The notes under the pieces were generated by a model, which was not told the origin of the DNA, ran no database searches, and was given only the letters and a program-made list of their open reading frames with translations. Positions 1 to 64,000 of a stretch of 64,000 nucleotides of DNA are shown one piece after another. This DNA is from Burkholderia cepacia ATCC 25416. GTDB taxonomy: Bacteria; Pseudomonadota; Gammaproteobacteria; Burkholderiales; Burkholderiaceae. The DNA lies in assembly GCF_001411495.1 (NCBI RefSeq), contig NZ_CP012982.1, forward strand, positions 1,736,001 to 1,800,000. Direction: 5' to 3'. Every line of letters starts with the position of its first letter. Within the stretch, counting starts at the first letter, position 1. Position numbers and translations under genes: made by a program.

Positions 1-316
1 TTCCTGACGAATGCTTCCGGCAGGAGATCGTGCGCCCCGTACCAGAAGAAGACCAGCGCGGCCGCAATTCGCCAGATATGAAACGCAGTCAGCGTTCTTA
101 GCCCGATGGTCGCGATGTATGTGCGAAAGCTCCGGGACATCGAATAAACGACAACTGGCGCCACGATACCGAGGGCAATGAGGCAGGCGAGCCCCAGCGG
201 GTAGACCGCTCGATAAACCCCCGCTTCGGCCGCCGCGGCAACGGCTAATCCCCAGACGATCAGCACACCCAGCAAGCCCGTCCCGCCGTTCTTCCGGATC
301 TCGACGATCTGATTCA
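1..316 (-). CDS. Putative integral membrane protein, 3' end cut by window edge
   Basis: The reading frame starts at an ATG at 316 and stays open for 105 codons to the window edge, so the C-terminus is missing. Three hydrophobic stretches are visible, around residues 14-32, 37-60 and 77-95, separated by short charged loops such as SRSFR. This pattern suggests a small inner-membrane protein of unknown function. It is read away from the NmrA-type gene at 387-1481, but on the same strand and downstream of it, with a 70-bp gap. I do not recognise the family. Confidence 0.55.
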
Positions 317-386
317 TTTCCGAAGCCCATTAGGTTAACTAAACATTGATCGAATTCCCGGTATCTACTGGACGTGATGCCGTAGA

Positions 387-1481
387 TTAAAGCGCGCCTT
401 TTCTGCCGTCTTCGGACAGCTTCAGAAGCGGCACCGACTTGAACAGGGTTTCCGGCTGCACCCGCTCCCAGAGACTTCCTTTGCCTTGCTGCTGGCCACG
501 CTCGTCTTCTCGTCGAAGCCATTGCTCGACGGTCCGGATGCGGTTCGGATGGATTTCGTCGAGTAGCGCGTAGTCGCGGCGGATGACGTCGTGCTTCCAG
601 ATGTTCCAGAATCCTGTGAAGTTGTCGCGGAAACTCATCGTGCTCTTGTCATTCGGGTCCGCGTTGTATCCGGCGGGCGAGTTCGCCGCCATCTTGAGCG
701 GGCCGTTCCAGTAAGTGTCCAGATCCGTGTCGATGTAGCGCGCAGGATGCCCCGTTACCCGTTCGAACGCCTCGGCCAGCTTCCCGTACGCGACATGCTC
801 AATGGCGACCTGGAGATCCATGCCGTTCGCGCGCTCCGGGTGATCGAACAGCCAGCGCGCGTAGTAGCCGCAATCCTCCAGTGCGACATGCGGCACCGCA
901 CCGTTGCCGAGCGGCACGCGCCAGGTGACGACTCCGTCCTCGACGAAGGGCATCATCGGCGTCATCGCCGAAATGGCCATCTCCATGTATGGCCCGGTGG
1001 TGAACACGGCCGCGCCCATGCGCTCCCGGCTCGTCTGGTTCTGGAACAGGATCCATTCGCCTACGCGGCCTTTGCCGTCGTAGTGGCCAGCACGAAAGCG
1101 CGAATCGTAGCCGGCCTGTTTGAGCGCGTAGTCGAGGTTGCCATACACGAAGAACTTGATGCCTTCTTCCAGCGCGATTTCGTAGCAACGCATCGCCCAG
1201 TAGATCTCCGTTTTCTCGCCGGTGTTGAACCCGTCCAGATTGATGTACGCACCGTCGCAGCCGCGAAAGCCTGCCCGCAGAACGGCTTCGTCGGCAAACG
1301 TGCCTTTCAGGATCGACACGTTGCCGAGTGCGAGCAGCGCCTTGGCGCGCCGGGAATCGGGGTCTCGGCTCAACGCGCGAACGGAATACTTGCCGTCCGC
1401 GACGAGCGCGCTGATGACAGGCAGGCCCTGCGCGCCTGTACCACCGATGACGAAGATTCTGGAAGTGGCATGGGAAGGCAT
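387..1481 (-). CDS. NmrA/HSCARG-type NAD(P)-binding protein
   Basis: A 364-residue Rossmann-fold protein of the atypical short-chain dehydrogenase (NmrA) group. The dinucleotide-binding motif GGTGAQG lies at residues 13-19 after a beta strand (RIFVI), followed by SVRALSRDP, which fits NADP recognition. NmrA-like proteins act as redox sensors or as reductases; which applies here cannot be told. I chose the ATG at 1481 because AAGGA sits about 7 bases upstream and the glycine motif then has the usual N-terminal distance; an upstream in-frame start at 1517 would add 12 residues with no Shine-Dalgarno. It is divergent from the HxlR gene, with palindromic operator-like DNA between, so HxlR control is likely. 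Confidence 0.85.
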   Translation of the reverse strand: MPSHATSRIFVIGGTGAQGLPVISALVADGKYSVRALSRDPDSRRAKALLALGNVSILKGTFADEAVLRAGFRGCDGAYINLDGFNTGEKTEIYWAMRCYEIALEEGIKFFVYGNLDYALKQAGYDSRFRAGHYDGKGRVGEWILFQNQTSRERMGAAVFTTGPYMEMAISAMTPMMPFVEDGVVTWRVPLGNGAVPHVALEDCGYYARWLFDHPERANGMDLQVAIEHVAYGKLAEAFERVTGHPARYIDTDLDTYWNGPLKMAANSPAGYNADPNDKSTMSFRDNFTGFWNIWKHDVIRRDYALLDEIHPNRIRTVEQWLRREDERGQQQGKGSLWERVQPETLFKSVPLLKLSEDGRKGAL

Positions 1482-1536
1482 GATGGTTTCCTTGAATTCG
1501 ATGCTACGGACGCCCACCGACGATGCCGGTCAACAA

Positions 1537-1575
1537 GTGGGACACTCACTCTTATAATAAGAGTGAGTGTCCCAC
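1537..1575. promoter_or_regulatory. 39-bp perfect palindrome, probable HxlR operator over divergent promoters
   Basis: The left arm GTGGGACACTCACTCTTAT is followed by one central base (1556) and its exact reverse complement. The centre carries TATAAT-like -10 sequence readable on both strands. It lies in the divergent space between the NmrA-type gene (ATG 1481) and the HxlR-type regulator (ATG 1713). HxlR proteins are dimeric MarR-like repressors or activators that bind such dyads, so an operator overlapping the NmrA promoter is the simplest reading. Confidence 0.7.
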
Positions 1576-1652
1576 AAGACAAGAACTTTTCGGCACTTGA
1601 ACCGGGAAGGCGACGGGCTCTTGGGTGGAAACGTCCTGTCGACGTTTGCGCG

Positions 1653-1672
1653 ACTCTTATAATGAGACTCAC
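1653..1672. promoter_or_regulatory. Second, partial copy of the operator with -10 box before the HxlR gene
   Basis: ACTCTTATAATGAGACTCAC repeats the core of the 1537-1575 palindrome (ACTCTTATAATAAGAGT) with a few changes. The TATAAT at 1658-1663 stands about 50 bases before the regulator ATG at 1713, a suitable place for its own promoter. This suggests autoregulation by the same protein. The -35 element is not clear. Confidence 0.5.
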
Positions 1673-1712
1673 CCTCGGCGACGATCGCCGGGGCTAATCT
1701 GGGAAACGGCTC

Positions 1713-2246
1713 ATGCGCTCGAAGGGTTTTGACGGAATGGTGTGCCCGATTGCCGGCGTCATGGCGGCGATCGGTGACCGATGGGGCTTGCTGATACTTC
1801 GCGACCTTGTCTGCGGGCTCAGCCGGTACGACGAGTTTCGCCAGTCGTCCGGCATAACCAACGCGACGCTCAGCGACCGGCTCAAGCATCTGGAGGCCAA
1901 CGGCCTCGTTGAGCGTAGGCGCTATCAGGTGAATCCGGAGCGATTTGAATATCTCCTGACTCACAAGGGCTGGCAGATCGCCCCGGTGATGCCGGTACTC
2001 GCCCAGATTGGGGACAGTCTGGAAGTTTCCGGAGCTTCGGCGCCTCCGATGAAGTTCGTGAATCGAAAGACGGGAGCCGAGGTGAGGTGGAGCTTTATCG
2101 ATCAGGAGACGGGGGAGCAGACCAACGCGGCGGATTTGGAGATCCAGGAAGGTCCCGGCGCGGACGAACTGGTCCGCTGGCGCCTGTCGCACGGTAACCG
2201 GCGTCGCCAAAAAGCAGATCCGCCAGGCGGACGATCGCCTGCTTGA
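1713..2246 (+). CDS. HxlR-family winged-helix transcriptional regulator
   Basis: A 177-residue regulator with the HxlR domain in about residues 10-100. It has a conserved N-terminal cysteine (Cys11 in VCPIAG), then GDRWGLLILRDL, and a recognition region (SGITNATLSDRLKHLEANGLV) typical of the MarR-like fold. In relatives this cysteine senses quinones, aldehydes or other electrophiles; that role here is inference. The C-terminal half (about 105-165, ending in GPGADELVRWRL) matches the extension seen in longer HxlR proteins. A GGGAAAC sequence precedes the ATG. It is divergent from the NmrA-type gene and probably controls it through the palindromes at 1537 and 1653. Confidence 0.88.
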   Translation: MRSKGFDGMVCPIAGVMAAIGDRWGLLILRDLVCGLSRYDEFRQSSGITNATLSDRLKHLEANGLVERRRYQVNPERFEYLLTHKGWQIAPVMPVLAQIGDSLEVSGASAPPMKFVNRKTGAEVRWSFIDQETGEQTNAADLEIQEGPGADELVRWRLSHGNRRRQKADPPGGRSPA

Positions 2247-2583
2247 TGGTTGCCCGGGTTTCTCCGTCGAACTCCATCGGGTCCTTCTCGGACACCTCGT
2301 CAGGCAGCATGCTGCGCCGGCGATCGTGGGCGATCCTGGCGAGCAGCGCGTCCTCGGCCCTCGCCGAGTGTTTCGCTTGATCAGCTCGACATCTCGTGAT
2401 GCCCACCGACGTCGCACGCCGTGCAGGCGCTGATCGAAACTGGCGAGGCCGTGACGATTGATAACCTCCTTGCATCAATTCTTCCAAAAATCGCACTTAT
2501 CGTTTGATCGACGTCGAGCGAACATTCCGGAAAACCACAATCGACCCGCCCCGCATATTTCCGGATTTTCAGGAGACACCTCG
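2247..2583. other. 337-bp gap with a possible minus-strand gene remnant
   Basis: No intact gene is supported. On the minus strand, roughly 2390 down to 2215 encodes a protein-like, codon-biased stretch including LLARIAHDRRRSML and DGETRATIKQAIVRLADLL, but it has no convincing start or ribosome binding site and runs into the antisense of the HxlR gene. It may be the end of a decayed gene. The last 20 bases before 2584 hold the AGGAGA of the next gene. Confidence 0.35.
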
Positions 2584-3879
2584 ATGCACCCCTCGTCCAG
2601 CCTTCCGGCCGAACGTTCGAAGGCCGCCGCGATTTTTCGCGTCACGGCCGGCAATTTTCTCGAGCAGTTCGACTTCTTCCTGTTCGGCTTCTACGCCACG
2701 CAGATCGCCAATGTCTTCTTCCCTGCGCAAAGCGAGTTCGCTTCGTTGATGATGACCTTCGCCGTGTTCGGCGCCGGCTTCCTGATGCGGCCGCTGGGCG
2801 CAATCGTGCTGGGCGCGTACATCGACGAGGTAGGCCGCCGCAAGGGCCTGATCGTCACGCTGTCCATCATGGCGAGCGGCACCATCCTGATTGCGTTCGT
2901 GCCGGGCTACGCGTCGATCGGGCTGCTGGCGCCCGTGCTCGTACTGATCGGGCGGCTGCTGCAGGGCTTCTCCGCAGGCGCCGAGCTGGGCGGTGTATCG
3001 GTCTATCTCGCCGAGCTGGCAACGCCCGGCCGCAAGGGCTTCTTCACCAGCTGGCAATCGGCCAGCCAGCAGGTTGCGATCGTCATCGCGGCGGGCCTCG
3101 GCTTTGCGCTCAATCAGTGGCTGAGCGCATCGCAGATCGCCACCTGGGGATGGCGCGTGCCGTTCTTCGTCGGCTGCATGATCGTGCCGTTCATCTTCAT
3201 GCTGCGCCGCAACCTGGAGGAAACCCAGGAATTCAAGGCGCGCAAGCATCGCCCTGGCATGAAGGAAGTGTTCGGCACGCTGGTTCAGAACTGGGGCGTC
3301 GTGGTCGCCGGCATGATGCTGGTCGCGATGACCACCACGAGCTTCTATCTGATCACCGTCTACGCACCGACCTTCGGCAAGACGGTGCTGCATCTGAGCA
3401 CCGCCGACAGCCTGCTCGTGACGCTCTGCGTCGGCGTGTCGAACTTCGTGTGGCTGCCGATCGGCGGCGCGCTGTCCGATCGGTTCGGCCGTCGGCCGCT
3501 GCTGGTCGGCATGACGATGCTCACCGTCCTGACCGCCTATCCGGCGCTGTCGTTCCTTGCTCACGCGCCGTCGTTCGCCAACATGCTGCTCGTCCTGCTC
3601 TGGCTCTCGTTCATGTACGGGATCTATAACGGTGCGATGGTCGTCGCGCTCACCGAAGTGATGCCGGTGCAGGTGCGTGTCGCGGGCTTCTCGCTCGCCT
3701 ACAGCCTCGCGACGGCCGTGTTCGGCGGCTTCACGCCGGCCATCTCGACCGGGCTCATTCACATGACGGGCGACAAGGCCGCACCCGGCTACTGGATGAG
3801 CTTCGCCGCGGTGTGCGCGCTGCTTGCGACGTTCGCGCTCTACCGTCACCGCACGGCGACGCTCACGCCGGCGCATTGA
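2584..3879 (+). CDS. MFS tricarboxylate transporter (CitA/TcuC-like, MHS family)
   Basis: A 431-residue major facilitator with about 12 membrane segments. The N-terminus ([19 protein letters not shown]) and the loop 2-3 signature ([12 protein letters not shown]) are characteristic of proton-coupled citrate and tricarballylate carriers of the metabolite:H+ symporter family; the second-half signature [10 protein letters not shown] is also present. The ATG at 2584 is preceded by AGGAGA 7 bases away, so the longer upstream reading frame is not used. A ModA-like periplasmic protein follows after 38 bases and the two are probably co-transcribed. The exact tricarboxylate is not defined by sequence; citrate, tricarballylate or a related acid are options. 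Confidence 0.85.
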
Positions 3880-3917
3880 TAGCCCATCCGAAACTTCACC
3901 CCCACACACGAATTCGC

Positions 3918-4712
3918 ATGACCACGACCATGAGAAATCAGCTCCTGAAATTTTGCGCGACCGCGCTCGTCGCCAGCGCGGCGTTTGCGGCCAACGTGCA
4001 GGCGGCCGAGCTCCACGTGATGAGCTCGGGTGGCTTCACGGCCGCCTATAAACTGCTCGGCCCGCGGTTCGCGTCCACGACCGGCAATACGCTCGACACC
4101 GCGCTCGGCCCGTCGATGGGCAAGTCGCCCGAAGCGATTCCGAACCGGCTCGCGCGCGGCGAGCCCGCCGACGCCGTCATCATGGTCGGTTACGCGCTGG
4201 ACGAACTGATCAAGCAAGGCAAGGTCATCCCGGGATCCCGCGTCGAGCTGGCCGATTCGCGCATCGGCATGGTCGTGCGCGACGGCGCGGCAAAACCCGA
4301 CATCAGCACCACCGAAGGTCTCAAGCAGGTGCTGCTGCACGCGAAGTCGATCGCCTACTCGGACAGCGCGAGCGGCGTGTATATCGAACGCGAGTTGTTC
4401 AAGAAACTCGGCATCGAGGAGCAGGTGAAGTCCAAGGCGAAGATGATCCCGCGGATTCCGGTGGCTTCTGTCGTCGCGAACGGCGACTACGAAATCGGCT
4501 TCCAGCAGGTCAGCGAGCTGCTGCCCGTCCACGGTGCGACCTTCGTCGGCAAGATTCCCGAATCGCTGCAGTCCGTCACGCGCTTCGCTGCCGGCATCCC
4601 CGTCGGCGCGCAGCATCCGAAGGAAGCGAAGGCGCTGCTCGATTATCTGGCGTCGCCCGGCGTGCAGGCTGACGTGAAAACAACCGGACTGGATGCCGTC
4701 CCCGCGCATTGA
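3918..4712 (+). CDS. ModA-like periplasmic substrate-binding protein
   Basis: A 264-residue exported protein with a signal peptide (charged start, hydrophobic FCATALVASAAFAA, cleavage probably near QAA-E around residue 29). The mature part has the type 2 periplasmic-binding fold seen in molybdate-binding ModA relatives: VMSSGGFTAAYKLL at the start, later IAYSDSASGVYIERELFKKLGI, and a C-terminal RFAAGIPVGAQHPKEAKALLDYL. No ABC permease or ATPase gene is adjacent; instead it sits directly after an MFS carrier, so the ligand is more likely an organic acid than an oxyanion, though this is inference. ATG 3918 is used; ATG 3930 is an alternative that keeps the signal peptide. Confidence 0.8.
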   Translation: MTTTMRNQLLKFCATALVASAAFAANVQAAELHVMSSGGFTAAYKLLGPRFASTTGNTLDTALGPSMGKSPEAIPNRLARGEPADAVIMVGYALDELIKQGKVIPGSRVELADSRIGMVVRDGAAKPDISTTEGLKQVLLHAKSIAYSDSASGVYIERELFKKLGIEEQVKSKAKMIPRIPVASVVANGDYEIGFQQVSELLPVHGATFVGKIPESLQSVTRFAAGIPVGAQHPKEAKALLDYLASPGVQADVKTTGLDAVPAH

Positions 4713-4722
4713 GTCCGACCCG

Positions 4723-4752
4723 CGGGAAGGCTTGTGTCACAAAGTCTTCCCG
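4723..4752. terminator. Hairpin between convergent genes
   Basis: CGGGAAG (4723-4729) and CTTCCCG (4746-4752) form a 7-bp stem that extends with a bulge (CTT/AAG) toward the loop. It lies between the converging ends of the ModA-like gene and dctA and overlaps the dctA stop codon. No clear T-tract follows, so termination may be weak or Rho-assisted. Confidence 0.4.
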
Positions 4753-6065
4753 TTGCCGCCGGCATCCCCTGCGGTACTGCCTTCATCGGCCCCGTTCGGG
4801 GATGCCGGGCCGGCCATGGCGAGCCTCTGCGCAAGCCGCATGCGATCGCACGCACCTTCCCACAGCGAAACGAAGATCACCGCGCAGGCATTGCTGATCA
4901 CGCTTGTCAGGGCGCGCGCCTCCGACATGAAGCGATCGATGCCGACCAGCAGTGCGACGCCGGCGACGGGCAGGTCGGGCATGACGGCGAGTGTGGCGAC
5001 CAGCGCCACCAGCCCGCTGCCGGAAACACCGGCCGCCCCCTTTGACGTGAGCAGCATGATGGCGAGCATCACCGCGATCTGCGACGCGGAGAGCGGCACG
5101 TCGCACGCCTGGGCGATGAACAATGCCGCGAGCGTCAGATAGATCGCGGTACCGTCCAGATTGAAGGAATAGCCCGCCGGCAGCACGAGCCCCACGATGC
5201 CCTTGTCGCAGCCGAGTGCTTCCAGCTTGACGATCAGACGCGGCAGAACGGGCTCCGTGGACGACGTCGCGAGGACGATGAGCAATTCTTCGCGCATGTA
5301 GCGCAAGAGCCGCCACAGCGCGAAACCGTGCAGTCGCGCGAGCGGTGCGAGCACCAGCGCGACGAACAGCACGCAGGCCACGTAGAAGGACGCCATCAGC
5401 TTCGCGAGCGAGCCGACCGAACCGATGCCGAAACGGCCCACCGTGAACGCCATCGCGCCGAATGCGCCGAGCGGCGCGAGCCGCATGATCATCGCGAGCA
5501 CGCGAAAGACGACCTGGGCGACACCGTCGATCAGCGCAAGAACGGGCCGGCCGGCCCGCGGGTGCGCATTCAGCGAGAAGCCGAACAACAGCGACAGCAG
5601 CAGCACCGGCAACACTTCGCCTTTGGCGAACGCGCCGAGCATCGTGTCCGGAATCACGCTCAGCCCGAACTCCACAAGGCCCCGCGGCTCCGCATGCTTC
5701 GCATACGGAGCGAGGATGCCTGCATCCAGGTGGCTGACGTCGACGTGCATGCCGGCGCCGGGCTGCAGCACATATGCGGTGACGAGTCCGATCGCGAGCG
5801 CAGCGGCGGTCAATAGATAGAAGAGCGCCAGTGCCCGCACGATCGTGCGGCCGATCGCCTTCCCGTTCGCCAGCGACGTGATGCCCGAGACGATCGTGCA
5901 AAAGACGATCGGGGCGATGGTCATCTTGACCAGGCCGACGAACGCATCGCTGAGGGGCTTGAGCATCGCGCCCGCCGCGGGCCATGCGTGACCGATGCCC
6001 ATGCCGAGCATCATCGCGAGCAGAACCTGCACGTAAAGCGATCCAAGCGGCCTGGCCAACCTCAC
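4737..6065 (-). CDS. dctA: C4-dicarboxylate:cation symporter
   Basis: A 442-residue protein of the dicarboxylate/amino acid:cation symporter family, which imports succinate, fumarate and malate with protons or sodium. Family hallmarks are visible: the serine-rich hairpin segment (LATSSTEPVLPRL), GYSFNLDGTAIYLTLAALFIAQA in transmembrane segment 7, and SKGAAGVSGSGLVALVATL in the second re-entrant loop. The N-terminus (LYVQVLLAMMLGMGIGH) matches other DctA proteins. It lies 33 bases downstream of a LysR gene on the same strand and is probably co-transcribed with it, unlike the usual DctBD control. Glutamate/aspartate transport (GltP) is a less likely alternative. Confidence 0.88.
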   Translation of the reverse strand: MRLARPLGSLYVQVLLAMMLGMGIGHAWPAAGAMLKPLSDAFVGLVKMTIAPIVFCTIVSGITSLANGKAIGRTIVRALALFYLLTAAALAIGLVTAYVLQPGAGMHVDVSHLDAGILAPYAKHAEPRGLVEFGLSVIPDTMLGAFAKGEVLPVLLLSLLFGFSLNAHPRAGRPVLALIDGVAQVVFRVLAMIMRLAPLGAFGAMAFTVGRFGIGSVGSLAKLMASFYVACVLFVALVLAPLARLHGFALWRLLRYMREELLIVLATSSTEPVLPRLIVKLEALGCDKGIVGLVLPAGYSFNLDGTAIYLTLAALFIAQACDVPLSASQIAVMLAIMLLTSKGAAGVSGSGLVALVATLAVMPDLPVAGVALLVGIDRFMSEARALTSVISNACAVIFVSLWEGACDRMRLAQRLAMAGPASPNGADEGSTAGDAGGNGKTL

Positions 6066-6098
6066 TGTCCGGTCTTCCTTCGTGTCTCTCTGTCGTCG

Positions 6099-7022
6099 TT
6101 ACGCCGATGCGCCACTGCTTGCGGTCCCGCCACGCTTCGCCTCGATGACCATCCGATGAAACGCCTCGGCGGCCGGCGTGAGCGGTCGTCCGCGCCGCTT
6201 CACGATTCCCACGCGTCGTTTGACGACCGGTTCGACCAGCGGCACGCTCGTGAGAATCGGGTGGTCATGCCCAGGCATCGCCATCGAGGGGACCGCGGCG
6301 ACGCCGAGCCCCGCTTCGATCAATCCGAGCAGGGTCGTCACGTGGCGTGTCTCGCAGACGCTCGGCGCGCGCGGCGCGACGGCGGTCAGCGCCTGGTCGA
6401 GCAGCAGACGGTTGCCGGAAGTCTTGTCGACCGACACATAGTCGTGCTCGTAAAGCTCGTTCCAGGTCACGCGCTTCTTGCGTGCGAGCGGGTGGTCGCG
6501 GCGACAGGCGGCAACGAACCGTTCCTGGAGCAACACCTTGAACTCGATCTCAGCCTCCTGGCTGCCGATGAAGCTCACGCCGAAATCCGCCTCGCCGCTG
6601 ATGACGGCCCCGAGCACCTCGTTGGCGCTTGCATCGAGCAGCTTCACCCTGATGCGCGGAAAGCGCTGATGATAGCGCGCGACGATGGCGGGAAGAAAGT
6701 AGTAGGCGACCGACGGCACGCATGCGATCGTCACATGGCCGAGGCGGCTCGATGAAACGTCGCGGATGCCGAGCAGGGCGGCATCGAGATCGTCGAGCAG
6801 TTGTTCGGCACTCTGCGCGAACACGCGACCGACCGTGGTGAGCGAGACGCTGCGCGTGGTGCGCTCGAACAGCCGTACGCCGAGCGCTTCCTCGAGCTTG
6901 TCGATACGACGGCTCAAGGCCGGCTGGGAGATGTTGACTGCGTCGGCGGCCTTTCGGAAGCTCCCCGTTTCCACTACGGCGCGAAATGCCTGCAAGTCGG
7001 TTAAATCGAAGTTGATCCCCAC
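6099..7022 (-). CDS. LysR-family transcriptional regulator, probable control of dctA
   Basis: A 307-residue LysR protein: winged helix-turn-helix in about residues 1-60 (FRAVVETGSFRKAADAVNISQPALSRRIDKLEEALG) and a periplasmic-binding-like effector domain from about residue 90. I place the start at GTG 7022, where GGAG lies 8 bases upstream and the protein opens with the usual GINFDLTDLQAF; an ATG at 7061 would add 13 residues of unlikely sequence. It is followed after 33 bases by dctA. Its own 5' side abuts the decayed AraC fragment at 7128-7364, so the promoter must lie within that remnant. Confidence 0.87.
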   Translation of the reverse strand: MGINFDLTDLQAFRAVVETGSFRKAADAVNISQPALSRRIDKLEEALGVRLFERTTRSVSLTTVGRVFAQSAEQLLDDLDAALLGIRDVSSSRLGHVTIACVPSVAYYFLPAIVARYHQRFPRIRVKLLDASANEVLGAVISGEADFGVSFIGSQEAEIEFKVLLQERFVAACRRDHPLARKKRVTWNELYEHDYVSVDKTSGNRLLLDQALTAVAPRAPSVCETRHVTTLLGLIEAGLGVAAVPSMAMPGHDHPILTSVPLVEPVVKRRVGIVKRRGRPLTPAAEAFHRMVIEAKRGGTASSGASA

Positions 7023-7127
7023 AGGCAAATCTCCGCCACTCAGATGCGGTGCATTGTGCATGATTCTGCCGGCGCCATGCGCGTTGCGTTGCCTGAAACC
7101 GATGTCTTCGGGTTTGCCCGCCGTGGT

Positions 7128-7364
7128 TGCCCGAACCGCGCACGATAGTCCCGCGGCGATGCGCCGACGCATTTGCAAACGCACGCTGTAACGCGTCCAC
7201 GCTTGTGGATCCCGATCGTTCGGCTATCCGTTCGAGCGGCCAGTCGGCCCGCTCCAGCCGTGCCTTCGCACGCCCGACCCGCGCAGCCGGCACGTAACGG
7301 GCCGGTGAGAGCCCGGTCTCTTTGACGCGTGTGATCCTTGCGCTGCGACAGATCGTGGAAATCG
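7128..7364 (-). pseudogene. Remnant of a GlxA-type AraC regulator (DNA-binding domain, frameshifted)
   Basis: Only the C-terminal helix-turn-helix part of a GlxA-like AraC regulator is recognisable. In one frame it reads TGLSPARYVPAARVGRAKAR, then DWPLERIAERSGSTSVDALQ; the family end VGASPRDYRARFG continues in a different frame. The shift falls near 7170-7180, consistent with loss of one base. The sensor domain and start are gone. The preceding MFS gene (7371-8600, same strand) ends 7 bases before the fragment, so a deletion probably joined them. Confidence 0.72.
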
Positions 7365-7370
7365 AGGAGA

Positions 7371-8600
7371 TTACCTGGCGACCAAGGTCGCGTGGATGAC
7401 TTTTGGCAGCCACGCATACGCAATCGTCACCAGCGTCACGCCGACGACGAGCATCGGCACAACCATCGGCCACGCGCCCGACTGGTAACGCGGATCGGCG
7501 AATCCCGCTGCCGTCTGTCCCACGCTGAACGCGAAGAACATCATGATGAAGCCGGACCAGGATACGGCGCGGCCTGCAAGGTGAGGCAGGCCGCTGACTG
7601 CCCCTGCCTGCCCGCACGGCTGATGGATTCCGTGGCCGAGGCAATACACGCCATGCCCGACGAGCAGCGGCCAGATGCTGCCGGGAAGCAGCGCGCACCC
7701 CAATGCCTGGATCACCGCGCCGCAGAGGCTCAGCGTTGCGCCTTGCCGCACCGTTCGCAACATGCTTTGACGGCGCAGCAGCACGCGGCAGCCGAACGTG
7801 CTCAGGACATAGACGAGCGTACCGCCAGCCGGTATCCAGCCATAACGCTGGGGCGAGATGCCGAGCTGCCCGATGTAGATAGCCGGAGACAACAGCAGAA
7901 AGCAGAACATGCCGGTGTACGTCGACGCGGCCAGCAGCGTCCATACCCTGAACGGGGCATTGCCGAGTATCTCGCGCACCTCCCGGTTCGAGTCCCGGCT
8001 CGGCGCGCTTCGCGCGAAGCTTTCCTCGAAGCCGTACCAGCACATGACGAGCAACCCGAGCGCATACACGCTCATCCCGGCGAGCACCCATCGCCATCCG
8101 GCTTGCTGTGCGACATACGCACCGAGGATCGGGGCGAGGAACGCCATCATCCCCATCCCCATGAAACCGCGCGCCATCACGTACGGGCCGTCGCCCGCCG
8201 AATACCGGTCGCGCACTGTCGCACGGGCGCATACCAGTATCGCGGCCATGGCCAGCCCCTGCATCGCGCGAGCGGCCACCAGCATCGCCGCGGTCGAGGC
8301 CAGCGCAGCGGCCAGTGCGGACAGCGCATAGAGCGCAAGGCCGGTCAGCAGGACGGGGCGGCGGCCGAACCGGTCGGAAAGGCTGCCCATCGGCAATTGC
8401 CCGACACCGAATATCAGCGCGAAAACCGTGAGGCTGACACTGGCGGAGCCCAGCGTGGCGGCGATTTCGGGCAGCGCCGGCAGGTAACTGTCGGTCGCCA
8501 CCGGCTGGGCCGCCAGCAGAAGCGGCAACATGAGCGCGAAGTTCAGGCGAGCGGGTCGCGTGGAGTCCGGCATGGCGGTTTTCGACACGGTATCGGGCAT
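7371..8600 (-). CDS. Bcr/CflA-family MFS efflux transporter
   Basis: A 409-residue, 12-segment major facilitator of the drug:proton antiporter-1 (12-TMS) type. The motif [19 protein letters not shown] after segment 2 and the N-terminal VATDSYLPALPEI are characteristic of Bcr/CflA exporters, which expel bicyclomycin, chloramphenicol, sulfonamides or natural metabolites. Two in-frame ATGs exist (8600 and 8573) and neither has a clear ribosome binding site; I give the longer. It is followed at once by a broken AraC regulator gene, suggesting that a former regulator/exporter pair has decayed. The substrate is not predictable. Confidence 0.83.
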   Translation of the reverse strand: MPDTVSKTAMPDSTRPARLNFALMLPLLLAAQPVATDSYLPALPEIAATLGSASVSLTVFALIFGVGQLPMGSLSDRFGRRPVLLTGLALYALSALAAALASTAAMLVAARAMQGLAMAAILVCARATVRDRYSAGDGPYVMARGFMGMGMMAFLAPILGAYVAQQAGWRWVLAGMSVYALGLLVMCWYGFEESFARSAPSRDSNREVREILGNAPFRVWTLLAASTYTGMFCFLLLSPAIYIGQLGISPQRYGWIPAGGTLVYVLSTFGCRVLLRRQSMLRTVRQGATLSLCGAVIQALGCALLPGSIWPLLVGHGVYCLGHGIHQPCGQAGAVSGLPHLAGRAVSWSGFIMMFFAFSVGQTAAGFADPRYQSGAWPMVVPMLVVGVTLVTIAYAWLPKVIHATLVAR

Positions 8601-8717
8601 CGAGCTTCGAGTAAGGGCTGCGGTTACGCAAGGTTGCTCGTCCGGCGAGGGCGGCCGCGGCGAGCTGACATGGCCGGGCGGAAGGGGCGCCGAACCCGAC
8701 GCCCCGCCGAACGCCGG

Positions 8718-10145
8718 CTAGCTGCCGACGGATCCGGGCACGGGTTCGCGCACGACGCGATCGTGCGACAGCGCCTCGGCGCGCAGCAGGTCGTATTCTG
8801 CCTTGCCGACCGGTTGCGCGTTCGCTCGGCCCAGATCGTTCAAATGGACACGACTGGTCTCGCGTGCGCTCCAGGCCGCGAGCGACGCGATCACGGTGAT
8901 GCCGAACGCGATCGCACCAACGATCAGCCAGACGTGATGGGCGCCGGGCGGCGCGACCGCGGTGAACAGCGCGGGCAGCATCGCCGTGGCCGCGGTACCG
9001 AGGTTCTGCGCGATGGCCATCGCCGAGACGCGCGTGCGGGTCGGGAAGAGTTCCGGGTAGAAGGCGGGGAATACCGCGTTGTAGCCCTGGTACACCACGC
9101 CCCACATCAGCATCGACATCACGAATGCGAGCGGCACGTTCCGGATGCTGATCGCATACAGGTACGCGAACGCGAGCAGCCCGGCGGCCAGCGAGCCGAC
9201 GATGATCGGCGGCCGGCGGCCGATGCGATCGGACAGGTTGCCGACGAACGGAATCACGATCATCGCAACGATATTGCCCATCACCGTGATCCAGAGATAG
9301 ACATCCTTCTGGAATCCGATTCCATATGCAGGCTGAACCGCATAGGCCGCGCCGAAGATCGTGGCGACGACCGGAATCACGTTCATCATCGACATGCAGG
9401 CCACGCGCAGCATGTCGGGAAAGTGGTGCCTGAAAGCGTCGGCCACCGGCGAGCCGGCTTGCGACCGGTTGCGTACCGCTTCGTCGAAGGCTGGCGACTC
9501 GTCGACCTCGCGGCGAATGATCAGGCCCGCGACGATGACCAGCGCACTCAGCAGGAACGGAATGCGCCAGCCCCAGCTATCGAATTGCGCGGACGGCATG
9601 TAGTAGGCGAGCGGCAGGAACACGGCGGCGGCCAGCACTTGCCCGGCCTGCACGCCCTGCAGCGTGAAGCTGACGAAGTAGCCGCGCCGGCCGAACGGCG
9701 CGTGCTCCAGGATCATCGAGCTCGCGCCGGTGATCTCGCCGGCCACGGCGAAACCCTGCAGCAGGCGAAGCGTCACCAGCAAGGCGGGCGCGATCAGCCC
9801 GGCCTGCTGATAGATCGGCAGGAGGCCGACGCCGACGGTCGAGATGCCCATCAGGAACATGCAGAACAGCAGGACGGTTTTCCGTCCGCGCGTGTCGCCG
9901 AGGTGGCCCAGCACGAACGCGCCGATCGGGCGGGACACGTAGCCGACGCCGTAAGTGGCCAGCGACGCGATGATGGCCGTCGTGGGGCTCCCATGCGGAA
10001 AGAATATCTGCGGGAAGATCAGAGCCGATGCCGTGGCGTAGATGAAGAAATCGTAGTATTCGAGCACCGATCCGATCCAGCCGCTGATGGCGGCTTTTCT
10101 CGATTGGTGCCTGCCCCTGGGCTCGTCTCGCAAGGTCGTGGTCAT
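8718..10145 (-). CDS. MHS-family MFS transporter (ShiA-like metabolite:H+ symporter)
   Basis: A 475-residue, 12-segment carrier of the metabolite:proton symporter family. Signature parts are SGWIGSVLEYYDFFIYATAS at the N-terminus, GHLGDTRGRKTVLL after segment 2 and GNLSDRIGRRPPIIVG in the centre. Relatives move shikimate, alpha-ketoglutarate, proline/betaine or aromatic acids. The start at ATG 10145 has GGAG 6 bases upstream. Upstream on the same strand lie AroQ- and AroE-like genes, which makes shikimate, quinate or a related cyclic acid an attractive but unproved substrate. A 206-bp gap to aroQ leaves room for a separate promoter. Confidence 0.85.
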   Translation of the reverse strand: MTTTLRDEPRGRHQSRKAAISGWIGSVLEYYDFFIYATASALIFPQIFFPHGSPTTAIIASLATYGVGYVSRPIGAFVLGHLGDTRGRKTVLLFCMFLMGISTVGVGLLPIYQQAGLIAPALLVTLRLLQGFAVAGEITGASSMILEHAPFGRRGYFVSFTLQGVQAGQVLAAAVFLPLAYYMPSAQFDSWGWRIPFLLSALVIVAGLIIRREVDESPAFDEAVRNRSQAGSPVADAFRHHFPDMLRVACMSMMNVIPVVATIFGAAYAVQPAYGIGFQKDVYLWITVMGNIVAMIVIPFVGNLSDRIGRRPPIIVGSLAAGLLAFAYLYAISIRNVPLAFVMSMLMWGVVYQGYNAVFPAFYPELFPTRTRVSAMAIAQNLGTAATAMLPALFTAVAPPGAHHVWLIVGAIAFGITVIASLAAWSARETSRVHLNDLGRANAQPVGKAEYDLLRAEALSHDRVVREPVPGSVGS

Positions 10146-10351
10146 CGTCGTCTCCGGATATTGATATGCGTGCCGGGCAAGGCGGGTGATGCGGGGAGTC
10201 GTCACTGCCCGATGTGTCGACTCCGTCGTGCGACCTGACCGCGGCCCGTCGATACGGCGCGCGGCGAGCACGCGCGGTGCGCAACGCCGCGCCCTGGCGA
10301 CGGCTGCGCATGCGCGTCGGTCCCGCACCGGCAGCCGATGCGGGAATCGGC

Positions 10352-10795
10352 TTATTCGTCGCCGAGCGCCGAAACCGCGGCCCTCAGCGCCAGCAGATAA
10401 CTTTGGACACCGAAACCGCAAATCTGCCCGCTGACGATCTCGGCCAGGACGGAGTGATGCCGGAACGGCTCGCGTGCATGAATGTTGGACATGTGCAGTT
10501 CGACGATCGGGCACGTGAGGATCGCAAGGGCATCGCGAATGCCGTAGCTGTAATGCGTCCATGCGCCCGCGTTGATCAGCACCGCGTCCTGGCGTTCCTC
10601 GAAAGCGCGATGAATGCGCTCGCACATCGCGCCTTCGTGGTTCGTCTGGAACGATTCCACCTGCACACCCAGTTCCGTCGCCAGCCCTTGCAGCCGCGCA
10701 TCGATCTGCGCGAGCGTGATCGTCCCGTACTGCGCCGGATCGCGCTTGCCGAACATGTTGTGATTGATGCCGTGCAGCATCAGGATCTTCTTCAT
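10352..10795 (-). CDS. aroQ: Divergent type II 3-dehydroquinate dehydratase
   Basis: A 147-residue member of the dodecameric type II dehydroquinase family, which interconverts 3-dehydroquinate and 3-dehydroshikimate. Family landmarks are present but altered. The first loop reads LHGINHNMFGKRDPAQYG instead of the usual LNGPNLNLLG-R-P--YG (the catalytic Arg and Tyr are kept), and NAGAWTHYS replaces NPGAYTHTS. The final VELHMSNIHAREPFRHHS is nearly canonical. These changes suggest a catabolic or substrate-shifted paralogue rather than the housekeeping enzyme. ATG 10795 has GGAG 6 bases upstream. It lies 19 bases after the AroE-like gene in the same operon. Confidence 0.85.
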   Translation of the reverse strand: MKKILMLHGINHNMFGKRDPAQYGTITLAQIDARLQGLATELGVQVESFQTNHEGAMCERIHRAFEERQDAVLINAGAWTHYSYGIRDALAILTCPIVELHMSNIHAREPFRHHSVLAEIVSGQICGFGVQSYLLALRAAVSALGDE

Positions 10796-10814
10796 GCGAA
10801 TCTCCGTTGCGTGT

Positions 10815-11651
10815 TCAATCAAAGGGCACGGCCAGGCGATCGATCACCGCGCTGGTTTGGGGGCGTACGCCGCGCCACCACGCGAACGCTTCGGCCGCCT
10901 GCTCGACCAGCATGCCGACGCCATCCGCGATTCCGTGTACGCCTGCGTTTTTCGCGAGCCGGAGAAACGGCGTCAGACGCTTGCCGTATGCCAGTTCGTA
11001 GGCCGTGCCGGCCGGACTGAACACGCTCGGCGGGACCGGCGGCAGGTCGCCGGTCAGGCTCGCCGACGTGGCATTGACGACCAGGTCGAAACGCCCCATG
11101 CGCGCGAGGTCCGCGTAACCGCTGGCAACGAGCGGGCCGCGTCCGGCAACCTGCGCGGCCAGTGCGCGCGCCTTGTCGACGTCGCGATTCGCGATGACGA
11201 GTTCCGCCGGGCCGGCTTCGAGGAACGGCAGCAGCGCGCCGCGTGCCGCGCCGCCGGCACCGAGCACCAGGACACGCTTGCCGGCCATCGGCAGATTGAG
11301 GTTCGTTTCGATATCGCGCACCAGCCCGATGCCGTCGAAGTTGTCCGCCAGGATGCGGCCGCCGTCGAACTTGAGCGCGTTGGCCGCGCCCGCGAGCTGC
11401 GCACGCTCGCTGCGTTCGTCCGACATCGCGAACGCGTCGAGCTTGAACGGCGCGGTGACGTTGATGCCCTTGCCGCCGCCCTCGAAAAACGCGCGAACCG
11501 CGTCAGCGAAGGCGCCTGCCGGTTCGATCGGCCCCTCGATCGCCGTATAGCTGAGGTCCTGCCGCGTCTCCTGCGCGAAGAGGCCGTGAATCAACGGGGA
11601 TTTCGTGTGTCCGATCGGATTGCCGATCACCGCGTATTGGTCGGTCATCAT
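10815..11651 (-). CDS. aroE: Shikimate dehydrogenase-like (AroE/YdiB family)
   Basis: A 278-residue NAD(P)-dependent shikimate/quinate dehydrogenase family protein. The substrate pocket is visible as GNPIGHTKSPLIH (N-terminal S/T residues), NVTAPFKLDA with the catalytic lysine, and DNFDGIG in place of the usual NTDG. The cofactor site is VLGAGGAARGALLP. ATG 11651 overlaps the CoA-transferase stop as ATGA, so translation is probably coupled. The altered NFDG loop and the setting with CoA-transferase and dehydratase genes argue for a catabolic role on shikimate, quinate or an analogue rather than aromatic amino acid synthesis, which normally uses a separate housekeeping copy. Confidence 0.85.
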   Translation of the reverse strand: MMTDQYAVIGNPIGHTKSPLIHGLFAQETRQDLSYTAIEGPIEPAGAFADAVRAFFEGGGKGINVTAPFKLDAFAMSDERSERAQLAGAANALKFDGGRILADNFDGIGLVRDIETNLNLPMAGKRVLVLGAGGAARGALLPFLEAGPAELVIANRDVDKARALAAQVAGRGPLVASGYADLARMGRFDLVVNATSASLTGDLPPVPPSVFSPAGTAYELAYGKRLTPFLRLAKNAGVHGIADGVGMLVEQAAEAFAWWRGVRPQTSAVIDRLAVPFD

Positions 11652-12868
11652 TGGCTCGCTTTTGAGTAGAGGACGCCGTCGGCCTGCATCGCGTCGATTT
11701 CGGCCGAATCGAACCCGAGGGAACGCGCGATCTCCGCGTTGTGCTGCCCGAGATCGGGCGCGACGTCGCGAATCGTCGTGTCGCAATCGGAAAACCGGAA
11801 CGGCAGGTTGGGCAGGCGCAGCGTCCCGTAGCGCGGATGCTGTTGCTCGACGACCATGCCTCTGGCCTGGATCTGCGGATCGTTCAATACCTCGTCGATG
11901 CGCTGCACCTTCGCGCACGGAACGTCGATGCCGTCCAGCAGATCCAGTACCGACGCGACGGAACGCGCGGCCACCCACGGCTCGACCACCGACAGAATCT
12001 CCGCGCGGTGCGCGTTGCGCCCGGTGCTGTCGTGAAACCGCGTGTCGGCGCCGAAGCCCGCCGGGCCGCCGTGCGTCGCGATCAGCTCGGCGAAGCGCTT
12101 CCACGCGTCGTCGACTTGCGCGGCGATCACGAGATCGCCGTCCGCGGCGCGAAACACGCCGTAGAGCGTCGAGGTCGGCATGTCGTGCCCGGTCTGCTCG
12201 GGCAGCACGCCCTGCAGCGTGTAGCACTGCACCGCATATTCGTGCATCGATACCAGCGTGTCGTACAGCGCCATGTCGACGTGTTGCCCGCGGCCGCTCT
12301 TCACGCGCCCCAGCAGCGCGGCATTGATGGCCGCGACCGCATGGATGCCGGTGTACATGTCGCCGAGCGAGATGCGCAGCAGCGGCGGCCGCTCGCCCGG
12401 CGTGCCGACCATTTGCATGATCCCGCTCTTGGCTTCCGCGATCAGCCCGAAGCCCGCGCGATGCGCGTCGGGGCCGGTATGCCCGTACGCCGAAATCGAG
12501 CAGTAGACGAGGCCCGGATTGCGCGCGGACAGTTCGGCATAACCGAGCCCGAGCTTGTCCAGCGCGCCCGGCCGATAGTTCTCGATGAACACGTCGGCGG
12601 AGTCGCACAACCGCTGCATGAACGCCTTGCCGCGCGCGTCCTTCATGTTGACGCTCACGCCGCGCTTGCCCATGTTGAGCTGCAGGAAGTAGCCGCTTTG
12701 CTGGTCGTCGAGCACGGTTGCGTGCTGCCTTCCGGCGTCACCCGACCCGGGCCGTTCGACCTTGATGACCTCGGCGCCGAGCGCCGCGAGACAGCGCCCG
12801 ACATACGGCCCGGCAAGAAAGTGGCTGTAGTCGACGACGCGAATGCCTTCGAGTGGGCGAGCCTGCAT
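11648..12868 (-). CDS. CaiB/BaiF-family CoA-transferase
   Basis: A 406-residue family III CoA-transferase, which moves CoA between carboxylic acids through an aspartyl intermediate. Visible features are LEGIRVVDYSHFLAGPYVGR at the N-terminus, GAEVIKVERPGSGD, SADVFIENYRPGALDKLGLGY and GRGQHVDMALYDTLV. The ATG at 12868 overlaps the stop of the MaoC-type gene by one base (TAATG), and its own stop overlaps the AroE-like start. With the MaoC-type hydratase and a VOC protein in the same operon it suggests that an organic acid is activated to a CoA thioester and hydrated or dehydrated. The acid itself is unknown. Confidence 0.88.
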   Translation of the reverse strand: MQARPLEGIRVVDYSHFLAGPYVGRCLAALGAEVIKVERPGSGDAGRQHATVLDDQQSGYFLQLNMGKRGVSVNMKDARGKAFMQRLCDSADVFIENYRPGALDKLGLGYAELSARNPGLVYCSISAYGHTGPDAHRAGFGLIAEAKSGIMQMVGTPGERPPLLRISLGDMYTGIHAVAAINAALLGRVKSGRGQHVDMALYDTLVSMHEYAVQCYTLQGVLPEQTGHDMPTSTLYGVFRAADGDLVIAAQVDDAWKRFAELIATHGGPAGFGADTRFHDSTGRNAHRAEILSVVEPWVAARSVASVLDLLDGIDVPCAKVQRIDEVLNDPQIQARGMVVEQQHPRYGTLRLPNLPFRFSDCDTTIRDVAPDLGQHNAEIARSLGFDSAEIDAMQADGVLYSKASQ

Positions 12869-13326
12869 TACAGTGCCTCCGGGCGGCGCGGCACCATCAG
12901 GCGATGCTCGCCGCGTTGAACGACCTGACCGTCCTGATTGATCAGCTCCGACGGCAGCACGACGATGCCCCAGTCCGGGCGGCTCTTGCTGGCCCGCATC
13001 GAGCCGACGCGGAACTTCACGTGCAGCACGTCGCCGACCTTGATCGGCAGCAGGAAATCCCAGGTCCAGCCGAGCGACATGCCCGGCAGAAAGCGATAGT
13101 CGCTCTGCGTCTTCAGGCCGTCGGCAATGGACAGGCCGAACAGCCCGTGCGCGACGAGGCACCCGAAATGGCTCGCGTTCGCGTATTCCTCGTCCACGTG
13201 GACGGGCGTATGGTCGCCGGTGAGGTCGGCGTACGCGAGAATGCGCTCCTTGGTCACGATGTAGTTCGGGCTCGTGCACGTGTCACCCTCGCGGGCGTCG
13301 TCCCAGTATTTTTCGACGATCGTCAT
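12868..13326 (-). CDS. MaoC-family dehydratase (hot-dog fold)
   Basis: A 152-residue protein with the (R)-specific enoyl-CoA hydratase signature: ADLTGDHTPVHVDEEYA carries the catalytic Asp/His pair, followed by FGCLVAHGLFGLSI. Such enzymes hydrate or dehydrate acyl-CoAs, for example mesaconyl-CoA or other C4-C5 thioesters. The ATG at 13326 has a strong GGAGG 7 bases upstream, inside the last codons of the VOC gene. Together with the following CoA-transferase it is likely to act on a CoA ester made in the same pathway. Confidence 0.87.
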   Translation of the reverse strand: MTIVEKYWDDAREGDTCTSPNYIVTKERILAYADLTGDHTPVHVDEEYANASHFGCLVAHGLFGLSIADGLKTQSDYRFLPGMSLGWTWDFLLPIKVGDVLHVKFRVGSMRASKSRPDWGIVVLPSELINQDGQVVQRGEHRLMVPRRPEAL

Positions 13327-13328
13327 GG

Positions 13329-13721
13329 TCACGCCTCCGCGCGCGGGTTGATTGCCAGCGCCTGTGCGACGCAGGAAGCCGGCCGGGCCTGGATCAGTTC
13401 GACGGCGAGCCCGTCGGGCAGGCGAAGCCAGTTGCGCCCCTGCGGCATCTCTGTCACGCCGAATCGTTGGGCCGCGGCCAGCGCGGCCTCCAGGTCTTCG
13501 CACATCACGCCGAGATGGGCGAGCCGGCCTTCCGGGCCTTCGTATTCCGGCGCGTGGATGAACTGCAGGCCGCCGAGCGTCCAGTACTGCCGCGGCGCGT
13601 CGAGCGTGCCGTCCACTTCGCGCAGGGTCATGCCGAGCACGTCCTCGAAGAAACGGATATGCCAGCGGATGTCCTTCACCCAGATCGCAACGTGTTCGAG
13701 ATAGGCTTTCGTGGCATTCAT
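13329..13721 (-). CDS. VOC-superfamily (glyoxalase/dioxygenase-like) protein
   Basis: A 130-residue single-module vicinal-oxygen-chelate protein with paired beta-alpha-beta-beta-beta units: EHVAIWVKDIRWHIRFFEDVLGM in the first half and LAHLGVMCEDLEAALAAAQRFG in the second. Potential metal ligands are the His in EHVAIWV, the His in LAHLGV and the Glu in LAVELIQ. It could be an epimerase, lyase or small dioxygenase. The ATG at 13721 overlaps the reductase stop as ATGA, and its stop is two bases before the MaoC-type ATG, so it is firmly part of the operon. Confidence 0.82.
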   Translation of the reverse strand: MNATKAYLEHVAIWVKDIRWHIRFFEDVLGMTLREVDGTLDAPRQYWTLGGLQFIHAPEYEGPEGRLAHLGVMCEDLEAALAAAQRFGVTEMPQGRNWLRLPDGLAVELIQARPASCVAQALAINPRAEA

Positions 13722-14668
13722 GCGGCCGCCTCCTGCCGTTGGCGGTCGGCCATCGCGCGTTCCAGCCCCTTGATGCAGGCGACGAGCGTTGCATTCACCG
13801 GGGTCGGCACGCCGTAGCGCTGGCCCCAGCGCACGACCGAACCGTTGATGAAGTCGATCTCGGTGATCGAGCCCTTCTCCAGGCTTTGCAGCATCGACGT
13901 CTTGAAGGTCGCGGGCAGCCCCTCGGCGGCCAGCGTCCATGCCTGTTCGGGATCGGTCATCGACAGCTTCACGCCCGCAGCCTGCGCCGCCGCGATCGCC
14001 TCGGCCACGGCCGCGAGCGACGTCGCCTTCAGCAGCGGCTCGTCGTAAAGCTGCCCGTAGGTGAGGCCGGTCAGGCCCGTCAGCGCGCCCGTCGCGACGT
14101 TCACCAGCAGCTTGTCCCACATCGTGCCGACGATGTTGTCGCTGATCGTCGTGGCGAGGCCGGCGGCATTGAACGCCGCGGCGATCGCCTCGACACGCGG
14201 TGTGATGCGGCCGTCGAGTTCGCCGATGTAGGTGTATTTGCCGATCACGCCGGATTCGATATGACCCGCGCCGCGCAGCACGCCGCCGACGTAGGTCTTG
14301 CCCGCGAGGACGCGCTCGCGGCCGACGACGTCGATCAGGATGTCCTCGTGTCCGAGGCCGTTTTGCAGCGACAGCACGGCGGTATCCGGCCCGACCAGCG
14401 ATTGGGCGCCGCGGATGGCCGCATCGGTGTGGAACGACTTGACCAGCACCACCACCAGGTCGGCCACGCCGACATCGGCAGCCCGGGTCGTCGCGTGGAC
14501 GCGTACGTGGCGGGTGCCGCCGGCGTCGTCGACGCGCAGGCCGTCGCGGCTCATCGCATCGACGTGTGCGGGCGAGCGGTCGATCAGCCAGGTCTCATGG
14601 CCGCCTTGGGTGAGGGTGGCGCCGATCGCGCAGCCCAGTGCGCCGGCGCCCAGAATTGCTATTTTCAA
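13718..14668 (-). CDS. Ketopantoate reductase-family oxidoreductase (ApbA/PanE-like)
   Basis: A 316-residue NADP-dependent 2-dehydropantoate 2-reductase family protein. It opens with the Rossmann motif ILGAGALGCAIGATLTQGG, has VVVLVKSFHTD and LSLQNGLGHED in the cofactor/substrate domain, and MWDKLLVNVATGALTGLTG containing the family's catalytic lysine. The start is a TTG at 14668, chosen because AAGGAG lies 6-7 bases upstream and KIAILGAGALG must be N-terminal; the nearest upstream ATGs lack a ribosome binding site. It is the first gene of the six-gene operon, divergent from a LysR gene. In this setting it probably reduces a branched 2-oxo acid rather than making pantoate. Confidence 0.86.
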   Translation of the reverse strand: MKIAILGAGALGCAIGATLTQGGHETWLIDRSPAHVDAMSRDGLRVDDAGGTRHVRVHATTRAADVGVADLVVVLVKSFHTDAAIRGAQSLVGPDTAVLSLQNGLGHEDILIDVVGRERVLAGKTYVGGVLRGAGHIESGVIGKYTYIGELDGRITPRVEAIAAAFNAAGLATTISDNIVGTMWDKLLVNVATGALTGLTGLTYGQLYDEPLLKATSLAAVAEAIAAAQAAGVKLSMTDPEQAWTLAAEGLPATFKTSMLQSLEKGSITEIDFINGSVVRWGQRYGVPTPVNATLVACIKGLERAMADRQRQEAAA

Positions 14669-14684
14669 TGGATTCTCCTTTGTC

Positions 14685-14719
14685 GACCAGAGTTGGCGCT
14701 TTGGCGCCTTACTCTGGTC
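14685..14719. promoter_or_regulatory. Inverted repeat between the operon and its divergent LysR gene
   Basis: GACCAGAGT (14685-14693) is repeated as ACTCTGGTC (14711-14719) with a 17-base spacer that itself contains the GC dyad GGCGCTTTGGCGCC. It lies in the 132-bp divergent region, just upstream of the ribosome binding site of the reductase gene. It may be a LysR operator or a leader hairpin of the minus-strand mRNA; the sequence alone cannot decide. Confidence 0.5.
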
Positions 14720-14800
14720 CCATGCAAAGCTGACGTATGGCATCACGATAGGCGTCGCCGCTCATGCCGCCAATGCAATGGATACAATGGCGTCATTGCC

Positions 14801-15721
14801 ATGGACAATAACGCCGCGATGCCCGCCGACCTGCCCGACCTGAAGCTGCTTCAGCTTTTCGATCTCCTGTACGACGTGCGCAGCGTCACGCGCGTAGCCG
14901 AGCAACTGGGCCAGAGCCAGCCGACGGTCAGCATCTGGCTCGGGCACTTGCGGGAACACCTGCACGATCCGCTTTTCATCCGGACGCCCGGCGGCATGGC
15001 ACCGACACCGCAAGCCGACGCGCTGATCGGGCCATGCCGGGAAATTCTCGAATCCCTGCGGCGCTTCACCGCGTGGGAGATCGCGTTCGATCCCGCGACG
15101 GCCCAGCGACGGTTTCGCATCTGCATGACCGACGCGAGCCACGTCACGCTGCTTCCGCGGCTGCTGGCCCATGTCCGGGCGCAGGCGCCCGGCGTCCGGC
15201 TGGAAGCCGCACGGATCGACGGCAATACGGAGCGCGCGCTCGAATCCGGCGAAGCCGACCTCGCGATCGGCTATGTGCCGTGGCTGGGTGGCGGCATTTA
15301 TCAGCAGAAGCTGTACGACCAGGACTGGGTATGCCTGGCGAACCGGCATCACCCGAGGATTCGCGGTCGTCTCGGGGCGAAGCAGTATCGTTCCGAAGGA
15401 CATGTCGCCATTACGGCGGGAACGGGCGCGCAACTCCTCGAACAGGCGCTGCGGCAGGCGCGCATCGAGCGCGACGTCGTGCTGGAGCTGCCGGGTTTTC
15501 TGGGCCTGGGGGCGATCGTCCAGACGACCGACCTGATTACGACGCTACCTCGTCATATCGGCCAGACACTGGCTCAGGCGAGCGATCTGGCGGTTCATGC
15601 GTGCCCGATCCCGGTCGACGGGTTTGCGGTACGGCAGCATTGGCATGCGCGATATCACCATGAGGCGGGCAATCGATGGCTGCGTGGTGTCGTGATTCGA
15701 TTGTTCGGTGCATCGGATTGA
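14801..15721 (+). CDS. LysR-family regulator of the aroE/CaiB operon
   Basis: A 306-residue LysR regulator with the DNA-binding helix-turn-helix at about residues 15-75 (FDLLYDVRSVTRVAEQLGQ then SQPTVSIWLGHLREHL) and an effector domain from about residue 100. The N-terminal layout with LLQLFDLLYDVRSVTRVAEQLG resembles the NodD/LinR/PcpR branch, which often responds to aromatic acids. ATG 14801 gives the usual length. It is divergent from the ketopantoate-reductase-like gene and most likely controls that operon through the inverted repeat at 14685-14719. Confidence 0.88.
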   Translation: MDNNAAMPADLPDLKLLQLFDLLYDVRSVTRVAEQLGQSQPTVSIWLGHLREHLHDPLFIRTPGGMAPTPQADALIGPCREILESLRRFTAWEIAFDPATAQRRFRICMTDASHVTLLPRLLAHVRAQAPGVRLEAARIDGNTERALESGEADLAIGYVPWLGGGIYQQKLYDQDWVCLANRHHPRIRGRLGAKQYRSEGHVAITAGTGAQLLEQALRQARIERDVVLELPGFLGLGAIVQTTDLITTLPRHIGQTLAQASDLAVHACPIPVDGFAVRQHWHARYHHEAGNRWLRGVVIRLFGASD

Positions 15722-15948
15722 CCTGCGGGTTTGGCGTTCGCGGCGGATGCCAGGCTGGCCGGTGTTTGGTGGGATGTAAAACGTCAAGAAAGCCGTGCTT
15801 TTCGACGTTTTGCGTCGATGTTCGACGCGGTTGAGATTTTTTCAGTCGCATCGAGGCGATATGATTTCTCCAGCCCCAACACCGTCGGCCAATCCACGAC
15901 GCGCGCCAGCATTGCTGCGACGCGGCCCCGCAAGCACGAGAGAGTTGT

Positions 15949-16629
15949 ATGCCGGACACGCCAATCGTCATCGTTGAACACGCCCGCAGGCGAACCGCTC
16001 AAGTCCGGTCCGGCGACGTCCCCGCCGCCTTGCAGGATGGTCCCAAGTGGGTGTGCCGTATCGTCACGGATCACGCCCAGAGATCCTGCGAAGGGCGCCG
16101 ATCCGCTGCAAGCGCGGCTGAAATGCTCGGCCGACTGAAGCCTGCGAACGTCGCGTTGACGGACCCTGTCCCGAGCGCCGGCGGCTGGCTGGCGCGCGCT
16201 TCGACCGACGAGGCGGGCCGGTGTCGAGCCTATGCGCATCTCGGTGCGAACCGGATCCTCGAGATGGTCGGCATGCCGGGCGTCGGTCCGTGGCTCGACG
16301 AGCACGACACCTGGTGGCCCGGCGCGTACGAGCTGCCGCTGCTCGAGCAGTTGTCCGCGGACGAGTCGCCTCTGCGCAACCTGCTTGGCGCCACTGCGCC
16401 CGCCCATCTGCTGATGAGCCTGACAGAAGTCGACGGCACCGCACTCGTGACCGAATCGGACGATGGCATCGAGCGCCCGTTCCGTATTCCTGCAGGTGTG
16501 GACACGATCCATTTCGAACCCGTATGCATCCGCGGGCCAGCCGCGCAGTGGCGCGAAACGCTCGTTACCGCGTTCGACCGTGTCCGGCATCTGGTCGGGC
16601 TCAGATCGGCCCGCCCTTTTTATCTTTGA
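15949..16629 (+). CDS. Hypothetical protein, 226 residues
   Basis: The reading frame shows GC-rich third codon positions through its whole length and starts at ATG 15949 with a GAGAG element just upstream, so it is probably a real gene. No family is recognised. It has no signal peptide or membrane segment; the middle is rich in Trp, Pro and Leu (WLDEHDTWWPGAYELPLLEQ) and a beta-rich end follows. It lies 31 bases before an Lrp-type regulator gene. A GC-rich hairpin followed by a T run overlaps its last codons. Confidence 0.55.
   Translation: MPDTPIVIVEHARRRTAQVRSGDVPAALQDGPKWVCRIVTDHAQRSCEGRRSAASAAEMLGRLKPANVALTDPVPSAGGWLARASTDEAGRCRAYAHLGANRILEMVGMPGVGPWLDEHDTWWPGAYELPLLEQLSADESPLRNLLGATAPAHLLMSLTEVDGTALVTESDDGIERPFRIPAGVDTIHFEPVCIRGPAAQWRETLVTAFDRVRHLVGLRSARPFYL
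16596..16621 (+). terminator. Possible Rho-independent terminator at the end of the 226-residue gene
   Basis: CGGGC (16596-16600) and GCCCG (16609-16613) form a short stem with an 8-base loop, followed by CCC and TTTTT (16617-16621). It overlaps the last codons of the hypothetical gene and precedes the Lrp gene at 16661. The stem is only 5 bp, so confidence is modest. Confidence 0.4.
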
Positions 16630-16660
16630 CGCAAGTACCCGTTCTCCGGCAGGCCACGCC

Positions 16661-17152
16661 ATGACCGACGCACTCGACTCCTTCGACCGCAAGATCCTGA
16701 ATATCGTCCAGCGCGATTGCACCGCGACGGCGGACGCCATTGCCGAACGGATCGGTCTGTCCACCTCGGCCGTGCAGAAGCGGCTGAAACGCATGCGCAC
16801 CGAAAAGATCATTTCAGCGGAAATCGCGGTGGTCGATCGCGCGGCGGTCGGCAGGCCGATGACGTTCATTGCGGCAATCGAGATCGAACGCGAAAACTAC
16901 GAGACGGTCGCCAGGTTCCGCGAGTGGTCGAAGGCGCACGACGAAATCCAGCAGATCTACTACGTGACCGGCTCCGTCGACCTGATCGCGATCATCACCG
17001 CACGCGACGTCGAGGCGTACGACCGGCTGTCCGCGCGGATCATGCAGAGCAACCCGATGATCCGCCGGATCAACACGAATGTCGTGCTGAGCGCGGTCAA
17101 GGTCGGGCTGTTCGTGCCGGTCGACAAGGACGACGAACCGCCGGCCACCTGA
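16661..17152 (+). CDS. Lrp/AsnC-family regulator of the downstream amino acid operon
   Basis: A 163-residue feast/famine regulator. Residues 5-65 form the Lrp helix-turn-helix (LDSFDRKILNIVQRDCTATA, IGLSTSAVQKRLKRMRTEKII), and residues 70-155 the ligand-binding RAM/ACT-like domain with YYVTGSVDLIAIITARD. Lrp proteins bind amino acids and either activate or repress neighbouring transport and catabolic genes. It stands 151 bases before the homoserine dehydrogenase gene on the same strand, so it is the natural sensor for the operon at 17304-25642. A second Lrp protein closes that operon. Confidence 0.9.
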   Translation: MTDALDSFDRKILNIVQRDCTATADAIAERIGLSTSAVQKRLKRMRTEKIISAEIAVVDRAAVGRPMTFIAAIEIERENYETVARFREWSKAHDEIQQIYYVTGSVDLIAIITARDVEAYDRLSARIMQSNPMIRRINTNVVLSAVKVGLFVPVDKDDEPPAT

Positions 17153-17221
17153 CGCAATTGCTTCGCGCGGCAACGGGCGATCCGCCCGTTCCGCATGACA
17201 AACCGCAACGGATGACTACCT

Positions 17222-17266
17222 GATTCGGGCGAAACGACTAATTTGAAAATCGATTCGCACGACTAA
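17222..17266 (+). promoter_or_regulatory. Direct repeats upstream of the homoserine dehydrogenase operon
   Basis: The octamer ACGACTAA occurs at 17234-17241 and 17259-17266, 25 bases apart, and each copy is preceded by GATTCG (17222-17227 and 17252-17257). The repeats lie in the 151-bp space between the Lrp gene and the dehydrogenase gene, 38-80 bases before its start. Repeated sites of this kind suit multimeric Lrp binding, but no Lrp consensus is clear. Confidence 0.4.
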
Positions 17267-17303
17267 CCTGTATCACGTGATCAATGAACAGGAGATGATC
17301 GAG

Positions 17304-18383
17304 ATGGAACTCAAACTGGCACTGGTCGGTTTCGGCGGAGTCAATCAGGGACTGGTCGAACTGCTCAAAAAGAAGCGTGCAATGCTGGGGGCGGCGGGAC
17401 TCGACGTATCGGTGACGATGGTCGCCGACCTGCGGCTCGGGATCGCGACGAATCCTCGCGGTATCGCGCTGGACGTCCTCGACGAAACCGCGCGGCGGGG
17501 CGTCGATGCGGAAGCGTTGCGCCGCGATCCGGGCACGCTGGTGTCGCCGGACGTCGGCCTCGGTGCGGTGCTGAAGGCCATCGCATCGGACCACGTGGAT
17601 GTCGTCGTCGAGGCGACCTTCACTGATCCGAACACCGGCGAGCCTGCGCTGTCGCATTGCCGTACCGCGCTCGAATGCGGCAAGCACGTGATCACGACCA
17701 ACAAGGGGCCGATCGCGCTCGCGCAGCCGGCACTGGCGCGGATCGCCGCGCAATCGGGTGCCTGTATGATGTACGAGGGCACGGTGATGAGCGGCACGCC
17801 GGTGCTGCGGCAGCTCGCGACCTCGCTGCGCGGCTGCGACATCAACGGCTTCGCCGGCATCCTGAACGGCACGTCGAATTACGTCCTCGGTGAGGTCGAG
17901 GCCGGCGCGAGCTTCGATGCGGCGATCCGGGATGCGCAGCAGCGCGGCTATGCGGAGGCGAATCCGGCGGCCGACGTCAACGGTTCGGACGTACAGCTGA
18001 AAGTCGTCATTCTGGCGAACGCGCTGTGGAATGCCGGCCTCAAGCGTGGCGACGTGACGTGCCGCGGCATCGTGGAATTGACCGAGCACGACGTGCGCGC
18101 GGCGGCGGCGGAGCGCATGTCGTGGCGGTTGATCGGTTCTGCCGTCCGTCATCCGGACGGCACCGTGACCGCGAGCGTCGAACCGCGCAAGCTCCCGGCC
18201 GGCCATCCGCTGCTTGCCGCGAGCGGCGTCACGAACGCGATCACGTTCGACACCGACGTACTCGGCGGCGTGACGATCAGCGGGCCGGGTGCCGGCCGTG
18301 AGGAAACGGCGTTCGCGATTCTCTCCGACCTGATCGAACTCGCGGACAGAATCGGCGCAACCTCGCACGAGGTGGCGGCATGA
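17304..18383 (+). CDS. Homoserine dehydrogenase family, short form without ACT domain
   Basis: A 359-residue NAD(P)-dependent homoserine dehydrogenase. Visible are the N-terminal [13 protein letters not shown] dinucleotide site, [17 protein letters not shown] and [14 protein letters not shown] of the cofactor domain, LNGTSNYVL, and [19 protein letters not shown], which contains the catalytic lysine. The C-terminal ACT domain used for threonine feedback in biosynthetic enzymes is absent. ATG 17304 was chosen because AGGAG lies 9 bases upstream; a GTG at 17277 precedes that site. Its stop overlaps the aldehyde dehydrogenase start as ATGA. In this operon it probably oxidises homoserine, or a homoserine-like compound, to a semialdehyde. 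Confidence 0.87.
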
Positions 18384-19810
18384 GCGCGCGCGATGCGGTG
18401 ATGACCGACTGCACGGGAGCCGGCGTGGCCGATGTTCGGTCGCCCTATGACGGCTCGATCGTCGGCCAGGTTCGCCTGTCGCCTGCAGATGCGGCGCCGG
18501 TCCTCGTCGAGCGCGCGCTCGACGGCGCGCGCGCGGCCGCAACCCTGCCACGCAGCCGGCGGGCCGACATCCTGTTTCGCGCGGCCGCGAGCGTGGAAGC
18601 ACAAGCGGAGACATTCGCACGCACGATCGCGCTCGAAGCGGGCAAGCCGCTGCGGCAGGCCCGCAAGGAAGTCGCGCGCTGCGTGAACACGCTGCGCCTG
18701 TCGGGCGAGGAAGCGAAGCGACTGGCCGGCGAGACGATCCCGTTCGACGGGTATCCCGGCTCCGAGGATCGCAGCGGCTACTACACGCAGGAGCCGCTGG
18801 GCGTGATTCTCGCGATCACGCCCTTCAACGACCCGCTGAACCTCGTTGCACACAAGCTCGGGCCGGCGCTCGCGACCGGCAATGCGGTCATCCTGAAGCC
18901 CTCGTTGCTCGCGCCGCTGTCGGCGCAGGCCCTCGTCGAGGTTCTGTGGGAAGCCGGGGCGTCGCGCGACGCGCTGCAGATCGTGCATGGCGGCGCGGAT
19001 ATCGCGTCGGCTCTGGTACGCGACCGGCGGATCCGGATGGTGACCTTTACCGGCGGCCCGCAGACCGGCGAAGCCATCACGCGCGATGCGGGACTCAAGA
19101 AGATCGCGATGGACCTGGGCGGAAATGCGCCGGTGATCGTCATGGCCGACTGCGACCTGAAGGATGCCGCCGAATCCTGCGTGTCGGGCGCGTTCTGGGC
19201 GGCGGGACAGAACTGCATCGGCACACAGCGGATCTTCGTCGCTGAGGCCGCATACGAGCCGTTCGTCCGGTATTTCGTCGAGCTGACCGGCAGGATGGTC
19301 GTCGGCGACCCACTGGACGATGCGACCGACATGGGGCCGATGATCGGCGAGGAACAGGCGATCCGCGTCGAACGCTGGGTCGACGAAGCGGTCTCGTGCG
19401 GTGCGACGGTGCTGAGCGGTCATCGCCGACGCGGGGCGCTGTATGAACCGACGGTGCTCGCGGATGTGCCGCACGACGCGCGCGTATGGACCGACGAGGT
19501 GTTCGCGCCGGTCGTGACGATCGAGAAATTCACCGACCTGCAGCAGGCGCTCGATGCGGCCAACGCGTCGGAGAGCTGCCTGCATGCAGGCGTGTTCACC
19601 AGCCGGCTGGAGGTGGCGCTCGACGCGGCGGAGCAACTGCAGGCGGGCGGCGTGATGATCAACGATTCTTCCGACTACCGCTTCGACGGCATGCCGTTCG
19701 GCGGATTCAAGCATGGGTCGCTGGGCCGCGAAGGCGTTCGGTTTGCGATGACGGAAATGACGCAGCCGAAGGTGGTCTGCTTCAGGCGCAACCGGCGGCT
19801 GTCGAGCTGA
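18380..19810 (+). CDS. NAD(P)-dependent aldehyde dehydrogenase
   Basis: A 476-residue aldehyde dehydrogenase superfamily enzyme. The nucleotide region has [19 protein letters not shown] and NAVILKPS; the catalytic cysteine lies in [13 protein letters not shown]; the C-terminus has DEVFAPVV and [15 protein letters not shown]. The usual general-base motif ELGG is MDLGGNAP here, so the conserved Glu is replaced by Asp. It is translationally coupled to the homoserine dehydrogenase gene (ATGA), which strongly suggests it takes that enzyme's product, aspartate semialdehyde or an analogue, to the acid. Members near phosphonoacetaldehyde or lactaldehyde dehydrogenases look similar, so other small aldehydes are possible. 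Confidence 0.87.
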
Positions 19811-19893
19811 TGCGCAAGCGCCGGCGCCTGGCGGGCCGGCGCGGCGCGAACCGGAGCGGTGTGGTGAGCAACGTATCGAAGAAGGAGTCGAGG

Positions 19894-20691
19894 ATGCCAG
19901 CAGCAATTCCTGCATGCAAACCGGCGGCGGACGCGCTGGTGGTCGAGGATATTCACAAGTCGTTCGGCGGTGTCGAGGTGCTGAAGGGCATCTCGCTGAC
20001 CGCGAGGAATCACGAGGTCGTGTCGATCCTCGGCAGCAGCGGGTCAGGCAAGAGTACGTTCCTCAGATGCATCAACCTGCTGGAAATGCCCGACCGCGGC
20101 CGGATCTGCGTGAACGGCGAAACGCTCGCGCTGAAGCCGGCGGGCCGCGACGGCGCGCTCGTCGCGGCCGATGCGCAGCAGGTGATGCGCGTGCGCCGCA
20201 AGCTCGCGATGGTGTTCCAGCAGTTCAATCTCTGGGCGCACATGACCGTGCTGCAGAACGTGATGTTCGTGCCGGTGCGCGTGCTCGGCGTGCCGAAGCG
20301 CGACGCCCGCGACAAGGCGATCGCGATGCTCGAACGGGTCGGGCTCGCCGGCAAGTGCGAACACTATCCGAACCAGCTGTCGGGCGGCCAGCAGCAGCGC
20401 GTCGCGATTGCACGTGCACTCGCGACCGACCCCGACGTGATGCTGTTCGACGAGCCGACGTCGGCGCTCGATCCCGAGCTCGTCGGTGAAGTGTTGAAAG
20501 TGATGCGCTCGCTGGCCGACGAGGGACGCACGATGCTCGTCGTCACGCACGAGATGGGGTTTGCACGCGAAGTCGCGAACCGGGTCGTGTTCGTCCATCA
20601 GGGAAGAATCGAGGAAGACGGCAGTCCCGATGAGGTGTTCGCGAGCCAGAAGTCGCCGCGTTTCCAGAAGTTTCTGTCCAGCATCATCTGA
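19894..20691 (+). CDS. Polar amino acid ABC importer, ATP-binding subunit (HisP-like)
   Basis: A 265-residue ABC ATPase of the polar amino acid family. Walker A is GSSGSGKST, the Q-loop region is [17 protein letters not shown], the signature is LSGGQQQR, Walker B with catalytic Glu is [12 protein letters not shown], and the switch histidine is in VVTHEMGFA. The ATG at 19894 has GAAGGAG 6 bases upstream. It starts 83 bases after the aldehyde dehydrogenase and is followed by the binding protein and two permeases, giving a complete importer inside the catabolic operon. Confidence 0.92.
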
Positions 20692-20722
20692 TGCGGATTC
20701 GTTGTCAACCGGAGAGGAAACC

Positions 20723-21502
20723 ATGAAGAAGCTGCTTCAGTCGCTGTGCGTGGGCGCGGCATTGCTCGGCTCGGTCGCGCACGCCGAGCAGGTCGTGCGG
20801 ATCGGCACGCTCGCCGATTACGCGCCGTTCGAATACAAGGATGCATCCGGCAAGCTGCAGGGCATGGAGATCGACGTCGGCAAGAAGATGTGCGACACGA
20901 TGAAGGTCAAGTGCCAGTGGGTGACGATGGATTTCGACGCGCTGATTCCGGCGCTCAAGGCGAAGCAGATCGATGCGGTGCTCGCGCAGATGTCGAAGAC
21001 GCCGGAGCGTGAGCAATCGGTGGACTTCTCGCACATTTTCACGACGGCGCCCGTGCAGCTCGTCGCGAAGCAGGGCTCGGGCATCACGGACAACGCCGCC
21101 ACGCTGCGTGGCAAGACGATCGGCGTTCAGACGGCCTCGACGCACGAATCCTATCTGCGCCGCCGCCTGCCGGCGAGCAAGTCGGGGATCAACGTGAAGG
21201 TCTATCAGACACTCGACGAGGCCTGGCTCGATCTCGAGGCAGGGCGCGTCGATGCGGTGTTCGCCGACAACACGGTCGCGTACGACTGGCTGACGAAGGC
21301 CGGCAGGAAGGAAGGCTTCGACTTCGTCGGCAAGCCGATCGCCGATGCGGAGATCTTCGGCGACGGTACGGCGATCGCGGTACGCAAGGGCGACGCGCCG
21401 CTGAAGGCGCTGTTCGACAAGGGCATCGTGCAGGTGCAGGCGGATGGCACGTTCGCCGCAGCCAACAAGCGCTATTTCCCGTTCAGCATCGCGCCGCAAT
21501 AA
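20723..21502 (+). CDS. Polar amino acid ABC importer, periplasmic binding protein
   Basis: A 259-residue family 3 solute-binding protein. Residues 1-21 are a signal peptide ending in SVAHA, and the mature protein begins EQVVRIGTLADYAPFEYKD, the standard opening of lysine/arginine/histidine/glutamine binding proteins, with MEIDVGKKM and DFDALIPALKAKQIDAVLAQM. The ATG at 20723 follows GGAGAGGAAACC. Ligand residues cannot be read with confidence, so the amino acid is unknown; the neighbours suggest a homoserine, methionine or S-methylmethionine-like ligand. Confidence 0.9.
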   Translation: MKKLLQSLCVGAALLGSVAHAEQVVRIGTLADYAPFEYKDASGKLQGMEIDVGKKMCDTMKVKCQWVTMDFDALIPALKAKQIDAVLAQMSKTPEREQSVDFSHIFTTAPVQLVAKQGSGITDNAATLRGKTIGVQTASTHESYLRRRLPASKSGINVKVYQTLDEAWLDLEAGRVDAVFADNTVAYDWLTKAGRKEGFDFVGKPIADAEIFGDGTAIAVRKGDAPLKALFDKGIVQVQADGTFAAANKRYFPFSIAPQ

Positions 21503-21573
21503 CCGCGTATCGGGACCGCGCGGTCGCCGGACGGCGGCCTGCGCGAATCGGGCTCACAAGGAGCGATATTACG

Positions 21574-22251
21574 ATGGACATCTTGGTGAACTACGGCGCG
21601 CAGATCGCGGCTGGCGCGCTCGTCACGCTGGAGCTCGCGGTCGCCGCGCTGTGCGTCGGCATGTTGCTCGGCATCGCCGGCGCATCGGCAAAGCTGTCGA
21701 GCCTGGGGTGGCTCAGACATGCGACCTATGCGCTGACCAATTTCCTGCGCGGCATTCCCGAGTTCCTGATCCTGTTGATCTGCTACTTCGGGCTGTCGCA
21801 TCTGCTCAACGCGCAATTCGATGGCGCCATCGTCATCAGCCCGTTCTCGGCCGGCGTGATCGCGCTCGCCGTGGTGTTCGGCGCCTACTCGTCGGAGATG
21901 TTCCGCGGCGCGTTCATCGCGGTGCCGGCCGGACAGATCGAGGCCGCGCGCGCGTACGGGATGACACGCCTGCAGACACTGTGGTACGTGCGTCTGCCGC
22001 AGGCGTGGCGCATCTGCCTGCCGAGCCTGAACAACATGTGGCAGAACTTGCTGAAGGACACGTCGCTGGTGTCGATCGTCGGGCTCGAGGACATGCTGCG
22101 CAAGGCCAACATCGCCGCGCAGTTCACCAAGCAGCCATTCGTCTTCTACATGACGGTCGGCATCGTCTATTTCGGCTTTCTTGCCGTATCCAACCCCGTG
22201 TTCGCGTGGCTCGAGCGCATCGCGGGCCGCGGTTACGCAAAACGCACCTGA
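21574..22251 (+). CDS. Polar amino acid ABC importer, permease subunit 1 (HisQ-like)
   Basis: A 225-residue inner-membrane permease with about five transmembrane segments. It has the family's LTNFLRGIPEFLILLICYF motif and the cytoplasmic EAA loop (IEAARAYGMTRLQTLWYVRLP), which docks on the ATPase. AAGGAG stands about 10 bases before the ATG. It forms a heterodimer with the product of 22265-22960. Confidence 0.9.
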   Translation: MDILVNYGAQIAAGALVTLELAVAALCVGMLLGIAGASAKLSSLGWLRHATYALTNFLRGIPEFLILLICYFGLSHLLNAQFDGAIVISPFSAGVIALAVVFGAYSSEMFRGAFIAVPAGQIEAARAYGMTRLQTLWYVRLPQAWRICLPSLNNMWQNLLKDTSLVSIVGLEDMLRKANIAAQFTKQPFVFYMTVGIVYFGFLAVSNPVFAWLERIAGRGYAKRT

Positions 22252-22264
22252 CGGGGGCCACGTG

Positions 22265-22960
22265 ATGAACGACTTTCTTTCCCTCATCGTGCAGTCCGGC
22301 CCGGACGTCGCGCGCGGCATATGGATCACGCTCGAGCTGCTGGTGCTGTCCTGCACGCTTGCGTTCGCGCTCGCGGTGCCGCTGGCGGTCGCGCGCACGT
22401 CGGCGTGCCGGTGGCTGTCGACACCGAGCCGCCTGTTCATGTCGGTGTTTCGCGGCACGCCGCTGCTGGTGCAGATTTTCGTGCTGTATTACGGGCTCGC
22501 GCAGTTCTCCATCGTGCGTGCGTCGCCTCTGTGGCTGCTGGTCGGCGGATCGTTCTCGTGTGCGTTGTGCGCGCTGACGCTCAATCTCGCGGCGTACATG
22601 GCGGAAGACATCCGGGGCGGGATCGCCGGCGTCCCCGCCGGCGAGAAGGAAGCCGCGCTCGCGTTCGGGTTGAGCCGCTTCATGCTCACCTGGTTCGTGA
22701 TCGTGCCGCGCGCGATCGGCATCGTCGCGCCGACGCTCGGCAACGAGATCGTGCTGCAGCTGAAGTCGACCGCGCTTGCCAGCACGATCACCGTGCTCGA
22801 CCTGACCGGTGTCGCACGCCGCATCGCGATCGAAACCTATACGACCGATGCGCTGATGCTGGCCGGCATCGTGTACGTCGGCATCACGGCGGTGCTTTCG
22901 ACCGTGCTCAAACGCATCGAAGGCCTGCTGAATCGCCATCTGGGCAGCGCGCGTGCTTGA
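22265..22960 (+). CDS. Polar amino acid ABC importer, permease subunit 2 (HisM-like)
   Basis: A 231-residue permease of the same family, with LFMSVFRGTPLLVQIFVLYYG and the EAA loop GEKEAALAFGLSRFMLTWFV. It starts 13 bases after the first permease, at ATG 22265 preceded by a G-rich stretch; a GTG three bases upstream is an alternative start. Together with subunit 1 it forms the membrane channel of the importer. The gene order ATPase, binding protein, permease, permease is usual for this transporter class. Confidence 0.9.
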   Translation: MNDFLSLIVQSGPDVARGIWITLELLVLSCTLAFALAVPLAVARTSACRWLSTPSRLFMSVFRGTPLLVQIFVLYYGLAQFSIVRASPLWLLVGGSFSCALCALTLNLAAYMAEDIRGGIAGVPAGEKEAALAFGLSRFMLTWFVIVPRAIGIVAPTLGNEIVLQLKSTALASTITVLDLTGVARRIAIETYTTDALMLAGIVYVGITAVLSTVLKRIEGLLNRHLGSARA

Positions 22961-23004
22961 CAGGCGCCGAATGAACGCGACACAACCAACGATCCGAGGA
23001 CGAC

Positions 23005-24174
23005 ATGGGATACAAGCTTGAAACGCTGGCGCTGGCTGCGGACCGCGACGTGACCGACGAGAAGTCGGTCGCGCCGGCGATCCACTATTCGGCGGTGTTC
23101 AAGGCAGCCGGCAGCGAGGAATTCGCGGAGATGTCGAGCGTGCCGCAGCATCCGCGCAACTACACCCGCTACGGCAATCCCGTTCACGAGCGCGTGAAGG
23201 CGGTCATGGCGGAGCTCGAGGGCACCGAGACTGCGCTCGTCACCGCATCCGGAATGGGCGCGATCGCGACCGCGATCCTCAGTGTCGTGAAGGCCGGCGA
23301 TCACGTCGTCGGACAGACGCGTCATTACATGAGCACCACGAAAATGCTCGACGACATGCTGCGCCGGTTCGGTGTCGAGGTGACGTTCGTCGACCAGACC
23401 GACGTGGTCGCGTTCGATCGTGCGATCCGGCCGAATACGCGGCTGATCGTGCTCGAGTCGCCGGTCAATCCGCTGCTGCTCGTGACCGACATCGCCGCGG
23501 TGACTGAAATCGCAAGGGCGCGCGGCATCCTGACGCTCGCGGACAACACGTTCGCGTCGCCGGTCAATCAGCAGCCGCACCGGCTCGGTGTCGACATCGT
23601 CGTGCACAGCGCGACCAAGTATCTGGGCGGTCATCACGACCTGACCGGCGGCGTGATCTGTACGAGCCACGTGCTCGCAGAGCAGATCTGGCATACGCAC
23701 ATCACGCTCGGCTCGGTGCTGTCCCCGATGGACGCGTGGCTGCTGCTGCGCGGGCTGCGCACGCTGCCGATGCGCGTCGAGCGGATCAACGCGAACGCTC
23801 AGGCGCTCGCCGAATTCCTCGAAGCGCACGCGAAGATCGAACGCGTGTTTTATCCGGGCCTGCGCAGCCATCCGCAGCACGGACTCGCATGCCGGCAAAT
23901 GCGCGGCTTCGGCGGTGTGGTGGCGTTCGGCGTGCGGGGAGGCTACGGCGAAGCGCAGCGCTTTGTCGAGGCGCTGCGCTTGCCGCTGAATGCAGGCAAT
24001 CTCGGCGGCGTCGATTCGCTCGCGATCCATACGGCATCCATGTGGGCGGGCACGATGTCGGCGGAGCAAATGCGCGCTGCCGACATTCCGCTCAATTTCA
24101 TCCGCTATTCGGTCGGCATCGAGCACATCGACGACCTGAAAAGCGATATCGCGCAAGCATTGGAGCAGATCTGA
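23005..24174 (+). CDS. Cys/Met metabolism PLP-dependent enzyme (trans-sulfuration family)
   Basis: A 389-residue fold-type I pyridoxal-phosphate enzyme of the cystathionine gamma-synthase / methionine gamma-lyase / O-acylhomoserine sulfhydrylase family. PLP contacts are seen in YTRYGNPVHERV, TASGMGAIATAIL and TLADNTFASPV; the Schiff-base lysine is in HSATKYLGGHHDLTGG. The C-terminus has the family's AIHTASMWAGTMS region. A gamma-lyase would split methionine, homocysteine or an O-substituted homoserine to 2-oxobutyrate; a synthase or sulfhydrylase would join thiols to an activated homoserine. The position after an importer favours breakdown. Confidence 0.88.
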   Translation: MGYKLETLALAADRDVTDEKSVAPAIHYSAVFKAAGSEEFAEMSSVPQHPRNYTRYGNPVHERVKAVMAELEGTETALVTASGMGAIATAILSVVKAGDHVVGQTRHYMSTTKMLDDMLRRFGVEVTFVDQTDVVAFDRAIRPNTRLIVLESPVNPLLLVTDIAAVTEIARARGILTLADNTFASPVNQQPHRLGVDIVVHSATKYLGGHHDLTGGVICTSHVLAEQIWHTHITLGSVLSPMDAWLLLRGLRTLPMRVERINANAQALAEFLEAHAKIERVFYPGLRSHPQHGLACRQMRGFGGVVAFGVRGGYGEAQRFVEALRLPLNAGNLGGVDSLAIHTASMWAGTMSAEQMRAADIPLNFIRYSVGIEHIDDLKSDIAQALEQI

Positions 24175-24278
24175 CACGGACCGGTGCGCACGCTCGATCG
24201 ACGTCTCGTGTGCGTCGCGCCGACCTTTGAATCGATTCGGGCACGAGATGCGCGGATTGCAACGACGGAGCACGGACT

Positions 24279-25208
24279 ATGCATGACATCACAGTACTCG
24301 ACGGCGGCATGGGGCGCGAACTGGCGCGGATGGGGGCGCCGTTCAGGCAGCCGGAGTGGTCGGCACTCGCGCTGATGGAAGCGCCGCATTACGTCGGCCT
24401 TGCGCACGACGCATTCGTCGCGGCGGGTGCTGACGTGATCACCGCAAACAGCTATGCGGTCGTGCCGTTCCATATCGGCGAGGAGCGGTTCCGTCGCGAC
24501 GGAGTCGCGCTCGCGGCCCTTGCCGGGCAACTCGCGCGGCAAGCGGCGGACCGCGCAGGGCGGCCCGTGCGCGTCGCAGGATCGCTTCCGCCGACTGGCG
24601 GTTCCTACCGCCCCGATCTGTTCGACGCGGCGCGCGCCGATGCCATCTTGGCGACGCTCGTCGATGGGCTCGATCCCTACGTCGACCTGTGGCTGGCCGA
24701 GACGCAGAGCCTGACCGACGAGATCGGCGCGGTCCGGCGAGCGCTGGGTGAGAATCCGAAGCCGCTCTGGGTCTCGTTCACGCTGCGCGATGACGTCGAA
24801 GCAGACGCCACGCCGGTATTGCGATCGGGGCAGACGCTCGGCGAAGCGATCGACGCCGCCGTGTCCGCGCGCGCGACCGCGCTGCTGTTCAATTGCAGCC
24901 AGCCGGAGGCGATGGGTGCGGCGATCGAGACGGTGCAGCGCGGGCTTGCGCGAACGGGAACGTCGCTCGTGATCGGCGCCTATGCGAACGCGTTTCCGCC
25001 TCAGCGCGCCGATGCGCGTGCGAACGAGGAACTCCACGGTTTGCGCGGCGACATCGATCCGCCAGGCTATGCAAGATGGGCGGAGCAGTGGCTTGCGCTG
25101 GGCGCGCGGATCGTCGGCGGATGCTGCGGAATCGGCCCCGGCCACATCGCGGCATTGCGCGACGCGGTCGATGCACGCGGTGCCCGGCACACCGGGCTCG
25201 GCGAATGA
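24279..25208 (+). CDS. Homocysteine S-methyltransferase-family protein
   Basis: A 309-residue zinc-dependent methyltransferase of the MmuM/BHMT family, which transfers methyl groups from S-methylmethionine, betaine or SAM to homocysteine. It starts with the conserved VLDGGMGRELARMG; the zinc ligands are one cysteine in LLFNCSQPEAMG and a pair in VGGCCGIGPGHI near the C-terminus. Its presence after an amino acid importer and a Cys/Met PLP enzyme links the operon to methionine or S-methylmethionine chemistry. The stop overlaps the start of the second Lrp gene as ATGA. Confidence 0.88.
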   Translation: MHDITVLDGGMGRELARMGAPFRQPEWSALALMEAPHYVGLAHDAFVAAGADVITANSYAVVPFHIGEERFRRDGVALAALAGQLARQAADRAGRPVRVAGSLPPTGGSYRPDLFDAARADAILATLVDGLDPYVDLWLAETQSLTDEIGAVRRALGENPKPLWVSFTLRDDVEADATPVLRSGQTLGEAIDAAVSARATALLFNCSQPEAMGAAIETVQRGLARTGTSLVIGAYANAFPPQRADARANEELHGLRGDIDPPGYARWAEQWLALGARIVGGCCGIGPGHIAALRDAVDARGARHTGLGE

Positions 25209-25642
25209 AGATCGACGGCCTGGACCAGAAGATAATCGACGCGTTGTGTGCCGATGCGCGGATTCCGCTCGCGGTGCTGGCCGACAGGATCGGTTTGTCC
25301 AGGCAAGCGGTCCGGAACCGGATCGACCGGCTCGAAGCACTGAACATCATTGCAGGCTATACGGTGCGGCTCGCATTGCCCGATGAGGTCGTGCCGGTGC
25401 GCGCCGTGATGCTGGTTTACCGCAAGGACCGGATGCGCGGTGCGGACGTGCTTGCCGCACTCGAGCGGATCGCCGAGGTGCGTGATTGCGCGGTGCTCAG
25501 CGGCGAGGTCGATTTGCTCGTACAGATAGAGGCCGCCACACACGAGCGCGTCAGCGACATCTGGGCGACGATCAGTGCGATGGACGGTGTGCAGAACATG
25601 ACGACCAGCTTCGTGCTCGATTCGGTTGTCCACAAGCGTTGA
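25205..25642 (+). CDS. Second Lrp/AsnC-family regulator, last gene of the operon
   Basis: A 145-residue Lrp-type regulator: helix-turn-helix in residues 3-60 (LDQKIIDALCADARIPLAVLA, IGLSRQAVRNRIDRLEALNI) and a RAM ligand domain with VRDCAVLSGEVDLLVQIEA. The ATG at 25205 overlaps the methyltransferase stop. Having one Lrp protein before and one at the end of the same gene set is uncommon and suggests sensing of two amino acids, or hetero-oligomer control. It is shorter than the upstream Lrp (163 residues) and clearly a different paralogue. Confidence 0.9.
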   Translation: MKIDGLDQKIIDALCADARIPLAVLADRIGLSRQAVRNRIDRLEALNIIAGYTVRLALPDEVVPVRAVMLVYRKDRMRGADVLAALERIAEVRDCAVLSGEVDLLVQIEAATHERVSDIWATISAMDGVQNMTTSFVLDSVVHKR

Positions 25643-25774
25643 CCAAACTGGCGCGACGGGAAAGGAGCAGGTGGGGTAGCTTGCCGATCATGACCCGATC
25701 CTGTCATTCGCCTGTACTTCGGCTGCAACATCCGACTGTCGGCCCTGCCCGGGTATCGGACTCTCGCCTATCGA

Positions 25775-26716
25775 TCAGTCTTCTCGCGCAAGCCGCAGCA
25801 AGATGTCGGCGAGGGCTCGAATTTTCGGTTGTGCCGCACGTTGGGACGGATATACGAGGAAGTAGGAAAGGCCGTCCTGAACCACGTCCTCAAACGGCGT
25901 CACCAGCGATCCGGCACGGAGCCGGTCTCGTGCCATTCGTGGGTCGCCGATTGCAATTCCGTGTCCATCCATCGATGCCGCGAGCGTCAATTCGAGGGTA
26001 TCGAATACAAGTCCACGTTCTGCATCGATCTGGAGCGCCCCAACATGATCGAGCCAGCATCTCCACTCCGCGTGGCTGGGCCCGGGATGGAGCAAATCGA
26101 CATGCGCAAGGTCGGCAACGGATCGCAGTGATGTTGCCAATGCGGGCGCGCACATCGGCGTGAGCGTCTCGGAAAACAGCGGTACCGCTTCCATACCGGT
26201 CCACTGTCCCGTGCCTCGCACAATGATGGCATCGACGTCGGACGTAGTGAAATCTGGCGTATCGTCCGCGGATGTCGAAATACGAAGCTCCGTCCCGCTC
26301 ATGGCGCAATGAATGTCCGGCAGTCGCGGGAGCAACCATCGAATGGCGAACGTGGACGGCAACTTCAAGGTGAGAACCGAGGTCGTCCGCGCATGGAAGT
26401 TTGCGTGCTGAACCAATTGCGTAAGCACGTTGACCGCGACCGTCAGCAGTCCATTTCCTTCTGCTGTCAACGTCAGACCCGATACGTGGCGCACAAAGAG
26501 CGCGCATCGATAATGCGTTTCCAACTGCTGTATCTGGCGGCTCACCGCGCCTTGCGTACGGCATAGATGAGCCGCCGCCTTGCTGACGCTGCCGAGCTGC
26601 GCCGCGGCGACGAATGACTGAATCGCTGCCAACGGTGGGAGGGGCCGCGTCAGGTCAGCCAGCGGATATGCATGCGCTGCATACCCGGATTGCACATTTT
26701 TCGATTGTTCGGTCAT
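25775..26716 (-). CDS. LysR-family regulator (GcvA-like)
   Basis: A 313-residue LysR protein with an N-terminal extension of about 28 residues before the helix-turn-helix (FVAAAQLGSVSKAAAHLCRTQGAVSRQIQQLE). The effector domain follows from about residue 115. The phrase LPPLAAIQSFVAAAQLGS is typical of the GcvA/AmpR-like branch. It is divergent from the NTF2-like gene at 26799, with an 82-bp space for a shared control region. Internal starts after the extension are possible. Confidence 0.85.
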   Translation of the reverse strand: MTEQSKNVQSGYAAHAYPLADLTRPLPPLAAIQSFVAAAQLGSVSKAAAHLCRTQGAVSRQIQQLETHYRCALFVRHVSGLTLTAEGNGLLTVAVNVLTQLVQHANFHARTTSVLTLKLPSTFAIRWLLPRLPDIHCAMSGTELRISTSADDTPDFTTSDVDAIIVRGTGQWTGMEAVPLFSETLTPMCAPALATSLRSVADLAHVDLLHPGPSHAEWRCWLDHVGALQIDAERGLVFDTLELTLAASMDGHGIAIGDPRMARDRLRAGSLVTPFEDVVQDGLSYFLVYPSQRAAQPKIRALADILLRLARED

Positions 26717-26798
26717 CGGTGCGTCGCTATCGTGCGTCTACCGGATGCCCTGTTCTTGCGAATGAACGGGGTTGTCAACGAATGATCGGAGGATAATT

Positions 26799-27197
26799 TT
26801 GGACTCAACGTCGGGATCACTATATACGGAACAGGTTCGCGCGTACCTTCGGGAACTGGAGCGAGGCGATGTCGGTGCCATCTGCGCGCTATTTACGCCG
26901 GACGCGCAGATTTTCTCGCCATTTCTCGGCTGGATGCATCCTGAGGCCTTTTTTTCGAAGGTCGCTGCCGCGTCGGGAGAAAGCAAGATTACACCGATCG
27001 ATATCTGCGTCAGCGCGAGTGGGGCTCGACGTGCGACAGGTTACTTCATCTACGACTGGGGCCTGAAAGACGGATCGGCGGTGCGCTTCGAGTGCGTCGA
27101 CGTGTTCGAGTTCGACATCGCGGGGCTCATCGAACGGATGATCATTGTCTACGACACCCATCCGATTCGGAGTACGGTCGGCGACAAGTACGCGTAG
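26799..27197 (+). CDS. NTF2-like / SnoaL-type small protein, TTG start
   Basis: A 132-residue cone-fold protein resembling nuclear transport factor 2 and SnoaL proteins: an N-terminal helix (YTEQVRAYLRELERGDVGAI), LFTPDAQIFSPFLG and a C-terminal beta sheet with ECVDVFEFDIAGLIERMIIV. Such proteins act as isomerases, cyclases or ligand carriers; no active-site set can be named. The start is TTG 26799 because GGAGG at 26788-26792 is 6 bases away; an in-frame TTG at 26772 lacks a ribosome binding site. It is divergent from a LysR gene that probably regulates it. Confidence 0.75.
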   Translation: MDSTSGSLYTEQVRAYLRELERGDVGAICALFTPDAQIFSPFLGWMHPEAFFSKVAAASGESKITPIDICVSASGARRATGYFIYDWGLKDGSAVRFECVDVFEFDIAGLIERMIIVYDTHPIRSTVGDKYA

Positions 27198-28330
27198 CGG
27201 AATCGATGTCGCTCAATACCGAAGGCTGGTTTACGGGGAGGTAGCCGACAAGCTGCAAGCGGGTCTCGGCCGGCCGTTCAGCCGTTCGGTGTGGAGCGAG
27301 CAGTATTTGCTGGATGAGCTGCCGCGCGACCCGAACGATATGATGCGCAAGTATCGTGCGGCTTGTGCACAAGGGTGAGGGGGCGCATGGGACAAGAGTG
27401 GGACGGTCAATCGACGCCACGCCATTCCGGTCACCGACGTTGCATCGTGGATCAATGCAAACCTTACTTCGGGCCGCAGCGAGCAATCGTGAGTACTACC
27501 ATCCAGACAAACGGCATCGACGACAGCTTCCCCGAACAAAAAGCGCGACCTCGGCGATGGGTGCGGGCTCCCGTATTCCGTACTGACTTCAACCGAATTC
27601 TGCTCGGCGAAGTCGGCGTGTGGAAGCAAAGTGGCAGATGGCGGAAGTTGCTTGTCAGCGGTCATTGACGCCGCTGAAGATTGGATGACGGGTTAGGGGC
27701 GAACAGCGGCCGCTCGCCAGCGCACAATCGATCTCCCTTCTTTGGAGAGGAGGTTGACATGGAAACGCTTAATTCTTCCGCTGCCGGGCGGGTGCCGTGG
27801 AACAAGAGCAGATTGACCGGACAGAACGGGATCAAGCCCTCCCCAAAGGCCCGTTGTGCCGAACAGCTCATGCAGATGCAAGGTATCGCGCAGCCTTACG
27901 CAAATCGGGGACGGTTGTTCAAGATCCAACCGAACTAGATGTTCGGAGTACCTCAAGAGTTTCCAATATCGAGCGTCTGGGTGATTGGTGGCGTTCAGTT
28001 GACGAGCCGATGGCCGTGATACGGCAGCGAACTCTGACGTGACGGATTGGATCCACATGCATACAGTCTCGGCGTGGTCCGTGCGCGCAGGGCCTTCGAA
28101 AAATGCTTCGCGTGGAGGGGCTCGGGACATGGCCGGCGTTCGGAGTGCTCCTCGTCGATCCAGCTGGAGCCGCGAAATTTAGTGGCCTTAGTCGAATAAC
28201 ATGAAAAATTGCTAATCGATATCCGGGATTGTTATTTCCGTGTCACATTTTGGTAAACTCACGCGCAGCCGCCAGCAATTTAGAACAGCAACATCCGGCG
28301 GGTCATAACGAATCAAACTGAGAGACCGTC
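27198..28330. other. 1.1-kb decayed region before the type VI module
   Basis: No intact gene is supported. The segment holds short open stretches in several frames: a 12-codon ORF at 27206 (MSLNTEGWFTGR), a protein-like frame about 27205-27378 (including LDELPRDPNDMMRKYRAAC), and the short integrase-like ORF at 27759. The last 150 bases (about 28180-28330) are clearly AT-richer than the surroundings and presumably contain the vgrG promoter. The picture is of broken insertions next to a horizontally acquired module. Confidence 0.5.
27759..27938 (+). pseudogene. Short ORF resembling the N-terminus of a small tyrosine recombinase
   Basis: A 59-codon ORF with a strong ribosome binding site (GAGGAGG about 5 bases before ATG 27759). 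Its opening GRVPWNKSRLTGQ resembles the start of a family of small phage-type integrases, commonly reading PWNKGKL-GQ. After that the similarity is lost and a stop comes at 27936, so this would be a truncated and shifted remnant. No tyrosine-recombinase catalytic residues are present. The assignment rests on about a dozen residues. Confidence 0.35.
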
Positions 28331-31114
28331 GTGAATATCCGAGAGTCGTTCCGCAATTTCATATCGGGAATCGATGCGAATCGCCGGCCGGTCGTGCTGA
28401 ATTGGGGTAAGGCGCAGCACGCGCTGGCATCACAGGTTGCGTTGCAGCACGCGAGCATCCATGAAAGCATGATGACCGGCATCAGCGGCTATCTGACCTG
28501 CATTTCGCAGCAGGGCGATCTGCCTCCGAAGCTTTTCATTGGTGCGCCGGTCTCAGTCGGTATCGTCACCGATCGCGGCCAACTGCGTGCCATCAACGCA
28601 ATCGTCAGCGCCGTGCAGATCGGCCGGACCGACGGAGAGCTGACGGTTTACCAGTTCACCGTGACCGACGCAGTGAACCTGCTGCAAAAGCGCACCAACT
28701 CTCGCATCTTCCGTAACGTCAGCGTTGTCGATGTGCTTGGAGTTGTCCTGAACGAATGGCGACAGCGTAGCGTGGCCCTCGCGCAGGCTTTCGAATTCGA
28801 TCTGTCTCAACTCGACAGGTCCCGCTACCCGAGTCGATCTTTCGTACGTCAGGTCAATGAATCTGATGCCCGTTTCATCTCCAGGATTGCGCGTCGCGAC
28901 GGCATCACGATGTTTGTGCGCGCCGGACGGGTGAGCGGTGAGACGAAAGACGGCGATCCTCCCGTGCATACGCTGGTGTTCTGCGACGACCCTCAGAAAC
29001 TGAACGAGTCCGCCGCGGGTACGGTGCGCGTCCATCCGCGAGACGCTGGAACGGAGCAGCGCGACACCATCACCGCTTTGACGATGCGCCAGCAACTGAT
29101 TTCGGGGGAATCGGGGCGACCTTCGTGGGACTACCGATATGCCCGTGTGGACCAGTCGAGCGCATCGACAAAGATCGATCAAGGCGAATCGGGCAACGAT
29201 CTCGCGAAATTGCTGACGGACATCGTGATCGACGTCCCGCATATGGCGGACTCCTGGGCGGACCACGAGCGGATGACGGAGGATCGCATTCTGGCTCATG
29301 AAGCGCAGGCGGTTCGATACGACGGCGTGAGCGGAATTCGCGACCTCGCAGTCGGCTCATGGATCACGATCGCCGGAGATGATGAGTGGGGCACGCTCCC
29401 GTCCGACAAGCAACAATTCGTGATCACGTCGCTGCACCACGAAGTCTGGAACAATCTGCCCAAGGGGTTGAACGAGCGTGCGCAGGCGCTGTTCGCGGCC
29501 AGCCATACGCTTCAACGGCCGCGAACGATGACCGACGGCGATCCGTCCGGGCAGGATACGCGCTACGAGAATACATTCTCGTGCGTGCCGCGCGGCACGC
29601 CGCTCACGCCGCTTTACGATCCCAAGACTGATCTTCCGCCGACGCCGCTGATTACCGGACGCGTAGTCGGGGTCGATGGAGAGGAAGTCAGTTGCGACGA
29701 GAATGGCTGCGTGTTCGTGCAGATTCTCGGTCAGGATTCTCGCGATCATGCGCATGCGCAGGGTGCCGGAACGAACAGCAACGAGAGCGACAGCGCACCG
29801 ATTCGCGTGGCATCCAGTCTGGCTGGGCCGAATTTCGGGGAGACTTTCTTGCCGCGGGTGGGCACCGAAGTTCTGCTCGGGAGCCTCGGCGGGGATCCGG
29901 ACCGGCTGGTCATCATCGGCGTGCTGGCAAACGGCGCGAACATGCCGGCGAGTTTCACTCATACGGGCAGTCTGCCGGGCAATCGCTTTCTTTCCGGTAT
30001 CAAGACGAAGGAAATCAAGGGGCAGCGCTACAACCAGCTTCGTCTCGACGACACGCCGCAGCAAATCAGCGCGCAGCTTGCATCGGAGCATGCGCATAGC
30101 CAGTTGAATCTCGGCTACCTGACTCAACCACGCGATAACGGACAGGGCGCAGACCGCGGCCAAGGCGCCGAATTGCGCACGGACGCGGCAGCCGCGCTGC
30201 GTGCGGCGCAAGGGATGCTTCTGACGACATACGCGCGTACACAGGCGAGCGGCGGACAGCTTGATCGCGATGAACTCGTCGAGTTGCTCGGCGAATGCGC
30301 GGAGCTGTTCAAGGCGTTGGGAGACTACGCCGGACAGCACGGCGGCACGGCGACCGATGCGACGGGACAGCAAGCTGTCGTGACCGCCTTCAAGGGATGG
30401 ACACCGGGTGGCCACGCTTCAGGCGACGATCGTGCATCGAACGCCGGCGCAGGCGACTCTCAGGCGCTGATGGCATTTGGCGCAAAGGCGGGGGCGCTCA
30501 ATATCACCCCGAAGACTTACGTGACCTACGCCGGCGAGAACATCGATCAGATCGCGCGGCAGAACCTGCAATTCGCTGGCGGTCAGCGCGTGATCACGAC
30601 GGCTGGCCAAGGCATCCACCTGTTCGGGCGCGGTGAAGGCGTCCGCGCGATTGCCGGCGAAGGTCCCGTTGTCTTGCAGGCGCAACAGGACACGCTTGCG
30701 GCGACTGCCCAGAAGGGAATACAGATCATGTCCGTTGGCGACGAGGTGTTGATCTCGGGCAAGTCGATTCGGCTCGTCGCGGAAGACGGAAGCTACGTGA
30801 AAATCGGTGGCGGCGTCGAGGTCGGTTCAGACGGTGCGTTCACTGCTCACACGGCGGGACATGATTTCGTCGGCCCGAACACGGACCACGTTGCGCCGCC
30901 GGCGTTCAATCGCGGCGGTGCCGATCAGAAGTTCCGCTTGCGGTACCCCGGTACCGACGGCGATGACGGTACGCATCCCGTACCGAACCGTCCATACAAG
31001 ATCACGTTGCGCAACGGCCAGGTCATTAATGGGGTGTCGGATGCACACGGGTTGACGGAGCTGGCATCCAGCGACGCGATGCACATCGCTCATATTCAGG
31101 TTTTCGACGTTTAA
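28331..31114 (+). CDS. vgrG: Type VI secretion spike protein VgrG
   Basis: A 927-residue VgrG. Residues 1 to about 430 correspond to the gp27-like base (FVRQVNESDARFISRIARRDG is the conserved Vgr element), about 440-560 to the gp5-like OB-fold region (GRVVGVDGEEVSCDENGCVF, PNFGETFLPRVGTEVLLGSL), then a spike/DUF2345 part with repeated beta elements (LQAQQDTLAATAQKGIQIMS). The C-terminus ends in RNGQVINGVSDAHG, a small beta domain seen in VgrGs that carry effectors. The start is GTG 28331. Immediately downstream are the lipase, adaptor and PAAR genes, so this spike is dedicated to that effector. No other type VI structural genes lie in the window. Confidence 0.93.
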   Translation: MNIRESFRNFISGIDANRRPVVLNWGKAQHALASQVALQHASIHESMMTGISGYLTCISQQGDLPPKLFIGAPVSVGIVTDRGQLRAINAIVSAVQIGRTDGELTVYQFTVTDAVNLLQKRTNSRIFRNVSVVDVLGVVLNEWRQRSVALAQAFEFDLSQLDRSRYPSRSFVRQVNESDARFISRIARRDGITMFVRAGRVSGETKDGDPPVHTLVFCDDPQKLNESAAGTVRVHPRDAGTEQRDTITALTMRQQLISGESGRPSWDYRYARVDQSSASTKIDQGESGNDLAKLLTDIVIDVPHMADSWADHERMTEDRILAHEAQAVRYDGVSGIRDLAVGSWITIAGDDEWGTLPSDKQQFVITSLHHEVWNNLPKGLNERAQALFAASHTLQRPRTMTDGDPSGQDTRYENTFSCVPRGTPLTPLYDPKTDLPPTPLITGRVVGVDGEEVSCDENGCVFVQILGQDSRDHAHAQGAGTNSNESDSAPIRVASSLAGPNFGETFLPRVGTEVLLGSLGGDPDRLVIIGVLANGANMPASFTHTGSLPGNRFLSGIKTKEIKGQRYNQLRLDDTPQQISAQLASEHAHSQLNLGYLTQPRDNGQGADRGQGAELRTDAAAALRAAQGMLLTTYARTQASGGQLDRDELVELLGECAELFKALGDYAGQHGGTATDATGQQAVVTAFKGWTPGGHASGDDRASNAGAGDSQALMAFGAKAGALNITPKTYVTYAGENIDQIARQNLQFAGGQRVITTAGQGIHLFGRGEGVRAIAGEGPVVLQAQQDTLAATAQKGIQIMSVGDEVLISGKSIRLVAEDGSYVKIGGGVEVGSDGAFTAHTAGHDFVGPNTDHVAPPAFNRGGADQKFRLRYPGTDGDDGTHPVPNRPYKITLRNGQVINGVSDAHGLTELASSDAMHIAHIQVFDV

Positions 31115-31125
31115 GGCAGGCGGTC

Positions 31126-33300
31126 ATGTCCGATACCACAACCTCGTCGCCCCGGATTGTTGGCGAACGCAAGGCGATTCTCAATTGCAACCGGCCGCAG
31201 GATGCGTGCGTCAATACCGACGTGCAAAATCGCTTTCCGTGCACGACGATCCTGATCCATGGTGTGAATGACCTCGGAACGGATTTCGGTACGGTCGAAG
31301 GCGGACTGTGCGAAGGATTGAACGACCGCCTCGGTCGTTCCGATTTCAAGGGCGCCGAGTACTCGCACGGCCGCATGGCGAACGACCCGAGCAAGGTGAG
31401 CGTTGCCGACATGATGAAGAACATGGACGATGTCATTTATCGTCGGCAGGAAAGCGAAGAGACAAAGAGTCCGTTGATTCCGTTTTATTGGGGGTTACGC
31501 GTCGGGAAGGAGGATTTGCCCCGAGACCCCAATAAGGAGACCGTCAACGGCCAGTACGTCGACCGGTTCGGCAACCGCCTTGATGAACACCGCGCGCGCA
31601 ACGGCGGATTCTTCGCCAATGCGACCAATAACATCCCCGACATGTTCGACTCGAATTTCAAAGGGGGAATGACGACGAAAATTCTCGACCGGATGCAGGG
31701 CGACCCGACGCACCCGCTTCGCGAAGCGGAAAATCGGCATTACATGGTGCTGGCAGCTCGGCGGCTCGCGGCATTGGTGCGGCAAATCCGCCTTGTCGAT
31801 CCGGACGGGACAGTCAACATCATTGCGCACAGTCAGGGCACGCTGATATCGCTGCTCGCCCAGGCCTATCTCGTCGAGGGGCTGATTCCAAACCAATGTG
31901 GCCCGGCCGACCGTCCTGCCGACACGCTGGTCCTGATCGACTCGCCCTACAGCTTGAGCGAGGAGTTCATGGATCGGTTGCTGCAACGCGGGGACCAGCA
32001 GCAGACGGCTTACGCGCGTGCAAAGACCCTGGCAAATCTGGCCGGGCATGTGGCGAACGGCAAATATCCGACGCCGCCGCTCGAACAATTGAAATACGAG
32101 CCAGGACGGGACAATTTTGGCATCGTCGGCCCAACCTGGGATCCCGCGCAGGCGACGCGCCTGAGCGGGTTGCAAGGCAACGAATGCGTCGTGTTCGCCG
32201 AGCGCGACAATCGCGGCAAAGTGTATATGTACTTCAGCCCGGAGGATGCGACCGTCGGCCTGCGCGGCGTCAATGGCATGGGGTGCTCGGGCTTGCCCGA
32301 CTCAATCGATGTGCGTGCGGCGCAGCGGGGAAGCAAGCTCGAGAAAATTAATCTGCTGTCGGCGGCTTTCCGGCAGCGTGTTTTTACCCGGCGTCTGCGG
32401 CAGGGCAAGCCGGTTCAGGTTGGTACGCCGCCCGGGAACTTTACGGTGCGGGAAAAGGGCGAAACATCCCATGGCTTGCCCGGCGGCTTCACGACATGGG
32501 TGAAATCGACGCAGATAGACGTCGGCACCGAGCGCAATATCAATGGCGAAGCATTGACGCCACCGTTCGATCCCGAAATGGAAGGCAATGTGCTGCCTGG
32601 AACGGAGGCAACGCCGCTCTCGGAAAAAAATACCGGCGAGTATGCGCCCGGCAAACAAGCCATTGACCAGCTCGAAGCGGAAATTGCCCTGAGCACGAAC
32701 AGTGGCGAAGGTGCGTTGCAGCCGTTGCCTGCACAAATCATCGACTGGCCAACGAGCGAGGATGGGACGTTGCCGACCTCCGCTGAGGTGGAGGCGTCGT
32801 TGAACGCGGGCAAGGATCCCGACGATCAGTGCAAGGTCGGCCGGGTCGTGTCGACGGTACCGCCGTCGCCCGGGCACATCGTCGTTTATCGTCAGGAGAC
32901 GCTCAACGAAGCCAAGGTTCGGCTGATGAATGAACATCGGGGAGAAAGTTCATATCACTCGGCGGTCATGAGCGGTCGTAGAAATCACCGCTGTGCGACC
33001 GCATTCGATGTGTCGGTAGGCCAAGCGCGTGCGCTCGACGATCCGGACTGGGCAAAACTCCTGCGGGCTATTGCTGATTGGAGACTTCCGGAGAGCGATA
33101 TAGTAAAAGCCGAGAGAAAACTCGGCAAAAAGCTCGACTCCGTAACGTCCGACATAGTAAAAGCCAATTGCAGCTATTACGAAAGCGGAGTTTTCCCGGA
33201 AGACGATATCGTGCCGAAGGATTTTCCTGAAGGTGTGGTCAGTGAAACCAGGAAAGATCGAAATAGTGAAGTTGTAAAAGAAGCACGATCGGTACATTGA
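31126..33300 (+). CDS. tle3: Type VI lipase effector, Tle3-like (DUF3274 type)
   Basis: A 724-residue alpha/beta-hydrolase effector. The oxyanion region is TTILIHGVNDLGTDF near residue 45, and the nucleophile elbow is IIAHSQGTLIS with Ser near residue 236. Tle3 proteins are phospholipases injected into rival bacteria; in Pseudomonas aeruginosa Tle3 is loaded on VgrG2b by the adaptor Tla3. The gene starts 11 bases after vgrG and is followed by a Tla3-like gene. There is no signal peptide, as expected. The last 80 residues are lysine-rich with a repeated SDIVKA element and visibly lower GC, which may be a variable toxin tail. Confidence 0.85.
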   Translation: MSDTTTSSPRIVGERKAILNCNRPQDACVNTDVQNRFPCTTILIHGVNDLGTDFGTVEGGLCEGLNDRLGRSDFKGAEYSHGRMANDPSKVSVADMMKNMDDVIYRRQESEETKSPLIPFYWGLRVGKEDLPRDPNKETVNGQYVDRFGNRLDEHRARNGGFFANATNNIPDMFDSNFKGGMTTKILDRMQGDPTHPLREAENRHYMVLAARRLAALVRQIRLVDPDGTVNIIAHSQGTLISLLAQAYLVEGLIPNQCGPADRPADTLVLIDSPYSLSEEFMDRLLQRGDQQQTAYARAKTLANLAGHVANGKYPTPPLEQLKYEPGRDNFGIVGPTWDPAQATRLSGLQGNECVVFAERDNRGKVYMYFSPEDATVGLRGVNGMGCSGLPDSIDVRAAQRGSKLEKINLLSAAFRQRVFTRRLRQGKPVQVGTPPGNFTVREKGETSHGLPGGFTTWVKSTQIDVGTERNINGEALTPPFDPEMEGNVLPGTEATPLSEKNTGEYAPGKQAIDQLEAEIALSTNSGEGALQPLPAQIIDWPTSEDGTLPTSAEVEASLNAGKDPDDQCKVGRVVSTVPPSPGHIVVYRQETLNEAKVRLMNEHRGESSYHSAVMSGRRNHRCATAFDVSVGQARALDDPDWAKLLRAIADWRLPESDIVKAERKLGKKLDSVTSDIVKANCSYYESGVFPEDDIVPKDFPEGVVSETRKDRNSEVVKEARSVH

Positions 33301-33314
33301 AAAATTGACGCGCC

Positions 33315-34934
33315 ATGATTACGACAAACGTCACACGACCACCGGCTGCACGAATATTTCTGCTTTCACTCGCAATCCTGACTCTCTTGTGGATTGCAGT
33401 CGTCGAATTTGTTGTTGGAAGGGAGGGGTTCTTGGGAGGAAATATTGCAATGTATCGACGCTTGTCGCTGTTGATCTTGCCGCCGCTGTTGTTGGCGGCA
33501 GGCGTCAGTATCGCCTATGGCGCCTCGTTGCGTAGAGACTCGCCGCCTCGAGACACGCCGGCGGCCGCTCGTCCATCCAGCGCAAACGAAGCTGTCGTTG
33601 CCGGGGACGGGTCCAGGGATGCGCGGTTCACGTTGGAAATACGCCGTTTTGGCGTCGCCGTTGACCGGTTTCGCCAGCGTGCGCTATTGATGCGGCTGGA
33701 CGAGGCAGGGGGCAGCGGAACGTTGCTCCTGCAGGATCCCAAACAATATCCGTGGTCGAGTAGCGATCGAAGCTTTGCGGGACATAAGCGCGAGAACAAC
33801 GTCTTCGGCTATACGTTGCGCGGATGGGTCGATTATTGGCCGATTCCCGTGATAGTGGCCGGGCCGCCGCGAAACGAGAGTGATCCGGATGCGGACCGGA
33901 TGGCAACCCACATCAGTAGTGCGGATAACGGGGCGGGGATTGGTAATACCCTTTATACGAGACTCGATGAAATACATACTGCGCACGGGGACGAGGTAGT
34001 CTCTAGAGTATTTGATATCTTTGACCGCGAGCCGGACTTGCCGGCAGTGGTATTGCTGGTTGAGGATGGAATCAATACGCGATCCTATTTGGGCACTCCG
34101 GGCGCCGATTACCTGGGTTTGTCCACAAAAGATGGAAACTTCGTACCAAAGAATCCTGACAGTTACGTTGCGTTGCTGGTGACGAGAAAGGACCGAGTCG
34201 ACCGACTGATTCGTCCATATGTGGTGGACGCACCGGAGGCAATCGACAACAGCCAGACCCAATATGACGTGATCAAGCTGTGGAATTATTTCTGGCAGCT
34301 TCAGAAAGCCCACTGGAAGAAGGGTGAAAAGGAGATGCCGGTGGATTATTGGCAGGCGAAGCTCCCCGAGTTCTGGAAGACTGCGTCGTTGAAGATGCCG
34401 GACGGCTTCAAGCCGAACCCGTGGGTGCCGATTCCCTGGACCACGTGGCAGTTGAAGGAGTATGACAAATGGCCGGTTCTGGCCAATCTGCATCGGCCGG
34501 TGCGAGTCGATCTGAGCAACGGGCACGGGGCGCCGTTGAAGAAGGGCGAGCGAATCGAAAAGATCCGCGCCGGCTGGCAGCAGGCTGTGGGTGCGCTTGC
34601 GCCCGGCGAGCAGCCGGGACGCATGTTCTACGATACTGGCGCCTCGACCGCCAATCTCGCGTTGCTGGTGCAGTCGCTGCACGACAACCCGCAGCATGTC
34701 GATATTGACGATCCGAAAGACGCCTTCGACATGCAGCGCCGTATCGGCGGCGACACCGGAACGAGCTCGATCTGGGTCCAGACCGCGCTGGCGCTGATGA
34801 TGGGTTATGGCGACGGGAAGACGAGCGCACTGATCAACCTGCGGGATCCGCTGCATGCCACGATCGTCATGCTGACGCCGCCGGACGCCGCGTCGCGGCA
34901 GGCGCATCCGCAGACGTTCAGCTGGGATTTCTGA
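33315..34934 (+). CDS. tla3: Type VI lipase adaptor, Tla3-like (DUF2875 type)
   Basis: A 539-residue protein with two N-terminal membrane segments (about 13-34 and 48-68) followed by a large soluble domain. The conserved blocks GYTLRGWVDYWPIPVI, PIPWTTWQLKEYDKWPVLANLHRP and the closing LRDPLHATIVMLTPPD suit the adaptor family that escorts Tle3 lipase to its VgrG. The start at ATG 33315 is 14 bases after the effector. GC content is visibly lower in its first half. Family membership is from recalled domain organisation and gene order; an immunity role is a less likely alternative. Confidence 0.8.
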   Translation: MITTNVTRPPAARIFLLSLAILTLLWIAVVEFVVGREGFLGGNIAMYRRLSLLILPPLLLAAGVSIAYGASLRRDSPPRDTPAAARPSSANEAVVAGDGSRDARFTLEIRRFGVAVDRFRQRALLMRLDEAGGSGTLLLQDPKQYPWSSSDRSFAGHKRENNVFGYTLRGWVDYWPIPVIVAGPPRNESDPDADRMATHISSADNGAGIGNTLYTRLDEIHTAHGDEVVSRVFDIFDREPDLPAVVLLVEDGINTRSYLGTPGADYLGLSTKDGNFVPKNPDSYVALLVTRKDRVDRLIRPYVVDAPEAIDNSQTQYDVIKLWNYFWQLQKAHWKKGEKEMPVDYWQAKLPEFWKTASLKMPDGFKPNPWVPIPWTTWQLKEYDKWPVLANLHRPVRVDLSNGHGAPLKKGERIEKIRAGWQQAVGALAPGEQPGRMFYDTGASTANLALLVQSLHDNPQHVDIDDPKDAFDMQRRIGGDTGTSSIWVQTALALMMGYGDGKTSALINLRDPLHATIVMLTPPDAASRQAHPQTFSWDF

Positions 34935-34953
34935 CGGACCGGATCGACACGTC

Positions 34954-35214
34954 ATGGGTCAAAAGCGATACATCATCGAAGGCGATGTGCACAGCCACGG
35001 CGGACGCGTTGTGTCCGGGGCGCCGAACTCGCGAATCAACGGGCGTGCGATTGCACGCTTGCACGATCCCGCGATTTGCGAGATTCACGGCCTGACCTTC
35101 ATTGCGACGGTGTCGGGCCACGCCCGGTTCGACGGGCAAGTTGCCGCCTGCGATGGCGACTTGCTGGCATGCGGAGCACGCCTGATCGCGAGCCAGGATC
35201 AGACCGGCGGCTGA
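34954..35214 (+). CDS. PAAR-domain spike-tip protein
   Basis: An 86-residue PAAR protein that sharpens the VgrG spike. It shows the glycine/histidine-rich repeat layout (GDVHSHGGRVVSGAPNSRIN, ARLHDPAICEIHG, ACDGDLLACGARLIASQD) with His and Cys residues that bind the apical zinc. It follows the adaptor by 19 bases and closes the module vgrG-tle3-tla3-PAAR. Confidence 0.88.
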   Translation: MGQKRYIIEGDVHSHGGRVVSGAPNSRINGRAIARLHDPAICEIHGLTFIATVSGHARFDGQVAACDGDLLACGARLIASQDQTGG

Positions 35215-35285
35215 CGGAAATACGGGGCGCGCGGGCGGTGCGCCGGTCAAGCCGGGCCGGCCTCGTCCGATCGTGCCCGTGACGC

Positions 35286-36407
35286 TCAGATCACGAATTC
35301 CATCGGCTTCGTGCCGCATTGCTCATCGGGCAACGGCTCGCCACGCTGCGCCGCGGCCAACAACCGGCCGATCGCAATGTGGACCACATCGGCGCGCACG
35401 CTCGACGGGGTGAAGCCTGCAGCGTTGTCGAGTCCCTCCCGGTGCGCACGCATGATTCGCACGTCTTGCTGGATCACGGAATGCGTGTAGAGGTGCAGCA
35501 GCGGTTTCAGCGCGCGCAGCACCGCGGCCGGCAAGGCAAAGCGATAGGCGATGTACGTATAGACACGCGATCGACGCGTGTCGAGCGGCGTGATCTGGCT
35601 GATGATCAGAAAACTCGAGCGGCTGCCCCAGTGATAGTCGCACCGCGTGACGTTCGGTGCATAAAAATGATCGGTATGTCGAAGCGGTTCCCTGGACGGA
35701 TTGGTCAGCCAGTCCAGCATGCCGATCTTGTCGCCGTCATCGTGATACGTGACCTCGACGCTCTGCTGCTTGAGTTCGACGGATGCCCGTAGTCGCCGTC
35801 CAGTGGATGAGCGGAAGATCCGGTCGTGCACGAACACCGTATGCGGGACGTCCATGAAGTTCTCGACCAGCGCACCGAGGTCGCCATCGAACGTATTGAC
35901 CATGTAGTACGACTGCCACGGCCGTTCGCCGTAGTGCGGCATGTCGAACGGCCGCTTCAGCGCTGGATCGTCTCGCCCGCGATAGACCCAGACGAGGCCG
36001 TGCCGAGTCAGCACCGGTAACCTGCGCTGGCGATACGGGTAGGTCGTACCTGGCGGCGCGGCGCTCGCGCCGTCGATGCTGGGGATTCGGGTCACGCTGC
36101 CGTGCTGGTCATAATGCCAGCCGTGATACGGACAGACGAGGCAGCCGTCGATGACCTTCCCGGCCGACAACCGGGTTCCGCGATGCACACATTGATCGAC
36201 GAGCGCGACGATCTCGCCGCCGGCCGCCCGGAACAACACGATGCCGAGGCCGAGTACCCGCGTGCCGAACGGCTTGTCGCGCTTGACGTCGGCTTCGGTG
36301 CCCGCGACGTACCATTGCTCGACCAGCGCGCCGAAGGCTTCGCCATCGGCGTCCGGCACGGATTCGTCGCACGGGGGATGCGTCGATGCGATCGATATGT
36401 TCAACAT
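35286..36407 (-). CDS. Rieske [2Fe-2S] non-heme iron oxygenase, alpha subunit-like
   Basis: A 373-residue aromatic-ring-hydroxylating-dioxygenase family protein. The Rieske cluster is bound by Cys73-x-His75 (CVHRG) and Cys92-x2-His95 (CPYHGWH). The catalytic domain has ALVENFMDVPHTVFVHD at about 178-196, with the Asp/His residues expected around the mononuclear iron. Such enzymes hydroxylate, desaturate or demethylate. No ferredoxin or reductase gene is nearby, so electrons must come from elsewhere. ATG 36407 overlaps the GH3 stop by 7 bases, so it is translated together with it; both belong to the lipid-like island. Confidence 0.87.
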   Translation of the reverse strand: MLNISIASTHPPCDESVPDADGEAFGALVEQWYVAGTEADVKRDKPFGTRVLGLGIVLFRAAGGEIVALVDQCVHRGTRLSAGKVIDGCLVCPYHGWHYDQHGSVTRIPSIDGASAAPPGTTYPYRQRRLPVLTRHGLVWVYRGRDDPALKRPFDMPHYGERPWQSYYMVNTFDGDLGALVENFMDVPHTVFVHDRIFRSSTGRRLRASVELKQQSVEVTYHDDGDKIGMLDWLTNPSREPLRHTDHFYAPNVTRCDYHWGSRSSFLIISQITPLDTRRSRVYTYIAYRFALPAAVLRALKPLLHLYTHSVIQQDVRIMRAHREGLDNAAGFTPSSVRADVVHIAIGRLLAAAQRGEPLPDEQCGTKPMEFVI

Positions 36408-37987
36408 GAGCACGTGTCCTCGATGAAGGCGCGGAGTGCGTTCGCCACGGCGGGCTTGGCCACCAGTGCGCGGGGTTTGACATCGCCAGCCCGGATGCCT
36501 GCGCGCTCGTGGGCTCGCTGGACGAGATCCGCCAGCTGGGCGGCGCCCCCGGGCACGCGAACCGCGCGCAACGGGCCAAGCTGGCCGACCGTGCGTGCGT
36601 GCCGGTAGTGAAAAGCGCGGACGAGAGCCTGTTCCAGCGCATCGCGCAAGGCGGCGACGTCCTGCGTACCGCTGGCAAGCAACAGCAGGTAGTGGGGCGG
36701 ATCCGCGTCTGCGCACGGAATCACGCAACCTTCGTCACCCGGTTGCAGCACGTCGGAAAGCGACGCAGCCAGATAGGCTTCGTCCAGCTTTTCACCGACC
36801 AGATCGCTTTGCGTGCCAGCCCGCCCGACGAAGGTCACGCATGGCGTTCGTCCCGCATATCCGGTCACACGGACCCGATCGCCGAGCCGATAGCGGTACA
36901 GGCCGCCTCCGGTCGTCACGACGACCTCGACCGTATCGCCCGGCTTCAGTTCCTCCACGCCAATCGCGGTTCCGTCGTCGAGCAGAAACTCCAGGAAGTG
37001 GCTGCAGACGGCGAGGGGACAGCCGGTCGTATCGCCGAACGGCAGGCTGACCACCGCCTCGGTGGAAAACAAGCCTTTCGGAAGCCATGCCGCCTGCGGA
37101 AACAAGGTGCGGGCATGTGCGGCGTAGCCTTTGCTTGGACCGTCCATCCAGCAACTCACTGCCGCGAGCTGCGGCCACAGCCGGCCGCAGTGGCCGTCGT
37201 CGAGTGCGCGTCGCAGCGCTGCCATACGGCTCGACGGTAGCGAATCGAACAGGAAGGTGAGCGTATCGCGGCGCTGCGGTTCGGCGTGGTCGAACAGCGG
37301 ACGAAGCAGACTGGTCAAGAAGGTCGGGCTCCATATGCTGATGAAGGCCAGATCGTCGGCGGAGATAATCGCGCGTAACGTTTCGTTGCGCCACGCCCGA
37401 TCATTACCCGACAGTGACGGGGCGACGAGTGTCGGCAGTAGATCGACGAGCGGGCTGCCGGCCAGGTAATCGAGATCGCTGTCCGATCCGATCATGATGC
37501 CGTTGGGAGCGCGTTCGCGCGCTTGCATTGGAGGCGACATCGACCAGTACGCGCGTCCGGCCGCGACGCCGGGCACGGTGCGATGCAGATCGGAGAGCCA
37601 GACGATCAGCGCGAACTGCAATTCTTCGAGAAAGGCTGGCGTATAGGGAATGAGCTTTTGCTGCTCGCTGCCGCCGCTCGTGCGCTCGAAGAAGCGTGGC
37701 GCCTGGTCGGTCAGGATCGGAGCGGACTCCTCGAGGGCACGATCGATCCATCGGGACATGCCGGCGTAGGAGGTTGCCGGCACGCGTTCGCGAAATTGGG
37801 CCGGATCCGCGATATCGGCAAACCCGTTGGCCATGCCGAACGCCGTGTTCCGATTCGTGGCGAGCAGGCGTGACAGAAAGGTTGCCTGCGCGTCGCCCGG
37901 CGCATCGAGCGCGGTGAGCCATGCGCGACGGAAAGGTTCTGCAGCAGCGCTAAACGCGGCCCACGCATCTTGTGCACGCACGTGCAT
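36401..37987 (-). CDS. GH3-family acyl acid-amido synthetase-like protein
   Basis: A 528-residue member of the GH3 adenylate-forming family, best known from plants, where it joins auxin or jasmonate to amino acids through an acyl-AMP. The phosphate-binding motif appears as RTSGGSEQQKLIPYT near residue 106, and GGGLYRYRLGDRVRVTGY with TFVGRAGTQSDLVGEKLDE supply the family's C-terminal nucleotide and hinge motifs. Bacterial GH3 proteins occur in natural-product clusters. With two desaturases, a Rieske oxygenase and acyltransferase-like genes it probably activates a fatty acid or other carboxylic acid and couples it to an amine. The start at 37987 is an ATG with a weak upstream signal. Confidence 0.85.
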   Translation of the reverse strand: MHVRAQDAWAAFSAAAEPFRRAWLTALDAPGDAQATFLSRLLATNRNTAFGMANGFADIADPAQFRERVPATSYAGMSRWIDRALEESAPILTDQAPRFFERTSGGSEQQKLIPYTPAFLEELQFALIVWLSDLHRTVPGVAAGRAYWSMSPPMQARERAPNGIMIGSDSDLDYLAGSPLVDLLPTLVAPSLSGNDRAWRNETLRAIISADDLAFISIWSPTFLTSLLRPLFDHAEPQRRDTLTFLFDSLPSSRMAALRRALDDGHCGRLWPQLAAVSCWMDGPSKGYAAHARTLFPQAAWLPKGLFSTEAVVSLPFGDTTGCPLAVCSHFLEFLLDDGTAIGVEELKPGDTVEVVVTTGGGLYRYRLGDRVRVTGYAGRTPCVTFVGRAGTQSDLVGEKLDEAYLAASLSDVLQPGDEGCVIPCADADPPHYLLLLASGTQDVAALRDALEQALVRAFHYRHARTVGQLGPLRAVRVPGGAAQLADLVQRAHERAGIRAGDVKPRALVAKPAVANALRAFIEDTCSC

Positions 37988-37994
37988 CCTCTCG

Positions 37995-38930
37995 TCAGAA
38001 ATAGGTTTTTTCGAGCTGTGTCAGATCGCTGGGCAAGCGCCGGGGCGCATCGAACACATGCAGCCAACCGTACCACAGCGGTCGCGTCTCCGCCGCGTCG
38101 GAGCGTGCATGAAGCTCCTGCCAGCGCAGGCTCGGATGCCGGTGATGCGTCAGGTTGTAGTTGAAGTTGAGGAATGCCCAGCGGATCAGTGTGGGGGCAC
38201 GCATGTTGTATGTGCCCTCGACAACGTCGAGCGGCGTGTGCATGTGATACACCCATTGGAGCGACGACCACGAAAACGCGAATGCGAGATAGGCAAGCGC
38301 GATATCGAGCACGCGCCAGTCCAGCAATGCGCCCAGTGCGATCCACGCGGCCACGCCTGCGAGGGTTTCGTATCGAATTCGCCGAAATTCAGCTTGGTCG
38401 AAGTCTTTGAACGCAGCCGCATACGTGTTGTCGCGTCCGTACTTCGCCCAGCCATACGGGACGCGACTCGGAAGCACGGCGAGGACGAAGCTGCCCGCGA
38501 AACTCGCGAACCAGATGCCGCCGACGATCGCCGCGTAGTATTCGATTCGCTTGCGCCACAGCGAAGCGTCCGGCTCGACGAAGTCCACCCGCTCCGCGAG
38601 CGTTCGATTCCGCACGTGGTGACCGAGATGATTCACGTGGATCAGCGTTGCGGCCGCGCCGAACATCGCCGATGCCCACCACATCATCAGGTAGTTGACT
38701 GCCCCGCGCCGATGCCCGAAACCGTGGAAAGTTTCGTGCATCATCGAAAACACACCTTGCATGATCAGGCAGAACGGTACGAGCGACGCCCAGCGCAAGG
38801 GGCTCGTACCGTGCGACAGCCACGTCAGGATGCCGGCCCATGCAACGCTCTGCAGCGCGAGCACGCAGAGATTCAGCCGATCGAACCGTCGCGAACATTT
38901 ATCTATGGCGCTTGCATTGGCAACGAACAT
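37995..38930 (-). CDS. Fatty acid desaturase-like membrane oxygenase
   Basis: A 311-residue integral membrane di-iron protein of the fatty acid desaturase/hydroxylase family. The three histidine boxes are HETFHGFGH, HVNHLGHH and a C-terminal HHRH in NLTHHRHPSLRW, placed among hydrophobic segments. I use ATG 38930; an upstream TTG at 38993 would add 21 charged, unlikely residues. It ends 7 bases before the GH3 gene and heads the transcript desaturase-GH3-Rieske. It is divergent from the PF10118-type gene with a 113-bp space. Whether it desaturates, hydroxylates or makes a triple bond cannot be read. Confidence 0.85.
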   Translation of the reverse strand: MFVANASAIDKCSRRFDRLNLCVLALQSVAWAGILTWLSHGTSPLRWASLVPFCLIMQGVFSMMHETFHGFGHRRGAVNYLMMWWASAMFGAAATLIHVNHLGHHVRNRTLAERVDFVEPDASLWRKRIEYYAAIVGGIWFASFAGSFVLAVLPSRVPYGWAKYGRDNTYAAAFKDFDQAEFRRIRYETLAGVAAWIALGALLDWRVLDIALAYLAFAFSWSSLQWVYHMHTPLDVVEGTYNMRAPTLIRWAFLNFNYNLTHHRHPSLRWQELHARSDAAETRPLWYGWLHVFDAPRRLPSDLTQLEKTYF

Positions 38931-39043
38931 ACAATTCGGACATGGATGGTGGCGGCGACGCAGAGCATACCTTCGATCGCCATCATCGAACAATACGCCC
39001 GCCTGCGCTGATCTTGCGCGTTACGCCACGATCGATCGCGACC

Positions 39044-39928
39044 ATGTCCGCCAAACGAACCGACGATTCCATGCATGAGCGCTGCAACGACGCGGCAGAC
39101 ATCCGTCGGCGCAATCCGCGTTTTTGTTTTGCCGACCACATTCCGCGCTATTGGTATCGTGACAAACGCCTCGTGACGCGCTTTTTCGACGCGTTCTCGA
39201 TCATGTTTCCGCTCGGCGAGAAGTTCTTTGTCGATAGCGTGAGGCAGTACCGCGACGCGCTGCCGGTCGATGGCACACTCGCCGCTCAAGTGGATGCTTT
39301 CCTGTACCAGGAAGCCGCTCACATCCGCGAGCATCGCGCGTATAACCGGCGCCTGGCTCGCCAGGGCATGCCGGTCGACGCACTCGAGGCGCTCATGCGG
39401 AGACGGCAGCAACAATGCCGGCGTGTCGCGTCGCCGCTGCTTCAATTGACCTTCACGGCATGTCTCGAGCACTACACGGCTATTCTGGCCGATCTGCTGT
39501 TGCGCGATCCGGCCATTCTTGACGGCGTCGACCCGTCGATGGCCGCGATCTGGCGATGGCATGCGATCGAGGAAACCGAACACAAGGCCGTCGCGTTCGA
39601 CGTATTTCGCGCTTGCGGCGGCGGCGCGATCAAGCGCTATTTCATACGGACGGCGGCGATGCTCGGCGTCACGGCATGCTTCATCGTCGATCTGGGCTAT
39701 TTCATCGTGCGTCTCGCGCGTGCCGACCGCGGCGCCGGCAATTGGCGAAGCTGGGCACAGCTTGGCTGGTGGCTGTTCGGCGCGCCGGGCATCGTTACCC
39801 GCGTGCTGCCCGCGTGGCTGGTATGGTTCTCGCCGCGTTTTCACCCTGCGCGAATCGGGAATCCGGCCACCCTGGCTGCTGCCCGTGCGGCACTCGCTGC
39901 CGACGGCGTGACAACGGAACCGGCATGA
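39044..39928 (+). CDS. PF10118-type predicted metal-dependent hydrolase / di-iron protein
   Basis: A 294-residue mostly helical protein. Its helices carry Glu/His pairs suited to a di-metal site: FLYQEAAHIREH (about 83-94), FTACLEHYTAIL and WRWHAIEETEHKAVAFDVF. This arrangement matches the family annotated as predicted metal-dependent hydrolases, which look ferritin-like; an oxygenase role is equally possible. A hydrophobic region follows (MLGVTACFIVDLGYFIVRL), so it may be membrane-attached. ATG 39044 is used; ATG 39071 is an alternative. The stop overlaps the next gene as ATGA. Confidence 0.78.
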   Translation: MSAKRTDDSMHERCNDAADIRRRNPRFCFADHIPRYWYRDKRLVTRFFDAFSIMFPLGEKFFVDSVRQYRDALPVDGTLAAQVDAFLYQEAAHIREHRAYNRRLARQGMPVDALEALMRRRQQQCRRVASPLLQLTFTACLEHYTAILADLLLRDPAILDGVDPSMAAIWRWHAIEETEHKAVAFDVFRACGGGAIKRYFIRTAAMLGVTACFIVDLGYFIVRLARADRGAGNWRSWAQLGWWLFGAPGIVTRVLPAWLVWFSPRFHPARIGNPATLAAARAALAADGVTTEPA

Positions 39929-40845
39929 GCGCACGGCGTCCGGCATGGTCGCCGTCCGGCTTCGACGAGTGGCGGCAACACTACCCATCGACGCCGTTCG
40001 AACCGGCGCCCGCAGCAATCGACTGGACCGGGCACTTCATCGAATGTTGGCATGCGCATGGCGCCCGCGCATTCCCGGACACCGTCGTCGTGTTGATTGC
40101 GGGACTCTATTCCGAGTGGATACCTGCCTGCTTCCGGCATGCCGTGCGGGCGTTGCATGCCGCGCGCTACCCAATCCTGCGTGTGCCGGTCCGCTCGTCT
40201 CGCGCGGTTGCCGAGCAGGGCGCGCATATCGTGCGCTACCTGTATGCGCGCCTGCCTGCTGATCGCCGCTTTATTGTCCTCACCCATAGCAAGGGCGGGC
40301 TCGATGCACTGGCGGCGCTGCATGCGGATTCAGGGCTTCGCGCTCGCTGCGACGGTATCGCACTCGTGCAGCCGCCCGTCGGCCCGAGCGCGATCGTCGA
40401 CGGCCTGCTCGGGCAACGGGGGGCGCGCATCGATCCCGCATGGTTGGGTCGAGCCGCCGGGAGATTGTTGCGCACACGCTGGCTCCATGCAGGCTCGCGC
40501 GATATCGGCAGCGAGCGCGACGCCGGCATCGCGAATCTGTTGTCTGCGGTGCCCGGTGGCCTGCACTGTGTGCATGTCGTGAGCTGGTCGATAGAACGCA
40601 CGTCCCGGTTCGACGCACATCACTCGCGCCTCGACCGCTACCGTCCCGGTTGTGCGCATGACGGACAGTTCTACCTGGACCACCAGACGATTCGCGGCAT
40701 GCCTCAAGTATGCGTGCCGCATCTCGACCATGGCCAGCCTGTACTCGGCGGCGCCGGTTTCGATGCGGGACGTTTCTGGCTTGCACTCGTTGCGCTCCTG
40801 AACGACACGCGAGCGGCAGCGGTCGCGAGCGGTCAGACGAGATAG
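39925..40845 (+). CDS. Alpha/beta hydrolase-like protein
   Basis: A 306-residue alpha/beta-hydrolase-like protein. After TVVVLIAGLYSEW (first strand and oxyanion loop) comes a nucleophile elbow FIVLTHSKGGLDALAAL, with Ser in the context H-S-K-G-G, then a later His region VPHLDHGQPVLGGAGFD. It could be an esterase, thioesterase or acyltransferase. Its ATG overlaps the PF10118-type gene stop, so the two are co-translated, and its last 13 bases overlap the convergent acyltransferase-like gene. No signal peptide is seen. Confidence 0.78.
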   Translation: MSARRPAWSPSGFDEWRQHYPSTPFEPAPAAIDWTGHFIECWHAHGARAFPDTVVVLIAGLYSEWIPACFRHAVRALHAARYPILRVPVRSSRAVAEQGAHIVRYLYARLPADRRFIVLTHSKGGLDALAALHADSGLRARCDGIALVQPPVGPSAIVDGLLGQRGARIDPAWLGRAAGRLLRTRWLHAGSRDIGSERDAGIANLLSAVPGGLHCVHVVSWSIERTSRFDAHHSRLDRYRPGCAHDGQFYLDHQTIRGMPQVCVPHLDHGQPVLGGAGFDAGRFWLALVALLNDTRAAAVASGQTR

Positions 40846-41951
40846 ATCTCGAATCCCGGGATCGCTTCGGTGCCGCCCGGATCGAGTGCGGTCGCGCCGG
40901 GCGTCGATAGCGTATACAGATCCATCGGCAGCGCGGTGTATCGATAGCCGCGCAACGCGGACCATAGCGGATCGTGATCGTACAGGCAAAGCTGCAGCAA
41001 CGCATAGCGGCTCCGCTCTCGTTGCCAGACTGCATCGAGCAGCGCCTGTGCGATGTCCGGGTCGCGTCCGCTCACATGCAGATGAGTCAGGTAGATGTCC
41101 TGAAGCGGCTGGCCGGGTGCTGCGATGGGAGGGCGTCCGAGCAACGGCGCGACGGCGTTGACGCCGTGACGCAACGCACCGAGTGAGCGCGGCAGACGTT
41201 CCAGGACGATGCGCTTGATACGTCCCGCATCCCACGGAGCAACGCAGCCCACGATACGCCCCTGCGCGTTGCGTGCGACCAGAAAGCGCTCGATTCCGAA
41301 GTCGGGCCAGGCGTTCAGGCGGCGCGTGAATTCGTCCGCTGTAAAGACGCAGCCGAAGGGTTGGGAACGCGACTCCTGGTCCAGGAATGCGCGGAGCGCG
41401 TCGGCATCGGTGGCCGACGCGTTCGTGATCCTGACGGAGTCGGCGCGCCGCGCAGCAATACGTCGCGCATAGATCGATACGTTACTGTAGCCGCGCCAAT
41501 GTCGAAATCCGAGCCGGGTCCGCTTGCCTGTCCTGAATAGCGATTGCGTTGCGATCCGGTTGTCGCGAATGACGCAGCAGTACGTATGCTGCACATCTTC
41601 GTGCCGGGCGAGATCAGCGAGGCGATCGACGACATAATCGACCCACGTGCGTGCCAGTTCGCGATCGGGTGCGATGCGCAAGTCGCCGAGGTAAGCGATG
41701 CGCTGTTTCTCTCCGGCGAGGTAGCCGTCGCGAACGACCATGCTGGCCATTCCCTTGACGTGCCCGGCGCTGTCCTCCGCGAGCCAGGTTCGATAGTCGT
41801 TCGAATGGCACCGATGCAGTGCGAAGTAATCCGGTGAGCGATCGAAGCGAAGCGGCATCCCGCCGAGCATCGCGTAACGTGTTTGAAACGCGAGAAGCCG
41901 TTCGTTGTCGGACGCTGTGGCTGGCCGGATCCGCGTCATTGGCTCATTCAC
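40833..41951 (-). CDS. GNAT-like acyltransferase, possibly two-domain
   Basis: A 372-residue protein with an N-terminal GNAT-like region (TRIRPATASDNERLLAFQTR, AGHVKGMASMVVRDGYL, IAYLGDLRIAPDREL) and a second acetyltransferase-like half (VRITNASATDADALRAFLDQ). No catalytic residues can be named and the donor may be acetyl-, acyl-CoA or acyl-ACP. The start may be GTG 41951, overlapping the preceding gene stop, or ATG 41939. It is convergent with the hydrolase gene and overlaps it by 13 bases. In this island it may N-acylate an amine made upstream. Confidence 0.65.
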   Translation of the reverse strand: MNEPMTRIRPATASDNERLLAFQTRYAMLGGMPLRFDRSPDYFALHRCHSNDYRTWLAEDSAGHVKGMASMVVRDGYLAGEKQRIAYLGDLRIAPDRELARTWVDYVVDRLADLARHEDVQHTYCCVIRDNRIATQSLFRTGKRTRLGFRHWRGYSNVSIYARRIAARRADSVRITNASATDADALRAFLDQESRSQPFGCVFTADEFTRRLNAWPDFGIERFLVARNAQGRIVGCVAPWDAGRIKRIVLERLPRSLGALRHGVNAVAPLLGRPPIAAPGQPLQDIYLTHLHVSGRDPDIAQALLDAVWQRERSRYALLQLCLYDHDPLWSALRGYRYTALPMDLYTLSTPGATALDPGGTEAIPGFEIYLV

Positions 41952-42669
41952 CGGCGAAGATTCGTCTTGCCATCGGGCGCAGGTTTTCCGGCTTCAGCTC
42001 ACACAGGCAGACGAGCTCGTTTCCGTGCGCGTATTCTGGATTGCGCTCCAGAAAATAGGCGACATCCGGCAGCCGCCGATGCGCGTCAGGCACTTCGGCG
42101 AGGGCCGGGGCGAGGCGGCCTTGCGGTACAGGAAAATTGAGCACGCCGGACGCGGCGTCGTATGCGTGCCCGAAGCGCTCGACAGCCAGATGATCGAGCA
42201 GTGCCTGAATCGAGGGCTCGGTCGGTCGGTCGAATCGCGGGGTGAAATCATGCGCGAACGCTCGCAAGTAGCGGTACGTGCGATGCCCTTTGCAGATCAG
42301 AAACCAGTATAGTGCCAGGTCAGGCGAGTTGCGTTTGAGCTCACCGGCGAGTCGAATCCAGCAAAACGCGAGTTGCTGGCTGCCCCAGCAGGCCGGATCC
42401 ACGATCGTGTCGCCGGAAAACAGGATGCGCAGTGTGGTGTCGCACCACTGCTGTTCATACAGTTTCAACGTGGAGAAGCCGCGCAGCTTGCCGGTGTCAT
42501 CGCGCATGATGACGCAATGTGTCTTGTCGTCGAGATCGTGTTCGAAGCGTGCCTGTTCCGTATCCCGGTAACAGGCCGAATAGAGCGCGTACATGTGTGC
42601 AACGTCGACGTCGCGCAGCTGCGCACGTGTCATGGAACTGGCTCGAAGCGGCATAGCGTCGTCATTCAT
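41944..42669 (-). CDS. Putative acyltransferase-like protein (GNAT-related), function unknown
   Basis: A 241-residue cytoplasmic protein. The central part (VIMRDDTGKLRGFSTLKLYEQ, then LRILFSGDTIVDPACWGSQQ) has the beta-bulge and substrate-loop look of GNAT-related acyltransferases, but no acyl-CoA motif is clear, so assignment is tentative. It precedes the two-domain acyltransferase-like gene, with stop/start overlap at 41944-41951, and its ATG at 42669 abuts the divergent PAP2-desaturase gene. Confidence 0.55.
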   Translation of the reverse strand: MNDDAMPLRASSMTRAQLRDVDVAHMYALYSACYRDTEQARFEHDLDDKTHCVIMRDDTGKLRGFSTLKLYEQQWCDTTLRILFSGDTIVDPACWGSQQLAFCWIRLAGELKRNSPDLALYWFLICKGHRTYRYLRAFAHDFTPRFDRPTEPSIQALLDHLAVERFGHAYDAASGVLNFPVPQGRLAPALAEVPDAHRRLPDVAYFLERNPEYAHGNELVCLCELKPENLRPMARRIFAGE

Positions 42670-42721
42670 GCGAGCTGAAACGATTTATCATGATACGCGA
42701 TTGAGCCGCTCCTTTTTTCAC

Positions 42722-44191
42722 ATGCGCGCCATACCTTCTGTTTCCCTCTCCTATATACCGTCAGCATTCGACGCGTGGCGGTGGCTCGCAATCTATGTCG
42801 TCGCGTCGGGCGCACTCTACTTCTGGGTCACACACGCGCCGATGGCGCCCGTGGTGGTGCTGCGTCCGGGGCCGTACGATGCGGTCATTCCGCGAGTGTC
42901 CGCCAGTGTGCCGCTTTATTTGAGTTACGCGCTCGTGATGCCGTCGATTGTCTGGTTCGGCCGAGGCCGCAATTGGCTGCTGCCCGCGTTTTTCGCCGGT
43001 GCGCTTGCCGCAGGCCTGTGCATCGTCAGTCATCTGTTCTGGCCGACTGCCGTGAGCCGGTCGCCGGCTGTGTCGGGATGGATCGCATGGCTGTATCGGA
43101 TCGACACGCCACTCGCCGCGAGTCCATGCGGGCATGTTGCGTTGCCTGTGGCGGTAACCGTGGTATTGGCTGCGCTACGTGTCCGCGCAGCGCGCTATTA
43201 CGCTGCGTGGAGCGCAATACTGGCGCTCACGGTCTTGACGACCGGGCAGCATCTGCTCGCGGACATGCTCGCGGGGCTCGCACTCGGCGTCGGCGTCGGC
43301 GGTGCGACGACCGCGCTCATTCGTCTCGACGTTGACCTGCGTACGGCTGCGGCATTGCTGCTTGAATGGCTATGTATCGTCGTTACGCTGCGAGTTGCGT
43401 TATCGGTGGGGCATTGGGGCGGTTACCTCTTCGCCGCTGTCATTGTCGCGACCCGGCAACACGCGTTATTCATTCTGTATCACGACGCGACACACTATCA
43501 TTTGACCCGCCGTCGTTTCGCGAACGATTTTCTGATCAACCTGGCAATCGGCGTACCGGGACTCGTGCCCATCGAATTCTATCGCCCGCTGCATCTTGCA
43601 CACCATCGACACGTCGGGACTGCGGACGATCCTGAGCGGAACTATCTGTACCACGCGCAGCCATGGAAATTCGAGCCACTCGACACACTCCCGCTCGTCC
43701 GGCAACTGCTCGGTGACTTGTTCGTGGTCAACATGGTGAAAAACATGCGCGCATACCGGCGCGCGAACGGGCGTGGTGCGTCCATGTCACTGCCGCTGCT
43801 CGCTGCGATATCGACATGGGGCATCCTGCTCGTGCCGCTCGTGCATGCATGCACGGTACGCGAACTGTTGACGCTGGCGGCGCTTTGGTTCGTGCCTCTC
43901 GTGACAATTGGCGCGCTGGTGCAGAAGATTCGTAGCATTGCAGAGCACAGTGGCGGGCCGGGTGTCACGGCCGGCTGGAATGACTGGACTTATTCGTGGC
44001 GTGTCGGGTTACTGGGCCGCTTCTTTATTTGGCCGTACAACATCAACTATCACCAACAGCATCATCGCGAACCCGGCGTGGCGTGGCATCGCTTGCCCGG
44101 ATTGCGTGCGTCCGACGAGCCGGTTCTGTCTTCGAGGCAATTGCTTGCATTGCTTTGGTCGGGTGCCTCGCGCCGTGGTAGTCAAAGATAG
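42722..44191 (+). CDS. PAP2-like phosphatase / fatty acid desaturase fusion
   Basis: A 489-residue membrane protein joining two enzyme types. Residues about 20-195 look like a PAP2 lipid phosphatase: SPCGHVALP near 134-142 corresponds to the PSGH motif and TTGQHLLADMLAG near 173-185 to the SR-H-D motif, with the usual Ser replaced by Cys and the Arg missing. Residues about 230-470 are a desaturase with boxes HDATHYH (254-260), HLAHHRH (291-297) and HQQHH. ATG 42722 is chosen; ATG 42668 is in frame but would overlap the divergent gene start. The fusion suggests action on a phospholipid or lipid phosphate and its acyl chain. Confidence 0.82.
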   Translation: MRAIPSVSLSYIPSAFDAWRWLAIYVVASGALYFWVTHAPMAPVVVLRPGPYDAVIPRVSASVPLYLSYALVMPSIVWFGRGRNWLLPAFFAGALAAGLCIVSHLFWPTAVSRSPAVSGWIAWLYRIDTPLAASPCGHVALPVAVTVVLAALRVRAARYYAAWSAILALTVLTTGQHLLADMLAGLALGVGVGGATTALIRLDVDLRTAAALLLEWLCIVVTLRVALSVGHWGGYLFAAVIVATRQHALFILYHDATHYHLTRRRFANDFLINLAIGVPGLVPIEFYRPLHLAHHRHVGTADDPERNYLYHAQPWKFEPLDTLPLVRQLLGDLFVVNMVKNMRAYRRANGRGASMSLPLLAAISTWGILLVPLVHACTVRELLTLAALWFVPLVTIGALVQKIRSIAEHSGGPGVTAGWNDWTYSWRVGLLGRFFIWPYNINYHQQHHREPGVAWHRLPGLRASDEPVLSSRQLLALLWSGASRRGSQR

Positions 44192-44496
44192 AAAATCCCT
44201 TTCAAGACACGATGAAGTTCCCCATCGGTCCCGGAGCGAAAGATCGGCACGGCCCGTTGCGATCCGTCTGACCCGTGCCGCGCAACCCCGATCGTGAATT
44301 GTGCGCAGCCATTGTCTTGACGCGCCGGGGATTCATCAACCGTAGTGCGAGGCCTTGCCCGGAACGACGGAGTCGACTCCACGCCAATGCGCAGCGATCA
44401 GGCGGCATCCACGCGCACGCGGCCCGGATGAATACCCATGCGGATTGTCTTCGTGTCGAGAGACGTCACACCGCCAGATCTCGGCAGCTTCGCGTG
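44192..44496. other. 305-bp gap, no gene seen
   Basis: The space between the converging PAP2-desaturase gene and alkB contains no supported ORF, RNA gene or clear terminator. Short open frames on both strands lack ribosome binding sites and recognisable protein sequence. Confidence 0.5.
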
Positions 44497-45147
44497 CTAA
44501 TCCCTCACGCCCTGCGCCGAGCTCATGAAGTTGACGCTGATCCGCGTGCCCTCGATTTCCGGTTCCTTGGGCACGCAGTGCACCCAGTCTTGCTGCGCGC
44601 GCCCTCCCATCACCACCAAGTCTCCGGAAGACGGTTTGAAGGTCATGGAGCGGCCGCCCTTGATCGGCTTGATCAGGAACCGGCGTATCGTGCCGAGCGT
44701 CAGGACGGGGACGATGCAGTCGAGCTTCCGGCACGAACCGTGGTCGCGATGCCAGCCTGTACTGTCTTGCCCGTTGCGATAGAGGTTCATCCACAGGCCG
44801 TCGTATTCCACGCCGTAGTGACGCGACAGCGCGCAGACGGCCTGCAGCAGGCGCGCGTCGGGCACATCGGCGACATGCTTGTAGACCGCCGTCATGCGCG
44901 GCTCGCGAAACACCTGGTTGAACATGCGCCGATCGTGCTCCAGCCACGGAACGCTGTTGCGCAACTGCTCATAGAGCTGCGACGCCCCTGAAATCCATCC
45001 GGGCACGATGTCGATCCAGGAATGAGCGTCGAGATCGAAACGCCTTGCCGATCGAAAGGACTCGTCTATCGAGAATTCGGCGTCGCTGCTTCCGAACAAA
45101 TCGCTCTGTGCAGGTACCGTGCTCGGGATCCGTGTGATTGAATTCAT
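44497..45147 (-). CDS. alkB: Alpha-ketoglutarate-dependent dioxygenase AlkB
   Basis: A 216-residue Fe(II)/2-oxoglutarate oxygenase that removes methyl groups from 1-methyladenine and 3-methylcytosine in DNA. Iron ligands are in the H-x-D motif of GWHRDHG and the distal His of DWVHCVPK; the 2-oxoglutarate-binding arginines are in GTRISVNFM. The substrate-facing MNLYRNGQDSTGWHRD is typical. ATG 45147 gives the family start. It lies 68 bases downstream of the Ada/AlkA gene on the same strand, forming an alkylation-repair operon. Confidence 0.92.
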   Translation of the reverse strand: MNSITRIPSTVPAQSDLFGSSDAEFSIDESFRSARRFDLDAHSWIDIVPGWISGASQLYEQLRNSVPWLEHDRRMFNQVFREPRMTAVYKHVADVPDARLLQAVCALSRHYGVEYDGLWMNLYRNGQDSTGWHRDHGSCRKLDCIVPVLTLGTIRRFLIKPIKGGRSMTFKPSSGDLVVMGGRAQQDWVHCVPKEPEIEGTRISVNFMSSAQGVRD

Positions 45148-45215
45148 CGTGCAAGTTGATCGCTTCCGGTGGTGACGAGTCACGCGGCCGGGAAAGGTGT
45201 CGATATGAGTCGTAG

Positions 45216-46736
45216 TCAGGCCAACGCACCGTGATTCATCGCATGCCACGCACGCAGCACCGAATAGCCGCGCCAGGGCCGCCATTGCTCGGCGGCTTGT
45301 GCTGCGGCACGGGCGCTACCCACACCCAGGGCCTTTTGCAACGCGACGTCGCCGGCGGGAAAGGCGTCGGGCCAACGCAGCGCGCGCATGGCGATGTACT
45401 GCGCCGTCCAGTCGCCGATGCCGGGCAGCGCGCACAATTCGGCGCAAGTCGCAGCGACGTCTACGCCGGGGTGCAAAGCGATGCGCCCGTCCAGCACCGC
45501 GTGCGCCAGCGCATGCAGCGCGGTCTGTCGTTGCCGCGTGATGCCCAGGCGGCCGAGCTCATCGCCGGTGGCGGCCGCCAGGGCAGCAGGCGTGGGAAAG
45601 AGACGATCCAGACCCGCGACAGGGGTTTCGATCGGATCGCCGAAGGCCGCAACCAGGCGCGCGCCCAGTGTGCGTGCAGCGGCCACGGTGACCTGCTGGC
45701 CCAGCACGGCGCGCACCGCCAGCTCGAAGCCGTCCAGTGTGCCCGGCACGCGCAAGCCTTCGCCCGACGGGAACGCGGCGTGCAGAGCCGCGTGGATGGC
45801 GATCGGGTCGGCGTCCAGATCGAACGCGGCGCGCACACGGTTGATCAGCGCCGGCAGGGCGGCGGCCAATGAATCGCCGATCGTCAGCACGGCCTGCGCG
45901 CGATCTTCGTCGAGGCGAGCGCGCAACCAGCCGCTACGCGCCTGCGTCCCTTGCACAAGCCGCAGCGTTCGCGTGTATTCCAGGCCCGCGACCTGCTCGA
46001 CGCCGGGCAACGCGCGCAGGCGCAAAAAGCCCACCATTGCCTGTACGTCATAGGGAGGCCGCCAGCCGAGTCGCACGGTCACGCCTTGTCCATCGGACGC
46101 GGATCTGGCCCGGCGCAAGGCGCTGGGATTCAGGCCGTAGTGGCGCGAGAAGGCATCGTTGAAGCGTCGGACGCTGGAAAAGCCGCTGGACGCCGCGACC
46201 TGGCTCATCGGCAATCGGGTGTCGGCAATCAACTGCTTGGCCGCCAACAGCCGGCGTGTTTGAAGGTACTGAAGCGGCGACACGCCAAAGTGTGCGTCGA
46301 AAATGCGGCGCAGATGGCGGTCGGTCACTCCCAGCCGCTGCGCAATGCGCGGCATCAAGCCGCCGCTCGACTGTCCGAAGGTCGGGCGCGCGGAGGTCAT
46401 GTGCCGCCATGCGTCGGGTTCATCCATCAACCTTGCGGCTTGCAGGGCCAGGATGCGCGAAGCGTCCTCCGTGCTCCAGGATGCCGCGCGCGGGGCCAAT
46501 TCGGGGCGGCAACGCAAGCAGGGCCTGAAACCGGCCGCTTCTGCCTCTGCCGCGTGACGGTAGAAGCGGAGGTTCTCGCGACGCGGTGTCTTCACGCGAC
46601 ACACCGGACGACAGTAGATGCCGGTGCTGGTGACGGCCGCGAAAAAGGAGCCGTCGAAGCGCGCGTCGTGCGCCTTCAGCGCCAGGTAGCAGGCGTCGCT
46701 GTCGGGGGTGTCGATGGGGGTAGGCATGGGTGACAT
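45216..46736 (-). CDS. alkA: Ada-type regulator fused to 3-methyladenine DNA glycosylase (AdaA-AlkA)
   Basis: A 506-residue three-part repair protein. Residues about 8-75 are the Ada zinc domain, with Cys pairs in IYCRPVCRVKTPRRENLRFY and FRPCLRCRPE; one cysteine accepts methyl from phosphotriesters and turns the protein into an activator. Residues about 85-210 are an AraC-type helix-turn-helix (LGVTDRHLRRIFDAHFGVSP). The rest is AlkA, with helix-hairpin-helix LCALPGIGDWTAQYIAMRAL and its catalytic Asp in FPAGDVALQKAL. The C-terminal O6-methylguanine transferase of enterobacterial Ada is absent. ATG 46736 is used; ATG 46727 is possible. It heads the operon with alkB and probably activates it. 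Confidence 0.92.
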   Translation of the reverse strand: MSPMPTPIDTPDSDACYLALKAHDARFDGSFFAAVTSTGIYCRPVCRVKTPRRENLRFYRHAAEAEAAGFRPCLRCRPELAPRAASWSTEDASRILALQAARLMDEPDAWRHMTSARPTFGQSSGGLMPRIAQRLGVTDRHLRRIFDAHFGVSPLQYLQTRRLLAAKQLIADTRLPMSQVAASSGFSSVRRFNDAFSRHYGLNPSALRRARSASDGQGVTVRLGWRPPYDVQAMVGFLRLRALPGVEQVAGLEYTRTLRLVQGTQARSGWLRARLDEDRAQAVLTIGDSLAAALPALINRVRAAFDLDADPIAIHAALHAAFPSGEGLRVPGTLDGFELAVRAVLGQQVTVAAARTLGARLVAAFGDPIETPVAGLDRLFPTPAALAAATGDELGRLGITRQRQTALHALAHAVLDGRIALHPGVDVAATCAELCALPGIGDWTAQYIAMRALRWPDAFPAGDVALQKALGVGSARAAAQAAEQWRPWRGYSVLRAWHAMNHGALA

Positions 46737-47806
46737 CGTATATCCCGCGCGCCCACGACGTGCGCCATTTTCGGACATGTGGTCTGTCGGCTTTGCGCCG
46801 CCAAACACCGGGCATCTCGAGCATCAGGGACGGCAGAGAATGATTGCGCGGTCCGCCCCGCCAACCTCACGGAACGCGGTATGCGCTTGACTTCAAGGTG
46901 ATCGGGAACCTGGATCGTGCGTGAGGCAGTGCCGTGCGCTCATAAAACGGCCCGGCCCTCACGACGGCGCATTCTCGTTCCCTCGCAAGAATCGGAGTTG
47001 CCGCGCGACCTCTCCCCGGCAAGGTGTTGCTACGCGCAGGCCAGATGATCAAGCCGTGAGCTGCATGGGCCATAGCGGCCCCATTTCTTTGCGAGCCTGC
47101 CGCTTGCGGCGGTGGTTGTTGCCGATGGGTTCCATCGGCCTCCTGGCGGAGCGAGCACGGCGATCGGATCGTCGACGCCTTGCCTGCGTCCAGCCGTTGC
47201 CGGCAATCGATCGTGACGCGGCGGCGTGCCGGTACCCGCTTGCCCGTCGACACCCCCCGAAACATCGGATGCGACACCTTAATCCCGCAGTAACTCTTTT
47301 AATGCAATTCGCTAAAACATCGAGGGTAATTATTTAAATCGCCGAAACTATTTAATTTATTTCCTTTTAATCAAACAAAACATCCGCGCTGGCAAAGGTA
47401 TTTAAGTTCGCCTCGTCATTCAATGTGGCTGCGTCCGTTTCAGACAAGCCAGTCGGGGATCTAGAGGTGATTCGAATTTACGACCCTTTATATGCGATCT
47501 AAAAATCGGCCGAAAATGTAAAGCATTGCAATATCAAGGAGAGAGTTGAGTATTCCGATTGCGATGCATGATTTTATTTGGCAGGATTTTCATCAGGTTG
47601 CTCGATTTCAAGACAACAATGCAGCCGGCCATTCAATCAGTCGAAACACCACGTGCCGGATGAGCAACGATCCGAAAGGAAGCTGACGAAGAAACGGATA
47701 ACGAGGCGGCGAACGGGCGACATCGTTCGCGTTCATTGAAGCAATCGTTTGCCTGGGCGTCGATGCGTCACTCGAGCGACCCGGGCGGATTCGATACGGG
47801 GCAGCC
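46737..47806. other. 1.07-kb non-coding region, AT-rich in its second half
   Basis: No gene is supported. Two overlapping open frames around 46870-47340 on opposite strands lack ribosome binding sites and protein-like sequence. From about 47275 to 47600 the DNA becomes markedly AT-rich, with many TTTAAT and ATTTAAAT stretches, unlike anything else in the window. It separates the alkylation-repair operon from the TOMM-type genes and probably contains their promoter; such DNA is a usual target of H-NS-like silencers and marks acquired segments. Confidence 0.5.
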
Positions 47807-48808
47807 ATGGCGATACTCATGAACGATTCTTCCGGGGAAGCGTGCCTGCTCCGCGCGTATCACGTGTTCGGCCGGGATGCCGCGCGTTGCGATACGGTCA
47901 TCCGGGATGCGTCGGTGTCCCGTGTTCACGCCCATATCCGCTGGGTGGGCGGGCTGTGGGAACTCCACGATCACAGCAGCAACGGCACGTCGCTGTCCGG
48001 CGTGCCGTTACGCCACGGCGATCACGCGGTACTGCAGCCGGGTGACATGATCCGGTTCGGCAGGGCCGGCATCGCGCCGTGGCGCGTCGATGCGCTCGAC
48101 GATCCGGCCGATACGCTGTGGCCGATACGAGGCGCTGCGCATCCGATCGTGCTCGCGCCGCGCCAGATCCTGGCCGCACGCGCCGCGCAGCCGGTCACGA
48201 TCGTCCGGTCGCCGGCCGGCGAATGGCTGTGCGACGACACGTTGCCGCCGCGCGCGCTCCATGACGGCGACGAAGTATCGACCGGCGACGCCACGTGGCG
48301 CCTGGCACTCGCGCGCAATGGTTCGACGATGAGGCTCGCCGCCCCCGCCGATCCGGCCGTGCCGGCACAACTGCTCGAATTCCTCGTCAGCCGGGACGAA
48401 GAGCATGTGCGCATGCTGCTGCATGTTCGCGGCGGCGTGGTCGACCTCGGCGAGCGCGCGCATCACTACAGTCTCGTCACGCTTGCCCGCGCGCGCTCGG
48501 CCGACATGCAGGCCGGCTACGACGCCGCCACGCAAGGCTGGATCGAACTCGACCGGCTGGCGCGCATGCTCGGCATCGATACGTCCCATGTCAACGTGCA
48601 GATTCACCGCGCCCGGAGCCAGTTCGCGGCCCTGCCGGGGCTGGGCGCGAGCCAGCTCGTCGAGCGCCGGCGCGGCAGCGTCAGGTTCGGCGATTTCCCG
48701 TTCCGCGTCATGCGCGGCGCGCATCTCGAATGCCAGTCGGTGCCGCCCGCTCAGCCGCGTATCGGCGTGCATCGTCCGGCGCCTGCTCCGGTAGTCCATT
48801 GCTCATGA
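47807..48808 (+). CDS. FHA-domain protein with C-terminal winged-helix-like part
   Basis: A 333-residue cytoplasmic protein. Residues 15-80 form a forkhead-associated domain that binds phosphothreonine: FGRDAARCDTVIRDASVSRVHAHI carries the Gly-Arg and Ser-Arg-x-His pairs, and LHDHSSNGTSL the Ser-x-Asn-Gly-Thr turn. The C-terminal part (about 200-310: HHYSLVTLARARSADMQAGY, LDRLARMLGIDTSHVNVQI) resembles a DNA-binding winged helix of the OmpR/SARP type. Its stop overlaps the kinase start as ATGA, so the two are translated together and the FHA domain probably reads the kinase's phosphothreonines. Start ATG 47807. Confidence 0.83.
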   Translation: MAILMNDSSGEACLLRAYHVFGRDAARCDTVIRDASVSRVHAHIRWVGGLWELHDHSSNGTSLSGVPLRHGDHAVLQPGDMIRFGRAGIAPWRVDALDDPADTLWPIRGAAHPIVLAPRQILAARAAQPVTIVRSPAGEWLCDDTLPPRALHDGDEVSTGDATWRLALARNGSTMRLAAPADPAVPAQLLEFLVSRDEEHVRMLLHVRGGVVDLGERAHHYSLVTLARARSADMQAGYDAATQGWIELDRLARMLGIDTSHVNVQIHRARSQFAALPGLGASQLVERRRGSVRFGDFPFRVMRGAHLECQSVPPAQPRIGVHRPAPAPVVHCS

Positions 48809-51594
48809 ACTCGAGAGAACCGGTCTCGGCGCCGGCCGTGCCCCGCGCGCCCCTCGCGCCATTTGCGGAACTGGCCGGCAAGCGGCGTTACCGGCTCGGT
48901 TCGTTGCTCGGCGAAGGCGGCAATGGCGTGGTGTTTCGCGCGACCTGCTGCGAAACGGGACAAGCCGTCGCGATCAAGCTGATGCGGGATCACGCCGCGC
49001 GGACCGCGACGGAGCGCGCGCGCCAGCGGGCGCGCTTCCAGCGCGAGACGAGCCTGTGCGAGGCGCTGCGGCACCCGAACATCGTGGCCTTGCTGGACAA
49101 GGGGGAAGCGCCCGACGGCCGGCTGTTCGCCGTATTCGAGCTGGTGCAGGGCCGGACCTTGCGCGACCGGCTCGCGGCACAGGGGCCGCTGTCGGCCGTC
49201 GACACGGGCCGGCTGATGGCGGAGGTGCTCGACGCGCTCGCGGCCGCGCATCGCAGGGGCATCGTGCATCGGGACCTGAAGCCGCAGAACATCGTGATCG
49301 CGATGGCCGATGACGGGCCGCACGCGAAGCTCCTCGATTTCGGCATCGGTGCGTTGCTGCCCGGCGCGGAGGACATCGGGCGCCAGACCCTGACGCTGGC
49401 GACCGAGGTGCTTGGCTCGGCGTCCTATTGCGCGCCCGAGCAATTGCGCAACGAGCCGCCGACGCCAGGAAGCGACCTGTATGCGTGGGGCCTGGTCGTG
49501 ATCGAATGCCTGACGGGCGAGGTCGTCATGCGCGGTGCGAGCGTGGCCGACATTCTCTATCAGCAGCTCAGCCCGGCGAATGTCGCGTTCCCTCCGCCGA
49601 TCGCATCGCATCCGCTCGGCGCGGTATTGCGGCGCGCGCTGAGCAAGAATCCGGAGCAGCGCGCCGCGTCGGCCGACGAACTCGCGGAAGCGTTCCGCAC
49701 GCTCAACTTCGCGGCGCTCGTCGGCCGTTTCGATGCCGGCCGCGCAAGCGGGCCGACGCATCCGCGCCCGTTCGCGCCGTACGGCGAGCCGATCGCAACG
49801 GCGGGCGGGTACCGTCAGATCACCACGTTGTGCTGTTGTGTGACGATCACCGGAGAAGGCCGGCGACGCCACGCCGGGGTCGATCACGACGCCTTGCTCG
49901 ACGGCTACGAGGAGCAATGGCAGACGAAGTGCGCGGATATCGCCGTCGGTTACGGCGCGCAGGTCGACGCACGGCTCGGCGACACGCTGCTGTTCCATTT
50001 CGGCCTGCAAGGCGACATCGATTGGCCGGCGCGCCGCGCGGCGCGCGCGGCACTCGACATGGTGCGGGTGGCCGGGCGCGCACGGCTGCCGGTGCCTGCG
50101 GCGGCCGGCGGCGAAGCCGGTGGTGCAAGCTGGCGCGTCGAAGTGGCCGCCGCGATTCACGTCGGGCAGGTTCTCGCCCATGCGTCGCATATGTCGGGCG
50201 TATCGACGCCTGCCGCGGCTGCGCGGCTGCTGCGGCTTGCCGGGCCCGGACAGATTCTGATCAGTGACGATGCGCGGCTGGCGCTCGAACGGCATGCGGA
50301 CTGTCGGCCGACCCCGTTGCGGCTCGCGCGGGCGGGCCTCGTGCCGCAGCCGGTTCACGAATTGCTCGGCGAGCGGCGCGCCGATACGCCGTTCGATTCG
50401 CTCGACGCCGGCATGTGGGCACCGATGATCGGCCGCGCGCGCGAACTCGACGTGCTCCTGCGCGCGTGGCAGGAGACGCTCGCACGACATCGTCGCGTGA
50501 TGCGCGGCGAGCCTGCGCCGCACGGTGTGCCGCGGCTGGTCGTCGGCGACGCGGGGCTCGGCAAATCGCGCCTCGTCCACGAGTTGTGCGAGGCCGTCCG
50601 GGGCGAGGGTTCTGCCTGCGCGTATTGCGGGTGCCTGCCCGAGCGGGAGAATCACGCACTGTTTCCGATCCTGCGATTCATCGCCGCGCATTGGCATATC
50701 GACGCCGACGACCCGGCGGATCTCGCGCTCGCGGCGATCGACACCATGATCGCGCCGCTCGAATGCGATCACGCGGCGGCCCGTGTCGCACTCGCGACCT
50801 GGCTGGGGGTGCCTTGCGAAGGGTCGAGGGTCCCATGGTCGAGTGCGCGCGAACGACACGCATTGTTCGACATCCTCGAGCAGCTGATCGTGTCGCTCGG
50901 CAATGGCGCGCCGGTGTTGTTCGTCGTCGACGATGTCCAGTGGATCGACCGCTCGACCGAGGATTTTCTTGCGTACCTGCGGCGTTCGCCGCGCGCGGCG
51001 GCGCTCGGCATCGTGCTCACGTCGCGCCCCGACCAGCTCGCGCGCTGGCGCGGCGCGACCGAACGCCTGGTGTTGCGCCGCCTGCCGCGCGACGACGCGC
51101 AGCGCCTGATGTCGGCATGCCTGGGCCCTGGCGAGCTCGATCCGCTCTGGCTCGACCCGCTCGCCCGGCGCACGGCGGGCATTCCGCTGTTCATCGAGGC
51201 CGTCGCGCGCGAGCTGACGATGGGCGGCGCGGACGGCACGCTCGCCGGGCTGCTGACGACGGATCCCCGTCCGCTTCCGCTCAGTCTCGGCGGGATGCTC
51301 GGTCGAGCGTTCGACCGGATCGACGACGCGCGCGACACCGCGCAGCTCGCCGCGACGATCGGGCTCGAGGTGGATGCGCAACTGCTCGTCGCGGCTTCGC
51401 CGCATGATCGCGCGACGCTCGACGCGCACCTGCAGTTGCTGCTCGAGGAACGGATCCTGTACGCGCAACATCGGCGCGATCGCGTGGTCTATTCGTTCCG
51501 CCATGCGTTGATTCGCGATGCGGCGTATGCGTCGATGCCGCCCGACCTGCGGCGCGGCAACCAGGCACGCGTCGGCCGCGCGCGGGTGGCGTAA
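48805..51594 (+). CDS. TOMM-type Ser/Thr kinase / cyclase / AAA ATPase, C-terminally truncated
   Basis: A 929-residue multidomain protein. Residues 30-310 are a Hanks-type kinase: glycine loop GEGGNG (36-41), Lys58, HRDLKPQN at 155-162, DFG at 178-180. About 330-510 is a class III cyclase-like domain (ITTLCCCVTITGEG, YGAQVDARLGDTLLFHFG), then an AAA/STAND ATPase with Walker A GDAGLGKSR near 585 and Walker B VLFVVDDVQWID near 704. This is the layout of kinase/cyclase fusion proteins linked to TOMM peptide clusters. The end LIRDAAYASMPPDLRRGNQA normally continues into a TPR-rich region; here a stop follows within 15 residues, so the C-terminus is lost. Confidence 0.85.
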   Translation: MNSREPVSAPAVPRAPLAPFAELAGKRRYRLGSLLGEGGNGVVFRATCCETGQAVAIKLMRDHAARTATERARQRARFQRETSLCEALRHPNIVALLDKGEAPDGRLFAVFELVQGRTLRDRLAAQGPLSAVDTGRLMAEVLDALAAAHRRGIVHRDLKPQNIVIAMADDGPHAKLLDFGIGALLPGAEDIGRQTLTLATEVLGSASYCAPEQLRNEPPTPGSDLYAWGLVVIECLTGEVVMRGASVADILYQQLSPANVAFPPPIASHPLGAVLRRALSKNPEQRAASADELAEAFRTLNFAALVGRFDAGRASGPTHPRPFAPYGEPIATAGGYRQITTLCCCVTITGEGRRRHAGVDHDALLDGYEEQWQTKCADIAVGYGAQVDARLGDTLLFHFGLQGDIDWPARRAARAALDMVRVAGRARLPVPAAAGGEAGGASWRVEVAAAIHVGQVLAHASHMSGVSTPAAAARLLRLAGPGQILISDDARLALERHADCRPTPLRLARAGLVPQPVHELLGERRADTPFDSLDAGMWAPMIGRARELDVLLRAWQETLARHRRVMRGEPAPHGVPRLVVGDAGLGKSRLVHELCEAVRGEGSACAYCGCLPERENHALFPILRFIAAHWHIDADDPADLALAAIDTMIAPLECDHAAARVALATWLGVPCEGSRVPWSSARERHALFDILEQLIVSLGNGAPVLFVVDDVQWIDRSTEDFLAYLRRSPRAAALGIVLTSRPDQLARWRGATERLVLRRLPRDDAQRLMSACLGPGELDPLWLDPLARRTAGIPLFIEAVARELTMGGADGTLAGLLTTDPRPLPLSLGGMLGRAFDRIDDARDTAQLAATIGLEVDAQLLVAASPHDRATLDAHLQLLLEERILYAQHRRDRVVYSFRHALIRDAAYASMPPDLRRGNQARVGRARVA

Positions 51595-52309
51595 GCCGGC
51601 CGCGGCGCCGGTGCGCACGCGTCTGGCGTCGCGGAGCACTTCGCGCGCGCGGGTGTGCGGGGGGCGTTTGCGGGCGCTCGACATCACCACCGATCTCGAG
51701 GTGCCGACGGTGGCCGCGCCGGCGGAAAATCCGCAGGACGGGCGCTTTTCGATCGGCTTCGGCTCCCGTCCGGATGGCCGAATCGCGGTGCAGCGCGCGC
51801 TGACCGAAATCAATCAGTTGTTCGATGTCGAGGCGGAGGGGCGCTGTGTCATCTCTGGCCGCGTTTTGGTGCACGACGGCTTTACCCGGTGCCGGTGGAT
51901 CTTGGGTGGTGCGCCCGGCCACGCAGCGAAGCCGAGTTGAATCCGGCACGGCTGTTTCCGTGACTTGACCGGTCGTCCGCCAGCGGAGCCGGGTTCCGGG
52001 CGCGACGTCGGTCGAGGTGTAGTTTCATCTCGTGCTCCCGCTTTCGTCTTTCGAAATCCTGACGTATTTCAAAATGCTTTCCATCCATGTCGCATGCGCG
52101 ATTCGATGCCGGGACAGTCGAAATTTGCATAGCGTTTGTGAACGGAATTACGGCTGCATACGTTCGCGGTTGACGGTGCCGCGCGCCATGTCCGGCGCGC
52201 AGCGGCCTCGATGCGCGGCGTGATGGCGCGTCGCACGGCCGCAGGCGCCGACGGGCCCGGATCGCGGTACGGTCCGAACGAGATCACGCAAGCACACGAG
52301 GATGCAGTC
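51595..52309. other. 715-bp region with decayed TOMM DNA and no intact gene
   Basis: The first part continues protein-like sequence in shifted frames, including GVAEHFARAG (about 51630-51660), which resembles the lost TPR-side of the kinase. A YcaO fragment follows (see 51660-51830). From about 51960 to 52309 no gene, RNA or clear terminator is seen; the segment must contain the promoter of the amino acid permease at 52310. Confidence 0.5.
51660..51830 (+). pseudogene. Fragment of a YcaO-type TOMM cyclodehydratase
   Basis: One frame reads LRALDITTDLEVPTVAAPAE, then DGRFSIGFGSRPDGRIAVQR and ALTEINQL. This matches the C-terminal core of YcaO proteins, the ATP-dependent cyclodehydratases that make azoline rings in peptides, where ALDITTDLGIPV, GFG-H-D and RALTE-NQ are conserved. 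The sequence before (frames broken) and after (EAEGRCVISGRVLVHDGFTR) is not YcaO, and no start codon fits, so this is a leftover. It lies 66 bases after the truncated kinase, as expected if a deletion removed the kinase end and most of the ycaO gene. Confidence 0.72.
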
Positions 52310-53800
52310 ATGGCATCGATTCCCGAACCCGCGCCGACCGGCGACACCAGCAAACGGAACTGGCTCGAATCCCACGAGGCCGGCTATCACAAGACCCTCG
52401 GCAATCGACAGGTGCAGATGATCGCGATCGGCGGCGCCATCGGTACCGGCCTGTTCCTCGGCGCGGGCGCGCGCCTGCAGGCCGCCGGGCCGTCGCTCGC
52501 GATCGTCTATCTGGTGTGCGGCGTGTTTTCCTTCCTGATCCTGCGCGCGCTCGGCGAGCTCGTGATGCATCGCCCGAGCAGCGGCAGCTTCGTGTCGTAT
52601 GCGCGCGAATTCCTGGGCGAGAAAGCGTCGTTCGTCGCCGGATGGATGTATTTCCTGAACTGGGCGATGACCGGCATCGTCGACATCACCGCGGTCGCGC
52701 TCTACATGCATTACTGGGCGCCGTTTTCGGGCGTGCCGCAGTGGATCTTCGCGCTCGCCGCACTGTGCATCGTCGCGACGATGAACCTGATCGGCGTGAA
52801 GTGGTTCGCCGAGATGGAATTCTGGTTTGCGTTGATCAAGGTCGCCGCGATCGTGCTGTTTCTCGTGATCGGCAGCGTGATCCTCGGCACCGGCGGGCAC
52901 GTCGCCGGCCATGACACGGGCATGCACCTGATCACCGACAACGGCGGGTTCTTCCCGCACGGGCTGATGCCGGCGCTGGTGCTGGTGCAGGGCGTGGTGT
53001 TCGCGTTCGCGGGCGTCGAACTGGTCGGCACCGCCGCCGGCGAATGCAAGGACGCGCGCAAGGTGTTGCCGCGCGCGATCAACAACGTGATCTGGCGCAT
53101 CGCGATCTTCTACGTCGCGTCGGTGGTCCTGCTGGTCTGCCTGCTGCCGTGGAGTGCGTACAAGGCGGGCCAGAGCCCGTTCGTCACGTTTTTCGGCGCG
53201 CTCGGCGTGCCCGGCATCGGTTCGGTGATGAACCTGGTGGTCTTGACCGCGGCACTGTCGAGTCTCAACTCGGGACTGTATTCGACCGGGCGCGTGCTGC
53301 GTTCGCTCGCAATGGGCGGCTCGGCCCCGGCGTTCCTCGGCAGGATGAGCGGGCAATCCGTGCCGTACGCGGGCATTCTCGTGACGGTCGCGATCTACGT
53401 GGTCGGCGTGCTGCTCAACTACCTGGTGCCGTCGAGCGTGTTCGAGATCGTGCTGAACATCGCGTCGCTCGGCATCATCAGCACGTGGGCATTCATCGTC
53501 GTGTGCCAGATGAAGTTCCGCGCGGCGGTCGCGCGCGGCGAGGTGGACGACGTGTCGTTCAGGATGCCCGGCGCGCCCGTGACGTCATGGCTGACGCTGC
53601 TGTTCCTGCTCGGCGTGCTGGTCCTGATGGCATTCGACTATCCGAACGGCACGTGGACGATCGCGTCGATCCCGCTCGTCGCGCTGTTGCTCGTGGCCGG
53701 CTGGAAGTGGCTGAGCGGCCGCGCGCACCGCGCGTCGCTCAAGCCGACGATTCCGTCGGTCGCGCTCACGCAGAACGTGCTCGAGAAGGACGGCGACTGA
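52310..53800 (+). CDS. Amino acid permease of the APC family (AnsP-like)
   Basis: A 496-residue, 12-segment amino acid:proton symporter. The N-terminal SHEAGYHKTLGNRQVQMIAI, then GGAIGTGLFLGAG, is the hallmark of the AAT subfamily (AnsP, GabP, ProY, AroP), with FVSYAREFLGEKASFVAGW and FAFAGVELVGTAAGECKDA as further conserved blocks. Overall it is closest in appearance to L-asparagine permeases, but substrate choice within the group is not reliable. ATG 52310 is preceded by a GAGG element about 9 bases upstream. It stands alone, convergent with the porin gene. Confidence 0.87.
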   Translation: MASIPEPAPTGDTSKRNWLESHEAGYHKTLGNRQVQMIAIGGAIGTGLFLGAGARLQAAGPSLAIVYLVCGVFSFLILRALGELVMHRPSSGSFVSYAREFLGEKASFVAGWMYFLNWAMTGIVDITAVALYMHYWAPFSGVPQWIFALAALCIVATMNLIGVKWFAEMEFWFALIKVAAIVLFLVIGSVILGTGGHVAGHDTGMHLITDNGGFFPHGLMPALVLVQGVVFAFAGVELVGTAAGECKDARKVLPRAINNVIWRIAIFYVASVVLLVCLLPWSAYKAGQSPFVTFFGALGVPGIGSVMNLVVLTAALSSLNSGLYSTGRVLRSLAMGGSAPAFLGRMSGQSVPYAGILVTVAIYVVGVLLNYLVPSSVFEIVLNIASLGIISTWAFIVVCQMKFRAAVARGEVDDVSFRMPGAPVTSWLTLLFLLGVLVLMAFDYPNGTWTIASIPLVALLLVAGWKWLSGRAHRASLKPTIPSVALTQNVLEKDGD

Positions 53801-54100
53801 CGGGATGCGCGACAAGGCGCGGCCGCCGGCCCGGTTGCGGCGCGCCCGCTCAAATTTGCTTGCAGCCGGTATGCCCGGATCCGGTTCTGCGGCGTATGGT
53901 CGGTTGCGGCGCGTGCGCCTCGATACGTTCGATGCGCTTGCCGGCCGGTCGGGCGACAGGCCGGGGGCGCGGCCGTGATGCGCGCGACGGTTTCTACGTG
54001 AAGCCGACCGTCGTCGTACCGAAGTCGTTGCAGCCGAGCGTGTGCCGCAACGAAAGCTTCGGGCCGGCCACGCGGGTTGCGCGGCCGGCCGCCGCGCGTG
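53801..54100. other. 300-bp GC-rich gap between convergent genes
   Basis: No gene is seen. Next to the porin stop, the dodecamer GCGGCCGGCCGC near 54080-54092 is a perfect palindrome and could act as a terminator hairpin for the porin transcript, but no T-tract follows. Confidence 0.4.
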
Positions 54101-55192
54101 TCAGAACCGCGTACTGAATCCGACCCGCGCGATCGACTGCAGTGCGCCGCTCGATGCGCCGTTCGCGTCCATCACGCCGTTGATCTGCGCGTTGCTGCCG
54201 TGGTTCGCGCGCTGATGCACGCCCGCCACGTACACCATCGTGCGCTTCGACAGCCAGTACTGGACGGCCGCCAGGAACTGGTGCGCGTGCGCATTGTCGA
54301 GCGTGTCGTTGCCTTTCATGTAGGTGTAGCTCGCGCCGACCACCCACGCGGGCGACGGATGCCACGACGCGCCGGCTTCCGCCGACCACGCGCCCGCGCC
54401 GTTCGCCGAGTTCCGTACGGTCGTCACGAGCGCCTTCCCCGTGACCGTGCCGAGTGTGTAGTGCACGCCCGCGCCCCAGTTGCGCACGCTGGTCGGCGGG
54501 AGCCCCGCCGACGCGCCGTATTTCTGGTTCGTATAGGCCGCGCCCGCGCCGAACGGGCCGTTGTCGTAGCTCGCGCCGACGCTGACCGTGTTGTTCGCAC
54601 CGACCGACCCCGCGACGTTCCCGAAACCGTACAGCGCGCCGAAGGTCAGGCCCGACAGCGACGGGCTCGTGTACTTGACGGAATTCGCGACGCGATTGCT
54701 GCCCGCGACGCGATCCCAGTCGAACGCGCCGGTGGGGTTGTTCGGCAAGGCGAGCTTGTCGAACGGCCCGTTGCGAAAGCCGTACAGGCCGACGAGATCC
54801 TGCGCGATCTCGTTGCCGCCGGCGGCGAGCGCATCGACCATGAACTCGTACTGGTTGCCGAGCGTGAGCTTGCCGTAATGATCGTTCTCCAGCCCGACGT
54901 AGGCCTGCCGCGCGAACAAGCCGCCGCCGATGATCGAGCCGTTGCCGAGCGAATACTGGTTCACGAGCCGGAAGATCGCGCGCGTGCCCGCGCCGAGATC
55001 CTCCTTGCCTTCGAAACCGAGCAGGTTCGGAAAGAAGATGTTGTCGTCGAACTTCGCGTTGCCGTGGCCGCCTTCGTTGCTGACGTAGCTGATGCCGGCA
55101 TCCATCAGCCCGAACATCGTCACGCTGCTCTGCGCGAACGACACGGCGGGAAGGGCGCATGCCGCGAGCGCCAGAAGGGTCTTTTTCGCCAT
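54101..55192 (-). CDS. Gram-negative trimeric porin (OmpC/Opc-like, Burkholderia type)
   Basis: A 363-residue outer-membrane porin of the beta-proteobacterial 16-strand family. Residues 1-20 are a signal peptide (MAKKTLLALAACALPAVSFA), followed by the standard mature opening QSSVTMFGLMDAGISYVSNE; GFEGKEDLGAGTRAIFRLVN, LFARQAYVGLENDHYGKLTLG and the terminal aromatic Phe (VGFSTRF) needed for assembly are all present. AGGAG lies about 11 bases before ATG 55192. It precedes no gene on its strand but lies downstream of the SDR gene, probably supplying substrate entry for the catabolic block. Confidence 0.92.
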   Translation of the reverse strand: MAKKTLLALAACALPAVSFAQSSVTMFGLMDAGISYVSNEGGHGNAKFDDNIFFPNLLGFEGKEDLGAGTRAIFRLVNQYSLGNGSIIGGGLFARQAYVGLENDHYGKLTLGNQYEFMVDALAAGGNEIAQDLVGLYGFRNGPFDKLALPNNPTGAFDWDRVAGSNRVANSVKYTSPSLSGLTFGALYGFGNVAGSVGANNTVSVGASYDNGPFGAGAAYTNQKYGASAGLPPTSVRNWGAGVHYTLGTVTGKALVTTVRNSANGAGAWSAEAGASWHPSPAWVVGASYTYMKGNDTLDNAHAHQFLAAVQYWLSKRTMVYVAGVHQRANHGSNAQINGVMDANGASSGALQSIARVGFSTRF

Positions 55193-55340
55193 CTCCAATG
55201 TGCTCCTCACATGTTTCCGGTCAGGCCGGATATTTTTAATTGGACTACTGATTGATATGAATAAAACCCGAGCCGGGCGATTCCCGGTTCGGTGGCAACC
55301 GGAGCGAACCGGTGTGTGGCCGATGCCTGTCGAGCGCGCG

Positions 55341-56063
55341 CTAGACCGTCGAATACCCGCCGTCGACCGGCACGACCGCACCTGTCACGAACGACGCGGC
55401 GGGCGAGCACAGGAACAGGATCACGTCCGCGACTTCGTTGGCCGTGCCCCAGCGCCCGAGCGGCGTGCGTTCGAGGATGCGTCGTGACGCCTGCGTGTCG
55501 GCCATCAGGCCGCTGCTGAGCGGCGTGTCGATCCAGCCGGGCGCGACCGCGTTCACGCGGATGCCGCGATCGGCCCACGCCTGCGCGAGCGAGCGCGTGA
55601 GCTGCGCGATGCCGCCCTTGCTCGCGCTGTACGCGGGGCGGTCCTTGCTGCCGAAGTACGTATACATCGATGCGACGTTGACGATACTGCCGCCTTGTAC
55701 GGACAACGCCGGCAACGCGGCGTCGGAGGCGCGCATCACCGACGTCAGGTTCACGTTCAGCACGAGTTCGAACTGGTCCATCCGGTATTCGTCGGCGTGC
55801 CGGCTGATGCCGACGCCGTTGACGAGCACGTCGAGCCGCGGCAAAGCGGCGATCGTGCGCGTCAGTGCGTCGCTGTCTGTCACGTCCAGTTCCATGCACC
55901 GGACGCGCGGATGCACCGGCGCGTGCGGGCCGGTAGCGTCGAGCCCGAGCGCAACGACCGATGCGCCGGCTTCCGCGAAACGCCACGCCGTGCTTGCGCC
56001 GATGCCCGATGTACCGCCGGTTACCGCGACGGTCCTTCCCTCAAATAACCACTGGCGACTCAT
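55341..56063 (-). CDS. Short-chain dehydrogenase/reductase
   Basis: A 240-residue classical SDR. The cofactor motif [10 protein letters not shown] lies at about 15-24, NGVGIS replaces the usual NNAG, the catalytic Ser is in [11 protein letters not shown], and the Tyr-x3-Lys pair is in YSASKGG. It ends with PGWIDTPL and [11 protein letters not shown], as in NAD(H)-dependent sugar and alcohol dehydrogenases. ATG 56063 overlaps the zinc dehydrogenase gene by 23 bases, so both are made from one transcript. Likely role: oxidation of a hydroxyl in the pathway at 55341-59020. Confidence 0.88.
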
Positions 56064-57162
56064 GTTCGACACTCTCGACGGCGTGGGTGGAGCGCGCATG
56101 CCGCTGCGCGGGGGAAACCAGGATCTTGATCTGCGTGCGATCGGCGAGCAGCGCGTCGAAGCCGTCGGCGACGGCGTCCTCCAGCGACACGGTGCGCGTG
56201 ACGATCGACGTGAGATCGAGCGCGCCCGATGCGACGATGCGCAGCAGGTCCTCGTACGCATGCCGGTAGCCGACGCTCGCCGTGAAGGTCAGCTCGTCGT
56301 TGACCGCGCGGAACGCGTCGAAGCCCGCCTGCGGCATCAGGCCGACCATCACGACGCGGCCGCCCTTGCGCAGCGCCTGCATCGCCGCTTCGAACGTGGC
56401 CGGCAAGCCGGCCGCCTCGAAGCTCGCGTCGACGCCGAGCCCGCCCGATGCCTCGTGGATCGCGTCGCGCAGCACGGACGCGTCGAGCGTGCGCGCATTG
56501 AACGTGTGCGTCGCGCCGAAGCGCGCGGCGGCCGCGAGGCGCTCGGTCGACACGTCGACCGCGACGAGGGTCGTCGCACCCTGCAGCTTCGCGAGCTGGA
56601 TCAGCAGCAGGCCGATCGGCCCGAGCCCGAATACCGCGCACGTGTCGCCGAGCCGGAGCTCGGCGCGGCGCAGCGCGTGCAGCGCGACGGCCGCGGGTTC
56701 CATCACGGCGGCCTGCTCGAGACTCACGCCGTCGGGCAGCCGGTGCAGCATGTAGGCGGGCACGACCGCGAAGTCGGCCATCCCGCCGTCGCCCATCAGC
56801 CCGGCAAAGCCCATCGACACGCACAGGTTGTACGACCCCGAGCGGCAGTACGCGCACTGGTGGCAGCGATATTCGGGCTCGACGGCGACACAATCGCCCG
56901 GATTCAGCGTCGTCACGCCTTCGCCGACTTCGACGACGGTGCCGCAGAATTCGTGGCCGAGCGTCAGCGGCGCGGTACGGCGCGACAGCGGATGCGGCGT
57001 GTCGACCGGAATCGCGTGCGGGCCGTCCGCGTATTCGTGCAGGTCGCTGCCGCAGATGCCGCAATACGCGACCGCGATGCGCACCTCGCCCGGCCCGGGG
57101 CGCGGCGTATCGATTTCCACGAGACGGACGTCGCGCGGGCCATGCCATTGAAGTGCACGCAT
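56041..57162 (-). CDS. Zinc-dependent alcohol dehydrogenase (butanediol/sorbitol dehydrogenase-like)
   Basis: A 373-residue medium-chain dehydrogenase. Catalytic zinc ligands are in [16 protein letters not shown] and [12 protein letters not shown]; the structural zinc is held by the four cysteines of [15 protein letters not shown]; the Rossmann motif is [10 protein letters not shown]. The opening [20 protein letters not shown] and the loop with [12 protein letters not shown] resemble 2,3-butanediol and polyol dehydrogenases. It follows the MFS gene with a one-base gap and overlaps the SDR gene. Confidence 0.9.
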
Positions 57163-57163
57163 G

Positions 57164-58468
57164 TCAGCGTCCTCCGAGGTTCTGTGTATCGAGACGGTTC
57201 GCGGCCGTGCCGGCGAGCGCGCGCTTGCGCAGCACGGCGGGCGCGGTTTCGACGAGGCCGAACGACAGCACGCACGCGAGGATCGCGCCGGTGGCCGACG
57301 TCCACATCGCGAACTGCAGGCCGTACTTGTCCGCGGCGAAGCCGGCGACGGTCGGCGCGACGAAGCCGCCAATCAGCTCGCCGGCGCCCATGATCAGCCC
57401 GAGCGCGCTGGCGATCGCGCGCGGCGGCACCGTTTCCGCCGGGATCGTCGCCATGAACAGCGTGAAACAGCCGAGGCCCGTGTAGGTCGCGAGCACGAGC
57501 GCGCAGAGCGCCCACAGCGAATTCGCGTGAATCATCGCGACGGGGCACGCGGCGGCGACCAGCGCGAACACGATCATCGTCGGCTTGCGGCCGATCCGGT
57601 CGGAGATCGCGGGCACCGCGAAACCCCAGAACACCCACGCGGCGCCGAGGCAGGTCATCACGACGCCCATGTCGGCAGGGGACAGGTGGCGGCTGTCGAC
57701 GAGGAACACCGGCGCGAACGAGATGATCACGATGAACCACGTGAGGAAGAAGCAGCTGATCAGCACGCAAAGCAGGATGTTGCGTTCCTTCAGCAGCGCC
57801 CAGCGGCTGATCGCCGCGCCGCCCGCGGCCGGTGCGCCGACGGTGTCGGCCTGCGCATGCCGTGCGCCGCCGGGCGGCACCTCGCGCACCCAGCGCCAGA
57901 TGCAGAACGCGATCAGGAAGCCGGGAATGCACGATACGAAGAACGCGTGGCGCCAGCCGTGCGCGGTCGCGATGCCGATCACGACCGGCGGGCCGATCAT
58001 CGCGCCGAGCAGGCCGGCGGCGGAGCCTTGCAGCAGGCCCATGTTCAGCCCGCGGCGGCTCGGCGTCGAACTCTCGACCATCAGCGACTGCGAGAGCGGC
58101 AGCACCGGGCCTTCGGCGATGCCCATCAGCGCGCGGAACGCGATCAGGCTCGCGAAACCGCCGACGAGCCCCGACAGTGCCGAGCACACGGAAAAGCCGA
58201 TCACGGCGGCGATCAGCAGCGGCTTGCGCGTGCCGCGCGCGTCGGACCACGCGCCGGTCGCGGCGCCCGACAGCGCCCACGTGAGCGCGAGCGCGGACGA
58301 CACCATGCCGAGCTGCGCATTCGTCAGGTGCAGCTCGGCGGACATGAACGGGAACAGGAACGACAGCGCGAGGCGGTCGAAGAACACGAAGCCGAACGTC
58401 ATGAACAGGATCAGCAGCAGCCTGTTCTCGTACGTCCAGGCGGGCCTGGAGGAGGAAGGGGATGTCAT
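57164..58468 (-). CDS. MFS transporter (ACS/aromatic acid:H+ symporter-like)
   Basis: A 434-residue, 12-segment carrier. N-terminal FMTFGFVFFDRLALSFLFPF, the loop motif GAWSDARGTRKPLL and the central AISDRIGRKPTMIVFAL suit anion:cation or aromatic acid:proton symporters. It lies between the cupin dioxygenase-like gene (18 bases upstream) and the zinc dehydrogenase gene, so it probably imports the substrate of this operon. A sugar-acid such as hexuronate and an aromatic acid are both possible. Confidence 0.85.
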   Translation of the reverse strand: MTSPSSSRPAWTYENRLLLILFMTFGFVFFDRLALSFLFPFMSAELHLTNAQLGMVSSALALTWALSGAATGAWSDARGTRKPLLIAAVIGFSVCSALSGLVGGFASLIAFRALMGIAEGPVLPLSQSLMVESSTPSRRGLNMGLLQGSAAGLLGAMIGPPVVIGIATAHGWRHAFFVSCIPGFLIAFCIWRWVREVPPGGARHAQADTVGAPAAGGAAISRWALLKERNILLCVLISCFFLTWFIVIISFAPVFLVDSRHLSPADMGVVMTCLGAAWVFWGFAVPAISDRIGRKPTMIVFALVAAACPVAMIHANSLWALCALVLATYTGLGCFTLFMATIPAETVPPRAIASALGLIMGAGELIGGFVAPTVAGFAADKYGLQFAMWTSATGAILACVLSFGLVETAPAVLRKRALAGTAANRLDTQNLGGR

Positions 58469-58486
58469 GGTGAGCCTCGCCGCGCG

Positions 58487-59020
58487 TCAGCGGAACAGCT
58501 TCTCGATCGTTTGCGCGCCGAGGCCGACCTTCTCGTAGTGCGCCTTGCACATCGCGATGTACGAGTGCACGTCGAAGTAGCCGTCGGGTTGGCCTTCGTC
58601 GTCGAGCCAGATCAGCGGCCCCTTGACGATGAAGAACGCGCGCATCGGCTCGGGGTGATCGAATGCGACGAGCGTGTGGCCCTCGCCCGGCGTCTCGTAG
58701 ACGAAATCGCCGCGCGTCGCGGTCCATTCGTGCTCCAGGTAACCCCACTTGCCCGACAGCGTGTAAGCGAACACCTCGTGCGGGTGATAGTGCCGGTTCA
58801 CGAGCCCGGCTTCCTTCGCCATCAGGATGTCGCACCATTTGTTCTGCGACGGCGAGATCCACAGCGGCCGCGACGAAACCGTTTCGGTGAACGGAACGTA
58901 ATAGCGCTCGTCGTCGGTGGCCGCGTTCGCGATGTAGGCTTCCGGAAGCGCATCGGGCTTGAACGGATTGGCAATCGGCGGGATGTTTTGCCAGAATTCG
59001 GCTACGGCTTGGTCGACCAC
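58487..59020 (-). CDS. 2,4'-dihydroxyacetophenone dioxygenase-family cupin
   Basis: A 177-residue cupin related to 2,4'-dihydroxyacetophenone dioxygenase, a non-heme iron enzyme that cleaves the C-C bond of aryl hydroxyketones. The metal motif is LVNRHYHPHEVFAYTLSGKW with His, His and Glu, followed by a distal His in GEGHTLVAFDHPEP. The start is GTG 59020, with AAGGAG 8 bases upstream; no ATG is suitably placed. It is the first gene of the operon through 54101 and is divergent from an AraC-type regulator. True substrate unknown. Confidence 0.82.
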   Translation of the reverse strand: MVDQAVAEFWQNIPPIANPFKPDALPEAYIANAATDDERYYVPFTETVSSRPLWISPSQNKWCDILMAKEAGLVNRHYHPHEVFAYTLSGKWGYLEHEWTATRGDFVYETPGEGHTLVAFDHPEPMRAFFIVKGPLIWLDDEGQPDGYFDVHSYIAMCKAHYEKVGLGAQTIEKLFR

Positions 59021-59204
59021 GGTTCGTCTCCTTGTGTTTGGATGTCGTGGGCTCGACTTTAGCCAGCAGGTGCGCGCCGCTCTTGACTGGGCTGGACGAA
59101 TTGCTTGATCGGGCCGGACATCGCACCGCACGACGTTTAAACGATCCATCCCCCAATTTCGCATTGCATGGCGCTCCGCACGACGGGCGCCAGCAGGAGG
59201 CGAC

Positions 59205-60185
59205 GTGACGAATTCGACCGTTTTTTCACGCACGCGAGGCTCGACGGCCGACGTGCCGGTGCGCGACCGGATGGCGTACTGGGACGCATTCAATGCAGAG
59301 ACGCTGGTCGGCCTGCGCTGCTCGTCGCTGTCGCCGGCCGGGCTCGAGGTCGAGAAGACCGACATCGCGCTGCCGGGCCTCGGCATCGCCGACATCAGCG
59401 GCCAGGATCACGTGATCGAACGCAGCCCCGCGCTGGTGCGCCAGTTGCCGAAGGAGTCGTTGTTCGCGTGCCAGATCCTGAGCGGGCGTGCGTATTTCAT
59501 CCAGCACGACCGGTGCCTGCTCGCGGAAGCCGGCGATGTCGTCGTCTACGACACGCGTGTGCCTTATCTGTTCGGATTCCTGACACCGATGCGGCAGTTG
59601 CTGATCGATATCCCGGTCACGACGCTCGACGACCGGCTCGATGCGGAACTGGCGGCGCTGCCGCTGCGGATCGCGCCGAAGCCGGGCGCGGGCGCGATGC
59701 TCGGCGCGACGTTGCGCGCGAGTGTCGAGCGGTTCATGAAGGACCCGGTCGAGCGCGATGCCGCGCGATTCGCCGAGTACACGCGCACGCTGATCGCGGA
59801 ACTCGTCGACGCCGAAGTGAACGGCGCGGGCGCGTCGCGCGCGTCGCTGTCGTACCTGCTGACCGCGAAGCAGTACGTCGCGACGCACCTGGGCGACCCG
59901 GAGCTCGGGCCGCAGGCGGTTGCCGACGCGGTCGGGCTGTCGCTGCGCCACCTGAGCCGGCTCTTTGCGGCCGAAGGCGAGTCGATCACGCAGCACATCT
60001 GGTCGGAGCGGCTGGCGCACGCGCATCGCGAGCTGACCGATGCGCGGCTGCGCAAGACGAGCATCGGCGAGATCGCGTTTCGCTGGGGTTTCTCGAGCCA
60101 GGCGCACTTCAGCCGGGCGATTCGCGAGCGCTACGGCGCGTCGCCGATGGCGTTGCGCGACGCGGCGCACGCGGCCGGCCGCTGA
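59205..60185 (+). CDS. AraC-family regulator with AraC-binding-like sensor domain
   Basis: A 326-residue activator: residues about 15-190 form an AraC-binding-like cupin sensor (FACQILSGRAYFIQHDRCLL, AGDVVVYDTRVPYLFGF) and about 215-320 two helix-turn-helix units (VADAVGLSLRHLSRLFAAEG; IGEIAFRWGFSSQAHFSRAI). The start is GTG 59205 with a perfect AGGAGG 4 bases upstream. It is divergent from the cupin-MFS-dehydrogenase operon and is its likely regulator. It has the same length and family as the protein at 61990-62970. A strong terminator follows its stop. Confidence 0.9.
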   Translation: MTNSTVFSRTRGSTADVPVRDRMAYWDAFNAETLVGLRCSSLSPAGLEVEKTDIALPGLGIADISGQDHVIERSPALVRQLPKESLFACQILSGRAYFIQHDRCLLAEAGDVVVYDTRVPYLFGFLTPMRQLLIDIPVTTLDDRLDAELAALPLRIAPKPGAGAMLGATLRASVERFMKDPVERDAARFAEYTRTLIAELVDAEVNGAGASRASLSYLLTAKQYVATHLGDPELGPQAVADAVGLSLRHLSRLFAAEGESITQHIWSERLAHAHRELTDARLRKTSIGEIAFRWGFSSQAHFSRAIRERYGASPMALRDAAHAAGR

Positions 60186-60212
60186 TACCGGCAGCCGATG
60201 TGGATGGAGCGG

Positions 60213-60240
60213 CGGCGCGTGTCCCACGCGCCGTTTTTTT
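60213..60240 (+). terminator. Rho-independent terminator after the AraC gene
   Basis: CGGCGCGTG (60213-60221), a three-base loop TCC, and CACGCGCCG (60225-60233) form a perfect 9-bp GC-rich stem followed by seven Ts (60234-60240). It lies 28 bases after the AraC stop codon and points along the plus strand. It is the clearest intrinsic terminator in the window. Confidence 0.88.
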
Positions 60241-60278
60241 GGTTGCAGCGAACGACGGCGCAGATGCGCCGCGTCGCG

Positions 60279-61844
60279 TCATTCCGCCAGCATGAATTCG
60301 GCGCAGCGCTCCGCGATCATGATCGTCGGCGCGTTCGTGTTGCCGGACACGATCCGCGGCATCACCGACGCATCGCAGATTCGCAGGCCGTCGACGCCCT
60401 GCACCGAGAGGCGCGGCGTCACGACCGCGTGTTCGTCGTTGCCCATGCGGCAGGTGCCGGCCGGGTGATAGACGGTTTTCGCGCGGCGCCGCACGTAGTC
60501 GGCGAGTGCCGTATCGGCCAGCGTCTCGGCTTCGCGCACGATGCGCGCGAGCGACGGCGCGCGGATGATCCGCCGCGCGAGCGCGACGCCGCGCACGAGA
60601 CCGTCGACATCGGCCGGGTCGGACAGCGCGCCGCTGTCGAACAGGATCGGCGCGGCCGGATCGTTGCCGCGCAGTTGCACCGAGCCGCGCGAGCGCGGCC
60701 TGAGCAGGCACGGGTTGATCGACAGGCCGTGGCCGGGCAGCGGCTCGCGATCGACGTCGCCGACGAGCGTCGGCAGCACGTGGAACTGGATGTCGGCGCG
60801 GCCGCTGCCGGTCGTGTCGACGAACGCGCCGGATTCGACGACGTTCGACGTCAGCAGGCCCGTGCGGCACAGCATCCACTGCAGCCCGTGCCGCAATGCC
60901 TTCAGCCCGCGATCCTCGCCCAGCAGGCTCACGGGCGCGTGGCTGCGGCCGTAGATCGAGACTTCGAGATGATCCTGGTAATTCGCGCCGACGTCGCGGC
61001 TGTCGTGCAGCACGTCGATGCCGTGCGTGTGCAGGTGCGCGCCGGGCCCGATGCCCGACAGCATCAGCAGCTTCGGCGTGCTCAGCGCACCGGCTGCGAG
61101 CACGACGTCGGCGCGCGCGGCGGCCGAACCCGTCGCGCCGCTTGCCGTCCGCCATTCGACGCCGGTCGCACGCCGGCCGTCGAACAGGATGCGCGTCACG
61201 CGGCAGCCGGTCAGCACGCGCAGGTTCGGATGCCGCAGCGCGTCGGCGAGATAGGTGGCCGCGGTACTGCCGCGCCGGCCGTCGAAGATCGTCGTGTGGT
61301 AGAACCCGACGCCCTGTTGCGCGGCGCCGTTGAAATCGTCGTTGTAGGCGATGCCGGTTTCCTGCGCGGCTTTCACGAAGGCGAGGCTCAACGGATGCCT
61401 GAAGCGCGTGTCGCCGACCTTCAGCGGCCCGTCGGTGCCGTGAAACGGCTCGGAGAGGCGCAGGTGCGATTCGGCGCGCCTGAACACGGGCAGCACGTCG
61501 TCCCAGCTCCAGCCCGTGCAGCCGAGCGCGGCCCAGTCGTCGTAGTCGTCGCGCGTGCCGCGCACGTACAGCATCGCGTTGACCGAACTGCCGCCCCCGA
61601 GCGTGCGGCCCTGCGGCACGTAGGTCTTGCGGCCCGCCGCACCGGCTTGCGGCTCGCTCTCGAACGTGACCGTGCGGCACGTGCCGAGTACGCGGATGAA
61701 CGTCGCCGGTATCCGGATGAACAGGCTGTCGTCCTTCGGGCCGTCCTCGAGCAGCAGCACGCGCCTGCCGGCCTTCACCAGCCGGTGCGCGACCGTGCAG
61801 CCGGCCGAGCCACCGCCGACGACGATATGGTCGTACGTCTCCAT
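60279..61844 (-). CDS. GMC-family FAD-dependent oxidoreductase (choline dehydrogenase-like)
   Basis: A 521-residue glucose-methanol-choline oxidoreductase. The FAD site is HIVVGGGSAGCTVAHRLV at residues 6-23, the first GMC signature is GRTLGGGSSVNAMLYVRGT, the second VVLAAGALSTPKLLMLSGIG, and the catalytic His pair lies in YHPAGTCRMG and the final NTNAPTIMIAERCA helix region. Such enzymes oxidise primary alcohols, polyols or aromatic alcohols. It follows an AraC-type gene on the same strand after 145 bases and converges with the first AraC gene, so it may belong to the same regulon. Confidence 0.9.
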   Translation of the reverse strand: METYDHIVVGGGSAGCTVAHRLVKAGRRVLLLEDGPKDDSLFIRIPATFIRVLGTCRTVTFESEPQAGAAGRKTYVPQGRTLGGGSSVNAMLYVRGTRDDYDDWAALGCTGWSWDDVLPVFRRAESHLRLSEPFHGTDGPLKVGDTRFRHPLSLAFVKAAQETGIAYNDDFNGAAQQGVGFYHTTIFDGRRGSTAATYLADALRHPNLRVLTGCRVTRILFDGRRATGVEWRTASGATGSAAARADVVLAAGALSTPKLLMLSGIGPGAHLHTHGIDVLHDSRDVGANYQDHLEVSIYGRSHAPVSLLGEDRGLKALRHGLQWMLCRTGLLTSNVVESGAFVDTTGSGRADIQFHVLPTLVGDVDREPLPGHGLSINPCLLRPRSRGSVQLRGNDPAAPILFDSGALSDPADVDGLVRGVALARRIIRAPSLARIVREAETLADTALADYVRRRAKTVYHPAGTCRMGNDEHAVVTPRLSVQGVDGLRICDASVMPRIVSGNTNAPTIMIAERCAEFMLAE

Positions 61845-61989
61845 CCCGCTTCTTCTCCTTGCTGTCGGGCGGCGAAACGAGTGCCGCCGCGCAGGAAGCC
61901 AGCTTAGCGGCCGCCATGCGGCCCCGTTTGACCGGGACGGACGTGGTGTTTGCCTCGCAGGGACAGGGCGGCGGGTGGACGGTGGCGGG

Positions 61990-62970
61990 CTACCGCGCGT
62001 CGGCCGGCGCCGGTGCCGACGCGCGCGACTCGCTCGGCGTCTCGCCGAAGCGCGCGCGATAGCTGCGGCTGAAGTGCGCGCTGTTGTTGAAGCCCCAGCG
62101 GAACGCGATTTCGCTGACCGTCAGGTGCTTCAGCGACCGGTCGCGCAAGTCGGCGCGGCAGCGTTCGAGCCGCCGCGCAAGGATGTAGCGCGTGAGCGGC
62201 GTTCCTTCGATCTCGAAGACGCGCGCGAGCTGGCGCGGCGACAGGTTGATCGCGCGGCTCACCGACTGGCTGTCGAGATCGTCGTCGGCGAGATGGCTGT
62301 CGATGAACGCTTTTGCGCGCGACAGCGTGTGGACGGTCGACTTGGTCGGCGACGCGTCGCCGTCGCGCAGCCGCAGCATCGACTGCACGAGATCGAGGAT
62401 CGCGGCGGCGCGCCGTTCGCGCGCACCGGGCGTCGGCTCCTGCGGCGCGGCGAGCAGCGCATACACCTGCCGCACGGCCCACGATGCGACGCCGTCGTCA
62501 CGGTCGATCTTGACGAGGCTGCGGTAGCGCCACGGGCCGACGCGCGCCTCGAACACGTCGCGCGGCACGTCGAGCACGGTCATCGCCATGTCGGCGGGAA
62601 AACCGTGACCGTACGGCATCGACGTGTCGTAGAGCACGAGGTCGCCGGGCCCGTGCTGCATGCAGTCGACGTCCTGGAACGTATAGCCTTGCCCTGCGTG
62701 CATCAGGCAGATGAACACGGCATCGCGCTGGTCCGCATGGATGTTGTGCGGCGTGCGCACGACCGCGTGCCGGTTCGCGACGATGTCGCAGGCGCCGAAC
62801 AGCCCGAGATCGCGCTTGCGCAGCGTCGCGTCGATGCCTTCCGACGACTTGCCGCTGCATTCGATCCGCACGAGCGTGCGCGCGACATGGTCGACCCAGA
62901 AGTCGACGCGTTCGTGGCCGCGCACGGCGCGCGTCGAGATCGTGGCGATCTCCGTGCTGGTGTCCGGCAT
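61990..62970 (-). CDS. AraC-family regulator upstream of the GMC oxidoreductase
   Basis: A 326-residue AraC-type activator with an AraC-binding-like sensor (GQGYTFQDVDCMQHGPGDLV, LYDTSMPYGHGFPADMAM) and C-terminal tandem helix-turn-helix (INLSPRQLARVFEIEGTPLT; VSEIAFRWGFNNSAHFSRSY). It is a paralogue of the regulator at 59205-60185: equal length, same architecture, similar recognition helix (IAFRWGF-S-AHFSR). It precedes the GMC gene on the same strand and probably activates it. A weak upstream signal is present at ATG 62970. Confidence 0.9.
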   Translation of the reverse strand: MPDTSTEIATISTRAVRGHERVDFWVDHVARTLVRIECSGKSSEGIDATLRKRDLGLFGACDIVANRHAVVRTPHNIHADQRDAVFICLMHAGQGYTFQDVDCMQHGPGDLVLYDTSMPYGHGFPADMAMTVLDVPRDVFEARVGPWRYRSLVKIDRDDGVASWAVRQVYALLAAPQEPTPGARERRAAAILDLVQSMLRLRDGDASPTKSTVHTLSRAKAFIDSHLADDDLDSQSVSRAINLSPRQLARVFEIEGTPLTRYILARRLERCRADLRDRSLKHLTVSEIAFRWGFNNSAHFSRSYRARFGETPSESRASAPAPADAR

Positions 62971-63173
62971 GACGTTCTCCCGATGACCGCCTGAGCGGCG
63001 CAGTCTCGGGTACGTCGGAGCGCGTGGTCAATCCGTGAAAGACCCGGGACACGCCCGTGACGCCCTTGCAGCGGGGCATGGCGGGCGCAGGCGCGATCGA
63101 TGTCCGGCCGAGTCAAGGGAAGCGGCCGCGTGAGTCAAGACACGTGTGCGATTTCGGGTTAGGTCGTGCCGGG

Positions 63174-63962
63174 TTACTTCTTCGAAGACGACGGCAGCCC
63201 GAGCGACACGTCCTGCTCGTAGCCCATCTTGCCGCCGCGATACTCGACACTGACGTAGCCGGCCCGCCGCGCGTCGGCGACGTTCGCGTAGATCGACGTC
63301 ATCACCATTCCGGCGTCGCAGTCGAGCGCGATCGTGCGGTCGATGCGGCCCGTCGCGATGTTCACGGCCCGCAGCGACTGCATCGCGAGGCCGCACTTGT
63401 CAGACAGCGCATAGACGCCGACCAGCATGTGCGTCTTCGTGCGATACCACATCGGAATGTCGACGGTGCCGTCGAGCCGGACGTGATCCTGATCGTTGTC
63501 GTTCAGTCGCCCGACTTCATTCAGCGTGACGGGTAATGTCTTGCGGCCGTCGTCCCAGGTGCCGGTTGCCGTTTGACCGGCGACGTTCAGCGCGATCGGG
63601 CAGGGCTTCGGCCGCGACGGCGATGCGGCGGGCACGACCGGCGAGTCGGCGTTCGATGCCGGCGGCGATGCTTCGCACAGCGTCATGCGGCCATCGGGCT
63701 CACGGCGGCCCTGCAACGGGATCGGCTTGCGATGCATGTCGTAGTAGTAGCTGCCGTCGACGCGCCAGCGGCCCGCGTCGTTGCGGTTGATTGCGTCGTA
63801 GGTCTGCAGCGATATGTGGACCGGCGCGGTGCCGATCGTGCCGGTGTAGTTGACGACCTCGTACCAGCCTGCATAAGACGCGGCCGGCGCGCAGGCGAGC
63901 GGCACGGCGAGCATGGCGGCGAACGGGCAGGCGTAGCGGGCGCGACGGGTGTTCCGGGGCAT
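63174..63962 (-). CDS. Secreted hypothetical protein
   Basis: A 262-residue protein with a signal peptide (basic MPRNTRRARYA, hydrophobic AAMLAVPLACAPAASYA, cleavage probably before GWYEV). The mature part is beta-rich with repeated Tyr/Trp/Asp patterns (VNYTGTIGTAPVHISLQTYD, GRWRVDGSYYYDMHRKPIPL), a Pro/Ser-rich linker near 100-118 and four mature-region cysteines that could form disulfides. It has no lipoprotein box at the predicted cleavage site. No family is recognised; periplasmic or extracellular location is the only firm inference. It stands alone, with a 203-bp gap to the AraC gene. Confidence 0.7.
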   Translation of the reverse strand: MPRNTRRARYACPFAAMLAVPLACAPAASYAGWYEVVNYTGTIGTAPVHISLQTYDAINRNDAGRWRVDGSYYYDMHRKPIPLQGRREPDGRMTLCEASPPASNADSPVVPAASPSRPKPCPIALNVAGQTATGTWDDGRKTLPVTLNEVGRLNDNDQDHVRLDGTVDIPMWYRTKTHMLVGVYALSDKCGLAMQSLRAVNIATGRIDRTIALDCDAGMVMTSIYANVADARRAGYVSVEYRGGKMGYEQDVSLGLPSSSKK

Positions 63963-64000
63963 GGGCGTTTTTTGTGCGTGGTGTGGGTCCGGGCGTCACG

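Follow-up and report, generated by a model that had tools for sequence, protein, structure and literature searches.

An eight-gene cluster of Burkholderia cepacia with a GH3-family ligase and GNAT-fold partners as a putative carrier-free acyl-amide pathway

What might be produced by a bacterial gene cluster which combines an amide ligase, two acyltransferase-like proteins and several oxidation enzymes, with none of the PKS or NRPS domains that genome mining seeks? Searches of genomes for biosynthetic clusters usually rely on PKS, NRPS, terpene or RiPP signatures, and the cluster described here carries no PKS or NRPS domain of that kind. It lies in the window, the whole 64,000-nucleotide stretch of Burkholderia cepacia ATCC 25416 that was analysed, and the source genome has 8.6 Mb in four contigs. 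Eight genes, named A to H, occupied positions 35286-44191 in four tight transcripts, C-B-A on the minus strand, D-E on the plus strand, G-F on the minus strand and H on the plus strand. Genes A and B overlapped (36401-36407), as did D and E (39925-39928) and F and G (41944-41951), with a gap of 7 bp between B and C; E and F were convergent with a 13-bp overlap (40833-40845), C and D diverged across 113 bp, and G and H diverged with starts overlapping or close. The gene coordinates bore out the first-pass annotation, which had placed eight genes here in four transcripts with overlapping ends. It had also held that acyl carrier protein, polyketide synthetase and peptide synthetase were missing, and indeed the domain search revealed no ACP, KS or NRPS domain among the eight genes and eight scanned neighbours. 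On the right, the neighbours were AlkB-like and Ada/AlkA-like genes.

Gene B (36401-37987, minus strand) was predicted from Pfam, motifs and a profile against PDB sequences to encode a GH3-family adenylating amide ligase. PF03321 was matched at 113.3 bits and GH3_M at 56.3 bits, with GH3_C below its cut-off (22.0 versus 23.6 bits). The motifs TSGGSEQQK, FSTE and GLYRYRLGD were found together with a late lysine, K504, and eleven positions (T103, G105, K111, T309, E310, G362, L363, R365, Y366, D370 and K504) were invariant in six diverse rows; as judged from this alignment, all three nucleotide-binding motifs retain key residues in this protein. Enzymes of the GH3 family activate an acid by adenylation before forming an amide. 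The plant members JAR1, GH3.12 and GH3.15 have the same three motif positions, with GH3.15 as the best profile match (E 1.1e-32), but they are distant in sequence and their substrates are not transferable to the window protein.

Two acyltransferase-like proteins accompany the ligase. Gene F (40833-41951, minus strand) was recognized from its predicted model (pLDDT 90.8) and fold searches as a tandem GNAT with the overall architecture of N-myristoyltransferase. Its fold was like that of N-myristoyltransferase and tandem GNATs (MAB_4324), but the identity was 8-13% and no NMT Pfam family was matched; at E values up to 1 only a weak GNAT match appeared (PF00583, 18.5 bits against a cut-off of 20.7). 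Gene G (41944-42669, minus strand), called GNAT2, which served as marker and is the core partner of GH3, matched no significant Pfam family, and its GNAT fold was assigned by a predicted model (pLDDT 95.5) and fold searches. Because of these folds, acyl donation to amines is expected of both GNAT2 and F.

The remaining genes were mostly assigned to oxidation. Gene A (35286-36407, minus strand) encoded a Rieske non-haem iron oxygenase of the VanA_C type by Pfam (Rieske PF00355, 78.7 bits; VanA_C, 41.6 bits) and residue alignment, with the ligands C73, H75, C92, H95 and N183-x2-D186-x2-H189-x4-H194; no more than one of 27 rows departed from the CxH/CxxH and NxxDxxHxxxxH motif. In the PDB sequence search the nearest solved sequences were dicamba O-demethylase, SxtDIOX and SxtT. 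An additional desaturase-like gene, with 25-28% identity to H, adjoined the Rieske gene in the loci L021-L025, L032, L038-L041, L043-L046, L066 and L067; neither the window and its close relatives nor the Pseudomonas loci had it. Gene C (37995-38930, minus strand, with an alternative TTG start possible at 38993) encoded a membrane fatty-acid desaturase/hydroxylase with three His boxes by Pfam (FA_desaturase, 73.7 bits) and alignment. The 113-bp stretch between C and D (38931-39043) may be a shared promoter/operator region, or coding if C starts at 38993. Its first ~65 bases looked nearly identical by eye in five loci of the window's clade, despite a synonymous-site divergence of up to 40% or more in the same clade.

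Gene D (39044-39928, plus strand) encoded a PF10118 di-iron protein by Pfam and alignment (Metal_hydrol, 274.2 bits) in which E90/H93, E142/H143 and E176/H180 were retained. Gene E (39925-40845, plus strand) had no Pfam match, and was assigned as an alpha/beta-hydrolase by alignment, with an HSKGG nucleophile elbow, S122 and H269, and by a profile search of PDB sequences, in which the carboxyl esterase MGS0156 (5d8m) was matched at E 5.4e-15. Gene H (42668-44191, plus strand, start possibly 42722) joined a PAP2-type domain (H156, H195, D199) to a three-His-box desaturase by Pfam and alignment, with FA_desaturase at 101.5 bits and a weak PAP2 match at 21.3 bits (cut-off 27.2). Thus the two desaturase-like proteins of the first-pass annotation were both FA_desaturase by Pfam, while H turned out to be a PAP2-desaturase fusion instead of a desaturase alone. 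In Burkholderia paludis (L042, 6380-9979) a second PF10118 match (62%) was observed at about 6.4 kb, in one long open frame spanning the place of gene H, as if H had an extra di-iron domain.

Taken by family, the eight genes probably form a biosynthetic amide-lipid pathway, a single unit whose product would be a lipid, or a metabolite resembling one, that is both oxidised and N-acylated, most likely a heavily oxidised fatty-acid amide. GNAT2 and the N-myristoyltransferase-like F would move an acyl group from acyl-CoA or an acyl carrier to an amine, and GH3 would adenylate a carboxylic acid, either a fatty acid or the carboxyl of an N-acyl amino acid, and close the amide with an amine without CoA. 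Then oxidation or desaturation of the chain at the membrane may fall to the Rieske enzyme, the PF10118 di-iron protein and both desaturases, hydrolase E could trim or move an acyl group, and the PAP2 domain of H could remove or transfer a phospho head group. We infer the step order, the substrates and the product; the oxidative enzymes and PAP2 are regarded as putative tailoring functions because of their families.

The eight genes are a real conserved cluster, beyond chance. The GH3 query had matches in 15 of 61 genomes, own included, and 10 of the 14 loci fetched with GH3 had the full set of eight with order and orientation unchanged, with only a distant GH3 in 3 of the 14; L026, from another family of the order, had Rieske, GNAT2, GH3 and F. 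GNAT2 was carried once each by 15 of 65 genomes of the genus, at 85-100% identity in six and 60-63% in nine, own included. A species-wide scan with GNAT2 gave 416 stretches encoding confirmed relatives, and the locus counts refer to the 80 of them that were listed: GH3 was present in 60/80, Rieske in 57/80, F in 45/80, E in 28/80 and D in 19/80, and all eight genes were together in 19/80, from Burkholderia, Cupriavidus basilensis and Pseudomonas. Seven genes, without D, were found in three Paraburkholderia loci and a Robbsia locus. Among 299 drawn Pseudomonadota genomes, GNAT2 occurred at E 1e-10 or better in six, one being that of the window, and all five other GNAT2 genes had GH3 within 1.5 kb on either side. 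These co-occurrence counts indicate that GNAT2 and GH3 are a conserved pair and that the eight-gene set is a stable larger form. The first-pass annotation had made its proposal depend on the families co-occurring elsewhere, and in the neighbourhood survey (10/14 loci; 19/80 matches listed) they do.

All eight genes were under purifying selection, with dN/dS of 0.09-0.26 against two relatives, and at each of the iron-ligand, His-box, GH3-motif and nucleophile residues at most one row deviated (27 clusters, or 23 in the case of D). Across 27 clusters, seven core proteins gave pairwise distances that correlated with r of 0.936-0.979, and since kinship alone raises such r, these values agree, as expected, with joint inheritance without singling it out. 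In a quick concatenated tree, where one outgroup branch was long, the Burkholderia clusters fell in two groups; the second joined Paraburkholderia and Robbsia (support 100) and the window's group stood apart, which suggests either separate acquisition or old duplication and loss.

Outside the eight-gene form, the GNAT2-GH3 core was surrounded by other enzymes in unrelated bacteria. In Zhengella (L097) the order was GNAT2, GH3, two B12 radical-SAM genes, F, two more B12 radical-SAM genes, a 225-aa gene without Pfam match and an AurF-like gene. A Citrobacter portucalensis plasmid (L030) had GNAT2, GH3, two radical-SAM genes, F, two radical-SAM genes and PAP2, with a radical-SAM and a desaturase gene facing them; the radical-SAM family was found by protein clustering in 13 loci, L030 included. 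The plasmid bearing this version (NZ_CP134684.1) is of the IncFIB/IncFII type and mobilizable by PLSDB prediction. One to three Rieske genes, ferredoxin, fatty-acid hydroxylase, PAP2, amidohydrolase and a 394-aa family with a sub-threshold AurF match appeared in shifting combinations in Tahibacter, Chitinimonas, Accumulibacter and some MAGs. In an Acinetobacter baumannii record (L031, 6536-13900), HlyD-like, MFS, GNAT2, GH3, OEP and F genes stood in succession, OEP coming from the domain search and the HlyD and MFS labels being read from the sequence; here the core was minimal, GNAT2-GH3-F, and these exporter genes suggest a small product that can be exported. In L061, with no GH3 in the DNA examined, a P450 and an AMP-binding ligase preceded GNAT2, as if the activating enzyme can be swapped, and clustering placed the same ligase family in L063, L068 and L069 as well. 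In addition, a long FG-GAP/ASPIC-UnbV protein recurred near the core in L065, L074, L078, L081, L083, L111 and L026, and Pfam gave the L078 member an RnfD-like membrane part.

With B12 radical-SAM enzymes around the same core elsewhere, the scaffold is probably constant and the tailoring variable. A tentative generalization, for which the chances seem somewhat below even, is that the GNAT2-GH3 pair marks a widespread but unrecognised class of pathways that make amide lipids without a carrier, in Pseudomonadota as well as in some genomes of cyanobacteria and Elusimicrobia, with a fixed condensing core, interchangeable oxidation modules and products that are perhaps ceramide-like amides. The modules would be, by lineage, either the oxygen-dependent Rieske/desaturase/di-iron set or B12 radical-SAM enzymes, so that two kinds of tailoring on one core would let the oxidation by each be compared; if the generalization is true, the products would make up a so far unseen class of lipids or signals. 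Given 416 confirmed GNAT2-relative stretches, there may be an entire range of lipid amides still to be explored.

Among the literature matches listed, with subscription papers mostly outside the scope, no paper described the eight-gene set, and OlsH/OlsI was the sole bacterial GH3 lipid pathway. According to the accessible part of the 2025 report (PMC12493201), the GH3 enzyme OlsH of Singulisphaera acidiphila uses free fatty acid and ATP to form N-acyl ornithine without CoA or ACP, and the alpha/beta-hydrolase OlsI O-acylates it. By family, a GH3 ligase and an alpha/beta-hydrolase in one locus are common to both systems, and amide formation without CoA or ACP is an expectation for the window cluster. 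They differ in that the window GH3 scored 39.2 bits against an OlsH equivalog cut-off of 620 (NCBIfam), that no methyltransferase was found among the eight genes in place of the OlsG N-methyltransferase given for the S. acidiphila operon, and that the window cluster has six more enzymes, which include two GNATs and two desaturases. Membership in OlsH/OlsI was rejected on the OlsH cut-off and the lack of an OlsG-type gene, though the two are related in logic. Since the window's genome also carries a strong gene of the OlsB family (PF13444), the cluster need not be the source of ornithine lipid.

The AFC-BC11 lipopeptide cluster of the Burkholderia cepacia complex, with fatty acyl-AMP ligase, adenylation protein, carrier protein and KAS-III-like transferase, shares the genus, an acyl amide and several desaturase/dehydrogenase genes, but no GH3 is named in the accessible part of its description (PMC12186527). 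That type was rejected too, because carrier protein, adenylation protein and its other domains were absent from the eight genes. The description as an undescribed pathway therefore held for the gene set among the literature matches listed, and did not hold for the GH3-lipid idea, which is not new since N-acyl amino-acid lipid synthesis by OlsH/OlsI is published (PMC12493201, accessible part). What appears new is the set of genes, the partnership with GNAT2 and the exchange of one kind of oxidation enzyme for another. The cluster is best placed as a variant of GH3-dependent acyl-amide biosynthesis, possibly with a broader class behind it. OlsH was the one bacterial GH3 enzyme of published function among the literature matches, and the core would be a second such system, marked by a diagnostic partner gene.

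In a catabolic or detoxifying reading, the island would instead degrade a lipid from the host or the environment (sterol, alkaloid or sphingolipid-like) or conjugate it, and the compound would be tagged by GH3 and the GNATs. The Rieske protein gives some reason for this, since it resembles O- and N-demethylases in the PDB sequence search and its best NCBIfam match was 4beta-methylsterol monooxygenase (82.4 bits, far under the cut-off of 600), and the patchy presence of GNAT2 in the genus is like that of accessory traits. It is nevertheless unlikely: two GNATs and an amide ligase make bonds rather than break them, Pfam found no beta-oxidation or ring-cleavage gene among the eight, amidohydrolase genes were limited to some variants, and the core was paired with efflux genes in Acinetobacter.

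An amide lipid could also be sphingolipid-like, with a desaturated or hydroxylated long chain and a head group set by a PAP2 transferase, by analogy with ceramide, its desaturase and inositol-phosphorylceramide synthase. In the PAP2 superfamily, phosphatases typically carry an arginine before the last histidine, and sphingolipid transferases are not known to. The PAP2 domains in the window and most aligned variant rows had H-H-D and no arginine just before the last histidine, and because this phosphatase-type arginine is absent, a transferase role is possible. Stand-alone PAP2 proteins of two variants matched PAP2_3, one variant gave a weak match to phosphoinositol dihydroceramide synthase (24.5 bits against a cut-off of 480), and the fatty-acid hydroxylase family was present in variants. 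Against these points, no serine palmitoyltransferase or other long-chain-base gene was found among the proteins scanned, the window's own PAP2 match was weak with no PAP2_3 match in Pfam, and the aligned gene of L097 had no PAP2 motif, so that this sphingolipid-like route seems quite improbable.

To the left of the cluster, at 28331-35214, the window held a type VI secretion (T6SS) module of VgrG, Tle3 lipase, Tla3 adaptor and PAAR (34954-35214). It could be supposed that membrane lipids are remodelled in connection with this lipase, the altered lipid shielding the producer from its own phospholipase or travelling with the effector. Five Burkholderia loci, window counted, had the order vgrG-tle3-tla3-PAAR at the Rieske end, and two loci of Paraburkholderia and three of Pseudomonas had it at the H end, where Robbsia had vgrG with a different lipase and Tli4; the flanked Burkholderia, Paraburkholderia and Pseudomonas cases fell in separate tree groups. 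The module beside the cluster is therefore a recurrent neighbourhood, and a functional tie is a candidate only. Such a tie is very doubtful, since the module was not seen in the DNA examined of the fetched clade-B Burkholderia, six other Pseudomonas and two Cupriavidus loci, Tle3 is common in the genus (46/65 genomes, 0-5 matches each), vgrG islands may simply be insertion hot spots, and 2 of 18 Tle3 loci away from the cluster (L122, L131) had vgrG-tle3-tla3-PAAR with no gene between, showing that no such cluster is required as a substitute for an immunity gene. VgrG and Tle3 were likewise directly adjacent in the window, with no gene between them. Two unidentified genes lay between vgrG and tle3 in the three Pseudomonas loci, and in B. 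metallica only the tail of tla3 (98 residues) was left.
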